Positions 1 to 43,771 of a DNA stretch of 43,771 nucleotides are shown here, piece by piece. The stretch comes from a virus: the IMG/VR virus record IMGVR_UViG_3300022751_000004, positions 1-43,771 of that record. One strand, written 5' to 3'. Position 1 is the stretch's first letter, and each line of letters starts with the position of its first letter. Under the pieces are notes generated by a model. It worked only from the letters and a program-made list of their open reading frames with translations. It ran no database searches and was not told the DNA's origin. Position numbers and translations under genes: made by a program.

Positions 1-127
1 TAAATCAAATCGATCTTCCGTTTCCTGAGGCTCAATTATGGAATGGTTACCTTGTATCATCTCAGCACCTTTTTAGTGAGTTTGAAGCATCTCGCGTTTA
101 CCGTAACATTCTCATTTTAAATCACAG
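1..127. repeat. Terminal direct repeat (assembly overlap of a circular genome)
   Basis: These 127 bases are identical to 43645-43771. The reading frame of the tail-completion gene continues through the joint without a break, so the repeat marks closure of a circular or circularly permuted genome of 43,644 bp. The odd length of exactly 127, a common assembler k-mer size, suggests an assembly artefact rather than a true short terminal repeat of the virion DNA. The second copy is at the right end of the window. Confidence 0.93.
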
Positions 128-155
128 CATAAAGCAAAATCAATTAACAACATAA
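1..155 (+). CDS. Tail completion/terminator-type protein, 3' part (joins 43317-43644)
   Basis: This is the C-terminal part of a gene that begins at 43317 and crosses the circle joint. The joined frame (43317-43644 plus 1-155) encodes 160 residues ending NHSIKQNQLTT. Its position directly after an HK97 gp10-like protein and before the tail tube gene is where siphophages place the tail terminator/completion protein, which caps the tail and contacts the head connector. The sequence itself was not matched to a named family; the role rests on order and size. Only 155 of 483 bases are visible at this end. Confidence 0.7.
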   Translation, partial: NQIDLPFPEAQLWNGYLVSSQHLFSEFEASRVYRNILILNHSIKQNQLTT

Positions 156-160
156 AGTAT

Positions 161-168
161 TATCTTTA
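161..168 (+). promoter_or_regulatory. Possible -7 element before the major tail gene
   Basis: TATCTTTA resembles the Bacteroidota -7 box TAnnTTTG and lies 15 nt before the start codon at 184. No TTTG is found 19 nt upstream, so the call is weak. Confidence 0.25.
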
Positions 169-183
169 CTAAAAAATATCACA

Positions 184-654
184 ATGTCTGAAGAAGTAAT
201 GAATGGAACGGGAACCCTGTTCTTTATCGATGAGGTTACACCCATAACCACGAACGGATATGATGTTGAGTTTCCCGGCGACTTCGAGCCGGTGGTGTGC
301 TTAACTGACAACAGTTTCGATTTTTCGGTAGCGCCGATTACCACGTCAAATAAATGCAACGGATTGTGGGCCTCATCTATACCGGGTGAGAAGTCAGGCA
401 CGTTCGGCATGAATGGCATGGCTGTTAAGCTTGCTGACGATGACGGTCGTTATAACATGAACAAGGTTTTCGAACTTGCCAAAAACGGAACACTGGTTTG
501 GGGAGCGCAGTTTGATGACGAGCTTTATTCGGTTCGATACGGGGTAGGTTATTTTACCGCCTATGCTGACCAGAACCCCGACAAACAGGCGAAAACATTT
601 TCGGGAACATTTACCATTACCGGGGAGATCTTCACCCAAACTGCAACCACGTAA
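184..654 (+). CDS. Major tail tube protein
   Basis: A 156-residue acidic protein without signal peptide or membrane segment, beginning MSEEVMNGTGTLFFIDEVTP. The size, the beta-rich composition and the GYFTAYADQNPDKQAKTFSGTF-type C-terminus ending in a TxTGEI strand fit siphophage tail tube subunits (TP901-1/phi13 major tail class). The protein would stack as hexameric rings to form the tail tube. It is followed four bases later by the tail assembly chaperone pair and then the tape measure gene, the classic order. No recognisable Ig-like extra domain is present. The family call is made by context plus general resemblance. Confidence 0.78.
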   Translation: MSEEVMNGTGTLFFIDEVTPITTNGYDVEFPGDFEPVVCLTDNSFDFSVAPITTSNKCNGLWASSIPGEKSGTFGMNGMAVKLADDDGRYNMNKVFELAKNGTLVWGAQFDDELYSVRYGVGYFTAYADQNPDKQAKTFSGTFTITGEIFTQTATT

Positions 655-657
655 TAA

Positions 658-1020
658 ATGGATGGGAAAATAGTCATTCGTGGGCGAACGCTGTTTTTCG
701 GCATGCTGTCGGTTCGTGAGTTCGCAACTAGGTCACTCGATGAAACGGTTAGGACGGGAAAGCCACTGACAAAGGAAAAGTCAGTTATCAATGCGATATA
801 TGCAGGTCTTTTGAACGGGGCTGACCTTACCGGAGAAAAGCCGCCAACATTCGAGGAGGCTTATGTTTGGGCCGAGGAACTCATGGACGGAGATCAGCAG
901 GAAATCGCTGATATAGAAAAGTGTTTCATGGAAAGCCGGGCCGGGAAAAAGCTGATAGCTATGATCCCAAAATCGGAAGCGGGCGAAGAAAAAAAAAGCG
1001 AAGACGAAACCGAAGAATAG
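658..1020 (+). CDS. Tail assembly chaperone (G-like), zero-frame product
   Basis: A 120-residue helical protein with a charged lysine/glutamate tail (EAGEEKKSEDETEE). It occupies the slot between tail tube and tape measure genes held by lambda gpG and its analogues, which bind the tape measure during tail assembly. Near its 3' end the zero frame reads GAA GAA AAA AAA AGC, so a run of nine A residues (989-997) forms a slippery A AAA AAA site. A -1 slip there continues into an open frame ending at 1340. The pair therefore matches the G/GT arrangement found in most long-tailed phages. Confidence 0.8.
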   Translation: MDGKIVIRGRTLFFGMLSVREFATRSLDETVRTGKPLTKEKSVINAIYAGLLNGADLTGEKPPTFEEAYVWAEELMDGDQQEIADIEKCFMESRAGKKLIAMIPKSEAGEEKKSEDETEE

Positions 1021-1340
1021 ATTGGGATGAGATAGAGATTTTCGCTTATACCAAGCTCGATCTTAAGCCATGGGAGTTTGTTCGCATAACAGAAAAGCAA
1101 TTTACACTAATGCGGATAGGCTATGAGCGAAACAGGCTTATTCAAAAGCAGGAGCTACGGAAATTGTGCTATGTGACTCTGATTGCCCCGCATGTTAATC
1201 CGAAAGATATTCCAAGGGGCGAGCACGAATACTGGAAGCTTCCAGGGGATCTGGCTGCCCCGGTAATAACAGATGCTCAGGTACAAGCTAAAATAAACCT
1301 TTTTAAATCATTGAAATGGCAACACAGGGGCCAAGGTTAG
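658..1340 (+). CDS. Tail assembly chaperone frameshift fusion (GT-like)
   Basis: This is a predicted -1 frameshift product. Translation follows the 658 frame through codon 994-996, slips back one base on the A-run 989-997, and continues at 996 with KRRRNRRIDWDEIEIF to the stop ending at 1340, about 227 residues in all. The downstream part has no plausible start of its own: the only ATG in that frame (921) lies deep inside the upstream gene. It has the look of a T domain (WDEIEIFAYTKLDLKPWEFVRIT, helical, basic). It overlaps the tape measure start (1316) by 25 bases. The efficiency of slipping is not knowable from sequence. Confidence 0.8.
989..997 (+). promoter_or_regulatory. -1 ribosomal frameshift slippery site
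   Basis: Nine consecutive A residues in the register A AAA AAA AGC relative to the zero frame, 24 bases before the zero-frame stop. The -1 frame beyond it is open for 114 codons. Confidence 0.78.
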
Positions 1341-3349
1341 TAGTAAGCGTAGGCGCAGATATTTCAAACTTGGTTGCAGGACTTACCCGCGCCCAGCAGG
1401 TAACGTCGTCTGCGGCTAATGGCATGACGAATGCCACCAACCAAGCTACGAGGTCGTTTACCATTCTCAACCAAACTCCATTTACTTTTGGTGCCAATTT
1501 CCAAAGAGCTGCCAACTCGGTAACGACATCATCGCGTCAAACCACAGCTGCTTTAAACCAAACTACTGCTGCCGCAACCAGGACTGGCGCAGCCGTTACA
1601 AGTGCGGCTCTTAGGATGTCAACATCTCAGGCAACCTATCAGAATTGGGGCCGGGTAATACAGGATCTTCCGTTCGGATTAATGGGGATTCAGAACAATT
1701 TAACACAGTTGATCCCATCAATCGGGTTACTTGGGTTGGGCTTTTCAGCCTTAATTGCCGGTCTTACATTTCTTCAGGTAGGTACTAGCGCATGGACTCG
1801 AGGACTTACAAACAATAAAAAAGCGGTTGATGAAAGCACCCAGTCAAATGAAGATTATTTAAAATCATTGGAGGATGTGCGCGAAGCAAGCGTAAAAGGC
1901 GCCCAAGATTCTGCCAAAGAACTTGCCACGCTTAAGGCTCTTTATTCGGCTTATAGTAACGCATCGTTGCCCCTTGAAAAGAGAAAAGAGACCTATAAAC
2001 AGATTCAGGAACTTTACCCTGCATATTTTGGAAATCTGTCATTCGAGGAAAAGGCATCTAAAAATGTTTCGGTGGCATACGATAAACTAACAAACTCTAT
2101 CATTGCTACCGGAAGAGCCAGGGCAGCGATAGATATCATCACAAAAAACGCCACAGATCAATTAACCAATGAAGAAAAAATAGCCGATTTCAGAGGAAAA
2201 CTGAGTAAGGCAGAGGATGAACTTGAAAAGGTTCGGGAAAAAAATAGGCAAGAACTGGTTAGAACGGGGCTGTATAATAGCGAAGCGCTTCGGTCTGCCC
2301 AAAGCAAGCGAGAACAGGACGCTTTAAAGGTAGTGCTGGAATACCGTAAAAACATTTATAACCTCGAAGCCGTAAACTACAACCTTCAGAACGCGTCATT
2401 GCGTTTGCAGGAAAAGATAACCGAAGAGGTAAAAAAAGGCGCCGTGATCAGTGGAAGCGTAGGCGGGGCGCTGACAAAAAAAGATCGTGAAGATCTAAAG
2501 CTCCTTGAAACTACTACCGTTGCAGATAAGTTAGGTTTGATCGCCAAAGCGAAAAAAGAAATCTTCGACCTACAGGGCGATATCTTTCGAACCGATGACG
2601 CGGAAAAGGTAGCTGCCATCGAAGACGCTATAGCGGGACTAAATGCGCAGATTAAGGCTCTTGAATCCACAACAAGCCAGCAACAGAGCACATTGGGGCT
2701 AGAGGGCCTTACGGCGAATCTTCCCAAGGCGCAAAAAGAAATTAAAAAGTTTGTCCCGGAAGTCACTCAGTTTGCGAAAGACACGGCGAGCCTCATTAGC
2801 AATGGTATAACGTCCGGTTTTTCAGGCATTGGTGATGCTATTGGGTCGGCACTCGCGAATGGAGACAACGTATTGGAGGCATTCGGAGCCTCTATACTTG
2901 GAACGATCGGCGACATTCTCATGCAGTTTGGAAAGCTTACGATTGCAGCAGGGGTAGCCTCATTGGCATTGAAATCAGCGCTTAAGCTCGGTAACCCAAT
3001 TGCCGCTATTGCTGCCGGCACGGCGCTTGTGGCTGTCGGTGCCGCGGTTAAAGGTTTTTCTGCCAACATAGGCAAAGATGATAATCAAAACTCGCCGGGA
3101 AGCACCCAGCGGAGGATTCCGGGATTTGCCCATGGGGTAACCGATTTCGCCGGAGGCATAGCTAAGGTTCACAAAAACGAGGCATTGGTTAACCTGTCCC
3201 CCGGAACTGATGTGATACCGGCAACCAGGGCGGCAGGGCTATTCGGGGGAAATGAAACTCAGATTTTTATTGCCGATACCAGGATCTCCGGCGAAGACAT
3301 TGTGATCTCATATAACCGCACACAGCGTAAAAATTCACGTCAGGGATGA
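1316..3349 (+). CDS. Tail tape measure protein
   Basis: A 677-residue protein with the tape measure layout. The N-terminus is rich in alanine, threonine, glutamine and asparagine (about residues 1-110). A hydrophobic stretch IGLLGLGFSALIAGLTFLQV follows near 130-155, then long charged helices (about 165-450). A second cluster of glycine/alanine-rich hydrophobic segments sits near 490-600 (GASILGTIGDILMQFGKL, AAIAAGTALVAVGAAVKGF). The C-terminus carries PGFAHGVTDFAGGIAKVHKNEALVNL, typical of tape measure ends. It sets tail length and is threaded inside the tube. Using the roughly 0.15 nm per residue rule, a tail near 100 nm is expected. Its stop overlaps the next start by ATGA. Confidence 0.92.
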   Translation: MATQGPRLVVSVGADISNLVAGLTRAQQVTSSAANGMTNATNQATRSFTILNQTPFTFGANFQRAANSVTTSSRQTTAALNQTTAAATRTGAAVTSAALRMSTSQATYQNWGRVIQDLPFGLMGIQNNLTQLIPSIGLLGLGFSALIAGLTFLQVGTSAWTRGLTNNKKAVDESTQSNEDYLKSLEDVREASVKGAQDSAKELATLKALYSAYSNASLPLEKRKETYKQIQELYPAYFGNLSFEEKASKNVSVAYDKLTNSIIATGRARAAIDIITKNATDQLTNEEKIADFRGKLSKAEDELEKVREKNRQELVRTGLYNSEALRSAQSKREQDALKVVLEYRKNIYNLEAVNYNLQNASLRLQEKITEEVKKGAVISGSVGGALTKKDREDLKLLETTTVADKLGLIAKAKKEIFDLQGDIFRTDDAEKVAAIEDAIAGLNAQIKALESTTSQQQSTLGLEGLTANLPKAQKEIKKFVPEVTQFAKDTASLISNGITSGFSGIGDAIGSALANGDNVLEAFGASILGTIGDILMQFGKLTIAAGVASLALKSALKLGNPIAAIAAGTALVAVGAAVKGFSANIGKDDNQNSPGSTQRRIPGFAHGVTDFAGGIAKVHKNEALVNLSPGTDVIPATRAAGLFGGNETQIFIADTRISGEDIVISYNRTQRKNSRQG

Positions 3350-5763
3350 GTTGGGTAATAGATCAGATAAAAGTTAAGCCAAGCGGATTTCTCGCGTCAT
3401 GGAGATACAGAAACGTTCTGATAGATGAAAACGGTGTAGTTACTAATGAGCGTGTTCCTGGTGAAGAATACATGAACCTTCCATGCCAGTCCGATTATAA
3501 AAAATCAGTTAGAAGGTATTCGGAGGGGCAATTAATTACGGAGTTTTGCAACTTAACAACATTCACTAATTACCGCGTATACGCTCAAAACTGCGAGCCA
3601 TTCGTGTATGTTCAGACTGACATAAATGCTACTAAGTGTGGCTATGTCGTTCCGCTGCCAACCCCTGGCCTTCCGCCATCGCCTTTCGGCCCGCTCACAT
3701 ATGGGCTTTACAAATTCTTTGAGTTCTGCGACATCGGAAATCAGGAAGGCATTCAATCAACCATAACGGTAAATTTCTACAAAAAGAACTATACGGGAGA
3801 AGTTGTTGAGATAACAACCGGCAGCGAATCGCCGGTTCAGATCCAGTATAAGGATATCGGGGAGAAAATGTTCGGCATACAGTCGAGTGAATGCATAATC
3901 GGGTTGAATGTTGATGAGAACTTTAAGCTGGCTGAATTTTACACCAGCGATGAAAGGGAGTATCTATGCGAGATCCTTACTAGTGGCACGTTGACATATA
4001 AGGGCTACGTGATACCGGACAGCTGCAATGAGCCATTTATTGCCCCTCCGTATGACGTTGAAATACGTCTCACAGATGGGCTTGGCAGCCTGCAAATGAT
4101 CACGTATCCGGTGCCTACCGGTAACCAAACCTTGAAGGATGTACTTTGCTATTGTTTTGCAATGACCAATTTGGAGCTTGATGTTTGCACGGTTTGTAAC
4201 ATTTATGCAACCAACATGGTCAACGGTCTAAACGACGATCCACTCGCGCAGGCGGTTATTAACCCGTTACGTTTCTCAGATCAAAAGGGTCACATACTTA
4301 CTTGTTATGATGTGCTTGAGGCGATCTGCGAGAACTTTTTCGGGTTCATTAAACAGTCTGGCGGTAAGTGGCACTTCAGGAGGCTGAACGAACTTTCAAA
4401 CCAGGTGATAAGAATGCGTGTTTATTCATACACCGGTTTCTTCCTGCGCGGTGAAAATGTGCAGCCGCTTAGGGTGATCGGCCAGAACCAAGAGCTAACA
4501 TTCTGCGATGGATACCCGGAAATGAGCATTGGTAATGCTTACAAGCGCATAACGTCAACGCTGTATTATGGGGACGTTCCAGCCTATGTATTTAATGGAG
4601 ATTTCGAGCTATGGGACGGGTCGAATTTCACTTACTGGAGCAAGTACGGCGGTATCGATGTTTCTCGTATCCAAAACACTGTAAAGGGCAGCGGCGGCGC
4701 TTCTGTGCTTGTCGACGACTATTCCCTTCAATTTAATGAATCTGCCAATTCTGGTAAATGGATACAGGCGATGCCAATCAACACGCGAGCAGGATCTAAA
4801 TTTAGGTTAACTATAAGCTTATCTAAACCGAAAGGCGATGCTTATTTTGTTTTTCGAATTAAGGTAGGATCGTATTACCTCACAAATGATATCTTCAACA
4901 CTAATTTTCAATGGGTTCAAAGCCAATCTGCGGCCACATATAAACTGCCATTCCAGCCATTAAACTCGTTATATTATGTCTTTTCCATAGACACACCACC
5001 TACGCCTGAAGATGGAGATATATTTATTCAGTTGTTTGGCGTACAATACTACTACCTTGAACCAATAGGGCTAGATGTCGATAATTTCATTTTAGCCCCA
5101 TATCAGCTAACGTCAATTGATGATGTTGAGATATCAGTTTCAAACGAAACTAACAATTCTTACTCAACCGGGATCGATTACATCAGCGAACAGCTTGGCT
5201 TTTTTACCCCTAAAAAGGATGATGCAAACTCACTAAGCCTTTTGTTCGGGGATTTGGGGAGTTCGTTAATTTTTGCCCCAAATGGGGCAGAGACGCAAAA
5301 TTTAACCATCGACCTGTACGCAATACAGGTAAAAGGATCATATACCGAGTTCTGGCAGGACTACGGCCAAACCGCGACCGCGTTACCATTGGGCCTGGCT
5401 ATTGCCCGGGCGGCGATGACCATGTATCAGGCTCCTTTCCGGTACTTGGATTGCAGCATACGGGCGCTCCCCACGCAAAACGTGTCTCCGCTGGACATAC
5501 TTCAGATCGTTGTTCCGTTTGATCCCGGATTCTCATCCAAGAAGTTTACAATTCTTTCAGGGACGTATGATTTGAAGTATAAGCAGGTAAAGAATGCCAG
5601 GCTGCGGGAAATATTTGCTAAGAATGCAGTTACGAACGATGTCCCCGGTGTACCTCATTACAGTGGCACGGTAGATGGCCCTATAACGCAAGATGCAAAT
5701 AATATCAATCCGAGCGGAGTAGGCGGAATATTTACCCAAGAATTTACCCAAGAATTTACCTAA
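3346..5763 (+). CDS. Tail tip / baseplate hub-type structural protein
   Basis: An 805-residue protein translated through an ATGA overlap with the tape measure gene. It has many aromatic and beta-prone segments, several cysteines (for example NLTTFTNYRVYAQNC, CYCFAMTNLELDVCTVCNIY) and a central segment GDFELWDGSNFTYWSKYGG that resembles a carbohydrate-binding jelly-roll domain start. The position after the tape measure fits the distal tail/hub protein that anchors fibres. No lysozyme or peptidase motif could be identified. The C-terminus ends in a short tandem repeat (FTQEFTQEFT) produced by a duplicated 12-base unit. The function is inferred from order and size. Confidence 0.6.
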   Translation: MSWVIDQIKVKPSGFLASWRYRNVLIDENGVVTNERVPGEEYMNLPCQSDYKKSVRRYSEGQLITEFCNLTTFTNYRVYAQNCEPFVYVQTDINATKCGYVVPLPTPGLPPSPFGPLTYGLYKFFEFCDIGNQEGIQSTITVNFYKKNYTGEVVEITTGSESPVQIQYKDIGEKMFGIQSSECIIGLNVDENFKLAEFYTSDEREYLCEILTSGTLTYKGYVIPDSCNEPFIAPPYDVEIRLTDGLGSLQMITYPVPTGNQTLKDVLCYCFAMTNLELDVCTVCNIYATNMVNGLNDDPLAQAVINPLRFSDQKGHILTCYDVLEAICENFFGFIKQSGGKWHFRRLNELSNQVIRMRVYSYTGFFLRGENVQPLRVIGQNQELTFCDGYPEMSIGNAYKRITSTLYYGDVPAYVFNGDFELWDGSNFTYWSKYGGIDVSRIQNTVKGSGGASVLVDDYSLQFNESANSGKWIQAMPINTRAGSKFRLTISLSKPKGDAYFVFRIKVGSYYLTNDIFNTNFQWVQSQSAATYKLPFQPLNSLYYVFSIDTPPTPEDGDIFIQLFGVQYYYLEPIGLDVDNFILAPYQLTSIDDVEISVSNETNNSYSTGIDYISEQLGFFTPKKDDANSLSLLFGDLGSSLIFAPNGAETQNLTIDLYAIQVKGSYTEFWQDYGQTATALPLGLAIARAAMTMYQAPFRYLDCSIRALPTQNVSPLDILQIVVPFDPGFSSKKFTILSGTYDLKYKQVKNARLREIFAKNAVTNDVPGVPHYSGTVDGPITQDANNINPSGVGGIFTQEFTQEFT

Positions 5764-5773
5764 CTTTAGGGCA

Positions 5774-6712
5774 ATGTCAGCACTTACCGATGCATTACAG
5801 GCGCTTATAAACGCGGTCAATACCACTGTTACTGAAAAGGTAGCCATAGATAGCATTGACCCTGTTGATGTAGGTGACGCTACCACTAACCTGGAGGAAT
5901 TTCTACAAACCACATTAAACGCTCTTCAGTACCCAACGTGGACAGAGGGATCAGTAGCGCCAGTCGATGGGGTAGGCCAGTTTGGCGATTACTATAAACA
6001 GGACAACGGCGCCGGCGTGATTACCATTTGGGAAAACAATGAAGGCATATGGGTAACACTTTATACCATAAATATTTCTCCTTCTACTGTTCCTGATTCA
6101 ATTCGAACAGGATTGCAGTGCTTTATAGATGGATTTGTAGTGACAGTCTTGGCTGGCAGCTGGTACATTAACAACGCACAATACCAGATCCTGACGCAAA
6201 CGCAATTCACATTATCGCCAGCAGACGCTAATTATCTACGCTACGATTTGATATATGCGAGCAATGACGATCTGATTCATATACTGGAAGGCACAGCCTC
6301 TATTTCTCCGACCATTCCTGCCGTTCCTGCTAATTCGATCATGGTCGATGTTGCTGTGATCCCTTCGATTGCTTCCGGCGCAGATCCTTATCTGATATCC
6401 GGGCAGGGGCCATCGGGCGGAAGTGGCAGCAACTATGTGCCTGGACAAATATTAATCCCTGCAGGAACATCTGCGGATATCACTATACAATGGCAAACCG
6501 ACCTTATACCAGGAACCACTATAACGTACGTACAATCTTACGGTAATAACCTGCGCTGCCTAAGTGACTGGTACGAGGTTTCCGCAAATGTGTGGAACCT
6601 TGGAGGGGGGGTCATTCAGCCTGTCGTCACGTTTGTTTCTGACGCAATCACTACTTTTGTAATTCCATTTACATACGACAATTCAGTAAATAGAAAATTA
6701 GCTATATCGTAA
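5774..6712 (+). CDS. Tail/fibre-associated structural protein
   Basis: A 312-residue protein with a helical N-terminus (MSALTDALQALINAVN) followed by beta-rich sequence. A glycine/serine linker (QGPSGGSGSNYVPGQ, about residues 214-228) precedes a C-terminal domain of strands (PVVTFVSDAITTFVIPF). This is the plan of a baseplate adaptor or short fibre with a particle-attached N-terminus and an exposed head domain. The ATG is 5 nt downstream of TAACTTTA (5761-5768). It is followed after one base by the large fibre gene. Not assigned to a named family. Confidence 0.55.
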   Translation: MSALTDALQALINAVNTTVTEKVAIDSIDPVDVGDATTNLEEFLQTTLNALQYPTWTEGSVAPVDGVGQFGDYYKQDNGAGVITIWENNEGIWVTLYTINISPSTVPDSIRTGLQCFIDGFVVTVLAGSWYINNAQYQILTQTQFTLSPADANYLRYDLIYASNDDLIHILEGTASISPTIPAVPANSIMVDVAVIPSIASGADPYLISGQGPSGGSGSNYVPGQILIPAGTSADITIQWQTDLIPGTTITYVQSYGNNLRCLSDWYEVSANVWNLGGGVIQPVVTFVSDAITTFVIPFTYDNSVNRKLAIS

Positions 6713-6713
6713 C

Positions 6714-9700
6714 ATGAAAAAAATAATTTACGCCTTATTACTTCTTCCGCTGCTATCCAGCGCCCAATCGCCAACTGGCTACTCGAATGTTGGGAATGCC
6801 ATTTCCCGTGGCATTGTAGGTACTGATAGTACGTGGTCTTTTAATCAGGCGCCCAATGCATCCGGTAAAGCACCTACGTTTAAATCGATGTATGGTTATG
6901 ACATCAGGTACGCTCCAATTTCCGGCGGCTCGAATTATATCAGAAACCAGTCAACGCCTACTCAAACTGGGTCATTCAATATAAGTGGCACAGGGTTGCT
7001 TGGCGGTGATTTAGGCGTAACGGGAACAGGTGTATTCGGGAAGATATCCATGGTTCCGGGCATTACGCCGGATGCCGGAGAAGGTGTTTTTGGCAGGCTG
7101 ACAATTGGGCGAGCAGTTGCTGGGGGTGTTAAAACATTGAGGTTTTTTGATTCAGGATCTCAAATAGCGGCGCTTACGGTTAATTCTGCAAATACCTCAA
7201 TTGGGGTGGATGTTTATTCCGGAGGATCGTATGTATCTACTCCGATCTCTGTTAGCATTCCGGGTGGCATTACAAGCATAGCTCATGGGCAGAGTTCTTT
7301 CACACCAGTATCAGGGACAGACCTTGTAAGGCTTACTGATTTGGGGGCCTACGTCCCGTCAAGCTCCTTCTCCGGCACAAAGTTTTACATCCCGCGGGTC
7401 GGTTCATCGTCACCATATACGCTAACGGACGGTCAATTATTTGATAACTCTTATTACATTCAGCAGGGGACAGGCTGGAATAACACTACAGATTCCGTAA
7501 AGCACAGAAACGTTATATCTATTTCAGGTGCGCCAACAGTGGCTAATTATGCCAATATAGGAATCCAAAACCTCAATACCGGTGGTGCATCAGAGGTAGG
7601 GTTTTACAACGAATCAGGTGTTAGGCAACTAGCTTTCAGGGCTTATAATGCTACGGCCCCATTCTATCCTGGGAAAAGCCAAATTTCATCTACGGGCAAT
7701 CTACTGTTGTCAGGCGGAGGAGTTGATTTGGTGAAAGTGACATCTACCGGGATGGGGGTTGGCCTTCCTTCCTCTTTGGGTAACGCAGCCGCCACCGCCA
7801 TTGTTGACGCTAAAGATGCGCGAACAGGTTTGACTGCCGGATACCGCGTGTACTACGGCATCAACTCATCTACATACGCTCTTTCAAGCGATCAAACCAC
7901 CTACGGAGCTTATTTTGACAATATTGCAAGTCGGGCGTCAGGGTCTAACACCTTAACTAACGTGGGGATGTACGCTAGGGCAGCAGCAGGGCAGCTTAAT
8001 TATGCCGGATGGTTTGGGGCAGGTAATGTGCTGGTTGAGAATAATGCCACCTTTGGAGGGTCTTTAACACCTACTCACCCGGTAACCGTATCATCAGGCA
8101 CATTGGGTTTATCTATTAAGAATGTAGCTGACGATACAAACTACGAGCGGATGGTTTTATCAGCTTCATCCAACGTGTTCAGGATTATGCCAGAAATTGG
8201 CGGGACTGGCGTTTTGCGTCCTCTTATGGTGGGGAGTACGCAAGGCCAGTTTCAAATGAGCGGATCAGCGGTAGCGGTGGGAAATACCGGTGGGGCGAAG
8301 GTGGCGATGACTGCCGGTTCAACGTCCATAGGCTACCCAGTTGAACTTAGCACGGCGGCGTTAATAGCATCTTCTGGCACGCAGCGCGGCGCCTCAGCAC
8401 TATCTCATTTCAATCAAACAGGAACTGCGTCCAGCGTCGGTTTTTTCATAGGAAAATACAATCAGGCTCTTGGAAGCGGTACAGCAAAACTCATCAGCGC
8501 AACCACGCTGGCTAGTCCCAATACAGGTGCAGCAACTGAGCAGTTTGCAGTAAGCGATGCGGGTGCTATATTTTCAAACTCACTTACAGCTTCTACATTG
8601 CTTGTATCAGATGCTAGTAAAAACGTCGTCAGCAGTGCGGTTACTTCTACGGAAGCTGGCTACCTGTCCGGGGTTACATCGGCCATACAGACACAGTTGA
8701 ACGCTAAAGCGCCGACGGCATCCCCATCATTTACCGGTCTATCATCTTTCATAAACACAACAGGCCCGCAATTAACGGTTGGTTACGATGGCTCGAACAA
8801 GTTTACAACATCGGTATCTTCCACAGGAACGGTTACTAATGATGCTACTGGTTCTATAGCGAGATTTTACTTCAATGATCCACTTTATGTTGTTAACTCC
8901 GCAGGCGGCGCTCAGTTTAGTTCTGGGTATGACTTTTCAAACGCTTGGTCTGCAAATACAGCATCCAACGGTACAACTACTTTTAGCCTGATCGGTAGCG
9001 GAAGCCCTACGTTTATCTTCTCGCAGCCGGTCAGCATGCCTACAGCATCTCCGGGCACCAATACCACCCAGGGAGCTACCACAGCTTTTGTTACCGCTGC
9101 GATCACAGCAGCAGCCCCAACGGCTACTCTTACTCGTGGATTCGGACTTACTGGATCTAACTATACGCCTACAAGTGCAGCTACTTTTGGTGTGGATACA
9201 ACAGTTGTGAGAACGGTTGCTAACTCGGTAAGTTTAGCTCAGTTGCAGACAAAAGTAAACGGATATCTACCTTTAACCGGAGGCGCACTAACTGGCCCTT
9301 TAACTATTACTTCTACCTCTTCCCCACAGTTATCAAACCGGTATAGTTCTGGAACGAGAATGGATGTTACTACCAATGCTAGTGGGCTGACAAGGTTTGT
9401 GTCTGTGGCTGGAGGACTTCCGGGCCCCGGTTTCGAATTTAATCAGGATGTTACAGTTCCTAGTTTAACGGCAAGTTCAAATGTGAGTACATCTAGTTTG
9501 CTTCTTAGCAATCAAATATCATGGGCGGCTATTTCAGGAGGCGGGTCTATATCTATCAATACGCAGCCTACCGCTAACGCGTATATCCTTAACCAGCCAA
9601 TAAGACCCAATGGAAGCACTTCAACTTATGCGGTAGTTGAAGACGGCGGCGGAGCCGAAGCCAATACCACAACAGTTGCATTAACAACAGCTAATTTAAA

Positions 9701-9839
9701 CTCACTCTACCCAGATGTTCCAGTCGGCTATCGGGTAATTTGCGGAGCCATAACCCTTGGGGGTGCTATCTATACAAAATACACCGAAGCTGGAAGTTCC
9801 GATATTTGGCTGACTACTGCCGTAACAATAACACCTTAA
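6714..9839 (+). CDS. Large tail fibre / receptor-binding-type protein with signal peptide
   Basis: A 1041-residue, glycine/serine/threonine-rich protein built of short beta repeats. Typical fibre elements include GYLSGVTSAIQTQLNAKA (near residue 650) and repeated TLTRGFGLTGSNYTP / LPLTGGALTGPLTI blocks, the sort that trimerise in tail fibres. It probably reads the host surface. Unusually for a virion protein, the N-terminus MKKIIYALLLLPLLSSAQS is a good Sec signal peptide with a Bacteroidota-type SSA-Q cleavage site. Either the signal-like segment anchors the fibre or was carried over from a host surface protein, or the protein is exported during infection. The C-terminus (YPDVPVGYRVICGAITLGGAIYTKYTEAGSSDIWLTT) looks like a compact tip domain. 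It begins one base after the previous stop. Confidence 0.72.
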   Translation: MKKIIYALLLLPLLSSAQSPTGYSNVGNAISRGIVGTDSTWSFNQAPNASGKAPTFKSMYGYDIRYAPISGGSNYIRNQSTPTQTGSFNISGTGLLGGDLGVTGTGVFGKISMVPGITPDAGEGVFGRLTIGRAVAGGVKTLRFFDSGSQIAALTVNSANTSIGVDVYSGGSYVSTPISVSIPGGITSIAHGQSSFTPVSGTDLVRLTDLGAYVPSSSFSGTKFYIPRVGSSSPYTLTDGQLFDNSYYIQQGTGWNNTTDSVKHRNVISISGAPTVANYANIGIQNLNTGGASEVGFYNESGVRQLAFRAYNATAPFYPGKSQISSTGNLLLSGGGVDLVKVTSTGMGVGLPSSLGNAAATAIVDAKDARTGLTAGYRVYYGINSSTYALSSDQTTYGAYFDNIASRASGSNTLTNVGMYARAAAGQLNYAGWFGAGNVLVENNATFGGSLTPTHPVTVSSGTLGLSIKNVADDTNYERMVLSASSNVFRIMPEIGGTGVLRPLMVGSTQGQFQMSGSAVAVGNTGGAKVAMTAGSTSIGYPVELSTAALIASSGTQRGASALSHFNQTGTASSVGFFIGKYNQALGSGTAKLISATTLASPNTGAATEQFAVSDAGAIFSNSLTASTLLVSDASKNVVSSAVTSTEAGYLSGVTSAIQTQLNAKAPTASPSFTGLSSFINTTGPQLTVGYDGSNKFTTSVSSTGTVTNDATGSIARFYFNDPLYVVNSAGGAQFSSGYDFSNAWSANTASNGTTTFSLIGSGSPTFIFSQPVSMPTASPGTNTTQGATTAFVTAAITAAAPTATLTRGFGLTGSNYTPTSAATFGVDTTVVRTVANSVSLAQLQTKVNGYLPLTGGALTGPLTITSTSSPQLSNRYSSGTRMDVTTNASGLTRFVSVAGGLPGPGFEFNQDVTVPSLTASSNVSTSSLLLSNQISWAAISGGGSISINTQPTANAYILNQPIRPNGSTSTYAVVEDGGGAEANTTTVALTTANLNSLYPDVPVGYRVICGAITLGGAIYTKYTEAGSSDIWLTTAVTITP

Positions 9840-9854
9840 TAATCACATACAGTC

Positions 9855-10007
9855 ATGAAAGATCAAAACGAACAAGACGAAACAACCAATACAGAAAAAG
9901 ACATGTGCGGATCTATCGACATGGGGCAACTGTTGCCGCCTGCTGGTGCGGGGCCTAACGGACACTATGAATGTGTAGAAGGATCGCCAGCATGGATAGA
10001 AGATTAA
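9855..10007 (+). CDS. Small acidic protein, function unknown
   Basis: A 50-residue acidic peptide beginning MKDQNEQDETTNTEKDMCGS, with a glycine/proline-rich middle (GQLLPPAGAGPNGHYECVEG). It starts 15 nt after the fibre gene and overlaps the next gene by 16 bases, so it is probably translated as part of the tail/lysis operon. No family recognised. Confidence 0.5.
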   Translation: MKDQNEQDETTNTEKDMCGSIDMGQLLPPAGAGPNGHYECVEGSPAWIED

Positions 10008-10375
10008 TAGTAAAGGCTGATTTTGTGAAGTGGTTACTCGTTAGCTTCGTTTTGCAAATCAGCTTTTATCTGTTTGTTCTTAGGTTTATTAAACTGACTG
10101 ATCGCATTACCAGATTGTGGCCCGGCTCTCTTTGTTTCCTTTTGGTTTTAGGATTAGTTTTAAGCCGTACGGATCACTCAGGACAATTAGAATGCGAATA
10201 CAGGAGAATGTCGTGGTGTGTGCTGTTTATTTACTGGGCGCTCTACGGAATGAATCTTTACCACCTATTACCATTTTCATACAAAGGAATTTTACTTTCA
10301 ATTACTGGCTTCACTTTTGCATATAGTTCCCTGATCGGTTATTATGCGAAAAAACATGGCTTCGATAACGAATAA
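9992..10375 (+). CDS. Small integral membrane protein
   Basis: A 127-residue protein with about four hydrophobic segments (LLVSFVLQISFYLFVLRFI, LWPGSLCFLLVLGLVL, VLFIYWALYGMNLYHLL, YKGILLSITGFTFAYSSLIGYY). The ATG at 9992 was chosen rather than 9971 because the longer start sits deeper in the previous gene. It lies at the head of a cassette of membrane proteins after the tail fibre, where siphophages usually keep lysis genes, so a holin or anti-holin role is possible but unproven. Confidence 0.55.
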   Translation: MDRRLIVKADFVKWLLVSFVLQISFYLFVLRFIKLTDRITRLWPGSLCFLLVLGLVLSRTDHSGQLECEYRRMSWCVLFIYWALYGMNLYHLLPFSYKGILLSITGFTFAYSSLIGYYAKKHGFDNE

Positions 10376-10376
10376 A

Positions 10377-10667
10377 ATGAACGACGAAAACGCAAGTACC
10401 GCATTGTACGAGCTTATAAAGTGGTGCTTTGCCTGGGTATCCGGGGCGGTAGCTACCATGTTTACGGCGACACAGATCATATCTGCATGGTCTAAAAATC
10501 AGGCCGCAAAAAGGATGGCTGAGATGGAAAGCGCTGCCAGCAATGTAATTGATGAAAAAATGGCCCCGGTAATCGACCGATTGTCTCACAACGTCGATAA
10601 ATTATCCGACAGCGTTGACAAACTAAAGACAGAGATGGGGGAACTAAAAAACAAAATACAGTCATGA
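10377..10667 (+). CDS. Membrane-anchored coiled-coil protein, possible lysis accessory
   Basis: A 96-residue protein with one N-terminal membrane segment (about residues 10-35, ELIKWCFAWVSGAVATMFTA) and a C-terminal coiled coil (VIDRLSHNVDKLSDSVDKL). That is the plan of hemolysin XhlA-like and inner-membrane spanin-like lysis proteins. In-frame ATGs also exist at 10344 and 10356, which would overlap the previous gene. The 10377 start is preferred because it lies one base after the upstream stop. The next gene overlaps it by ATGA. Confidence 0.55.
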   Translation: MNDENASTALYELIKWCFAWVSGAVATMFTATQIISAWSKNQAAKRMAEMESAASNVIDEKMAPVIDRLSHNVDKLSDSVDKLKTEMGELKNKIQS

Positions 10668-10894
10668 AAGCAATATCCGACAACATCAAACCGATTCTGG
10701 CGCTGCTGATCCTGGCGTTCGCCTTCATTTATTTCTTCACTGTGTTAATTATCGAAGGACACGCTAACGATCAGGTTATCATTGCCGTTGTGGCTATGGT
10801 TTCCGGGGCTACAGGCTATTATTTCGGCTCGAGCACAGGAACGGCCAAGAACGTGGAGACGATCAGCACACTGGCGCAGAAGAACGCAGGTTAG
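10664..10894 (+). CDS. Holin-like membrane protein
   Basis: A 76-residue protein with two hydrophobic helices: IKPILALLILAFAFIYFFTV and VIIAVVAMVSGATGYYFG. A small polar tail (SSTGTAKNVETISTLAQKN) follows. The GYYFGSS-type motif right after the second helix recurs in small phage holin-like proteins. It is the last rightward gene of the tail/lysis operon and its stop overlaps the stop of a convergent leftward gene. A holin makes the lethal inner-membrane hole that releases or triggers the lysin. No lysin was found next to it, which leaves some doubt. Confidence 0.6.
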   Translation: MKAISDNIKPILALLILAFAFIYFFTVLIIEGHANDQVIIAVVAMVSGATGYYFGSSTGTAKNVETISTLAQKNAG

Positions 10895-11055
10895 TATTGT
10901 TGCATCCACGCATCTTCATCGGGGTCGTCTTCGAAAAACGGCCCGATCCTACCAAAAAGCTCTTTAATGTGCTTTTTAATCTTGGTGAAGTAAAGTAAAG
11001 CGTAAAACCCGATTGTGTATACCGCTACGAGGAAAAAAAGGATGATAGTTTTCAT
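10891..11055 (-). CDS. Single-pass membrane peptide
   Basis: A 54-residue protein starting MKTIILFFLVAVYTIGFYAL. It has one N-terminal transmembrane helix, a basic stretch KIKKHIKELFGR and an acidic tail (EDDPDEDAWMQQY). It is convergent with the holin-like gene and overlaps its stop by three bases. It is the most distal gene of the leftward module. No family recognised. Confidence 0.55.
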   Translation of the reverse strand: MKTIILFFLVAVYTIGFYALLYFTKIKKHIKELFGRIGPFFEDDPDEDAWMQQY

Positions 11056-11075
11056 AACTGGTTAGGTTAAAGTAA

Positions 11076-11104
11076 CCGGCGCGGTGATCTCATTTCCGCG
11101 CCGG
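11076..11104 (-). terminator. GC-rich hairpin between leftward genes
   Basis: A perfect 9-bp stem (CCGGCGCGG 11076-11084, CCGCGCCGG 11096-11104) with an 11-nt loop. On the minus strand it is followed by TTACTTTAACC, so it may be a weak intrinsic terminator or an mRNA-stabilising hairpin after the lipoprotein gene. The rest of 11105-11169 holds nothing I recognise. Confidence 0.5.
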
Positions 11105-11169
11105 CAGTAAGCAAGCAACGTTTAGCCGTCACCAGGACTAAGGGACTTTTAAAGCGGTCAGGCACGAGC

Positions 11170-11514
11170 TTAATTGTGGAATGGTGAATAGTATTCGCAA
11201 ATGTTAATATGATAAACATCGCCTTGCCTGGTAGTTGATGCCCTCACACAATCCGTGCACCTACAATAGTACAAGCAAGGGTGGTGCCATTGGTAGTTGT
11301 CGTACGTGCTTTCATAGGCACATGAGTGACTTCCGCCTCCACCTGGTTCAGCTACCGGATTCATCACATGGTTGCCGGGAACTTTCCCTGGTGCAGTGAT
11401 AGCATCCACGCTACCTTTGATGTTCGCGTGCGCATCCTTTTTAATAGTTTCTTTTTTACAGCTTACACCCAGTGTAAGCGTGAGGGCCAGTAGCCAGATT
11501 GATAGGTTCTTCAT
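11170..11514 (-). CDS. Phage-encoded lipoprotein
   Basis: A 114-residue protein with a lipoprotein signal peptide, MKNLSIWLLALTLTLGVSCKK, where cysteine 19 in the LGVSC lipobox would be acylated. The KK after the cysteine differs from the acidic export signal of surface lipoproteins, so an inner leaflet or periplasm-facing location is likely. The mature part has a glycine-rich linker and a cysteine-rich C-terminal block (SCAYES, HHPCLYYCRCTDC). It is transcribed leftward, away from the structural genes. Candidate jobs are superinfection exclusion at the envelope or outer-membrane disruption in lysis. No family was recognised. Confidence 0.65.
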   Translation of the reverse strand: MKNLSIWLLALTLTLGVSCKKETIKKDAHANIKGSVDAITAPGKVPGNHVMNPVAEPGGGGSHSCAYESTYDNYQWHHPCLYYCRCTDCVRASTTRQGDVYHINICEYYSPFHN

Positions 11515-11530
11515 TCACCCAAAAATCCCG

Positions 11531-11552
11531 CCCCGAATTAACGGAAGCGGGG
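11531..11552 (-). terminator. Hairpin upstream of the lipoprotein gene
   Basis: CCCCG (11531-11535) pairs with CGGGG (11548-11552). On the minus strand the hairpin is followed by CGGGATTTTTGGG and then the lipoprotein start at 11514. It could end transcripts of the upstream 47-residue gene or act in the leader of the lipoprotein mRNA. Confidence 0.4.
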
Positions 11553-11585
11553 TGCTACTTGACACTCAGTTAAACGACAGAGTTT

Positions 11586-11729
11586 CTATTTTGCGAGATA
11601 CACACGCTCTATGCTTTCACCTTCGTATTCGCGTCGGCAATGGTTAGTTGCCAATTTACGAGCCTCAACTAAAGTGTTTGCCTTGATTTTGAAAGTTGAA
11701 TCGCTGGTTATGACGTTGTAAGTTTTCAT
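11586..11729 (-). CDS. Small protein, paralogue of the 45-residue protein at 28874
   Basis: A 47-residue protein, MKTYNVITSDSTFKIKAN followed by TLVEARKLATNHCRREYEG and ending ERVYLAK. It aligns end to end with the 45-residue product of 28874-29011. Shared features are a starting MK-aromatic strand, an FxIxA strand, an EA(R/V) helix, NxCR, and a final (R/N)V(Y/R)-K. A related start is also seen at 14419. This looks like a tiny alpha/beta fold of unknown function that the phage carries in several copies on both strands. Confidence 0.6.
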   Translation of the reverse strand: MKTYNVITSDSTFKIKANTLVEARKLATNHCRREYEGESIERVYLAK

Positions 11730-11747
11730 GATTATTGGTTTTTATAA

Positions 11748-12095
11748 TTAGCGGTTGATAGCCCAAAAAGGAACGATAGTGTCTCCGTCGATGTCTTTGA
11801 TTACTGATTTTGCGATCCATTTTTCAGTCATTCCGGTTCCCATTGGAATTGAAAGAAGGTAGGCCTTTTCCGATACCTTAACAATTCCGCAGTAAGCGAA
11901 AGAAATACCGCCTTTGTTTGCTACTGCCAGGTCGTTAGCAACCTTAGCAGCGCTTTCCACTACGCCTTTAGCGCCGATGCAGGCGTATATTGATGCAGAG
12001 CAGTTAGAAAGTGTAGTGAGTGCGTTTGCCACAGGCACGTTCATTTCGATGGCTGCTGCGGTTACTTCTGAGATTTGTTTTTTGGTGGCTTTCAT
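11748..12095 (-). CDS. Hypothetical protein, first gene after a strong leftward promoter
   Basis: A 115-residue soluble protein (MKATKKQISEVTAAAIEMNV..., TLSNCSASIYACIGAKGVVESAAKVANDLAVANKGG). It has an alanine-rich helical first half and a beta-rich second half. It is served by a TTTG-N19-TATCTTCA promoter about 22 nt upstream of its start. It may head the transcript that also covers the 47-residue protein and the lipoprotein. No family recognised. Confidence 0.6.
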   Translation of the reverse strand: MKATKKQISEVTAAAIEMNVPVANALTTLSNCSASIYACIGAKGVVESAAKVANDLAVANKGGISFAYCGIVKVSEKAYLLSIPMGTGMTEKWIAKSVIKDIDGDTIVPFWAINR

Positions 12096-12116
12096 TTTCG
12101 TTGCTGTTTAGTGATG

Positions 12117-12147
12117 TGAAGATACAACTATTTATTGCACCCGCAAA
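12117..12147 (-). promoter_or_regulatory. Leftward Bacteroidota-type promoter
   Basis: On the minus strand TTTG (12147-12144) is followed by exactly 19 nt and then TATCTTCA (12124-12117). The expected transcript start is near 12113, and the gene ending at 12095 starts about 18 nt later. The spacing equals that of the other promoters found in this genome. Confidence 0.68.
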
Positions 12148-12159
12148 TAAAAAGTGAAA

Positions 12160-12327
12160 TTATTTTAAATTATTTTTCACCCACTCGCAAAACATCGAAT
12201 TAACAGATCCTGGGAACTTCAATTTAAGATCTTCCCAATCATTTTTTGGCACCCGAAGATTAGGCTTCACCGTCTCTGGCGTGATCCTCCCTGGCTTCCT
12301 GCCCCTTGTTTCTTTTCGCTCTTCCAT
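12160..12327 (-). CDS. Small basic protein, possible DNA-binding
   Basis: A 55-residue basic protein: MEERKETRGRKPGRITPETV, then KPNLRVPKNDWEDLKLKFPG and SVNSMFCEWVKNNLK. The RGRKPGR start is an AT-hook-like motif. The strand-helix-helix pattern of the remainder is compatible with a ribbon-helix-helix regulator. Its stop lies just upstream of the leftward promoter at 12117-12147, so it could act on it. Function is not proven. Confidence 0.5.
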   Translation of the reverse strand: MEERKETRGRKPGRITPETVKPNLRVPKNDWEDLKLKFPGSVNSMFCEWVKNNLK

Positions 12328-12338
12328 TTGCCCGGAAA

Positions 12339-12363
12339 AGCCGCTCCATTTACGGTAGCGGCT
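12339..12363 (-). terminator. Leftward intrinsic terminator
   Basis: AGCCGCT (12339-12345) and AGCGGCT (12357-12363) form a perfect 7-bp stem with an 11-nt loop. On the minus strand the stem is followed by TTTTCC. It closes the operon whose last gene is 12393-12704. Confidence 0.62.
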
Positions 12364-12392
12364 CTCTTGCCTGCGGTAGATGCAAGGCGGGG

Positions 12393-12704
12393 TTATTTCA
12401 CCTCAATTATAGACTGTTCAACAATCGTGTACTTCCCGCGGTGCTTACGATCGGCGTAAAGATAGCCGGTAATTTTCGGCTGTCGCCCTTTAACCTTCCA
12501 GAACTCAGTGCGAACGATCACGTAGCCAAGTCGTAACCGGATCTCCGACTTCGGAAACTTGCCGATCTCCTGGAAGCTTACTTTGATTGTGTCTGTTCTG
12601 ACGCCTGCCAGTGTATCGGCAGGAACTGCTGGTGTAGTTACCTGCTGAGCTTTGATCGCCGCAGACAGGCTGAAAATGGCTAAAAATAGGAGGGTTCGTT
12701 TCAT
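12393..12704 (-). CDS. Secreted small protein
   Basis: A 103-residue protein with a Sec signal peptide, MKRTLLFLAIFSLSAAIKAQ, and a likely cut before QQVTTPAV. The Q at +1 is typical of Bacteroidota exported proteins. The mature part is basic and beta-rich (GKFPKSEIRLRLGYVIVRTEFWKVKGRQP). It overlaps the upstream gene by ATGA and is the last gene before a terminator. A periplasmic job during infection or lysis is possible. Family unknown. Confidence 0.58.
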   Translation of the reverse strand: MKRTLLFLAIFSLSAAIKAQQVTTPAVPADTLAGVRTDTIKVSFQEIGKFPKSEIRLRLGYVIVRTEFWKVKGRQPKITGYLYADRKHRGKYTIVEQSIIEVK

Positions 12705-12949
12705 TCTTCAGATAGTTTAAGGTTTAGTTCAATAATTTCGTCAGTGTCTTTGCTGATGCCTTCTCGGCACGTGGCAAGCTGTTTTTCAAGACGGATAATA
12801 TCAGTGCTCAGGCGCTGTATCTCCCAGTCGCGGTCTTTCAACTGCTGGCGCAAAGTTTCGTGATCATGCAGGAGAGATGCTGCGTGCGTCTCATAGCGTT
12901 TTGCCACATGCTTAATGTCGGCCAGGATCTTGTCGAATAGTTCTTTCAT
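12701..12949 (-). CDS. Coiled-coil protein, function unknown
   Basis: An 82-residue, almost fully helical protein (MKELFDKILADIKHVAKRYE, DRDWEIQRLSTDIIRLEKQL) with heptad spacing and no membrane segment. The ATG at 12949 is preferred to 12973 because it makes an ATGA overlap with the upstream stop, like its neighbours. Its position between a zinc protein and a secreted protein gives no clear hint of function. Confidence 0.55.
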   Translation of the reverse strand: MKELFDKILADIKHVAKRYETHAASLLHDHETLRQQLKDRDWEIQRLSTDIIRLEKQLATCREGISKDTDEIIELNLKLSEE

Positions 12950-13230
12950 GATTGTTCCTTTCTTTGGTTCCAAACTTTTAATGCGTCTTCTTTTTCAGAT
13001 TGGTATGTAGTTACGGGCCTAAATAGGCAACTCTTATCTTTATTCGAGCACCTAACAAACCATATAGTTCTCGCTGGCATAGAAAAAAGTCCTGTAAATG
13101 AGCTTCTACCTCCCTGGTAATTGGCTTTATAATGCTTATGAACAATCTCACCAGGGTTGCCGCAAAACGGACACGGCAAAAGATTATTATCGATCTTATC
13201 GACTACGGGAAGGGTTGGGTTGCTGGTCAT
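12946..13230 (-). CDS. Lar-like zinc-ribbon protein (restriction alleviation family)
   Basis: A 94-residue protein containing LLPCPFCGNPGEIVHKHY, a second metal pair position RCSNKDKSCLFRPV, and a C-terminal DALKVWNQR. PCPFCG...C...C...A...WN.R is the signature of the Lar_restr_allev family. The Rac prophage founder (Lar) modulates type I restriction, while most phage members are only known by sequence. The N-terminal start overlaps the upstream membrane peptide gene by four bases. If active it would help the phage DNA escape host restriction. The assignment rests on the motif pattern. Confidence 0.68.
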   Translation of the reverse strand: MTSNPTLPVVDKIDNNLLPCPFCGNPGEIVHKHYKANYQGGRSSFTGLFSMPARTIWFVRCSNKDKSCLFRPVTTYQSEKEDALKVWNQRKEQS

Positions 13231-13319
13231 GGTTTCATTAGTAAATAGTTAAGCATCAATGCAACTACCGTCGCCATTAGCGCAAAAACGGCTAGCTGTG
13301 TTTTTTCTTGTCGGCTCAT
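13227..13319 (-). CDS. 30-residue membrane peptide
   Basis: A 30-residue peptide: MSRQEKTQLAVFALMATVVA followed by LMLNYLLMKP. It is a single hydrophobic helix with a charged N-terminus. Its start overlaps the upstream lipoprotein stop and its stop overlaps the downstream start, which supports real translation in a coupled operon. It resembles short membrane lysis or toxin-like peptides only in form. Confidence 0.5.
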   Translation of the reverse strand: MSRQEKTQLAVFALMATVVALMLNYLLMKP

Positions 13320-13438
13320 CACATTACTTTCCTTATCCGTGGCGCCTGCATGCACTGCTGGCTGGTTGAGCATCCGCTCCATGCTACAGAAAATAGCAAA
13401 GCGAAGATAAATCCGATTACGAAGTCTTTCTTTTTCAT
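13319..13438 (-). CDS. Very small lipoprotein (Rz1/o-spanin-like size)
   Basis: A 39-residue product, MKKKDFVIGFIFALLFSVAW with a WSGC lipobox, leaving a mature peptide of about 19 residues (CSTSQQCMQAPRIRKVM) after acylation. Small outer-membrane lipoproteins of this size are typical of o-spanins (Rz1), which fuse inner and outer membranes at lysis. The presence of a coiled-coil membrane protein at 10377 would be compatible, but the two genes are not adjacent. The start at 13438 was chosen because the signal peptide begins there. The open frame upstream runs through a terminator hairpin and is not coding. Alternative: an exclusion lipoprotein. Confidence 0.55.
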   Translation of the reverse strand: MKKKDFVIGFIFALLFSVAWSGCSTSQQCMQAPRIRKVM

Positions 13439-13459
13439 TGTATGATTATTTGGTTTCTT

Positions 13460-13491
13460 CAATATAAACCGGCCCATATTCCAGGGCCGGT
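13460..13491 (-). terminator. Leftward intrinsic terminator of the 13.5-13.9 kb RNA
   Basis: A perfect 8-bp stem, ACCGGCCC (13491-13484 on the minus strand) and GGGCCGGT (13475-13468), loop 8 nt, followed on the minus strand by TTATATT. Read on the plus strand the hairpin is not followed by a T-run, so it belongs to leftward transcription. Confidence 0.7.
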
Positions 13492-13540
13492 ATTGCGTGT
13501 GCTCTGCTTTCGCCATCTATCACGCTACGCTTGGGTGTTG

Positions 13541-13663
13541 TGGACAAATCAGGCCTCGAACCTGAATACTACCTATCTACATTTCGTGATATTGCCCCGA
13601 CGTTCCCTTCGTTTGATGATCACAATGCGTATCGGCTGCTCTAACCAATTAAGCTATTCGCCC
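13541..13663 (-). other. tRNA-like domain with an abnormal anticodon region
   Basis: Minus strand, 123 nt. The acceptor stem GGGCGAA (13663-13657) pairs with TTTGTCC (13548-13542), including two G-U pairs. A normal D-arm follows, GCTTAATTGGTTAGAGC (13654-13638), with the GG of the D-loop. A normal T-arm has TCAGG-TTCGAGG-CCTGA (13565-13549). Between D-arm and T-arm there are 72 nt instead of about 23. They contain no standard 7-nt anticodon loop and instead form an irregular arm (GCATT/GTGAT 13628-13619 with ATCAC and AATGT 13590-13579). No CCA is encoded. It is therefore not a usable tRNA gene but a tRNA mimic or tRNA remnant inside a larger RNA. Confidence 0.6.
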
Positions 13664-13871
13664 GGTTTGCCGCTACTTTCCCGGCTGGTCACGCTTTGTC
13701 TGCCGAGGGTTCCGCACAGGTGATGGCTTCAAACGAATGACTTGCGATCATCTCCCGAGTTTGACTGATAACTTAACCTGCGCTTATCAGTCTCCAATCC
13801 GCTGGACTTCCCTCTATCTGGAATTTCCTTCACAGCATCGCACTGTGCCCCGCTTCATGCTTAGGACGCAA

Positions 13872-13903
13872 CAAAGTAAAGGCATTAGATCGAGATATGC
13901 AAA
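13872..13903 (-). promoter_or_regulatory. Leftward promoter for the candidate RNA
   Basis: Minus strand TTTG (13903-13900), 20 nt, TTACTTTG (13879-13872), close to the Bacteroidota consensus. Transcription would start near 13868, right at the 5' strand of the RNA's closing helix. It diverges from the HTH gene promoter at 13950. Confidence 0.5.
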
Positions 13904-13931
13904 TACTTTCGTAAAAATCTTTAAATTTCTT

Positions 13932-13957
13932 TTTGTCATTCCTTATATATACATTTG
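13932..13957 (+). promoter_or_regulatory. Promoter of the HTH regulator gene, leaderless type
   Basis: TTTG (13932-13935), 14 nt, TACATTTG (13950-13957), then four bases and the ATG at 13962. The same TTTG-N14-TACATTTG layout recurs before 28602 and 43317. Confidence 0.55.
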
Positions 13958-13961
13958 TATT

Positions 13962-14156
13962 ATGAGAAAATTAGAGGACATCTTAAAAACTGAAAAGATC
14001 ATAAACGTATCCCAGGTGGCTAAAAGGGTAGGGTTAAGCAAACAGGCGCTTAACAATAAGCTAAAGGGCAACGGCGGGGCTGCGCTGACTATCGAGCAAT
14101 CGGCCAAAATTAAGAGTGTTTTATTAGACGTTTTTACCGAGGTAAATAAAACTTAA
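13962..14156 (+). CDS. Small helix-turn-helix regulator
   Basis: A 64-residue protein with the HTH INVSQVAKRVGLSKQALNNKL (residues 14-34), where the recognition helix is SKQALNNKLKG, and a C-terminal helix SAKIKSVLLDVFTEV. It resembles minimal phage Cro/Xre-like regulators. It sits between the divergent promoters of the leftward RNA and the rightward early region, a place where a lytic switch or early repressor would be expected. The ATG lies four bases after a -7 box, so its mRNA may be leaderless. Operator sites could not be pinned down. Confidence 0.7.
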   Translation: MRKLEDILKTEKIINVSQVAKRVGLSKQALNNKLKGNGGAALTIEQSAKIKSVLLDVFTEVNKT

Positions 14157-14174
14157 AAATATTTTCACTTTTTA

Positions 14175-14205
14175 TTTGGTAGTTTAAAATACTTCTGTAT
14201 CTTTG
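14175..14205 (+). promoter_or_regulatory. Rightward early promoter, consensus Bacteroidota type
   Basis: TTTG (14175-14178), exactly 19 nt, TATCTTTG (14198-14205). The start codon at 14229 follows 24 nt later after AACGGAAAGAAATT. This is the best consensus promoter in the window and probably drives the early operon. Confidence 0.75.
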
Positions 14206-14228
14206 GTGTAAGCAAACGGAAAGAAATT

Positions 14229-14417
14229 ATGAAAACTCAGATCATCACCAAAAAATTCAACGGAACAACATTAACAGCTTACATCATGTCTGATGCAGAT
14301 GGCGCAATGTTAGATATGAATGGATGGGATCGTCAGTATTTTAAAACAGTCGCACAGGCTAAGGCCCGCGCTACTAAGATGTTCGCAACTGAAATCGACA
14401 ACCTTAAATACGCTTAA
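14229..14417 (+). CDS. Small early protein, unknown
   Basis: A 62-residue protein (MKTQIITKKFNGTTLTAYIM..., ending ATKMFATEIDNLKYA) of mixed strand-helix type. It is the first gene behind the consensus promoter at 14175-14205, so it should be among the first proteins made after infection. Such genes often act against host functions, but nothing in the sequence shows a target. Confidence 0.62.
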   Translation: MKTQIITKKFNGTTLTAYIMSDADGAMLDMNGWDRQYFKTVAQAKARATKMFATEIDNLKYA

Positions 14418-14418
14418 A

Positions 14419-14757
14419 ATGAAAGAGTTTAAAATACAGGATTCGCATAGGGGCGTAAAATTCACAAGCCTGTTGGTCGCTTCAACAAAAAAAGAAGCGG
14501 CTCGTATTTTAAATAAATCGCTGTACGAGATAAATACTTATGCACTATGCTATGAGCCTAAAAGTCCTGAGTGTATCAAAGAAAGAGGCATAGTTCATGC
14601 TTTTTTCGATAGCGGAGAGTTTTTTACTTTCAAGCATGAGCTTAGAAATAAGGTAATGACTAGGTCTGAAATGGTAGGCAAGATAAATGAATGGCGTAAA
14701 ATTTACCCAACATATAAAGATGCTGAAAACGATCTGGCCCCTAACCGGGGCTTTTAA
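14419..14757 (+). CDS. Early protein, unknown
   Basis: A 112-residue protein, MKEFKIQDSHRGVKFTSLLVA followed by STKKEAARILNKS. Its N-terminal strand-strand-helix (FKI...F...A...KEA..I) resembles the two tiny paralogues at 11586 and 28874. The start at 14419 lies one base after the previous stop. The open frame extends upstream to 14320, but that part overlaps the previous gene in another frame. A terminator hairpin lies within its last codons. Confidence 0.58.
   Translation: MKEFKIQDSHRGVKFTSLLVASTKKEAARILNKSLYEINTYALCYEPKSPECIKERGIVHAFFDSGEFFTFKHELRNKVMTRSEMVGKINEWRKIYPTYKDAENDLAPNRGF
14737..14755 (+). terminator. Intrinsic terminator inside the end of the 14419 gene
   Basis: GCCCC (14737-14741), a 5-nt loop and GGGGC (14747-14751) followed by TTTT. 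The hairpin encodes the last residues of the protein (LAPNRGF). It could limit read-through from the first early genes into the rest of the operon. Confidence 0.55.
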
Positions 14758-14776
14758 CCAACCTAAAAATAAAGAG

Positions 14777-15121
14777 ATGAAAACCAAACCAAAACTCAGA
14801 TTCGAAGTAAGGCGGTGTAGCCACGTTCAACGCCTTCAAAGCGGCAGGACAATGAGTACCCGGGTATGGGCCGTTTATGACACGCTGGATAATTCATTCG
14901 TAAAGGACACCGAGGATACTGAAAGCGAGATCGTGCAGGAATGGGCTTCTGAGATGGAGGCCGACTGCCAGCAACAGTACGGGGGAGTAACGCCTAGCGA
15001 TATTGAACAGTTACGTGATGCTCTTAGAAAACTTATCTCCTATGCCCCAAAAAGCAATATGACGGCAATGGATGTTCATTTTGTGAGAGGAATACAGGAA
15101 ACCATAAAGCACTTAATTTAA
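14777..15121 (+). CDS. Hypothetical phage protein
   Basis: A 114-residue protein starting MKTKPKLRFEVRRCSHVQRL. The middle is acidic (DTEDTESEIVQEWASEMEADCQQQYGG) and the C-terminus helical (DIEQLRDALRKLI). The first in-frame ATG not overlapping the previous gene is 14777, placed behind AAAGAG. It has no membrane segment. Family unknown. Confidence 0.55.
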   Translation: MKTKPKLRFEVRRCSHVQRLQSGRTMSTRVWAVYDTLDNSFVKDTEDTESEIVQEWASEMEADCQQQYGGVTPSDIEQLRDALRKLISYAPKSNMTAMDVHFVRGIQETIKHLI

Positions 15122-15142
15122 TCACCAAACCAACACAAAACC

Positions 15143-15289
15143 ATGAGCCTCCGCAAAGTTTACCGAGAATTATGGATTGAGATCCGCAAATGGCTCGTGT
15201 CCGTTCTGTTAAAATGGGCAATGGATATCATCCCGAAAGAGTGCAAGCAATCAATAATTTACATGGCAAAAGCTGTAATAGAACTATGA
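15143..15289 (+). CDS. Small protein with amphipathic/hydrophobic helix
   Basis: A 48-residue protein: MSLRKVYRELWIEIRKWLVS, VLLKWAMDIIPKECKQSIIY and a short tail. It contains a tryptophan-rich hydrophobic helix. It overlaps the next gene by ATGA, which argues for translation. Too short for the usual gene cut-off. Function unknown. Confidence 0.48.
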   Translation: MSLRKVYRELWIEIRKWLVSVLLKWAMDIIPKECKQSIIYMAKAVIEL

Positions 15290-15420
15290 AAACCCTCACC
15301 CTCACCAACAACGAATGGCACCGCGTAAACACCGGATGCGAAACCATGGCGATCCTTGCGGCATACGCGGGTTGCTGGTACTGGAATAGAAAGAATGTAA
15401 CTGTAAAAACTATAAAATGA
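15286..15420 (+). CDS. Small protein, unknown
   Basis: A 44-residue protein, MKTLTLTNNEWHRVNTGCET ending WNRKNVTVKTIK, with a short hydrophobic middle (MAILAAYAGCWYW). It is coupled by ATGA overlaps to genes on both sides, which is the main evidence that it is real. Confidence 0.48.
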   Translation: MKTLTLTNNEWHRVNTGCETMAILAAYAGCWYWNRKNVTVKTIK

Positions 15421-15785
15421 AACAATTCACATTACCAAAAGAGTTTGCTGAGAAATGGGTTGCCGAGCTTAGGAGTGGCAGGTATATGCAAACAACCCAT
15501 AAACTATGTGATGGCGTAGGATTCTGCTGTTTAGGTTTAGCCGGAGTTGTAGCCGGTCATTCAAAAGGGGAACTTGAAGGCCATTCGGTATTCGGGCCAA
15601 AATATACCGGGACTATCCCAGTGGCTGGTCTTCCCGCTCTTGTTGAATCACTTGTTCCGGTTGAACTTTATGGAAACGCAACTGATAACAAACTGGTTGA
15701 AAAGCTCACGGATCTAAATGATCGTGAATGGAAAACATTCCCAGAAATTGCCAACTGGATCATTGATAACGTAGAATTTGTATGA
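15417..15785 (+). CDS. Conserved phage hypothetical protein (W-x-x-LRSG...FCCLG family)
   Basis: A 122-residue protein with the pattern KWVAELRSGRYMQTTHKLCD, GFCCLGLAG, LNDREWKTFPEIANWI. This combination (lysine-tryptophan-LRSG, a GxCCLG core and a C-terminal LND...F.EIA.WI) recurs in many phages as a protein of unknown function. The paired cysteines in FCCLG may bind metal or be structural. It is coupled to its neighbours by ATGA overlaps. Confidence 0.65.
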   Translation: MKQFTLPKEFAEKWVAELRSGRYMQTTHKLCDGVGFCCLGLAGVVAGHSKGELEGHSVFGPKYTGTIPVAGLPALVESLVPVELYGNATDNKLVEKLTDLNDREWKTFPEIANWIIDNVEFV

Positions 15786-15943
15786 ACCATTACCAAAACG
15801 ACTCCTACGCCGCTGAGCGGGCCTGGGACAACATCCTTGAGGTAAGGTACGACCGGGAGGAAGACAGCCGTGAAGAGGAAGAAGAAGAGCCCGATCATGA
15901 GCCCGATCGGGAAGAAATAGAACAAGTAACCATTAACCCATAA
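15782..15943 (+). CDS. Small acidic protein
   Basis: A 53-residue protein: MNHYQNDSYAAERAWDNILE followed by an acidic low-complexity run (REEDSREEEEEEPDHEPD). It overlaps the upstream gene by ATGA. Such acidic peptides sometimes mimic DNA in anti-restriction proteins, but length and composition alone do not prove this. Confidence 0.45.
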   Translation: MNHYQNDSYAAERAWDNILEVRYDREEDSREEEEEEPDHEPDREEIEQVTINP

Positions 15944-15947
15944 CAGA

Positions 15948-16100
15948 ATGAAAACTCTTTTAGATGTCAAGAAAAATTATGCGCAGGAATGCGGATATAA
16001 TTCCTGGGTAGAAATTGCCCGTACAAGCGCCTATAGGCATCATCTTAAAAATGCACTGAATCGGTTCGCCGATCTTAACCAGGAGGGAGAGAAGCCATGA
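15948..16100 (+). CDS. Small protein, unknown
   Basis: A 50-residue helical protein: MKTLLDVKKNYAQECGYNSW, VEIARTSAYRHHLKNALNRF and a short tail. It lies four bases after the acidic peptide gene and overlaps the next by ATGA. The ribosome-binding region of the following gene (CCAGGAGGGAGAG) lies in its 3' end and is unusually strong for this genome. Confidence 0.48.
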   Translation: MKTLLDVKKNYAQECGYNSWVEIARTSAYRHHLKNALNRFADLNQEGEKP

Positions 16101-16423
16101 GCGAGAAGAAATTACCAGTAGGAACATGGCGCGTAGTAAATGATTACGACGAATACGAAGAATATTCACCCGATAAGCCACAGATATACATTTGGGACGG
16201 CGATGAACAGGCGTATGCTCCGATCTGTGATATGGGCGAAATTGGAGATATGAACTATGCCGAAAAGTTAGCCAACGCCAATATCATCGCCGCCGCTCTC
16301 GATCTTTACGAAGCCCTGGAAGCCCTGTATAATAGCATAGATTCATGTATTGACTTAACGCCTGAATTAATGAAGCAGTGCCGGGAAGCCTTACGCATAG
16401 CAAGGGAGGGGAGGGGATCATGA
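16097..16423 (+). CDS. Conserved phage hypothetical (ANA-x-IAAA-x-LYEAL family)
   Basis: A 108-residue acidic protein. The segment NYAEKLANANIIAAALDLYEALEALYN (about 52-79) matches a widespread phage pattern ANAxLIAAAPDLLEAL. The first half is beta-rich (WRVVNDYDEYEEYSPDKPQIYIWDGD). It has a strong Shine-Dalgarno AGGAGGGAG about 12-18 bases upstream, uncommon here. No biochemical role is known for the pattern. Confidence 0.58.
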   Translation: MSEKKLPVGTWRVVNDYDEYEEYSPDKPQIYIWDGDEQAYAPICDMGEIGDMNYAEKLANANIIAAALDLYEALEALYNSIDSCIDLTPELMKQCREALRIAREGRGS

Positions 16424-16647
16424 GCGCTAAAAGAAACTGGTTTATATCTTACAGCCGTTTATATTACGATGATAATGGTGTAGAAAAAACAGATTTTAGA
16501 AATACCGTTATAGCTAGCGAAGGATTCCCCGACAGTTACGAAGACATAAAAAGATGGCAGACCATGATAGAAGACAATATATATAAAGAAAACTCCCTTA
16601 TAACCTCTGTTGTAATACTGAACTACCGATTAATAGACGAACCATGA
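16420..16647 (+). CDS. Small protein, unknown
   Basis: A 75-residue protein, MSAKRNWFISYSRLYYDDNG ending SLITSVVILNYRLIDEP. It has beta strands at both ends and a helix between (SYEDIKRWQTMIEDNIY). It resembles small phage proteins that read WFISY...G.....N.......I...I, but no name can be given. The ATGA overlap with the previous gene fixes the start, not the longer frame from 16378. Confidence 0.52.
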   Translation: MSAKRNWFISYSRLYYDDNGVEKTDFRNTVIASEGFPDSYEDIKRWQTMIEDNIYKENSLITSVVILNYRLIDEP

Positions 16648-16871
16648 ACCGCCCCCACATTCACTACTCCCCTACCCCTGTCCGTATCCCGGTAGAGAAA
16701 AAGCGCCGTTACGACTGGCGGGTATACCTGGCAATATTTGGAGCCGTTCTTTTTGGGGCGGTTATGAGGGGGTGTCAGGAGCCGGGGGTGAGGTTGACAA
16801 GTATAGAGAAAATCTATATCTCATCGCCATCATATCAACATTTAGTATTGGCATCGACCAAAGTAAAATAG
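16644..16871 (+). CDS. Small single-pass membrane protein
   Basis: A 75-residue protein with a basic, proline-rich N-terminus (MNRPHIHYSPTPVRIPVEKK). One transmembrane helix follows (RVYLAIFGAVLFGAVMRGC, residues 26-44), then a short tail. It is coupled by ATGA to the upstream gene and is the last gene before a 123-base non-coding leader. Confidence 0.5.
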   Translation: MNRPHIHYSPTPVRIPVEKKRRYDWRVYLAIFGAVLFGAVMRGCQEPGVRLTSIEKIYISSPSYQHLVLASTKVK

Positions 16872-16879
16872 TACCTTCA
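16848..16879 (+). promoter_or_regulatory. Possible promoter of the structured leader
   Basis: TTG (16848-16850), 21 nt, TACCTTCA (16872-16879). It departs from the consensus in both boxes and spacing. Transcription would start near 16883, just upstream of the crossed-stem element. Confidence 0.35.
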
Positions 16880-16891
16880 TAATTCAATCGC

Positions 16892-16972
16892 GGGTCTGAC
16901 ATTATACGCGATGAAAGATTTTAAAGCCTGTTTGTGAACCGGAAGTCAGACCCCGAGGATCGGATAGGCTTT
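16892..16972 (+). promoter_or_regulatory. Crossed-stem (pseudoknot-like) leader element
   Basis: Two perfect helices cross each other. GGGTCTGAC (16892-16900) pairs with GTCAGACCC (16945-16953, 9 bp). AAAGCCT (16923-16929) pairs with AGGCTTT (16966-16972, 7 bp), the latter followed by ATTTATTT. In order a-b-a'-b', they can form an H-type pseudoknot or two exclusive states, one of them terminator-like. The gene at 16995 starts 22 bases later. The 123-base gap holds no other feature. Confidence 0.55.
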
Positions 16973-16994
16973 ATTTATTTAACAACATTTTGAA

Positions 16995-17342
16995 ATGGCA
17001 ACATTAATAAAATTCAAAAAAACAACTGTAGAATCAGTTTTTGAAAAAGAAATCGATCTCCCGGCTTACTTCACATATGGGGAAGCTACCCCTTCAGATT
17101 TTCAGTCGGGCAAAATTAACTATTGTAACATAGTAGCCATCATTGACCCTGATAAAAGGTCAGTAAATATCAAGCTTTCCCGAAACAATGCATTGATGGA
17201 AGAAGCTTTTAATAATCATGACTATGGCAGGTCGTGTTGGGAAAACGGGTACATCCTTGACAGAAACGAGTTTAAACAAGTGCCGAAATGCGAATGGGAA
17301 ATAGCTAAGGGATTACTTATGGGGGAGATATCCGGGCTATGA
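16995..17342 (+). CDS. Hypothetical protein behind the structured leader
   Basis: A 115-residue protein with a lysine-rich start (MATLIKFKKTTVESVFEKEI), aromatic middle segments and the C-terminal helix CEWEIAKGLLMGEISGL. It is the first gene after the crossed-stem element, so that element probably controls it and the recombination genes that follow. It overlaps the next gene by ATGA. Family unknown. Confidence 0.55.
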   Translation: MATLIKFKKTTVESVFEKEIDLPAYFTYGEATPSDFQSGKINYCNIVAIIDPDKRSVNIKLSRNNALMEEAFNNHDYGRSCWENGYILDRNEFKQVPKCEWEIAKGLLMGEISGL

Positions 17343-17500
17343 GCTACCAACCCAAACACCACACCCGCGAGTACCACGTAAAGCAGATACTTCGCATCCA
17401 AAACGTAGGGCATGATGCCTATCTCGCCGGGCACGTACCACAGATAGCTTCCATTGAGGGGAGCTACTTCTCTAAACGATTTAAACAAACTTCCAAATGA
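17339..17500 (+). CDS. Small basic protein, unknown
   Basis: A 53-residue protein: MSYQPKHHTREYHVKQILRI, QNVGHDAYLAGHVPQIASIE and a basic end (GSYFSKRFKQTSK). It overlaps both neighbours by ATGA. Its place at the head of the recombination genes suggests co-expression with them. No function visible. Confidence 0.48.
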   Translation: MSYQPKHHTREYHVKQILRIQNVGHDAYLAGHVPQIASIEGSYFSKRFKQTSK

Positions 17501-18270
17501 GCGCTGAAGAACAAGAAATCAAAGAACCTGAAGAAAGTGAATCCGGGTTAACCATTACAGATGCTTCGCTTATATCGCCAGATCCTAATAAGGAGGTTCG
17601 AGACTTTCGCAAGAAAATGGAGACTTTCGCCAAATTGGTTAACACGGCCCCGGTACCCGAAAAGATCAAAACACATCAAGGGTACGACTACCTCCCAATT
17701 TCAACCGTAGAAAAAGAACTTGACCGGGTTTATTTCGGCCTGGTTCAATACGAATGCATTTCCTACCAGCAGATTTTCAATGAGGTTGCCTGTCATGCCC
17801 GAATCAAAGTATTCCACCCGGTAATTAACCAGTGGATGAACTATGACGGTTTGGGATCTGCTGTCCTTCAACAGGATAAAGATACGAAAGTTGCCGATTT
17901 TATGCACCATAAAAAAGCGAACGCGGGGCAATTAACCTACCCTAAAGCATACGCGGAAGCTATCAAGAACGCGGCTAAAAAGATAGGTAAACGGTTCGGG
18001 GCCGACATTAACCGGAAGTTCGAAGATGAGTACGTCCCGTTTTATAAGGATGAGCCCAAAAAAGACGTGCCGGAAGAAAAGGAGCCGGAGCCTATTGAAC
18101 CGGAATCGCCAAAGGTTGAGATATCTGAAGAGCTAATCCACAGCGTCACGATAACGGATGACATATCGCATCTTACAACGATCTGGAACGAAAACCAGGA
18201 ACTTCAAAGCAACCCAAATTTCATCAAATTGTTAAACGCGCGTAAAGTCGCCATAAGAGCACAACAATGA
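17497..18270 (+). CDS. Single-strand DNA annealing protein (ERF/Rad52-like)
   Basis: A 257-residue protein. The core (about residues 45-170) reads KTHQGYDYLPISTVEKELDRVYF, HARIKVFHPVINQWMNYDGLGSAVLQQD and a helix KAYAEAIKNAAKKIGKRFGADINR. This W...DG.G...(40-50)...A...A.K.A....G..FG.D+NR pattern is typical of phage annealing recombinases of the Rad52/ERF group. The C-terminus is an acidic proline-rich linker (EPKKDVPEEKEPEPIEPE) and a small end domain, as in many annealing proteins. It would coat single strands and anneal them, working with the nuclease encoded next to it (overlap ATGA). Confidence 0.72.
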   Translation: MSAEEQEIKEPEESESGLTITDASLISPDPNKEVRDFRKKMETFAKLVNTAPVPEKIKTHQGYDYLPISTVEKELDRVYFGLVQYECISYQQIFNEVACHARIKVFHPVINQWMNYDGLGSAVLQQDKDTKVADFMHHKKANAGQLTYPKAYAEAIKNAAKKIGKRFGADINRKFEDEYVPFYKDEPKKDVPEEKEPEPIEPESPKVEISEELIHSVTITDDISHLTTIWNENQELQSNPNFIKLLNARKVAIRAQQ

Positions 18271-19127
18271 TTGAGCAAACAGAATTAACCCCTGTATCCA
18301 CAGTGGGCCGGGAAGAACTTATTAGCCGGATAATCGGCAAACTGATGGCGCATGAGGATATGTTATCGTACTCCAGCCTGTCAAACTTTTGGGATTCGCC
18401 AAAGGATTTCATCGACTACAAACTAAAGCAAAAAGAAACCACACCGGCCATGCTGTTCGGTCAAATCCTGCACTGCCTGGTTTTGCAGCCAGACGAATTT
18501 GAAAAGCGTTATCACATGATTGATGACGCGGATATCGTTGCGCAGATCGGCGGCGGTAACCCGCGAAACACCAAGGCATACAAAGAGTGGAAAGTGACGG
18601 CATTGGCTGAAGCGGGAGACCGGATGCTTATCACCGATAAAGATGCCCGCGACGCAAAGATAATGGCAAATAATATCCTTTTTAACAGGGCATCCCGTAA
18701 AATATTAAACGCAAACCCTGAGCGTGAAAAGCCGGTCGAATGGGAGTACCAAAACTTCCTTTTCCGGGGCTTCATTGACGGCAACGGCCCGAAGGGAATC
18801 TTCGATCTTAAAATGGTGCCTGATGCATCGAAACGTAAGGCACAGGCAACTATCGTTAATGAAGGGTACTATTTGCAAGCTGCAATGTATCTCACCGCAT
18901 TGGGCGTTAAAAAGCCTTATCACATTATTTGCGTAGACAAGAAAGGCGGGGTATCCGTTCACCTGATCAGCGATCACCTAATGCAGGAAGGTTTCGACCA
19001 ATACGCCCGACTGATTAAGCAATTCAATCTTGCCATCTTGGAGGAACGGTTTAACGAATCGCACGACTTTTGGGCTGATCGACATGACGGAATTTTTGAG
19101 TGCGACAAGCCAGCGTATTTATACTGA
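18267..19127 (+). CDS. PD-(D/E)XK exonuclease (YqaJ/RecE-like)
   Basis: A 286-residue protein. The N-terminal SYSSLSNFWDSPKDFIDYKL and AMLFGQILHCLVLQPDEF match the start of DUF3799/YqaJ-type phage nucleases (S.L..f..sP..f......T.A...G...H...L.P..F). Later come FRGFIDGNGPKGIFDLKMVPDAS (D...DLK catalytic strand, about residues 166-190) and GYYLQAAMYL (the QxxxY helix). It should resect double-stranded ends to give tails for the annealing protein encoded upstream. The pair forms a two-component recombination system used in replication or circularisation. Confidence 0.75.
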   Translation: MIEQTELTPVSTVGREELISRIIGKLMAHEDMLSYSSLSNFWDSPKDFIDYKLKQKETTPAMLFGQILHCLVLQPDEFEKRYHMIDDADIVAQIGGGNPRNTKAYKEWKVTALAEAGDRMLITDKDARDAKIMANNILFNRASRKILNANPEREKPVEWEYQNFLFRGFIDGNGPKGIFDLKMVPDASKRKAQATIVNEGYYLQAAMYLTALGVKKPYHIICVDKKGGVSVHLISDHLMQEGFDQYARLIKQFNLAILEERFNESHDFWADRHDGIFECDKPAYLY

Positions 19128-19537
19128 TGAAAATCGCCCTCGTTAAAACGCTGGCCGGAAATATCATTCCAGCATACGACCATGACAAAGAACGGCTAAA
19201 GAGGTTCAAAGCAGGTGAGCCGTTCTTTGCTGATGTTACTAAACCGCGCAATCTTCGCTTTCATAGAAAGGCATTCGCTTTGTTTAACATGGTTTTCGAG
19301 AACCAAGAAATATACACCAACCTCGACGACCTGAGGGAAGATTTAACAATAGAGGCCGGTTACTTCGATTTTCGCCCAAACTTTCAGGGAGAAATGATAA
19401 AGCGGGCCAAAAGCATTTCTTTCGCCGCGATGGATGATCTAACTTTCGGAGAGTATTACGAAGCTATCATAGCAACAATAGTGCGTTGCTTCCACTTCGA
19501 CAGGCAGGATATTTTGGATAACTTAGACGATTTTTGA
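19127..19537 (+). CDS. DUF1367-like phage protein
   Basis: A 136-residue protein, MKIALVKTLAGNIIPAYDHD... The segment NLRFHRKAFALFNMVFENQE and the later RAKSISFAAMDDLTFGEYYEAI follow the family pattern R.lpFHRKfFaLl...(F)...KSIsFakMde.eF..lY. DUF1367 proteins sit in phage recombination/replication regions, commonly beside NinG as here, but their biochemical role is unknown. The start at 19127 was chosen because of the ATGA overlap with the exonuclease gene. Confidence 0.7.
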   Translation: MKIALVKTLAGNIIPAYDHDKERLKRFKAGEPFFADVTKPRNLRFHRKAFALFNMVFENQEIYTNLDDLREDLTIEAGYFDFRPNFQGEMIKRAKSISFAAMDDLTFGEYYEAIIATIVRCFHFDRQDILDNLDDF

Positions 19538-19538
19538 T

Positions 19539-20060
19539 ATGATCACAAAACACTGCCAGTGCGGATCAACCAATATATTCAAGTCACGTACGCGAGATCA
19601 TGGTTACCTGTGTTCATCATGCTGGACAAAGTACAAGGCTAACAACCAAGTTGACAAACCGGATATTTCGAACGTATCGAAAAATTCGAGTAGTTCAGAA
19701 AAGAGTATCCCTGAATTACTGGAGCTAGCGCAGATCGTTTTTAACAGGTGGATCAGGCGCCGGGATTCATTCGACGGTATGTTTAATTGCATTTCATGTG
19801 ATGAATGGCTTTCTGTTTCGGTAATGGATGCAGGCCACTATTTTCCGACAACGTATTCCGCTTTGAGATTCCACGAGGACAACGTGCATGGAGAATGCGC
19901 TGTATGCAACAGGATGGACGATAAGCACCTCGTTCGATACTCGGTCAACCTTTTGAATAAAATAGGACCTGAGCGGTTTAAATGGCTCGAAGATCATCGG
20001 CACGACGAAAAGAAATGGGATCGTGACGAATTCAACGAAATAATAAGGAAGTACAAATGA
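19539..20060 (+). CDS. ninG: NinG/Rap-like recombination endonuclease
   Basis: A 173-residue protein. An N-terminal zinc ribbon (CQCGSTNIF...GYLCSSCWTKY, residues 7-32) precedes the NinG core LAQIVFNRWIRRRDSFDGMFNCISC, VMDAGHYFPTTYSALRFHEDNVHGECAVCN and a C-terminal W.RDEFNEIIRKYK. The C.SC...DAGHY...RF...N.H..C..CN array is the metal-binding core of lambda NinG (Rap), a structure-specific nuclease that cuts branched recombination intermediates. It starts two bases after the DUF1367 gene and completes the recombination set. Confidence 0.83.
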   Translation: MITKHCQCGSTNIFKSRTRDHGYLCSSCWTKYKANNQVDKPDISNVSKNSSSSEKSIPELLELAQIVFNRWIRRRDSFDGMFNCISCDEWLSVSVMDAGHYFPTTYSALRFHEDNVHGECAVCNRMDDKHLVRYSVNLLNKIGPERFKWLEDHRHDEKKWDRDEFNEIIRKYK

Positions 20061-20413
20061 ACCTCCCAACCTTCAACGATTACGTATCAGTTATCAACAA
20101 TGGTGTTAGCCTTGTAAAGGCAGGCAGACCGCTTGGCGTTGACAAGGATCGTTATCGGTATTTATTCACCAGTGATCAGGTTCGGGAGCTAAAAACACTT
20201 AGCCGGAAATCGATGTACCCGCGCTGCATGTATGTTGGAAACGAGCTAACAGCCAAGGTAATCGAATACTGGGTTGCCGACCCGGATAAAACTTACGTTC
20301 AACTGGGTGAAATCTTCGGTATTACACCAAACATGGTTCATCATAGGCTGAAGCATTATTTTTATTACATGGGCAATAATCCTGAAACAATAACTTTGAA
20401 AAGTAAAATATAG
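20057..20413 (+). CDS. Putative HTH DNA-binding protein
   Basis: A 118-residue protein. The C-terminal half contains KTYVQLGEIFGITPNMVHHRLKHYFYYMG (about residues 79-107), a good helix-turn-helix with recognition helix TPNMVHHRLKH. The N-terminus (NDYVSVINNGVSLVKAGRPLG) resembles no known domain. It may regulate late or replication genes. The next promoter (20395-20425) overlaps its last codons. Confidence 0.58.
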   Translation: MNLPTFNDYVSVINNGVSLVKAGRPLGVDKDRYRYLFTSDQVRELKTLSRKSMYPRCMYVGNELTAKVIEYWVADPDKTYVQLGEIFGITPNMVHHRLKHYFYYMGNNPETITLKSKI

Positions 20414-20425
20414 TTTGTACATTAG
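20395..20425 (+). promoter_or_regulatory. Promoter for the helicase-methyltransferase operon
   Basis: TTTG (20395-20398), exactly 19 nt, TACATTAG (20418-20425). Transcription would begin near 20429, exactly at the 5' strand of the 20430-20505 stem. Confidence 0.6.
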
Positions 20426-20429
20426 CATC

Positions 20430-20505
20430 GCTGTTCCCGTTATGAAGAAACTTAAAATCACCCTGCATTTACATTGCCAAAATCGCACCTGCGAGACGGG
20501 ACAGC
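20430..20505 (+). promoter_or_regulatory. Long leader stem at the predicted 5' end of the helicase mRNA
   Basis: GCTGTTCCCGT (20430-20440) pairs with ACGGGACAGC (20496-20505), 10 bp with one bulged base. The 55-nt loop contains the start of a 34-codon open frame. The stem would sit at the extreme 5' end of the transcript from 20395-20425. Confidence 0.48.
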
Positions 20506-20546
20506 CTTTGTATCTGCGGGGATTTTTATGTTATGACAGACTATGA
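20442..20546 (+). CDS. Possible leader peptide, 34 residues
   Basis: An open frame of 34 codons, MKKLKITLHLHCQNRTCETG followed by QPLYLRGFLCYDRL. Its ATG lies within the loop of the 20430-20505 stem, and it overlaps the helicase start (20533) by 14 bases. It could be a small protein or a translated leader that couples ribosomes to the helicase gene. Support is limited to position. Confidence 0.32.
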   Translation: MKKLKITLHLHCQNRTCETGQPLYLRGFLCYDRL

Positions 20547-21903
20547 GATTTTCTTAGAAAGCAAAAGGCACACTATCGGAAACTTTGGCTTTAAACCGAA
20601 CTATTTCCCAGATATCGCCTTCGACTTCCAGAAACATATTATTGAAAGATCAATTGTGAAGGGGCGAATAGGCGTGTTTGCTGATACTGGTCTTGGCAAG
20701 ACATTGATGCAATTATCCATAGCTAAAAACGTAATTCAGCACACTAACAAAAACGTGCTTATACTTACTCCGCTGGCAGTAGCTTTTCAATTTCTTATCG
20801 AGGCTGAAAAATTAGGCATCGATGATATTGAATATTCGAAAGAGGGTAAGTTCACAAAAAAAATAGTGATATGTAACTATGAGCGGCTACACTATTTTAA
20901 TCCTGGCGATTTCGTTGGCGTAATCCTTGATGAAAGTTCTATCCTTAAAAACTTCGACGGTAAGATTAAGAATCAAATTACCAGCTTCATTAAAAAGATT
21001 GAGTATAGGTTTCTTAGTACCGCAACACCGTCTCCGAATGACTTTATAGAGTTGGGTACCAGTTCGGAGGCGTTGGGATACATGGGATATATGGACATGC
21101 TCGGGAAGTTCTTTAAGAACAATCAGAACAGTGTAGATAGCACAAATCGTAACATAGGTGAAAAGTTTTACCTTAAGCCGCACGCCGAAAAAAGTTTCTT
21201 TGCCTGGGTAAATCAATGGTCAATACTTTGCAAAATGCCGTCTGACCTGGGATTTTCCAATGACAGGTACATTCTGCCGGAATTGATAATTAATAAACAT
21301 GTAGTAGAAAACACATCTCGAATTAGCCTTACAGGACAACAGCCACTATTTGCCACGATTGCGAAATCAATGACAGAGGTTAGGGTAGAGCAAAAACAAA
21401 CAATCGAGCAAAGGTGTGTTCGCGCTTGCGAATTGGCTAAAGACAAAACGTCCGTTTATTGGTGTAACCTTAATGATGAAAGTAAGCTATTATCCGAATT
21501 GGATCCCGACGCAGTGGAAATAATAGGGAGCATGAGCATAGATAAGAAAGAGGATATTCTTATGAACTTTGCAAATGGTGAAATTAAGCGCCTGATCACA
21601 AAGGCCAAGATGACCGGTTTCGGTCTTAACTGGCAGCACTGTAATCACAGTGTATTTTTCCCCACATGGAGCTACGAACAATATTACCAGGCCTTACGCC
21701 GGTTTTGGAGGTTCGGACAAAAAAACGATGTAACCATCGACCTGGTTGTTTCTGACGGGCAGCAACGGGTTTTGGAAACCATCGAACAGAAGACGCAAAA
21801 GGCTATACAGTTACATGAAAGCCTTACAAGAAATGTAAACAGCGTATTTGAAAACTCAATTAAAGAATTTAACAAACCATTATTAAAACCTTCATTTTTA
21901 TGA
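20533..21903 (+). CDS. SNF2-type superfamily 2 DNA helicase/translocase
   Basis: A 456-residue protein with ordered SF2 motifs. Motif I is GVFADTGLGKTLMQL (about residues 48-62), Ia NVLILTPLAVAFQF, and II GVILDESSILKN (DESS in place of DEAH). Motif III is FLSTATPSPND, and in the second RecA domain V reads AKMTGFGLNWQHCNHSVFFPTWSYEQYYQALRRFWRFGQ, with VI the QALRRFWRFGQ (Q..+R..R.GQ) arginine finger motif. The QALRRFWRFGQ form is typical of SNF2 phage helicases. It is followed at once by a DNA methyltransferase gene overlapping by four bases. Whether it serves replication or works with the methyltransferase is not shown. Confidence 0.85.
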   Translation: MTDYEIFLESKRHTIGNFGFKPNYFPDIAFDFQKHIIERSIVKGRIGVFADTGLGKTLMQLSIAKNVIQHTNKNVLILTPLAVAFQFLIEAEKLGIDDIEYSKEGKFTKKIVICNYERLHYFNPGDFVGVILDESSILKNFDGKIKNQITSFIKKIEYRFLSTATPSPNDFIELGTSSEALGYMGYMDMLGKFFKNNQNSVDSTNRNIGEKFYLKPHAEKSFFAWVNQWSILCKMPSDLGFSNDRYILPELIINKHVVENTSRISLTGQQPLFATIAKSMTEVRVEQKQTIEQRCVRACELAKDKTSVYWCNLNDESKLLSELDPDAVEIIGSMSIDKKEDILMNFANGEIKRLITKAKMTGFGLNWQHCNHSVFFPTWSYEQYYQALRRFWRFGQKNDVTIDLVVSDGQQRVLETIEQKTQKAIQLHESLTRNVNSVFENSIKEFNKPLLKPSFL

Positions 21904-22916
21904 GCCACGTAAAAGATCAAATAGTAACAGAAAATTATGCTATTTACAATTCAGACTGTATGCTTGTAATGCCAACTTTGGCCGACGAAAGCATAGATCT
22001 TTCGGTGTATTCCCCACCATTCGCCGGACTTTACAACTACTCGAGCTCAGAAAACGACTTTTCAAACTGCGAAAGCAAAGAACAGTTTCTTGAGCAATAT
22101 GAGTTCCTGATAAAGCAAATATCCAGGGTAACTAAGCCGGGTCGTATATCTGCTGTCCATGTAACAGACATTTTCGACAACACCTGCCGCCTATGGGACT
22201 TTCCGCATGAGGTTATTAAGTTGCACGAGAAATATGGGTTTGAATACCGTAACCGGATAACAATTTGGAAAGAGCCTCTAAAGGTTCGCATGAGAACTAT
22301 GGTTCAATCGCTGATGCACAAATTCATCGTAGAGGACAGCACAAAGTGCTTTACGGCCATGCCGGATTACGTTTTGATATTCACGCGGAGGGGTGAAAAT
22401 AACGTGCCGGTAATCCATCCTTTCGGCATGAACCATTATGCCGGGGAAACTCCAATCCTCCCAAATATTCTTCGGGCTTGGAACAACGCCAATAACTCAA
22501 ATCTTAACGAGGTCGAACTATGGGATCACCTTAATAAAATAAACGAGGAAGTAAAGATCACTAAGCTCAATCATTATATCTGGCAACGTTACGCGTCATC
22601 TGTTTGGGATGATATAAGGATCGACAATGTGTTGCCTTTCCGGGATAGCAAAGAGGAAGATGACGAAAAACACGTGCATCCTTTGCAGCTAGACGTTATA
22701 GATAGGCTGGTTGAATTATATTCAAATCCCGGAGAGGTTGTTTTAACCCCATTCATGGGTGTTGGCAGCGAGGTTTTTTCGCCTGTATCTATGGGGCGCA
22801 AGGCTGTCGGAATTGAATTGAAAGATAGCTATTTCAAGCAAGCGAGACTAAACCTAAAAGAGGCCGAAAAGCGCTTTAAAACGAACAAGCCAGTAAATCA
22901 GAATATTTTATTTTAA
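21900..22916 (+). CDS. DNA methyltransferase (N4-cytosine/N6-adenine type)
   Basis: A 338-residue protein. Catalytic motif IV is VYSPPF (about residues 37-42), with surrounding IYNSDCMLVMPTLADESIDLSV. The SAM-binding motif I lies at the C-terminal end, GEVVLTPFMGVGSEVFSPVSMGRKAVGIEL. The order IV before I is the beta class. It has a central target-recognition region (about 80-240). Its ATG overlaps the helicase stop. No partner restriction enzyme is visible, so it is an orphan methyltransferase that may protect phage DNA from host restriction. Target sequence unknown. Confidence 0.87.
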   Translation: MSHVKDQIVTENYAIYNSDCMLVMPTLADESIDLSVYSPPFAGLYNYSSSENDFSNCESKEQFLEQYEFLIKQISRVTKPGRISAVHVTDIFDNTCRLWDFPHEVIKLHEKYGFEYRNRITIWKEPLKVRMRTMVQSLMHKFIVEDSTKCFTAMPDYVLIFTRRGENNVPVIHPFGMNHYAGETPILPNILRAWNNANNSNLNEVELWDHLNKINEEVKITKLNHYIWQRYASSVWDDIRIDNVLPFRDSKEEDDEKHVHPLQLDVIDRLVELYSNPGEVVLTPFMGVGSEVFSPVSMGRKAVGIELKDSYFKQARLNLKEAEKRFKTNKPVNQNILF

Positions 22917-22926
22917 TAAAAAGAAC

Positions 22927-23202
22927 ATGGAATTAACACCACAAAAAGTAAGGCAGGATTTAATTAGCCTTAATCTTGACGACAAAGCAGTAGCGAAAAT
23001 CATTGACTACGCAAAGGATTATTACGATCAGGGGTTTTCTGATGGCGATGATCAACGCGAAGACTCGGACGAGGTACCTGAATTAACCGAACTGGAAGAA
23101 GAAAAGATCGGAGTTGCCTACTTCCTTGAGCAATTGAAAGATTGCGACGACTGGGCGGCAAAGTATAAAGAGGTAGAACGTCGGTCCTTTAATTTTATGT
23201 AA
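22927..23202 (+). CDS. Small acidic protein, unknown
   Basis: A 91-residue very acidic protein (DQGFSDGDDQREDSDEVPELTELEEEKIG) with a helical N-terminus (LTPQKVRQDLISLNLDDKAVAKIIDYAKDYYDQ). It lies between the methyltransferase and the sliding clamp genes. It might be a DNA mimic or a partner of the clamp. I see no clamp-binding QxxLxxF motif. Function unknown. Confidence 0.52.
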   Translation: MELTPQKVRQDLISLNLDDKAVAKIIDYAKDYYDQGFSDGDDQREDSDEVPELTELEEEKIGVAYFLEQLKDCDDWAAKYKEVERRSFNFM

Positions 23203-23204
23203 AT

Positions 23205-24290
23205 ATGAAATTCAACACATCTTCCGGCCTATTGGCCGACACCTTATCTGTCTTAAACAAGGCGATAAGCACAAACCTTATCGTTCCCGCTATGGAGTGT
23301 TTCTGCTTCACAATCAAAGGTAGCGATTGCTCCATCAGTTCAAATAACGGCACGGCCATGATGACCAAAAGCATCGTAATTGAAAGTGAGATAGAGGCCA
23401 CGTTTATGATTAACGCTAAGAAGTTATTGCCTCTCTTAAAATCGCTTCCTAACCAGGCTCTGGTTGTTGAGCTTGTAAATGGACTTGCAACTTTTAAAAC
23501 CGGATCCGGCAATTACGAGATGCCGTACGAACCCGGCGAAGACTTTCCCAGGATTAGGCACGAATCTAAGATTGCGGTTAAAATTCCAGCCGATCAGTTA
23601 TCTATTGGTCTTTACAAAACGATATTTAACGTGGCGCCGGCCGATACTGGATATCCTGAGCGACTGGGCGTTTTCATTGAGGGTAAGGGTGGAAAATTAA
23701 GTTTCGCCAGTACAGACGGAAACAATATTGCAGCCTATACAATCCAATGTGACGCTGACGGTGTTTACGCAATTGCCCCGGCATCGGCACTGAAAATTAT
23801 ACCAGAATCGAAAGACGTGGTTTCGCTCTCTGTTTCAGGAAACAGCATAGAATTAACCCTTGCCGATGGGCTTGAAATATCGATCATCCTAATAACGGGA
23901 AAGTTCCCAAATTGGGCCGCTGTGGTTCCTAAAGATACGCCAAACGTTTTAACGGTATCGAAACACGAATTACTATCAGCCATTAAGCGGGTGTCGATCT
24001 TCGCCAACAAACAGACATCTGCGGTTAAGTTGGAGATAACGGAGGGGGTGTTATCCGTATCCAGCGAATGCAAGGACTTTAACGAAGCCGGGAAAGACAC
24101 GGTATCCTGCGATTACGTTGGTGAAGATATAGCCATAGGCATAAAGGGAGACATATTTTGCGAAATACTATCTCATTGCCAGTCCGAAAATGTGATCATT
24201 GGGCTTATAACACCCAGTTCAGTTATTACCATCCGAGAGGAAGGACTTGACGAATCTTTGTTTTTATCAGCCCCTATAATGCTTGAATAA
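23205..24290 (+). CDS. dnaN: DNA polymerase III beta sliding clamp, phage copy
   Basis: A 361-residue protein with the three-domain clamp plan. MKFNTSSGLLADTLSVLNKAIS opens domain 1, and CFCFTIKGSDCSISSNNGTAMMTKSI follows the L.L...D.E.......... pattern. FKTGSGNYEMPYEPGEDFPRI is the GKF.lpg...eeFP equivalent, and LIAAIKRVS is represented by LLSAIKRVSIFANKQTSAVKL. The length equals bacterial DnaN (about 365). It would encircle DNA and tether the host replicative polymerase to phage templates. No polymerase gene is present. It ends ATAATGG, overlapping the next start by one base. Confidence 0.87.
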   Translation: MKFNTSSGLLADTLSVLNKAISTNLIVPAMECFCFTIKGSDCSISSNNGTAMMTKSIVIESEIEATFMINAKKLLPLLKSLPNQALVVELVNGLATFKTGSGNYEMPYEPGEDFPRIRHESKIAVKIPADQLSIGLYKTIFNVAPADTGYPERLGVFIEGKGGKLSFASTDGNNIAAYTIQCDADGVYAIAPASALKIIPESKDVVSLSVSGNSIELTLADGLEISIILITGKFPNWAAVVPKDTPNVLTVSKHELLSAIKRVSIFANKQTSAVKLEITEGVLSVSSECKDFNEAGKDTVSCDYVGEDIAIGIKGDIFCEILSHCQSENVIIGLITPSSVITIREEGLDESLFLSAPIMLE

Positions 24291-24619
24291 TGGTAGAAAC
24301 TGACATTTTCGGGAACCCGGTTAAGCAGCCGGAAATTGAGGTTAAACGGGACCACGAGGGCAAGTATGCACCAATTGATCACGATCCTCAGCAAGAGGTT
24401 AAAAAGTGGCTCCTGGCCGGGTTTTCGATCACTGTCAGTATATGCTATAGAAAGTTCCACACGCATGATCTGCGGAGAATCGTTTCCAGGCTAAGGCGTC
24501 AGGGAATGGATATCGATAGTAGATACTACGAAGGTAAGCCTCGGTATAAGATTTACTTTTTGAAACCAAATTACCCCCCACCCCTTAAAACCTCCACGAA
24601 GGCTCGTAGCCATGAATAA
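24290..24619 (+). CDS. Small winged-helix-like protein
   Basis: A 109-residue protein. Segment KKWLLAGFSITVSICYRKFHTHDLRRIVSRLRRQGMDIDSRYYEGKPRYKIYFL (about 38-91) has the helix-helix-helix-wing pattern of phage HTH_39-type proteins (LL.G..it...a...f....lr..i..Lr..G..I.......Y.l). Its N-terminus (DIFGNPVKQPEIEVKRDHEGKYA) looks like a linker. It probably binds DNA. It follows the clamp gene directly. Confidence 0.58.
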   Translation: MVETDIFGNPVKQPEIEVKRDHEGKYAPIDHDPQQEVKKWLLAGFSITVSICYRKFHTHDLRRIVSRLRRQGMDIDSRYYEGKPRYKIYFLKPNYPPPLKTSTKARSHE

Positions 24620-24677
24620 ATGGTAGGGGAAACCGTTTCGCTCCGGGTAAACACCACGGCGAACTAAAACAAAGGTA

Positions 24678-24917
24678 ATGAAAGAAACTGTGAGAAAAGC
24701 CCGTAAAGAGCATTCATGCGATTACTGAGGTAAACCAATTAATCCAGGTCAAATGTATAGGCACGGTCAAAATAGGGGGCCTGTATTCGAAATTATAGCC
24801 GATTCTATTTATCCATTCGAAGAAGGAAAGCAGATAGGTATAGGTTATGAGCATTACCGAACCCACATGGATGGGGTATGTTTACCTGAAGATATTATTT
24901 CGCACGTTAATTTTTGA
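24678..24917 (+). pseudogene. Zinc-finger-like small ORF interrupted by an in-frame TGA
   Basis: The frame starting at 24678 reads MKETVRKARKEHSCDY, then TGA (24726-24728), then GKPINPGQMYRHGQNRGPV and on to HMDGVCLPEDIISHVNF, stop at 24917. It has 80 codons in all including the TGA. The TGA stands where the second cysteine of a CxxC pair (CDYCGKP) would be expected, with HxxxxC near the end as the second metal pair. The simplest view is a TGC/TGT-to-TGA nonsense change (or a sequencing error) in a small zinc protein gene. Downstream of the stop the frame remains open and protein-like. TGA is a normal stop elsewhere in this genome. Confidence 0.55.
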
Positions 24918-24943
24918 TTTATCCAAAATAACAAGTATCTTCA
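24913..24943 (+). promoter_or_regulatory. Bacteroidota-type promoter of the attenuator leader
   Basis: TTTG (24913-24916), exactly 19 nt, TATCTTCA (24936-24943). The predicted start is near 24947. The same -7 variant is used at 12117-12124 on the other strand. Confidence 0.65.
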
Positions 24944-24946
24944 CAC

Positions 24947-25049
24947 TTGTATTAACATGGCGCGTTTCTTGAAGTAGTGAGCAAGGTACGCGCTGTAATT
25001 GGCAACCAAAAATTGCGCCCGGAAACTCACTACCCGCGGCGCATTTTTT
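24947..25049 (+). promoter_or_regulatory. Attenuator-like leader with 6-codon peptide
   Basis: A leader of about 100 nt with alternative helices. GCGCGT (24960-24965) can pair with ACGCGC (24988-24993). GTAGTGAG (24974-24981) can pair with CTCACTAC (25026-25033), with GCGC 24990-24993 pairing GCGC 25015-25018 inside it. TGCGCC (25014-25019) can pair with GGCGCA (25038-25043), followed by six T residues. The last is an intrinsic terminator that cannot coexist easily with the second. A short frame MARFLK (24957-24977) ends on a TAG inside the second helix strand. The gene at 25055 follows six bases after the T-run. Confidence 0.55.
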
Positions 25050-25054
25050 ATTTT

Positions 25055-25453
25055 ATGATCGAAGAATTACGGCCCACATTCGTTTGTGAGCATTGCCGAA
25101 AAAGATCGGTACTTAAACACGTAATAGCACACCACGAGAAGTTTTGCGTTAAAGATCCAAAGAACTGGCCTAAGTGCGGCGACTGCAAGCACTTGGTACA
25201 TGAAGAAGAAACTATTGTTTATGACCGTGACGAGTACGGAGTAACTGACCAAAAGAGTTATCAGGCATTCTCATGCAGACAGCGGCAATGCGGGTTATAC
25301 CCGTTGAAAGCAGCCAGGAAAAAACTACCAACCCGATATCCGGATACATTTAAAGGACAAATATTGATGCCTAATGAGTGTGAGTTTTTCGAAGAAAAGG
25401 GTTTCGTAGATCCGTTTGAAGAGCATGACAGGGTGGAGGCCGAAGGGAAATGA
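25055..25453 (+). CDS. Cysteine-rich (zinc-binding) protein
   Basis: A 132-residue protein. Metal-site candidates: FVCEHCRKRSVLKHVIAHHEKFC (residues 9-31, C2H-C type), CGDCKHL, FSCRQRQCGLYPL, and NECEFFEEKG. This spread of CxxC/CxxxxC pairs ending in EC.F suggests a two-zinc fold like small phage zinc proteins. The start at 25055 is chosen because the possible GTG start at 24977 would place the terminator hairpin inside the gene. It overlaps the next gene by ATGA. Confidence 0.58.
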   Translation: MIEELRPTFVCEHCRKRSVLKHVIAHHEKFCVKDPKNWPKCGDCKHLVHEEETIVYDRDEYGVTDQKSYQAFSCRQRQCGLYPLKAARKKLPTRYPDTFKGQILMPNECEFFEEKGFVDPFEEHDRVEAEGK

Positions 25454-25800
25454 GTAAAAAACATTTATTTTCACCCGAATACATAAAAGCAGTAGTGGGC
25501 GAATTTGATTCTGAATGCCCAAATTCAGCAGGCCCATGTAGGAATCCCGGAGTTTATGGCGTAGCTGTTTTTGATAGCCGGATAAAAGGTAAGCGACGGT
25601 TTATCTATATAGGTTCATCACGCTGTGTAATTGACAGAATAATGACCCCTGGTCACCCTTACTTAAGGGCTTACAGCAGGTTTTCTCACCCCTATTATGT
25701 CAGCACCATTACCATACCATGCAATGATTATTTAAATCGAGAGAGGATTTTAATAGCTCATTACAGGCCTTTGTTAAATAAAAACTGCAAAAATGGCTAA
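25450..25800 (+). CDS. GIY-YIG endonuclease-like protein
   Basis: A 116-residue protein with PGVYGVAVFDSR (GIY strand), RRFIYIGSSRCVIDRI (YIG strand and the conserved arginine helix), HPYLRAYSRFSHPYYV, and ERILIAHYRPLLNKNC (glutamate helix plus asparagine). These are the core elements of a GIY-YIG nuclease domain without an extra DNA-binding part. It is free-standing and shows no sign of being in an intron. It may process phage DNA or attack competitor DNA. Overlaps the next gene by eight bases. Confidence 0.7.
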   Translation: MSKKHLFSPEYIKAVVGEFDSECPNSAGPCRNPGVYGVAVFDSRIKGKRRFIYIGSSRCVIDRIMTPGHPYLRAYSRFSHPYYVSTITIPCNDYLNRERILIAHYRPLLNKNCKNG

Positions 25801-26608
25801 GCGCCCCTATATGCCCCTAATGATGGGCGACTGGACAATGGGGACACGCGGCATGAAAGCCCAGGTTAAAGGCGTGTATATCGACCTACTAATTCATCAA
25901 TACGATAACGGTTTTATCCCTTCCGATATGGAGGAGTTATCGTTGATAGTTCCAGAAGTGGGTTTAGTTTGGGATAAACTTTCGGTTAAGTTTGAGTTAT
26001 TCGAACCAGGAAAATTACGCAATGATAAGCTGGAGCGCGTTCGTGCTTTTTGGGAAAAGCAGGGCGCTAATGGATCAAAAGGCGGCAGACCTCCTAAAGA
26101 AAAACCCAAACAAAACCCAAATAATAACCCAAACACAAACCATCATAATGATCTTGATAATGAATATGATTTAAACGATGAATTAGTTAAGGAAGGGGTG
26201 CAGGGGAAACCATCCGGGTTCGATGACGACACCCGCGTACTGATGGCAAAAAAAATAATGGCTGATTTCGGTTTCAACGAGATCAGAAACCCGGATAAGC
26301 TTCGGGACGCTTTCCAGTTCGTTAACTTGCTTAACCATACGGGGCGCCTGCAATACTTCGCCGGACAGTACAATTTTTACTTTGAGTTCAAAAGGGTTTC
26401 AGGACAGGAAAAACACAAGATCGGTACGTTTATGGGAACCGCATCCGAAAAATATGAAGACGGTGGTTGGAACGCCGCCAATTGGGAAGAAAAATTAAAA
26501 GAGCATAATGGAAAACAATCAACTACCGGAACGCGCGCAGGTCGCGAGCAATCAGTTGCAGATTATAAAGCAGCAGCCGAACGCGTACTTGCTGGCGGTC
26601 AACCCTAA
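25793..26608 (+). CDS. Replication initiation protein (DUF1376-like N-terminus)
   Basis: A 271-residue protein. The N-terminal domain (residues 1-80: YMPLMMGDWTMGTRGMKAQVKGVYIDLLIHQYDNGFIPSDMEEL, ending with a KLRNDKLERVRAFWEKQGANG helix) follows the DUF1376 pattern of phage initiator/primosome proteins. A basic proline/asparagine linker GGRPPKEKPKQNPNNNPNTN is at about 100-120. The C-terminal part (DFGFNEIRNPDKLRDAFQFVNLL) is a helical domain. It likely marks the phage origin region or recruits the host helicase. Its last 101 bases also encode the start of the next gene in another frame. Confidence 0.65.
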   Translation: MAKRPYMPLMMGDWTMGTRGMKAQVKGVYIDLLIHQYDNGFIPSDMEELSLIVPEVGLVWDKLSVKFELFEPGKLRNDKLERVRAFWEKQGANGSKGGRPPKEKPKQNPNNNPNTNHHNDLDNEYDLNDELVKEGVQGKPSGFDDDTRVLMAKKIMADFGFNEIRNPDKLRDAFQFVNLLNHTGRLQYFAGQYNFYFEFKRVSGQEKHKIGTFMGTASEKYEDGGWNAANWEEKLKEHNGKQSTTGTRAGREQSVADYKAAAERVLAGGQP

Positions 26609-27260
26609 GACGGTTGCCGACATTGTGAAGAGCGATAGCCCTTCGTTGGTTCTGATTGAGAAGGAAGCGGGGCCGACTGTTCTTCATGCGATGCTGGTTA
26701 AGATCATCAGCGATACGCTGCAGTTTTTCAATGTTGGGAATACCATGAGCCCTTCACAGATTGATATGACCGTGGAACTGATCATGGAGGCGTACGCATC
26801 ATACAAGGTTGATGATTGGGTACTATGCTTTAAACGGGCTAAACGAGGCGATTACGGGACCGTATTCAACAGGATTGACGGCAATGTTATCTTCGACTGG
26901 TTCGAAAAGTACATAGAGGAAAGGGACGCTGAATTTGAGCGGATCCGGTTAAACGAAAAAAAGACTGTAGAAAAGCAACTTGACGCCATTAGAGAGGCTG
27001 TGCCGATGCCAGATGAAGTAAAGGAACTCATATCGAACCTAAAGAAAAAAGTCGCGCCGGTATCGACAGAGCGGCCGATACAGCAAACGGATCAGCAGAT
27101 CAGGATTAACGAGTGGTTGAAAGATTTCGAGAACGCCGATTGGCACGAAAATGAATTCAAACAGGGCCGTAAGTTTACGAAGGAAAACGGTCTTATCATG
27201 GATGTTTCTGAGTATCTTGAATACCGGAATGAAATTTTTAATATCCTGGTTGAGTCATGA
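26508..27260 (+). CDS. Replication-associated protein, helicase-loader-like position
   Basis: A 250-residue protein beginning MENNQLPERAQVASNQLQII. The central part LVKIISDTLQFFNVGNTMSPSQIDMTVELIMEAYASYKVDDWVLCFKRAKRGDYGTVFNRIDGNVIFDWFEKYIEERDAEF resembles proteins found next to initiator genes in Bacteroidota phages (pattern M...QI..T..LI...Y...K.eDw.lcFk....G.YG.vf.R.D...i..W...Y...R). The C-terminus is helical. It overlaps the upstream gene by 101 bases out of frame. Probably acts in loading or initiation; not proven. Confidence 0.58.
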   Translation: MENNQLPERAQVASNQLQIIKQQPNAYLLAVNPKTVADIVKSDSPSLVLIEKEAGPTVLHAMLVKIISDTLQFFNVGNTMSPSQIDMTVELIMEAYASYKVDDWVLCFKRAKRGDYGTVFNRIDGNVIFDWFEKYIEERDAEFERIRLNEKKTVEKQLDAIREAVPMPDEVKELISNLKKKVAPVSTERPIQQTDQQIRINEWLKDFENADWHENEFKQGRKFTKENGLIMDVSEYLEYRNEIFNILVES

Positions 27261-27451
27261 AAAACGAATACATGCCCCTTCGCAACGGCGACATAATTGA
27301 AGCCGACGACGAATTTGAAACAGGTAAGGATGGATGGTGGAAGGTTACTGATCAATTCATACCATTAACTCTTGGCCTGCCTTTTGACGACCGGGTAATG
27401 AGGCCGCACCGAAGAAAAATAGTTAACATAAACCTTGATTTTCAAGGGTAA
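27257..27451 (+). CDS. Small protein, unknown
   Basis: A 64-residue protein: MKNEYMPLRNGDIIEADDEF, ETGKDGWWKVTDQFIPLTLG, ending MRPHRRKIVNINLDFQG. It has the feel of a small SH3-like barrel (NGD.I...D......GWW.V). It overlaps the upstream gene by ATGA. Confidence 0.52.
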   Translation: MKNEYMPLRNGDIIEADDEFETGKDGWWKVTDQFIPLTLGLPFDDRVMRPHRRKIVNINLDFQG

Positions 27452-27467
27452 GTAAAGAAAAAGTAAG

Positions 27468-27641
27468 ATGAGTAAACAGGAAGAAGCATTAAAATTACTG
27501 GCGCAGGCTTGGAATAAGTTTCAGGAAATATCAAAAGACGAACGTCATCCATGCGATGCTGACGAATTTTGTAAGGCCATTCACGCAGCGCAAAATATAC
27601 TTTACACGCAATTGTACATCAAAGAGCACGGTCAACTTTAA
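27468..27641 (+). CDS. Small conserved phage-type helical protein
   Basis: A 57-residue helical protein: MSKQEEALKLLAQAWNKFQE, ISKDERHPCDADEFCKAIHA, AQNILYTQLYIKEHGQL. The pattern HP.D..EF..AIHAAQ.IL recurs in small phage proteins of unknown function. It starts 16 nt after the previous stop behind AAGTAAG. Confidence 0.5.
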   Translation: MSKQEEALKLLAQAWNKFQEISKDERHPCDADEFCKAIHAAQNILYTQLYIKEHGQL

Positions 27642-27667
27642 CCCATTTAACCAACACCCCATAAACC

Positions 27668-27892
27668 ATGAGCATACAAGAAGTAAAAATGTACACATGC
27701 ATTTGCGACAACTGCAAGACCAGCGCAGACGAAGGCCAAGAGTTTTCATGCTGGTCAGACGAAGGCATTGCCAGGGAGATGGCAGATAATGCTGGATGGA
27801 TCCAAGTGGATGACCGAGATTATTGTGAAAACTGCTATACATGGGATGGCGAAGACGAATTAATAATTGACGAAACGCGCAAAAATCCATGA
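27668..27892 (+). CDS. Small zinc-ribbon-like protein
   Basis: A 74-residue acidic protein with two cysteine pairs, YTCICDNCKTSADEG (residues 9-23) and RDYCENCYTWDGEDE (about 50-64), separated by a helix REMADNAGWIQ. This CxxC...CxxC plan is a zinc ribbon. It is common in phages, without assigned role. It overlaps the next gene by ATGA. Confidence 0.58.
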   Translation: MSIQEVKMYTCICDNCKTSADEGQEFSCWSDEGIAREMADNAGWIQVDDRDYCENCYTWDGEDELIIDETRKNP

Positions 27893-28191
27893 ATATTGAC
27901 CAGCAGTACCGATTAGACATGGAGATTTCAATCGCAAAGGAGCAGATCGTTTGGGAGCCTTGCAATGATGATTTTGACTTTGAAGCAAAGCAGGAAGGTT
28001 ATTACCTTTCAGTTACTCACTATAAAGATGGCTGGCTTCCAGTTACTATGACTATGCCAAACCCGAATAATACCTACGATTGGGATCACGTTTTTGACCC
28101 CAATTTTAAAATAAGGTATGCCACAATTGATGAGGCAAAAAATGAATCGATTAAAACCATGTGTAAGCACAAGTTAGGAATAAAGGAATGA
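27889..28191 (+). CDS. Hypothetical protein
   Basis: A 100-residue soluble protein (MNIDQQYRLDMEISIAKEQI, YYLSVTHYKDGWLPVTMTMP, ending KTMCKHKLGIKE). It is mostly beta-rich in the middle, with a C-terminal helix. It sits in an ATGA-coupled run between a zinc-ribbon gene and the DUF1064 gene. Family unknown. Confidence 0.52.
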   Translation: MNIDQQYRLDMEISIAKEQIVWEPCNDDFDFEAKQEGYYLSVTHYKDGWLPVTMTMPNPNNTYDWDHVFDPNFKIRYATIDEAKNESIKTMCKHKLGIKE

Positions 28192-28571
28192 ACCGATTCA
28201 CCATAAAGCCACACACATCGATAACGAAGGACATGGTATTACCTCCGGCCCCGGCGAAGCCACCCAAATACCGCAATAAGATCACCTATGTGGATGGCAT
28301 CCGTTTCGACAGCAAACGCGAGGCTGATTACTACGGAAAGATGAAGATCATGCAGCGGATCGGAGACTTTCATGTTTTTGCTATGCAGATAGCGTTCCCC
28401 CTGGTGGTCAACAAGGTCAAAATATGCACGTATGTGGCCGACTTTGTCACTTACCGGGCCGATGGTACCATAATCGACTTGATTGACGCCAAGGGCTTTA
28501 AAACGCCGGAGTACCGGTTAAAGGCAAAACTGATGAAAGCGTGCTACGGGATCGAGATAAAAGAGGTGTGA
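28188..28571 (+). CDS. DUF1064 nuclease-like protein
   Basis: A 127-residue protein. KYRNKITYVDGIRFDSKREADYYGKMKI (about 28-55) and TYVADFVTYRADGTIIDLIDAKGFKTPEYRLKAKLMKACYG (about 82-122) match the DUF1064 family signature: KYrN...DGi.FDSk.EA.yy, then Y.aDF.y......v.D.KG..T..yr.K.K. The family has a PD-(D/E)XK-like core (E...D...D.KG) and is thought to be a nuclease acting on branched DNA. It fits the end of the replication/recombination region. Confidence 0.78.
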   Translation: MNRFTIKPHTSITKDMVLPPAPAKPPKYRNKITYVDGIRFDSKREADYYGKMKIMQRIGDFHVFAMQIAFPLVVNKVKICTYVADFVTYRADGTIIDLIDAKGFKTPEYRLKAKLMKACYGIEIKEV

Positions 28572-28597
28572 TTTGTTCATGAATTTATGTACATTTG
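28572..28597 (+). promoter_or_regulatory. Promoter of leaderless type before 28602
   Basis: TTTG (28572-28575), 14 nt, TACATTTG (28590-28597), four bases, ATG. An alternative -33 with 19-nt spacing is TGTG (28567-28570). Layout identical to 13932-13957 and 43288-43313. Confidence 0.55.
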
Positions 28598-28601
28598 ATA
28601 G

Positions 28602-28805
28602 ATGAATATTCCAGCACTTTTCAATGTCTCAGAGATCGCCAGAGAACTTTACCCAGGCAAAAAGGATACCCACAACCGGCTGCACAAAAAGATAAATGAG
28701 CAACATGGCCGCCGGTTGACAGAAAAAGAGCGCGTTGTTATAGCTAAATTCATACAAACAGAGACCGATAAATTTATTTCTGAATTATTTTCACAAAACA
28801 CTTGA
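28602..28805 (+). CDS. Small putative DNA-binding regulator
   Basis: A 67-residue protein: MNIPALFNVSEIARELYPGK, KDTHNRLHKKINEQHGRRLT and a helical tail. The stretch NVSEIARELYPGKKDTHNRLHKKI reads as a helix-turn-helix (IARELYPG / THNRLHKKI). The ATG is only four bases after a TACATTTG box, so the message may lack a leader. It may regulate the switch from early to late genes located downstream. Confidence 0.55.
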   Translation: MNIPALFNVSEIARELYPGKKDTHNRLHKKINEQHGRRLTEKERVVIAKFIQTETDKFISELFSQNT

Positions 28806-28831
28806 CAAGTACATATTTTTGTGTACATTTG
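28801..28831 (+). promoter_or_regulatory. Promoter with an overlapping inverted repeat
   Basis: CTTG (28801-28804), exactly 19 nt, TACATTTG (28824-28831). The -7 box is part of an inverted repeat GTACA-N9-TGTAC (28809-28826), a possible operator. The gene at 28874 starts 42 nt later behind ATGGAGGTAACG, an unusually good Shine-Dalgarno although distant. Confidence 0.55.
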
Positions 28832-28873
28832 TTATGTCGTTATCAATGGAGGTAACGTATAAGCTTAGCAGTC

Positions 28874-29011
28874 ATGAAACAATTTATCGTTTACACCGAA
28901 TCTGGATCATTCACTATCAATGCTTCTAACAGAAAAGAAGCTGTCACAATTGGTCGTAACAACTGTCGCCACTCCGGTGAGAAGTACGAAAACGTGAGAG
29001 TGAAAAAATAA
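28874..29011 (+). CDS. 45-residue protein, paralogue of the 11586 product
   Basis: A 45-residue protein: MKQFIVYTESGSFTINASNR, KEAVTIGRNNCRHSGEKYEN, VRVKK. It aligns over its whole length with the 47-residue leftward-encoded protein at 11586-11729. It has its own promoter (28801-28831). The conserved NxCR and K-E-A positions suggest a small shared fold. Function unknown. Confidence 0.58.
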   Translation: MKQFIVYTESGSFTINASNRKEAVTIGRNNCRHSGEKYENVRVKK

Positions 29012-29021
29012 CTCCCGCTTT

Positions 29022-29076
29022 CCCGCTAATCTATGCGGGTAGTCCTCCCACCCCGCCACCCTAACACGGAGCGGGG
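29022..29076 (+). terminator. Two GC-rich hairpins in a 109-base gap
   Basis: CCCGC (29022-29026) pairs with GCGGG (29035-29039), and CCCCGC (29051-29056) pairs with GCGGGG (29071-29076), the latter followed by ATTTGAGG. The second may be a weak terminator. The gap 29012-29120 holds nothing else I recognise. Confidence 0.45.
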
Positions 29077-29120
29077 ATTTGAGGTGCCGGGCAATTGAGT
29101 TCGGTAAAAAACTTAGCAAA

Positions 29121-29339
29121 ATGAAAACAAAAATCAATGACGTAGAGGTATTCGAGAACGAAAACTCGAAACAAGGAAAAGTAACAGAACTGTATGATGC
29201 TAACGAAATAATGCTGGCCCGTATGGATTACCGCGACAAAGAAGAGATGAAGGTGATGCGGATGAACCCGGAATCTAAAACGGATTTGTGTTTGTATGCA
29301 AATAAATACAAAGGAACCGATATCGACGTGTTCGGTTAA
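29121..29339 (+). CDS. Small protein, unknown
   Basis: A 72-residue charged protein: MKTKINDVEVFENENSKQGK, VTELYDANEIMLARMDYRDK and an end YKGTDIDVFG. The ATG at 29121 is used rather than the upstream 29079 because the upstream part overlaps the hairpin region. No family seen. Confidence 0.5.
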   Translation: MKTKINDVEVFENENSKQGKVTELYDANEIMLARMDYRDKEEMKVMRMNPESKTDLCLYANKYKGTDIDVFG

Positions 29340-29342
29340 ATA

Positions 29343-29407
29343 ATTCCTGTTCCTGCTAAGTCAGGAATCTGCCGCCTCACATGATTCGTCTTGTGGGGAT
29401 TTGGCAG
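29343..29407 (+). promoter_or_regulatory. Structured intergenic element (three helices)
   Basis: ATTCCTG (29343-29349) pairs with CAGGAAT (29362-29368). Immediately adjacent, CTGCC (29369-29373) pairs with GGCAG (29403-29407) enclosing CCTCACA (29375-29381) paired with TGTGGGG (29392-29398). The element fills the 83-base gap before the gene at 29423 and could be an mRNA leader structure. Confidence 0.48.
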
Positions 29408-29422
29408 TAAAATACCCACCCA

Positions 29423-30100
29423 ATGAACACAACAGAGAAAGACACTTTAGAACAGTTCCTCCTAAGTGGGGGAAAGCTAATTGCAGAAAAACAAGCAAAT
29501 GGAAAATACTGCGCCTTTACTCAATTCGAAACAGGTAGCGGTTTAGGTAATCCTTTTGCTTTACTCATCGACGGACCATGCCACGAAGGACAGGAGATCG
29601 GGGCTATGGATGGGTATGTAGTGTGGCAGTATTTTCATCCCAACAATTGGGTAGACTGCACATGCAACAACCCTGTTTATGCCACCAGAAGCGAAAAGCC
29701 AATCCGTGCCATTTTCCGCCTCCACCCCAAACAGGAAGAGCCGGTAAAGCCTTTGCCCGGTTTCAATATCGGCTCTCAAAAAGCAGGCGGCAATATAATT
29801 CACTTCCACGGCGATTATGTTAAGTCCACTGAAACGGTGGAAGATGCGGCGACCGACCACCTGCAACTGCAATCAGATTTAAGGGATCAGATTTACGTTC
29901 GTCCGTATAATATCGAAAAGATTGAGGCCGCAGCTGTTAGGCTATGCGATGCTGTGTATGCTCGTGAAATGGGCGAATCCCACCAAATCCCCAAAGAGGG
30001 GAAGACGGCGGAGGAAATATTAGGTAAATACCTTTACCATGGTGGCCCACTTTGGTCTGCCGCTCTCAAAGCAATGGAGGAATATAAGAACCAAAAATAA
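29423..30100 (+). CDS. Hypothetical protein, two-part
   Basis: A 225-residue protein. The first half (KLIAEKQANGKYCAFTQFETGSG, WQYFHPNNWVDCTCNNPVYATRS) is beta-rich with a CTC motif. The second (ATDHLQLQSDLRDQIYVRP, EAAAVRLCDAVYAREMGE, AEEILGKYLYHGGPLWSAALKAMEEY) is helical and ends like small phage regulatory proteins. No catalytic motif seen. It lies between early and late regions behind a structured leader. Confidence 0.52.
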   Translation: MNTTEKDTLEQFLLSGGKLIAEKQANGKYCAFTQFETGSGLGNPFALLIDGPCHEGQEIGAMDGYVVWQYFHPNNWVDCTCNNPVYATRSEKPIRAIFRLHPKQEEPVKPLPGFNIGSQKAGGNIIHFHGDYVKSTETVEDAATDHLQLQSDLRDQIYVRPYNIEKIEAAAVRLCDAVYAREMGESHQIPKEGKTAEEILGKYLYHGGPLWSAALKAMEEYKNQK

Positions 30101-30104
30101 TTCT

Positions 30105-30130
30105 TACCTTCACTCCTGGCAATATTGCCA
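30105..30130 (+). promoter_or_regulatory. Promoter-like box with a perfect palindrome
   Basis: TACCTTCA (30105-30112) resembles the -7 box. The perfect 14-base palindrome TGGCAATATTGCCA (30117-30130) covers the expected transcription start. It may be an operator for the gene at 30152. No good -33 box is seen. Confidence 0.4.
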
Positions 30131-30151
30131 CAGACATAAATTCATAAAGAC

Positions 30152-30403
30152 ATGCATTTCGTATTAAGAACAGTGGCGGACGCATTATCTCCGCAGGTAA
30201 ACATCGCATTAGGCCAGTCCTATTCATTCACCGGGAATGATCAGCCTTCATTCGCATCTATCATGGCTAAATGGGTAGATATTAAGCCAGATGATTATCT
30301 TGGTTTAGTAACCGACGAATCAGGCCAACACTTTCCGCTTAACAAAGCATGGTCTCATTACATAATGACCGATGCCGGAAAAACATTCGACCGCATCCGT
30401 TAA
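30152..30403 (+). CDS. Small protein, unknown
   Basis: An 83-residue protein: MHFVLRTVADALSPQVNIAL, GQSYSFTGNDQPSFASIMAK, ending HYIMTDAGKTFDRIR. It is beta-rich with a central helix. It is followed by a strong terminator, so it is the last gene of the early region. No family recognised. Confidence 0.55.
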   Translation: MHFVLRTVADALSPQVNIALGQSYSFTGNDQPSFASIMAKWVDIKPDDYLGLVTDESGQHFPLNKAWSHYIMTDAGKTFDRIR

Positions 30404-30439
30404 CAAAGACGCTGTTTCGTGATTAAAATAGCAAACCGT

Positions 30440-30480
30440 GAAAAGCCCAACGCAGTGATGTGGGGGCTTTTTGTTTTTTA
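30440..30480 (+). terminator. Intrinsic terminator closing the early region
   Basis: AAAAGCCC pairs with GGGCTTTT across a 15-nt loop, followed by TGTTTTTTATG. It separates the early/replication genes from the packaging genes. Confidence 0.72.
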
Positions 30481-30484
30481 TGCG

Positions 30485-30492
30485 TAACTTTG
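30485..30492 (+). promoter_or_regulatory. -7-like box before the terminase genes
   Basis: TAACTTTG matches TAnnTTTG perfectly. It lies 25 bases upstream of the small terminase start. No matching -33 box at 19 nt was found (TTTG at 30470-30473 is only 11 nt away), so a phage-specific or activator-dependent late promoter is possible. Confidence 0.4.
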
Positions 30493-30517
30493 AAATTACT
30501 TAACGTTTCATGACATT

Positions 30518-30964
30518 TTGAACGATCAACAGAAAAGATTTGTAGATGAGTACCTTATAGATTATAACGCTACTCAGGCGGCTATTAGGGCAGGCTATGC
30601 CCCTGATTCAGCCAGGCAACAGGCTAGTCAGCTGCTAAAGAAAAAAGATGTAGCTGCCTATTTTCGCAAGCGCGAGAAGGATATAGATCGCGAACTTGGT
30701 ATATCGGCCACGTTCATTAAAAAGCGATTCAAAGAGATTTCAGACCGATGCATGACAGCGGAAGAGGTGTATATATTCGACGGTGAAAATTGGGTAAAAT
30801 CCGGTGTGTTCAAATTTGATAGCTCTGGCGCAAATAAGGCAACAGAGGCCCTCGGCAAGATGATGGGTGTGTTTGAAAAGGATAACGCTCAGCTTAAGCC
30901 GACAGCTACAAATGTAATCAACCTTGGCTCAGGAGTAAAGCCGCCTGATGAAGCTACTGACTAA
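30518..30964 (+). CDS. Terminase small subunit
   Basis: A 148-residue protein. Its N-terminal DNA-binding domain reads NDQQKRFVDEYLIDYNATQAAIRAGYAPDSARQQASQLLKKKDVAAYFRKRE, the standard terminase_2 pattern (FV.EYL.D.NATQAAIRAGYs..tA...as.LL....V..yi). It recognises the phage packaging site and recruits the large subunit. No ATG is available in frame, so TTG at 30518 is the likely start. It overlaps the large subunit gene by 17 bases. Confidence 0.9.
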   Translation: MNDQQKRFVDEYLIDYNATQAAIRAGYAPDSARQQASQLLKKKDVAAYFRKREKDIDRELGISATFIKKRFKEISDRCMTAEEVYIFDGENWVKSGVFKFDSSGANKATEALGKMMGVFEKDNAQLKPTATNVINLGSGVKPPDEATD

Positions 30965-32246
30965 ACAGGAGCATGCTATATATTACCTAAAGGATGATAT
31001 TACCGAAGAGATCCTTTACGGTGGCGCAGCCGGTGGCGGAAAGAGCGCATTAGGGTGTTTATGGCTTATAGAGAATTGCCAGAAATACCCAGGATCGAGA
31101 TGGTTAATGGGAAGGTCAAAGCTAAAAACTCTAAAAGAAACTACCCTTGCCACATTCTTTGAGCTTACATCGAAGCTTAATATTTTCGATCAGTTCCATT
31201 ATAACGACAACAAGGGCCTTATTACCCACCAAAATGGCAGCGAGATTCTGCTAAAGGATCTTTTCTTTTATCCATCAGACCCGAACTTTGATGCGCTTGG
31301 ATCACTGGAGATCACCGGCGCCTTCATTGATGAGTGCAATCAGGTAGTTTTTAAGGCCTGGCAGATCGTAAAATCGCGTATTAGGTTTAAACTAACCGAG
31401 TTTGGGTTGATCCCAAAGATTTTCGGCAGCTGTAACCCGGCTAAAAACTGGACATATCAGAATTTCTATAAACCTTCTAGGGATGGGTCATTGCCTGCTT
31501 ATAGGCGATTCATTAAAGCGCTACCAACAGATAATCCACATCTTCACCCATCGTATCTTCAATCGTTGCTCAGGCTTGATAAAAACACCATGCAGCGCCT
31601 TTATTACGGTAATTGGGAATATGATGACGATCCGGCTTCGTTAATGTCTTTCGAGAAAATTTGCGGGATTTTTACTAACAGCTTCGTTGCAAAGGGCCAT
31701 AAATACATATCTGCCGACATTGCTCGATTTGGATCGGACACGACCACTATTATTTATTGGGACGGCCTAAGGGCCATGGACATCAGGCAGCTTGTAAAGA
31801 AGTCTACAACATGGGTAGCTAAGGAAATCGAGGACATGAGGCAGCAATATGGTGTTCCGCTGGCAAATATAATCATTGACGAAGATGGTGTGGGTGGCGG
31901 CGTAGTCGATCAGCTCGATTGTATAGGGTTTGTGAATAACTCCAGTGCTCTCTATGGGCAAAACTTTAATCACCTGAAAAGCCAATGTTATTTTAAGCTC
32001 GCCGAGAAGATTAACGCTGATTTGGTTTTTGTAAATTGCGAAAGCACGGATTTGCGTGACCGGATAACCGAAGAATTGGAGCAGGTTAAGCAGCATAACA
32101 TGGATAAGGATGCCAAAAAGCAAGTTTTACCAAAGGATGAGGTTAAGGAGATGATTGGCAGATCTCCGGACATTTCAGACGCCTTGATGATGAGAATGTA
32201 TTTTGAATTATCACCCGAAAGCGAATGGGATTATAATCCGGTATAA
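30948..32246 (+). CDS. Terminase large subunit
   Basis: A 432-residue packaging motor. The ATPase domain has the Walker A variant GGAAGGGKSALGCLWL (about residues 24-39) and a Walker B/coupling region GAFIDECNQV (about 124-133), followed by GSCNPAKNW. The RNase H-like nuclease domain starts YISADIARFGSDTTTIIYW (D in ADIAR) with a second acidic site IIIDEDGVGGGVVDQL and a final acid SPDISDALMMRMYF. It drives ATP-dependent DNA entry into the head and cuts the concatemer. The packaging mode (pac or cos) was not determined from sequence. Confidence 0.94.
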   Translation: MKLLTKQEHAIYYLKDDITEEILYGGAAGGGKSALGCLWLIENCQKYPGSRWLMGRSKLKTLKETTLATFFELTSKLNIFDQFHYNDNKGLITHQNGSEILLKDLFFYPSDPNFDALGSLEITGAFIDECNQVVFKAWQIVKSRIRFKLTEFGLIPKIFGSCNPAKNWTYQNFYKPSRDGSLPAYRRFIKALPTDNPHLHPSYLQSLLRLDKNTMQRLYYGNWEYDDDPASLMSFEKICGIFTNSFVAKGHKYISADIARFGSDTTTIIYWDGLRAMDIRQLVKKSTTWVAKEIEDMRQQYGVPLANIIIDEDGVGGGVVDQLDCIGFVNNSSALYGQNFNHLKSQCYFKLAEKINADLVFVNCESTDLRDRITEELEQVKQHNMDKDAKKQVLPKDEVKEMIGRSPDISDALMMRMYFELSPESEWDYNPV

Positions 32247-32265
32247 AATATTTACTTTTACCCCT

Positions 32266-33672
32266 ATGCAGATTAAGCAGATTATCAAGGATGTAAAGGG
32301 ATGGTTCACAACCAAGGCCACATCCATACAGCAGGCCATTAATCCGTATGTGATGGCATTTGGAGGTGTGTTCGGTTGGATGGGATGGAATAAAACGGCT
32401 CAATTGCAGATCGGATATGCCAACAAGGTCGTTTACTCCTACGCCAATGTCCTGGTAAGAAAGATGATTGAGGTGCCATTGATCCCATATCAGGTGATAG
32501 ACGACAAGGCCGAAACAAGGATGAAGCGTTTTAACTTTACGCCTGATAGTAACAGATCAGGGAAATACGATCTGCTCGAAATGAAGGCGCTTAGGGAGGT
32601 TGAATCACATCCGTTAATAGATCTGTTGGAATATCCCAACGAGTACCAAACAGGCATACAGTTACGAGAATCATTTTGGTTCAATTATTTCATTTCAGGC
32701 GATGGCTATATTTGGCCCGAGCGTAATCCGGAGGGCAGGAACGCCACAGAACCCGTACATCTTCACTGTCTTCCTTCGCAATTGGTTCAGCCGGTTCGAA
32801 TTGATGGTAATTTCAATGCACCTATTTCATACTATGTTTTTACAACGTGGTCAGGTCAGAAGATCACTATAATGCCTGACGAGATGTTTCACATGGCCCA
32901 GTGGTCGCCATTTGATCCAATATTAGGCGGCTATTCCCCACTCGTGCCGGGCGCAAAAACAATATCAACCAACGAGGCCAACCAAGAGGCGCAAGGCCGT
33001 GCGTTCGTAAATGGTTCTACCGGTATTATCATTCACTCAGACGTTGACTTTACAGGCCCTAAGGGACAAGGTAAATTAACCACGGATCAGGTATCGGCTA
33101 TCAAGGCAACATTAGCCCAGGAATGGCAGGGAGCCGCCAACAATAAAGGTACCCATGTGACAAACGGTTATGTCGATGTAAAGAAATTGGGTGATACACT
33201 CGCCGAGCTGCAGTTGATCGAGGCTGAGAAAGTGAACTGGAAAGACGGAGGGGCTTTATTCGGCGTGTCCCCGATATTGGTGGGAGATATGTCAGGAGGT
33301 ACGGAGAATAACGTTAAATCTGCCTATCAGTCGTTGGTAATAAATGTCGTTCTCCCAAATGAGAAGAAGTTCGACGCGATGATTTCCAGGAAAGTAAAAG
33401 ACTGGTATCCAGCACAAAAGATCATCCTGAAACATGACTTTAAGGCTTATACGGAACTGTCGGCCGACCAGAAATTGCTAAAGGAAACATATGGGGATGC
33501 TGACTTTATCACCCAAAATGAGAAACGTAAGCTTTTCGGGTTCGATGCGGACGAAACCACCGAAGGCATGAACGGTTACCTGGTATCAGGCACAAAGAAG
33601 ACTATGCAGCAGATCCAGGACGGAAACTTTGATGAACCAGTAACTCCTACAAAGCAATATGACTACCGATGA
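32266..33672 (+). CDS. Portal protein
   Basis: A 468-residue protein of the HK97-type portal family. Typical segments: YANKVVYSYANVLVRKMIEVPLIPYQVID (N-terminal helices), LIDLLEYPNEYQTGIQLRESFWFNYFISGDGYIWPERN, MPDEMFHMAQWSPFDPILGGYSPLVPGAKTI (the P...Y.G.SPL motif), and the late helix LAELQLIEAEKVNWKDGGALFGVSPILVGDMSGGTENNVKSAYQSLVINVVLP. It forms the dodecameric DNA channel at one capsid vertex. The ATG at 32266 is used. The frame is open from 32203, but that part lies within the terminase gene. Confidence 0.9.
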   Translation: MQIKQIIKDVKGWFTTKATSIQQAINPYVMAFGGVFGWMGWNKTAQLQIGYANKVVYSYANVLVRKMIEVPLIPYQVIDDKAETRMKRFNFTPDSNRSGKYDLLEMKALREVESHPLIDLLEYPNEYQTGIQLRESFWFNYFISGDGYIWPERNPEGRNATEPVHLHCLPSQLVQPVRIDGNFNAPISYYVFTTWSGQKITIMPDEMFHMAQWSPFDPILGGYSPLVPGAKTISTNEANQEAQGRAFVNGSTGIIIHSDVDFTGPKGQGKLTTDQVSAIKATLAQEWQGAANNKGTHVTNGYVDVKKLGDTLAELQLIEAEKVNWKDGGALFGVSPILVGDMSGGTENNVKSAYQSLVINVVLPNEKKFDAMISRKVKDWYPAQKIILKHDFKAYTELSADQKLLKETYGDADFITQNEKRKLFGFDADETTEGMNGYLVSGTKKTMQQIQDGNFDEPVTPTKQYDYR

Positions 33673-33829
33673 ACTGCACGAACTGGATGAGATTATCGCC
33701 AAAGCCATACCTGTTATTCCCTCCGATTGCTGGCGCTCAAAGCAGAACAAAGAACGAAAGCGTAAAGAGGCAAAAGAAAAGCTAATAGCATTGTATGACC
33801 GAATCGGAGCTATACGAGAAACAGCATAA
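33659..33829 (+). CDS. Small protein between portal and head morphogenesis genes
   Basis: A 56-residue charged, helical protein: MTTDELHELDEIIAKAIPVI, PSDCWRSKQNKERKRKEAKE, KLIALYDRIGAIRETA. It overlaps the portal gene by 14 bases and the next gene by 35, which makes it either a true minor head protein or an out-of-frame shadow of a translation-coupling region. No family seen. Confidence 0.45.
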   Translation: MTTDELHELDEIIAKAIPVIPSDCWRSKQNKERKRKEAKEKLIALYDRIGAIRETA

Positions 33830-34613
33830 GCGTTACGCCGTCCGGGTGTATCCAATATTCCTACGCGCGCTCCAAAAGCAAATTCAGCCGGTCATTGACT
33901 TCATTCGGAGAACGGGTGATACTAACCCGCCACTTGATTTGCTAATCCAGCAGGGAGATTTTAAGATACCAATGAACGAGGCATATGAGATCATTGGGCA
34001 ACTGTCAGCAAAAAGGCAATATTATGCAATCCGAGCTGCCGATGGCGAAGTAAAGGCGTTGCTTTCTTTTCTCACAGAAGTATGGAGAAAGATTTTCTAT
34101 GACTATTCCACAGATTACGCCTACCGAATCGACAATGAACTCGCAGAAACCACAAAGCAGGAGATAAGGAACGCTTTAACATATTCCTATGACAACCAGC
34201 TGAACGCAGACCAAACCGCTGCATATATTCAGAAAAAGGTTGGACGGGAGATATCTCGGCAGAGAGCCGTTTTAATTGCCAGGACGGAGACCACAACTGC
34301 ATCTAACCTGGGAAAGATAACAGGTGCCCGTAGCTGGCTTTCAGAAGCAGGTCAGAAAGGATATAAACAGTGGATTGGCCGGGGCGATGATAGAGAGCGG
34401 TCAACTCATATCGCGCTTAATGATACATTCCTGCCCATAGACGATCACTTTAGCGTTGGGGGATCGCCTGCACTGGCCCCCGGTGATGTTGAATTGCCGG
34501 CAAAAGAGCGATGTAATTGCCGGTGTACGTGCATTTACCTATCAGAACGGCTATATAACAGGCTTATGAGGGATCAAAATAAAAATTCTTTTAATTTGTT
34601 CGATATTATTTAA
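33795..34613 (+). CDS. Head morphogenesis protein (SPP1 gp7 / Mu F-like)
   Basis: A 272-residue protein. The C-terminal region reads SRQRAVLIARTETTTASNLGKITGARSW, QWIGRGDDRERSTHIALNDTFLPIDDHFSVGG, LAPGDVELPAKERCNCRCTC. R...IARTE...A......A, W....D.R.R..H and PGD....ER.NCRC define the phage Mu F/SPP1 gp7 minor head protein family. These proteins enter the prohead in a few copies and influence portal incorporation or DNA ejection. Confidence 0.88.
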   Translation: MTESELYEKQHKRYAVRVYPIFLRALQKQIQPVIDFIRRTGDTNPPLDLLIQQGDFKIPMNEAYEIIGQLSAKRQYYAIRAADGEVKALLSFLTEVWRKIFYDYSTDYAYRIDNELAETTKQEIRNALTYSYDNQLNADQTAAYIQKKVGREISRQRAVLIARTETTTASNLGKITGARSWLSEAGQKGYKQWIGRGDDRERSTHIALNDTFLPIDDHFSVGGSPALAPGDVELPAKERCNCRCTCIYLSERLYNRLMRDQNKNSFNLFDII

Positions 34614-34623
34614 CTTTATCCCG

Positions 34624-34752
34624 ATGAGCAAACAGGAAATAAAACAGGATCTCGAAAAGCTGGCGCAAACTAAGGAGGCCCAGCAAAACGAATCTCTGAA
34701 AGAATCCATTCAGCAAAAGCAATCTTACGTTAATCGCCCTGTAAAGAAGTGA
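34624..34752 (+). CDS. Small charged helical protein, unknown
   Basis: A 42-residue protein: MSKQEIKQDLEKLAQTKEAQ, QNESLKESIQQKQSYVNRPV, KK. It is entirely helical and might be a scaffold-like helper in this head gene position. Its ATG lies five bases behind TAACTTTA (34611-34618). Its stop overlaps the GTG start of the next gene. Confidence 0.48.
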   Translation: MSKQEIKQDLEKLAQTKEAQQNESLKESIQQKQSYVNRPVKK

Positions 34753-35600
34753 TAAAGTGCATAGAATTTCCTGACCGCGAATTTGCCACGAAAGAGGCGA
34801 TGTTTGCCGCGTTGAAGGAAAGCGAAGAAAAGATCATAGGGCTAAAGAAAGCGCAGGTTTACAAGGGGGCTGACAAGGCGCAATTTTCATACCTAAACCT
34901 GGACGTAAGCAAAGTGCATGTAACCGGAAAGGCTTCATTTGATGTTAAGTCGGATTACATATATCCGGTGATTTCAACAACCCGTTACATGGACAGCCAT
35001 AAGGACGTTCACTTTGACGGTTGTTTTGCGAAGACCTGCATAGACCAGCAGGGGAAAGTAATGTACGCGCTTGACCATGAGCTTAAGTATGATTCGGTGT
35101 TAGCATGGCAAAAGGACGTGCAAATGTTCGTTGCCCCAATCGAATGGTCGTTAGTGGGTAAATCATACCCAGGACAAACAGAGGGGTTGGTGTTCGGCAT
35201 ACCAAAGGCGAAGATTAACCGCCCCGATGTGCTGGCTGCTATCGAAGGAAAATCGGCAGAATTTGAGAACAGCATTCGCATGGTTTACGAGCGAATGAAA
35301 CTGGCGATCAACTCCGATTCGAAAGATATGGCTGAAAATAAAGCCTATTACGACAGCCGGATCAATAGTATAGCCAACAAAGAACAGGCTATGGAGGATG
35401 GCTATTTTTGGGGGGTTGAGGAACTGAGAATTTACAAAGAGGGTTCGTTGGTTGTGGCTGGTGGGTCGAATGATGCCACCCGAATTATAGTAGAAAGTAA
35501 GAATGAGCCGGTTAAAACCACTCACGACATATTTGAATTGCTTGCGCCGCCTGATGGCACCCATGCAAAGTGTGAATCAATTTTTGACTATTTAACTTAA
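34749..35600 (+). CDS. Putative prohead protease
   Basis: A 283-residue protein, GTG start overlapping the previous stop as GTGA. STTRYMDSHKDVHFDGCFAKTC, then KVMYALDHELKYDSVLAWQKDV (histidine in ALDHEL) and SAEFENSIRMVYERMK (serine in ENSIRM) follow the general layout of HK97-type serine prohead proteases (S.....D..gD.v..G.F...., H, then a serine strand). Position immediately before the capsid gene also fits. The fit is partial and the protein is longer than HK97 gp4 (225 aa), so a fused scaffold is possible. Confidence 0.6.
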   Translation: MIKCIEFPDREFATKEAMFAALKESEEKIIGLKKAQVYKGADKAQFSYLNLDVSKVHVTGKASFDVKSDYIYPVISTTRYMDSHKDVHFDGCFAKTCIDQQGKVMYALDHELKYDSVLAWQKDVQMFVAPIEWSLVGKSYPGQTEGLVFGIPKAKINRPDVLAAIEGKSAEFENSIRMVYERMKLAINSDSKDMAENKAYYDSRINSIANKEQAMEDGYFWGVEELRIYKEGSLVVAGGSNDATRIIVESKNEPVKTTHDIFELLAPPDGTHAKCESIFDYLT

Positions 35601-35607
35601 AAAGACA

Positions 35608-37005
35608 ATGAAAAGAATTTTTATACACCGTGATTCCGGTGCAGCTGGTGCGGGCGGTGCAGCTCAATTGACCGCTGATGAGCAGAGGAAGGCTGATGCG
35701 ATAAAAGAGGTAGAGCGCATTGCAGCCGAAAAAGCAACAGCCATTTTTATGGCAAACAAAGATAAATTCATTACTGAGGAAATCAAATCAGAGGCATCAA
35801 AAACCCTGATCAAAGAACTCGCTACTGAAGCACTTGAATCAATGTCATTCAAAAACATTGCAGTAGAGGAAGATAACGGTAAGATCACAGGCCTCAATAC
35901 GCTGATCAAAGAAATGCAGAAACAGCATGACGAATTAGCCATTAAGGTTCGTGGCATGGGCGGTATCATCAATCAGCAGGTTGGCACCATTATGGGCCAG
36001 CTGAAGGCGCAGTTTGAGGCCCGTTCCGCTGATCTGAAAGCGATCCACTCCAGCAAATCCGGCGTAGTTCAATTCGAACTGAAAGCGGTTTCCCCGATCA
36101 CTACCGCGTCATTTGGTGACCGTGTAATTATCGGCTTGCGCGAACAGGGTGTGGATTACCCAAGATTACCGGAACGATTCATATTCGACCTGATCAGCAC
36201 CATGACTGGTGGCCCTGGTTCAAACCCTCTTTCATGGGTTGAGCTGGTAAACGGATCTGGCGCACCGGGATGGCAGACAGATGAAGGGGCGGAAAAAGCG
36301 TCCATGAACTGGACGTACGTAGAGAACAAGGTTACCGCAGAAATGATCGCCGTATGGACACCAGTTTCCCGGCAGGCCCTGTTAAACTGGCCTATGCTGG
36401 AGCAGGAAATTCGCTTCGAGTTAACCCGCCGTCTGTTCAACAAACTTGACCAAGCAGTATTGAACGGAACCGGAACGAACGAAATCTACGGGATCACATA
36501 TTATGCAACTGACTTTGCCGCTGGTTCGCTTGCTGGTACTGTTGTTGACGCTAACCGTGGTGACGTTCTTCGTGCTGCTATCGGCCAGGTTCGCAAGGGC
36601 GCGGAAAACGCCTCGCCTGAGATCGGCGGCTTCAACCCTAATTTCATCCTGGTATCGGAGGATACTTACACCTCGATGGACTTGGAGAAATCAGCCCTGA
36701 ACGGCATGTACCTGTATCCTCGTTTCATGGATGAGGCTAGCACCCGTATCAAAGGCATCCCAATCATTGCCAGTAACTTTATCGAGGACGATCAGTTTAT
36801 CGTTGGGGATTTCACCAAGTACCTGTTTAACTTTGTGGAAAACCTGCGAATCGATGTTGGTTACATCAATGACCAGTTCGTAAAGAACTTACTTACCGTA
36901 CGTGCTGAGTTATACGGTATGGGTCGTGTGAAAAACCACGAACGCCCTGCATTCGTAACCGGGGATTTCCCTACCGCGATTGCAGAATTGAACGCTACTA
37001 CCTAA
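35608..37005 (+). CDS. Major capsid protein (HK97 fold)
   Basis: A 465-residue protein. An N-terminal helical segment of about 110 residues (AAQLTADEQRKADAIKEVERIAAEKATAIFM...) corresponds to the cleavable delta/scaffold domain. The capsid domain contains SFGDRVIIGLREQGVDYPRLPERFIFDLI, NGSGAPGWQTDEGAEKASMNWTYVENKVTAEMIAVWTPVSRQALLNWPMLEQEIRFEL, LFNKLDQAVLNGTGTNEIYGITYYA and GIPIIASNFIEDDQFIVGDFTKYLFN, typical of HK97-fold shells (E-loop, spine helix, P-domain). Glycine/alanine-rich HRDSGAAGAGGAA opens the protein. Confidence 0.92.
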   Translation: MKRIFIHRDSGAAGAGGAAQLTADEQRKADAIKEVERIAAEKATAIFMANKDKFITEEIKSEASKTLIKELATEALESMSFKNIAVEEDNGKITGLNTLIKEMQKQHDELAIKVRGMGGIINQQVGTIMGQLKAQFEARSADLKAIHSSKSGVVQFELKAVSPITTASFGDRVIIGLREQGVDYPRLPERFIFDLISTMTGGPGSNPLSWVELVNGSGAPGWQTDEGAEKASMNWTYVENKVTAEMIAVWTPVSRQALLNWPMLEQEIRFELTRRLFNKLDQAVLNGTGTNEIYGITYYATDFAAGSLAGTVVDANRGDVLRAAIGQVRKGAENASPEIGGFNPNFILVSEDTYTSMDLEKSALNGMYLYPRFMDEASTRIKGIPIIASNFIEDDQFIVGDFTKYLFNFVENLRIDVGYINDQFVKNLLTVRAELYGMGRVKNHERPAFVTGDFPTAIAELNATT

Positions 37006-37032
37006 GAAAAAGAGGCGATATATGTGGAGGCA

Positions 37033-37066
37033 AAGCCGGGAGCGTAAAAGTTTCCGGCTTTTTGTT
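37033..37066 (+). terminator. Terminator after the capsid gene, fused with a promoter
   Basis: AAGCCGG (37033-37039) pairs with CCGGCTT (37054-37060), followed by TTTG. The T-rich tail runs straight into the -33 box (37065-37068) of the next promoter. Confidence 0.62.
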
Positions 37067-37095
37067 TGGTATTGTGGGATAAAGTGGTAGATTTG
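37065..37095 (+). promoter_or_regulatory. Promoter of the sugar-modification island, leaderless type
   Basis: TTTG (37065-37068), exactly 19 nt, TAGATTTG (37088-37095), then four bases and the ATG at 37100. A full consensus match in both boxes. Confidence 0.72.
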
Positions 37096-37099
37096 TTTC

Positions 37100-37291
37100 A
37101 TGAGAAAATTAAAGGGTACGATAGAATCAACAGGCGAAACTATTGACGCTTATATCGATGATGACGGCGGCATACTTGTATCTGAATCTGATTACAGAAA
37201 AATGATGAGCCATGTACCTACACAGTCAACCGAGGTTGATTCTTTTTCATTTTCAGCCACTATTGAAGTAAAAGCATTTCCACATGATTAA
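37100..37291 (+). CDS. Small acidic protein, unknown
   Basis: A 63-residue protein: MRKLKGTIESTGETIDAYID, DDGGILVSESDYRKMMSHVP and an end SFSATIEVKAFPHD. It has a beta-rich first part and is acidic. It is the first gene behind the leaderless-type promoter and overlaps the next by eight bases. Confidence 0.52.
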   Translation: MRKLKGTIESTGETIDAYIDDDGGILVSESDYRKMMSHVPTQSTEVDSFSFSATIEVKAFPHD

Positions 37292-37448
37292 GGTAGACAC
37301 CCGAGTAACGGCGGAAACTAACGAGGCGATTACCCGTATCGCTGCCGAACAAAAGCGTTCTCGGTGCGCGGTTATGAGGATAGCTATTGAGTACTATATT
37401 GCCTGTGAGAAACCTAGTAACAAAGTCACCCATGGCAAAGCGCAATAA
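37284..37448 (+). CDS. Ribbon-helix-helix DNA-binding protein (Arc/CopG-like)
   Basis: A 54-residue protein: MIKVDTRVTAETNEAITRIA, AEQKRSRCAVMRIAIEYYIA, CEKPSNKVTHGKAQ. The strand IKVDTRVT, helix AETNEAITRIAAEQ, turn KRSR and helix CAVMRIAIEYYIA form an Arc-type ribbon-helix-helix, where the strand (KVDTRV) would read DNA. It sits at the head of the operon and may autoregulate the promoter at 37065-37095. Confidence 0.7.
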   Translation: MIKVDTRVTAETNEAITRIAAEQKRSRCAVMRIAIEYYIACEKPSNKVTHGKAQ

Positions 37449-37719
37449 AATACCCATGCACCACTTCGCCGAGAAACTCCAGTCGGAGTACTTGCGCGAT
37501 GTGCTGGCAAAAGTTGCCGGGGTGCTTCATGCCAGGGGATTCGTATTTTCCACGCCAGATGAGTTTAACGACTTTTTCAAGAACCGGGTAACCAAGAATA
37601 TCCACGAGACAATTACAACACTCATGGTTGACGGAGTAGAGATATGCGCTTACGGGCCGCTGATAACCAAAGCAAAAGGCAAAGAGATCGATACATCATT
37701 TAAATGGGTTGAATTATGA
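37432..37719 (+). CDS. Small hypothetical protein
   Basis: A 95-residue protein, MAKRNKIPMHHFAEKLQSEY... with a helical first half (LAKVAGVLHARGFVF) and an end KAKGKEIDTSFKWVEL. It overlaps the preceding RHH gene by 17 bases and the next gene by ATGA. ATG 37432 is preferred to 37387. Function unknown. Confidence 0.52.
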   Translation: MAKRNKIPMHHFAEKLQSEYLRDVLAKVAGVLHARGFVFSTPDEFNDFFKNRVTKNIHETITTLMVDGVEICAYGPLITKAKGKEIDTSFKWVEL

Positions 37720-38381
37720 AGATAAGTGTAGTACATCCGAGCCGGGGGCGCGTAAACATGGCATCCGAAACTATGGGAAAGTTTTTGGGTAAAGCGAGTT
37801 ACGCGGACGGGATAGAGTACCTTTTGATGTGCGATACCACTGATCCAGACATTGCCCAATACCAATACAGATTTGGCAGACGATCAATAGCACTTCCAAA
37901 TAAGTCGGCAATCGAAGCTATTAACAACGGTGCGCTTCATTCGACAGGTAATTTGATAGTCGTTGTTTCTGACGATTTCGATTGCCCTCAAAATTGGGAT
38001 ACCATGTTGCTGTCTGCCTTGCAGGGTAAATCTGATTACCTTGTCAAAACACAGGACGGTATTCAACCAACATTGATCACGCTTCCTATCATGGACAGAG
38101 CGTATTACAATCGGTTCGGATACGTTTATCACCCAGACTACAAGCACATGTTTTCTGATCAGGAAATGACTGCAGTAGGCCACATGCTTTGCCGCGTGAT
38201 TGATCTTCCTATCCACTTCCCTCACAATCACTACAGTACTGGAAAAACCAAAAGGGATTCCATTAATATAAAAAATGATCTAACATGGAAGCAGGGGCAG
38301 GCATTGTTCAACGATCGCCTAAAAACAAACTTCGGGATTGAAAACCCGGTAATACCTTACGGTGCGATAAAATGGCAGTAA
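37716..38381 (+). CDS. Glycosyltransferase-like protein 1 (GT-A type)
   Basis: A 221-residue protein starting MKISVVHPSRGRVNMASETM, the HPSRGR start typical of GT-A family 2 enzymes. The aspartate-rich donor-site motif is LIVVVSDDFDCPQNWD (about residues 84-99). C-terminal YHPDYKHMFSDQEMTAVGHM is reminiscent of the acceptor domain (D-E). No membrane segment, so it is cytoplasmic. It is the first of five such genes in a row. The sugar and acceptor are unknown. Confidence 0.68.
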   Translation: MKISVVHPSRGRVNMASETMGKFLGKASYADGIEYLLMCDTTDPDIAQYQYRFGRRSIALPNKSAIEAINNGALHSTGNLIVVVSDDFDCPQNWDTMLLSALQGKSDYLVKTQDGIQPTLITLPIMDRAYYNRFGYVYHPDYKHMFSDQEMTAVGHMLCRVIDLPIHFPHNHYSTGKTKRDSINIKNDLTWKQGQALFNDRLKTNFGIENPVIPYGAIKWQ

Positions 38382-38382
38382 T

Positions 38383-38556
38383 ATGAAAACACTAGAAATA
38401 AAACACGGTAATGAGTTTTTACAGGTTCATAAAGGTGAGCAGGGTGCTTTTGTGGTATTCGGAGCCAGGGCGACTATAAACGGCAAAGAACAATCCAACG
38501 CCTACGAACTTAACCTCACCAAAGAGGACATTGACAATCTTAAAAAAGCACTGTGA
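38383..38556 (+). CDS. Small protein between glycosyltransferase genes
   Basis: A 57-residue protein: MKTLEIKHGNEFLQVHKGEQ, GAFVVFGARATINGKEQSNA, YELNLTKEDIDNLKKAL. It has several strands and a final helix. It starts one base after the first GT gene, and its stop overlaps the GTG start of the next. Function unknown. Confidence 0.5.
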   Translation: MKTLEIKHGNEFLQVHKGEQGAFVVFGARATINGKEQSNAYELNLTKEDIDNLKKAL

Positions 38557-39080
38557 CGCTATCCATCCTAATCGCCACCATTCCAAAAAGGGCCGATATG
38601 CTTGCGTCATTGCTGGCATCGCTTCGGCTGCATTCAGAAGTCGAGATTATCACAGAGGATTGTGACTGTGTGATAGGATCAAAGCGAAACAAGCTACTTT
38701 CACGGGCTACCGGGGAATACATTGTGTTTATCGATGACGACGACGAGGTATCACCGGATTACATTGCTCTTATATTGGAGGCGTGTAAATCAGGTTCGGA
38801 CTGTATCGGGATCAGCGGCACCATTACGACGAATGGCCGGGAAGAAACGCAATGGCATATCTCAAAGGAATATGGGGCATGGAAAACGGTAGATGGAGTA
38901 CATCTTCGGACACCAAATCATATTTCCCCTGTTCGCAGAGAACTTGCATTACTGGCAGGTTTTCCACCTATTAAATTCCGGGAAGATTACGAATACAGCA
39001 TGAAGTTACTGCCGTTGCTTAGAACGGAAACTATCGTTCATGGAAATATCTATCACTACAAATACATCTCAAAGAAATGA
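38553..39080 (+). CDS. Glycosyltransferase-like protein 2 (GT2 family)
   Basis: A 175-residue protein starting with GTG (GTGA overlap): TLSILIATIPKRADMLASLLA, the GT2 start S.lI.t.p.R...L..ll. The nucleotide-sugar motif is GEYIVFIDDDDEVSPDYI (about 49-66). The C-terminus ends PPIKFREDYEYSMKLLPLL with the REDYE acidic motif resembling the catalytic (E/D)D. It is a minimal catalytic domain without C-terminal extension, cytoplasmic. Confidence 0.75.
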   Translation: MTLSILIATIPKRADMLASLLASLRLHSEVEIITEDCDCVIGSKRNKLLSRATGEYIVFIDDDDEVSPDYIALILEACKSGSDCIGISGTITTNGREETQWHISKEYGAWKTVDGVHLRTPNHISPVRRELALLAGFPPIKFREDYEYSMKLLPLLRTETIVHGNIYHYKYISKK

Positions 39081-39766
39081 AACGCGCTATAGTCAGCCTT
39101 GCAACCCGTAAAGGCCATTACATAAAAGGCGTTGCCCGTTTAGGGGAATCGCTCAGGGATAACTTTCAGGGTGATTTTTTCGCGTTCATTGGCGAACAGG
39201 CCGTGGGTTCGCCAATGCACGAAGCAAGTAATTACGCTTTTAAAATCCACGCTATGGACGTAGCCTTTGAACGGGGATATGATCAGGTGATTTGGTTGGA
39301 CGCGTCCTGCTTCGCTATATGCCCTGTTCAACCATTGTTCGATCTGATAGACCGGGATGGGATATTAATGCAGGACAGCGGTCATTTCTTAGGCACATGG
39401 ACAAATGACAGGACGTTAAACTATTTCGGGATCAGCCGTGACGACGCTATGGGTATGCGGATGTTCGGGAATGCCGGTATGTTGGGCATTGATATTCACA
39501 ACAAGAAAGCGAAACGCTTTTATGAGATGTACCGAAAATCAATGATGAACGGTTATTTTCACGGTGCATGGAATAATAACGACAGGTCACAGAGCGAAGA
39601 TGAACGCTGCTTAGGTCACCGGCACGATAACTCATGCGGCAGCGCTGTAGCGCACCTATTAGGGCTGAATACGCTGTATCACCCGGGCGACCAAATATTG
39701 CAGTACGCGGGTCCTTACGATAAGATTGCCAATGAGACGATTATAATTAAGGCGAGGGGTTTATGA
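39077..39766 (+). CDS. Glycosyltransferase-like protein 3
   Basis: A 229-residue protein. MKRAIVSLATRKGHYIKGVARLGESLRDNF starts a GT-A fold. YDQVIWLDASCFAICPVQPLFDLI (about 69-92) has a WLDAS in the position of the DxD site of GT8-like enzymes. GMRMFGNAGMLGIDIHNKKAKRFYEMY and the later CGSAVAHLLGLNTLYHPGDQ fit an acceptor-binding half. It overlaps both neighbours by four bases. Weaker match than its neighbours. Confidence 0.55.
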   Translation: MKRAIVSLATRKGHYIKGVARLGESLRDNFQGDFFAFIGEQAVGSPMHEASNYAFKIHAMDVAFERGYDQVIWLDASCFAICPVQPLFDLIDRDGILMQDSGHFLGTWTNDRTLNYFGISRDDAMGMRMFGNAGMLGIDIHNKKAKRFYEMYRKSMMNGYFHGAWNNNDRSQSEDERCLGHRHDNSCGSAVAHLLGLNTLYHPGDQILQYAGPYDKIANETIIIKARGL

Positions 39767-40407
39767 GGTGGCATTCACAAAATAGGGAAGCGGAGATAGT
39801 AGCCGGTTATTTCGGTGATCGCAAAGGTTGCGTCCTGGATATAGGTAGCAATGATGGGATGACCTTTAGTAACAGCCGCGATCTAATTCTTAATGGGTGG
39901 CAGGCGTTTTTAGTTGAGCCCTCTCCGAAAGCATACGCAAAACTAAGTGAACTATACGATGAGTCCGGGTTGCCGGTAGTGTTGGTAAACTACGCAATCA
40001 CAGAGGAAACTGGGGAGTTTGAATTTTTCGATAGCGGCGCCCACGTTTATGGTGGTAACGATGTCGCCTTGGTATCAGGGTTGCAAATACAATCAAAGTG
40101 GAGGCATTGCGATTACGAGAAGGTATCGGTTGATGGCATGCCGTTCAACTGTTTTTATGGGCTTGTGTTGTTGTCTTATGCACGTCCATTGCAATGGAAC
40201 AGGAAGTTTAATTTCATTACCATAGATGCAGAGGGTTGGGACTGGAAAATACTTCAGCAGATCGATTTAAAAGAGGTCGGTTGCGAATGCCTCTGTATCG
40301 AGCATAACGGATCCCATGCCCTGGCAGAGAGGTACACCGAACATTGCAGAAAATTCGGCCTCAAAGAAATTCACCGGAACGCTGAAAACATAATCTTTGC
40401 ACTGTGA
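39763..40407 (+). CDS. FkbM-type methyltransferase
   Basis: A 214-residue SAM-dependent methyltransferase. Motif I is CVLDIGSNDGMTFS (about residues 23-36), then AFLVEPSPKAYAKL (acid of motif II) and KFNFITIDAEGWDWKILQQIDL (FkbM signature IDAEG.D...L). FkbM enzymes O-methylate sugars and related small molecules. Embedded among glycosyltransferases, it likely caps a sugar chain built by them. Confidence 0.82.
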   Translation: MRWHSQNREAEIVAGYFGDRKGCVLDIGSNDGMTFSNSRDLILNGWQAFLVEPSPKAYAKLSELYDESGLPVVLVNYAITEETGEFEFFDSGAHVYGGNDVALVSGLQIQSKWRHCDYEKVSVDGMPFNCFYGLVLLSYARPLQWNRKFNFITIDAEGWDWKILQQIDLKEVGCECLCIEHNGSHALAERYTEHCRKFGLKEIHRNAENIIFAL

Positions 40408-41036
40408 AGATCGGGATAGGCATAACCACGACCAGCAGTCGTCCATTGTGGGAACAGACGGCGGCAAAAATAATAGAGCATACGCCGGGGATTCATAAGC
40501 TATCAATCGTTAAAGACGTTTCAGGTATTGCCAGGGCTAAGAATAAAAACCTTGCCGAACTCGACGAATGCGACCACATTTTCCTTTTTGATGATGACTG
40601 CTGGCCGATAGTTGATAATTGGCATATGGAATACATCAATTACGGGGTATTGCATATGTCGTTCACGTTCTCCAAACTGGCAGACGGCAGAGCAAACGGT
40701 AACCGCGTAATGGTATCGCCTGGGATATATCAAAACCCATGCGGGTGCATGCTGTACATAAGCCGTAGTGTTCTGTATTTAGTAGGAGGTTTTGATGAAC
40801 GCTTTGCCGGATGGGGGTATGAGCATGTAAATTACTCCCGGCGCGTGTTTAACGCTGGCTTGACGCCTTTTCCGTATATGGACGTTCCACATAGCCTGAA
40901 ATTGTTTCACAGCATGGACTATTACCAGGAAGTGAAAAGCAGCGTGCCGGGATCGGAGCGTATAAAGCACCTAAAAGCGAACCGTGATCTGTTCGAAAAG
41001 GAAATGAATAACGCTTATTATTGCTCTTACAAATGA
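40404..41036 (+). CDS. Glycosyltransferase-like protein 4 (galactosyltransferase C-domain)
   Basis: A 210-residue protein, GTG start overlapping the upstream stop (GTGA). KIGIGITTTSSRPLWEQTAA begins a GT-A fold. The donor site is DHIFLFDDDCWPIVDN (about 56-71). MLYISRSVLYLVGGFDERFAGWGYEHVNYSRRVFNAG (about 116-152) contains the VGGFDE.F.GWG.EH.....R motif of the GT7/GT27 C-terminal domain, with the catalytic E near GWGYEH. Good evidence for an active glycosyltransferase. Confidence 0.8.
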   Translation: MKIGIGITTTSSRPLWEQTAAKIIEHTPGIHKLSIVKDVSGIARAKNKNLAELDECDHIFLFDDDCWPIVDNWHMEYINYGVLHMSFTFSKLADGRANGNRVMVSPGIYQNPCGCMLYISRSVLYLVGGFDERFAGWGYEHVNYSRRVFNAGLTPFPYMDVPHSLKLFHSMDYYQEVKSSVPGSERIKHLKANRDLFEKEMNNAYYCSYK

Positions 41037-41563
41037 TAGCCTATCTTTCCCCTTACCGAACTGACAAGAACATTGGGAAGGCCCTGAATGATGCCATAGA
41101 AGCGGCGCCGGACGGATGGATTTGCCTAACCGATCAGGACGTTCTTTTTCTTCGACCTGACACAAAGGCTCAGATAGAGGAAATTGCTATGTCTGGTAAA
41201 AATGATCTTTATGGGTGTGTTACTAACCGCCTAGGGGTCCCACAACAGGTTATCAGGGCTATGTTTAATTCTGACAGTATAACGGAGCACATCGCAGCCG
41301 CTACAGAGATGCACGAAAAGCATTATGGCGAATGTATTCCCCATACCGGCCCCATCGCTGCCATGCTAATGCTTTTCCATAAGCGCACGTGGGAAATGGT
41401 CGGCGGATTCAGGGAGCACACCTTATTTTTTGACCGTGAGTTTTCCATGAAAATAAAGCGGAAAGGCATCATGCTGGGCGTGTATGTGTTGCACCTTTAT
41501 CGGTGGGGACAAAAGATGCCACAATTTTATACTAAACATTTAAGAAATGAAAAAATACCATGA
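41033..41563 (+). CDS. Glycosyltransferase-like protein 5
   Basis: A 176-residue protein starting MIAYLSPYRTDKNIGKALND at 41033 (ATGA overlap). The donor site is WICLTDQDVLFLRPDTKAQI (about 33-52, DQDV as DxD). AAMLMLFHKRTWEMVGGFREHTLFFDREFSMKIKRKG matches GT2/GT7 acceptor half with VGGFRE and F.DREF. It is the last enzyme of the island. Small, with no membrane anchor. Confidence 0.72.
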   Translation: MIAYLSPYRTDKNIGKALNDAIEAAPDGWICLTDQDVLFLRPDTKAQIEEIAMSGKNDLYGCVTNRLGVPQQVIRAMFNSDSITEHIAAATEMHEKHYGECIPHTGPIAAMLMLFHKRTWEMVGGFREHTLFFDREFSMKIKRKGIMLGVYVLHLYRWGQKMPQFYTKHLRNEKIP

Positions 41564-41747
41564 CCCTGAATTTTGCACGGTAATAGTAAAAGACGGATAT
41601 AATCATTTAAAAACACCTTCCGGGGAAATCATATCAGGAATAATATTCACAAGGGTTCATGATGAAGTGAATTGCATGGCGACATGCATTGTGAAGCTTC
41701 ACGTTAACCTGGAAGAATCCCCAAGTTTCCCGGAAGAAATAAAATAG
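41547..41747 (+). CDS. Small protein, unknown
   Basis: A 66-residue protein: MKKYHDPEFCTVIVKDGYNH, LKTPSGEIISGIIFTRVHDE and an end HVNLEESPSFPEEIK. It is beta-rich, with an ICATC-like CMATC pair in the centre. It overlaps the previous gene by 17 bases and closes the sugar-modification island. Confidence 0.5.
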   Translation: MKKYHDPEFCTVIVKDGYNHLKTPSGEIISGIIFTRVHDEVNCMATCIVKLHVNLEESPSFPEEIK

Positions 41748-41756
41748 CTATATTTG
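41726..41756 (+). promoter_or_regulatory. Promoter of the connector genes, leaderless type
   Basis: TTTC (41726-41729), exactly 19 nt, TATATTTG (41749-41756), then three bases and the ATG at 41760. The box sits in AATAGCTATATTTG, a sequence echoed at 43211-43224 and 43300-43313. Confidence 0.58.
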
Positions 41757-41759
41757 ATC

Positions 41760-42368
41760 ATGAACAACTGGTCACGCGAAGGGTTTCAAATAGCCGTCCT
41801 GGAGGACGTTGAAACAGAGCCGGTCACCCTGGCCGAGGTTAAGGCTTTTTCTCACATTGATGCTGATTACACGGCACAGGATCCTTCGTTACTAATCATG
41901 CTGGCCGCTGCCCGCGAAAAACTGGAAGGATATACCAATACATTCTTCGGCGTTAAAAAAGCAGAGGTTTGGTTTCAGGGGGGGCGACTAAAGTTGCCAT
42001 ATGGCCCTACTCAGGAGATTATCAGTGTAACAAAGAACGGCACCGACCTGTTAACTACAGACGATTACACGCTATCCGGGTTTACCTATAAGCAGATTAT
42101 TACGGACGGCGGGGATTGTGGAGTAACGAGCTGGTTTTATCCCATATACGGCGGCTGGCCTTTGCCGTGGACATGGACTGCCGGCGATCCTACCTTTTAC
42201 AATGTGGTTTATAATACCGGGTACGTTGTGCTACCTGCAGTTTTAAAGCAGGCAGTTTTAATGCTTACTGACTACCTAATAAAAGAGCAGGGGGCAACCG
42301 ACATGGAACTTCCACCGGCGATACTGGCCATAGCTAATAGATTCTCTCAAAACTTGGTGATCCAATGA
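41760..42368 (+). CDS. Head-tail connector protein (gp6-like adaptor)
   Basis: A 202-residue protein. EPVTLAEVKAFSHIDADYTAQDPSLLIMLAAAREKLEGYTNTFF (residues 19-62) is the HK97 gp6/SPP1 gp15 adaptor pattern (P.tl.E.K.hl.......D..l..li.aAr...e..tg). A beta-rich middle and a C-terminal helix VLPAVLKQAVLMLTDYLIKEQGATD complete it. It forms the ring under the portal. Start at 41760 (three bases after a -7 box) rather than the TTG at 41754. Confidence 0.82.
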   Translation: MNNWSREGFQIAVLEDVETEPVTLAEVKAFSHIDADYTAQDPSLLIMLAAAREKLEGYTNTFFGVKKAEVWFQGGRLKLPYGPTQEIISVTKNGTDLLTTDDYTLSGFTYKQIITDGGDCGVTSWFYPIYGGWPLPWTWTAGDPTFYNVVYNTGYVVLPAVLKQAVLMLTDYLIKEQGATDMELPPAILAIANRFSQNLVIQ

Positions 42369-42733
42369 CCAGGCGAGGTGATAAAACGGTCGTGTCAGGC
42401 TACCTAAACCAGAAGATCGACATTTGGGCGCAGGACAACATCCCGAGCGAATTCGGCGGATCATTCCCTAATTCGGAAGTTTACTGGTCAACGAGCGCCA
42501 AGGTATCACATGCAAAATCATTCAGGCGCAACGAGGGTGGAGTTTCTGATGTGGAGCTTTATTACACATTCCAGGTTCGTTACAGGAATGACAAGAACAT
42601 TCAGAACGACATGATCCTTAAATGGCGCGGATGCTGGTTTGTGATCTTCGGATATAACCCCGATGTGGTTTACCAGGAGTACGTTTTGTTTAATGCCGTG
42701 CAGAGAAACCCCGGCGACTTGGTTAGCACGTAA
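42365..42733 (+). CDS. Head closure / head-tail joining protein
   Basis: A 122-residue protein. SGYLNQKIDIWAQDNIPSEFGGSFPNSEVYWSTSAKVSHAKS (about 11-52) is the phage head-tail joining pattern (L..rI.i............G.......W......A.i......), and YYTFQVRYRNDKNIQNDMILKWRGCWFVIFG (about 77-107) the F..RY......I.......w.g..y.I.g second half. It corresponds to SPP1 gp16-like stopper proteins that close the head. Overlaps neighbours by four bases and one base. Confidence 0.78.
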   Translation: MTRRGDKTVVSGYLNQKIDIWAQDNIPSEFGGSFPNSEVYWSTSAKVSHAKSFRRNEGGVSDVELYYTFQVRYRNDKNIQNDMILKWRGCWFVIFGYNPDVVYQEYVLFNAVQRNPGDLVST

Positions 42734-43215
42734 TGGCAGTAATAGGAGTATCACAAGCAGCTGCGTTCTTTCAGACCTACAGCCTTCAAGTTCAGGAGGA
42801 CGTAAAGACTGAAATCGAATTGACTACATATAATATAGAGAGAAAGGCTATTGCATTAGCCCCGTCTGCGGGAGAAAATCTGCCATTAACTTCATCGTCG
42901 GGGAGAACCCAGGCCAACAATACTAATCTTGCATCATTCATTCACGGTAAGATCCTCCCTGACGGGTACACTGGAGAGGTGGATGTAGATGCCCAGGCCG
43001 GTAACTTCGCGGCATACGTAGAGTTCGGAACCGGGGACAGCGCTGCCCAGTACGTTCCAACCCTGCCATCCGAATGGCAGCAAGTAGCACGGCGGTACTA
43101 CATAAACGGGAAAGGTAGACTGATAAAGAAACCTTTCCTCCTTCCCGCGTTCTTTGAGTATTCAGCCAAGTTGCCCGAGGCAATAAGAAAGATTTTATTT
43201 GATGCGATAAGATAG
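42733..43215 (+). CDS. HK97 gp10-like tail-joining protein
   Basis: A 160-residue protein. The helical start VQEDVKTEIELTTYNIERKAIALAPSAGENL (about 23-53) has the A..lAP...G.L pattern of HK97 gp10-like proteins. Then IHGKILPDGYTGEVDVDAQAGNFAAYVEFGTGDSAAQ, with YVEFGTG as a hallmark. It sits between the head closure gene and the tail completion gene and joins the tail to the head. Confidence 0.82.
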   Translation: MAVIGVSQAAAFFQTYSLQVQEDVKTEIELTTYNIERKAIALAPSAGENLPLTSSSGRTQANNTNLASFIHGKILPDGYTGEVDVDAQAGNFAAYVEFGTGDSAAQYVPTLPSEWQQVARRYYINGKGRLIKKPFLLPAFFEYSAKLPEAIRKILFDAIR

Positions 43216-43216
43216 C

Positions 43217-43224
43217 TAAATTTG
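43217..43224 (+). promoter_or_regulatory. -7-like box after the gp10-like gene
   Basis: TAAATTTG matches the box and lies in ATAGCTAAATTTG. A weak TTTA sits 19 nt upstream. It could start a transcript through the inverted repeat that follows. Confidence 0.35.
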
Positions 43225-43230
43225 CAACAA

Positions 43231-43294
43231 TAACAAACCTAGTTGGCAAGATACTATGACGTTACAGTTGTTTTGGGTCGGCCTAGGTTTGTTA
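43231..43294 (+). promoter_or_regulatory. Long inverted repeat in the gap before the tail-completion gene
   Basis: A perfect 12-base stem: TAACAAACCTAG (43231-43242) and CTAGGTTTGTTA (43283-43294), loop 40 nt. It lies between two TAnATTTG boxes in a 101-base gap and could be an mRNA structure or a protein-binding site. There is no T-run after it. Confidence 0.55.
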
Positions 43295-43313
43295 GTTTAA
43301 ATAGCTACATTTG
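43288..43313 (+). promoter_or_regulatory. Promoter of leaderless type before the tail-completion gene
   Basis: TTTG (43288-43291), 14 nt, TACATTTG (43306-43313), three bases, ATG at 43317. The -33-like TTTG lies in the right arm of the inverted repeat 43231-43294. Confidence 0.55.
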
Positions 43314-43316
43314 GGA

Positions 43317-43771
43317 ATGATCGAGGTAAAGCACTATTTGCGAAAAGCATACTTGCAAAAATTTGCCTCATTGACCTATCAGGGTAAGGCCATCCCCATG
43401 GATGACGAGAACCTCACAAAGCCGCCCGCCGTTTTCAACTATGGCAATATCCCAGTTGAAGCCTACGTCCTGATACAAAACCAAACCCTGCAGGACGCAT
43501 CCCCAAAGTGCGCGGTAAACCAAAATACTCAATTACAGTTAGACGTAACCACTGTTTTCCCAACAGGAACAACCAATAACGGCGGATACATGCTGGCCGA
43601 TCAGATCAGCGACGTTATACTGCAAGAATTATTCCCCGGAGCAATAAATCAAATCGATCTTCCGTTTCCTGAGGCTCAATTATGGAATGGTTACCTTGTA
43701 TCATCTCAGCACCTTTTTAGTGAGTTTGAAGCATCTCGCGTTTACCGTAACATTCTCATTTTAAATCACAG
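43317..43771 (+). CDS. Tail completion/terminator-type protein, 5' part (continues at 1-155)
   Basis: N-terminal part of the 160-residue protein completed at 1-155: MIEVKHYLRKAYLQKFASLT, then KPPAVFNYGNIPVEAYVLIQNQ and TTNNGGYMLADQISDVILQELFPGA. The alpha/beta layout with a central I.DVIL..L helix fits small tail terminator or DUF3168-like tail completion proteins, which stop tail growth and bind the head connector. The last 127 bases are the terminal repeat. A start three bases after a -7 box predicts a leaderless mRNA. Confidence 0.68.
   Translation, partial: MIEVKHYLRKAYLQKFASLTYQGKAIPMDDENLTKPPAVFNYGNIPVEAYVLIQNQTLQDASPKCAVNQNTQLQLDVTTVFPTGTTNNGGYMLADQISDVILQELFPGAINQIDLPFPEAQLWNGYLVSSQHLFSEFEASRVYRNILILNH
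43645..43771. repeat. Terminal direct repeat, right copy
   Basis: Exact copy of bases 1-127. It lies within the coding sequence of the tail-completion protein that starts at 43317 and, after circularisation, ends at 155. Confidence 0.93.

Follow-up and report, generated by a model that had tools for sequence, protein, structure and literature searches.

In this study, we revisited a gene-free stretch in the genome of a virus and found that it holds a tRNA-like domain of 123 nt, which has the acceptor, D and T arms, the variable loop and the tertiary-core nucleotides in common with ordinary tRNAs and with the tRNA-Met(CAU) of Bacteroidota. Unlike in an ordinary tRNA, the anticodon loop is enlarged to 56 nt, there is no usable anticodon and ARAGORN is silent. 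Judged from its sequence, this RNA probably cannot read codons as it stands and would be a tRNA mimic rather than a decoder.

The phage and its tRNA-like domain

The window, by which we mean the whole stretch of DNA analysed, is a virus record of 43771 bases that carries an exact terminal direct repeat of 127 bases (1-127 and 43645-43771), and because of this repeat it is probably a complete genome. The virus is a Bacteroidota phage; its terminase is 61% identical to those of Flavobacterium phage 11b and Cellulophaga phage phi10:1, and its gene set is partly lambda-like, with NinB, NinG, an exonuclease VIII-like protein and a CII-like helix-turn-helix (HTH) regulator. Neither an integrase nor an RNA ligase was found among the proteins scanned. 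As had been predicted, the tRNA-bearing stretch lies next to an HTH regulator at the junction of divergent blocks, one running leftward and the other opening rightward with the CII-like gene at 13962 (Table 1).

Table 1. Features in and around the tRNA-like domain of the window, and positions of the prophage RNA used for comparison
Feature	Position	Strand	Details or basis
CII-like HTH regulator, 64 aa, divergent	13962..14156	+	PF06892 E 2e-4; phrog_101
Promoter-like pair, Bacteroidota type	13872..13903	-	-33 TTTG 13903-13900, 20-nt spacer, -7 TTACTTTG 13879-13872
5' part (leader) of putative RNA, about 203 nt, non-coding	13664..13866	-	53% G+C
Perfect 9-bp hairpin GACTGATAA/TTATCAGTC, 12-nt loop	13763..13792	-	strands 13792-13784/13771-13763
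Long-range 9-bp helix TTCGTTTGA / TCAAACGAA	13608..13737	-	strands 13737-13729 with 13616-13608
tRNA-like domain, 123 nt, discriminator A73, no encoded CCA	13541..13663	-	RF00005 36.4 bits
Acceptor 5' strand GGGCGAA	13657..13663	-	pairs with TTTGTCC 13548-13542, 7/7, two G-U
D arm GCTTAATTGGTTAGAGC with G18 G19	13638..13654	-	Rfam alignment and direct reading
Anticodon arm, 4/5 pairs	13571..13636	-	stem GCCGA 13636-13632 / TAGGT 13575-13571
Variable loop AGTAT, 5 nt	13566..13570	-	direct reading against tRNA numbering
T arm TCAGG-TTCGAGG-CCTGA	13549..13565	-	Rfam alignment
Intrinsic terminator ACCGGCCC-TGGAATAT-GGGCCGGT, then TTATATT	13468..13491	-	8-nt loop; stem listing
Lipoprotein-like peptide, 39 aa, first leftward gene past terminator	13319..13438	-	ORF list and codon-usage score
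Lar-like restriction-alleviation protein, leftward block	12946..13230	-	PF14354 E 3.5e-10; phrog_599
Enterobacterial prophage tRNA-Met-like RNA	L241:1800-1925, L248:1077-1203, L251:3220-3345, L268:4506-4632, L288:5067-5192, L316:43-168, L318:1308-1433, L498:2503-2631

The Infernal search against Rfam that had been put forward as a check bore out the domain, whose score against RF00005 exceeds the gathering score of 29. Its E-value was 6.6e-6 when the search was local; over the whole window it was 3.8e-4, and no other match reached E<=1. Neither ARAGORN nor Rfam's fast filters reported it, probably because of the long insertion. Folded alone, the domain adopts the cloverleaf as its lowest-energy structure, with the expanded loop forming an extended arm. 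Its T arm is the only T-arm-like hairpin with a GG-TTCRA core on the minus strand, and by direct reading all partners of the tertiary core are present (U8-A14, A15-U48, G18-U55, G19-C56, U54-A58, A9-A23 and G10-G45), G45 and U48 of the AGTAT loop being available for their contacts with G10 and A15. A reading of the site as a phage attachment site was rejected, as both halves of the tRNA are present and the scanned proteins include no integrase.

The original prediction described the acceptor stem, D arm and T arm correctly; its statement that 72 nt replace the anticodon and variable region went too far, as the variable loop and four of the five anticodon-stem pairs remain, the exception being a G30.A40 mismatch between positions 27-31 and 39-43. 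Since the variable loop has the standard 5 nt and the stem is paired to this extent, the insertion of 49 nt must lie in the anticodon loop (13631-13576), which is 56 nt long against the usual 7. The 7-nt loop with U33 and an anticodon that belongs to an RF00005 tRNA is thus replaced by one of 56 nt. Removal of any contiguous piece yields no register with a normal anticodon loop: U33 is obtained in a 7-nt loop only together with the anticodon GUA, G37 and the G.A stem mismatch, and when the insert is shuffled an equally good solution arises in 18% of cases. In tRNAs, A36 is normally followed by A37, and the tRNA-Tyr of bacteria belongs to class II, with a long variable arm. A covariance model of the 123 nt matches a 74-nt tRNA in more than half of 396 genomes of the Flavobacteriales order, and the four best genome matches that were checked are tRNA-Met(CAU), which suggests that the body resembles the elongator tRNA-Met(CAU) of Bacteroidota. 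It is because the U33 registers give only this combination, and because the body is nearest, among the genomes searched, to tRNA-Met(CAU) genes, that we consider the RNA to be probably non-decoding. The insert itself resembles nothing known; for a group I intron, such as occurs in tRNA genes, there is no Rfam intron match and the insertion has only 49 nt.

The surrounding transcript

The stretch 13470-13866 was correctly predicted to be gene-free. Using a codon-usage model trained on the phage's own long genes, we obtained negative scores in all six frames, and controls were positive (+0.24 for the HTH gene and +0.03 to +0.23 for leftward genes). A protein-coding reading was therefore rejected. 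The G+C content of the stretch is 52%, against a genome mean of 45%.

The promoter-like pair and the strong terminator of the original prediction are both in place, and neither type of site is present in excess of chance. The -7 box has one mismatch to TAnnTTTG, and matches of equal quality number 48 in the window with about 51 expected by chance, for which reason the pair taken alone is weak evidence of a promoter; perfect Bacteroidota promoters (TTTG-19-TAnnTTTG) occur at other sites in the window, e.g. 14176 and 37066. If the pair is used, transcription would be expected to start at about 13867-13865. The terminator has the highest G+C among the stems listed for 10000-18000, where nine terminator-like sites compare with 8.2 expected. 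The first leftward gene follows it after 30 nt, an interval in which no promoter match was found.

The original prediction that the whole stretch forms a single structured RNA of about 410 nt, into which a tRNA has been absorbed, found no support. The folding energy of 13460-13885 gives z = -0.97, and 18 of 100 shuffled sequences fold as well; among the parts (z of -0.27 for the 5' part, -1.20 for the tRNA domain and -2.04 for the tail with the terminator) only the terminator tail stands out. The perfect 9-bp hairpin is present as described, although its strength is reached in about 7% of shuffles (p about 0.07); its loop GCGCAGGT could pair over 8 bp with ACCTGTGC at 13721-13714 and so form a pseudoknot. 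The long-range 9-bp helix likewise exists and does not exceed chance, the strongest helices, including both that join leader and expanded loop, being matched in 20-23% of shuffles. Moreover, a rival 11-bp helix (13752-13742 with 13625-13615) overlaps the 9-bp one, and therefore the two best long-range helices cannot both form. The predicted pairing of the ends is doubtful, since the 5' strand TTGCGT (13871-13866) comes after the -7 box but ahead of the expected start, and most of it would be absent from the RNA. A large structured RNA beyond the tRNA domain is thus unproven, and nothing in the folding supports it. For 13664..13866 there is no Rfam match, no coding signal and no folding better than that of shuffles; these first 200 nt are most simply regarded as a leader.

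Relatives and comparable RNAs

Homologues in which covariation could be assessed, as the original prediction had envisaged, were not found in any of the collections of phages, plasmids, IMG/VR records and Bacteroidota genomes that were searched. DNA-similarity searches of phage records and plasmids, of 46 IMG/VR records whose terminase is related, and of 13 genomes with a related helicase plus 398 of one order returned only tRNA-arm fragments or chance matches. The pattern D arm, gap, T arm, applied to IMG/VR and 395 Bacteroidota genomes, retrieved other tRNA-like sequences and, among the matches listed, none that was homologous. With the 123-nt covariance model, only ordinary 74-nt tRNAs were seen among the matches listed for the 396 genomes, and unrelated expanded tRNAs in phage loci; the 46 terminase-related records yielded no homologue with it either. 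The neighbouring HTH, tail and Lar-like proteins retrieved no relatives when used as baits (the HTH and Lar-like proteins in IMG/VR); the helicase retrieved 80 loci that have only the helicase-methyltransferase pair in common, so there is no synteny at the RNA. The pattern GAGGGAAGTCCAGC gave chance matches inside genes in IMG/VR, and a faint likeness of it to RNase P was rejected, there being no Rfam match.

Phage tRNA-like genes often have an enlarged anticodon region, as the matches to a permissive pattern of D arm, 58-88 nt and T loop show: among the matches listed, 21 of 110 distinct ones have a perfect 5-bp anticodon stem, a variable loop of 4-5 nt and a loop of 39-69 nt, where 3 would be expected. 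A comparator is provided by a tRNA-Met-like RNA of 126-127 nt in one family of enterobacterial prophages, in which one hairpin follows the D arm, another precedes the T arm and an extended arm is tipped by TTCATAA. In its alignment, 95% of the pair cells are standard and 13 pairs change on both sides; the 35 compensatory cells compare with 11.7 in shuffles, and the covariation exceeds that of every shuffle and every slid control. Most copies are missed by ARAGORN-type searches; one, in the P1-like plasmid NZ_JBRBPZ010000006.1, is annotated as a tRNA-Met of 129 nt, and a Tad2 anti-defence gene is found two genes away. The copy in L251 scores 25.9 bits with our 123-nt model, by way of the tRNA body, and has a repressor gene on one side and a yfdP/yfdQ-like early block on the other (compare the annotated phages phiNP and LLS), a position like that of the window RNA. 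In both RNAs the anticodon domain of a tRNA body is enlarged, and to a similar size. However, the prophage RNA has a CAU loop at the tip of its arm and two extra hairpins, its GAG-hairpin-extended arm with the TTCATAA tip is absent from the window insert, and the sequences are dissimilar. We therefore do not regard the two as homologous; the prophage RNA does show that a tRNA body can be conserved together with an enlarged anticodon domain.

Several further observations were made on such loci. Downstream of the prophage repressor, L251 (2390-3586), L241, L248 and L318 have a gene-free region in which CACAAC/GTTGTG and AAGAGCAC/GTGCTCTT hairpins close a series of repeated modules; some of the modules hold additional T-arm-like hairpins. 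Phage tRNA anticodon loops of the form CT-[~45-55 nt]-TAA between perfect 5-bp stems occur in L219, L243, L250, L253, L265, L276 and L290, and the inserts of L250, L253, L219, L271 and L289 hold a T-arm-like hairpin (e.g. CCAG-TTCGACT-CTGG), as though the insert were a tRNA minihelix in its own right. In L217, L228, L267, L279, L285, L314 and L328, an insert of 35-45 nt and of recurring, similar sequence follows the third base of the anticodon stem, as ACG-[TAAA ... hairpin ... ACAGCAA ...]-GCCTTGTAAGCCGT. Two Bacteroidota genomes (L475 and L476) have tRNA-like sequences with GTTCCTA-containing inserts between AGTTCCTAT/AGGAACTT inverted repeats, and a terminase-related Bacteroidota phage (L338, G009:32823-32936) has a tRNA-Leu-like one with an oversized variable region.

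Other known RNAs resemble the window RNA in part. GOLLD and ROOL are non-coding RNAs of phages or prophages that are often found near tRNAs, and GOLLD sometimes holds a tRNA in a linker (PMC12286853). They are larger than the window RNA, and their structures are supported by covariation; their covariance models, drawn from Rfam (PMC12286853), gave no match at E<=10 locally and none at E<=1 across the window. tmRNA similarly has a tRNA-like body with a longer element in place of the anticodon arm, whereas the window domain has a D stem, an insertion of 49 nt rather than about 300 and no tag reading frame; ARAGORN detected no tmRNA, and the window has no match to the Rfam tmRNA models. Theta ribozymes, which occur beside phage tRNAs (PMC10879173), are likewise non-coding elements associated with a phage tRNA, and the Rfam searches reported no HDV-like motif at the 3' end of the window RNA.

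Proposed function and alternative explanations

We tentatively propose, as a reading that is quite possible, that the domain is a tRNA-shaped, non-decoding RNA which is made leftward and early, is trimmed, and serves as a tRNA mimic or as a processing point. According to this proposal, leftward transcription would take place early in infection, host RNase P and RNase Z would trim the transcript like a tRNA precursor, and a stable tRNA-shaped RNA would be kept without decoding. Its most likely job would be tRNA mimicry, that is, to occupy host enzymes that bind or cut tRNA; alternatively, it may mark a processing point for the early leftward transcript. The Rfam match, the native cloverleaf, the intact tertiary partners, the absence of a normal-loop register and the non-coding nature of the stretch would be in agreement with this, as would, by analogy, the adjoining Lar-like anti-restriction gene and the precedent of the conserved prophage RNA, one relative of which neighbours a Tad2 anti-defence gene; the match of the 123-nt model to tRNA-Met genes also speaks for it. 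Against it, the promoter is weak, no homologue was found, so that selection is visible only as an intact body, and the decoy or processing role is one that we infer. The same picture would arise if a tRNA gene had recently acquired an insertion, and it is somewhat unlikely, in our view, that the domain is such an interrupted or decayed tRNA gene, left functionless in a gene-free junction. No homologue keeps the domain, the insert is without likeness to anything and the anticodon stem has its G30.A40 mismatch, all of which fits a pseudogene; yet the other stems and the tertiary contacts are all intact, where decay would be expected to affect the acceptor stem and the T stem as well, and about 400 nt have been retained in a small phage genome that has few bases to spare. 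That some unknown mechanism excises a small intron from the anticodon loop and leaves a working tRNA is very doubtful. The excess of long loops between perfect 5-bp stems among the phage matches listed speaks for this reading, whereas the stem in the window is only 4/5 paired, its flanks depart from the CT...TAA pattern of that class, all U33 registers place GUA-G37 on a class I body while bacterial tRNA-Tyr is class II, and no RNA ligase is among the proteins scanned.

Two further explanations concern the transcript as a whole. One large structured RNA, similar in kind to GOLLD and ROOL, with the tRNA as an integral part and pseudoknots between leader and expanded loop, would account for 395 non-coding nucleotides between a promoter-like pair and a terminator, for their raised G+C content and for the complementary stretches in leader and expanded loop. 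We think it unlikely, as the folding and the overlapping, chance-level helices described above do not favour it and no homologue and no Rfam match to GOLLD, ROOL or another large RNA was found. Its stronger form, a new class of early phage RNA of about 395 nt in which an anticodon-less tRNA body is an integral, pseudoknotted domain and which would be made where the leftward early block begins, to act on host tRNA enzymes or early transcription, is improbable. Finally, the RNA could act in cis as a leader for the leftward early block: it would control the terminator by put-like antitermination or by attenuation, and the tRNA body would serve as sensor or fold. The terminator does separate the RNA from the first leftward gene, with no promoter match between it and that gene; however, no antiterminator helix stands out and there is no relative, and we give this explanation little credence.

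Taken alone, the window RNA is for now of modest importance. The covarying prophage family means that at least one oversized tRNA-like RNA is conserved, and phage RNAs that keep a tRNA body and have lost or buried the anticodon are under-counted because tRNA finders drop such genes. If they should prove to act as decoys against defences that cut tRNA, or as modules for the processing of early transcripts, a permissive search for a D arm, 60-90 nt and a T arm would provide the list of candidates.
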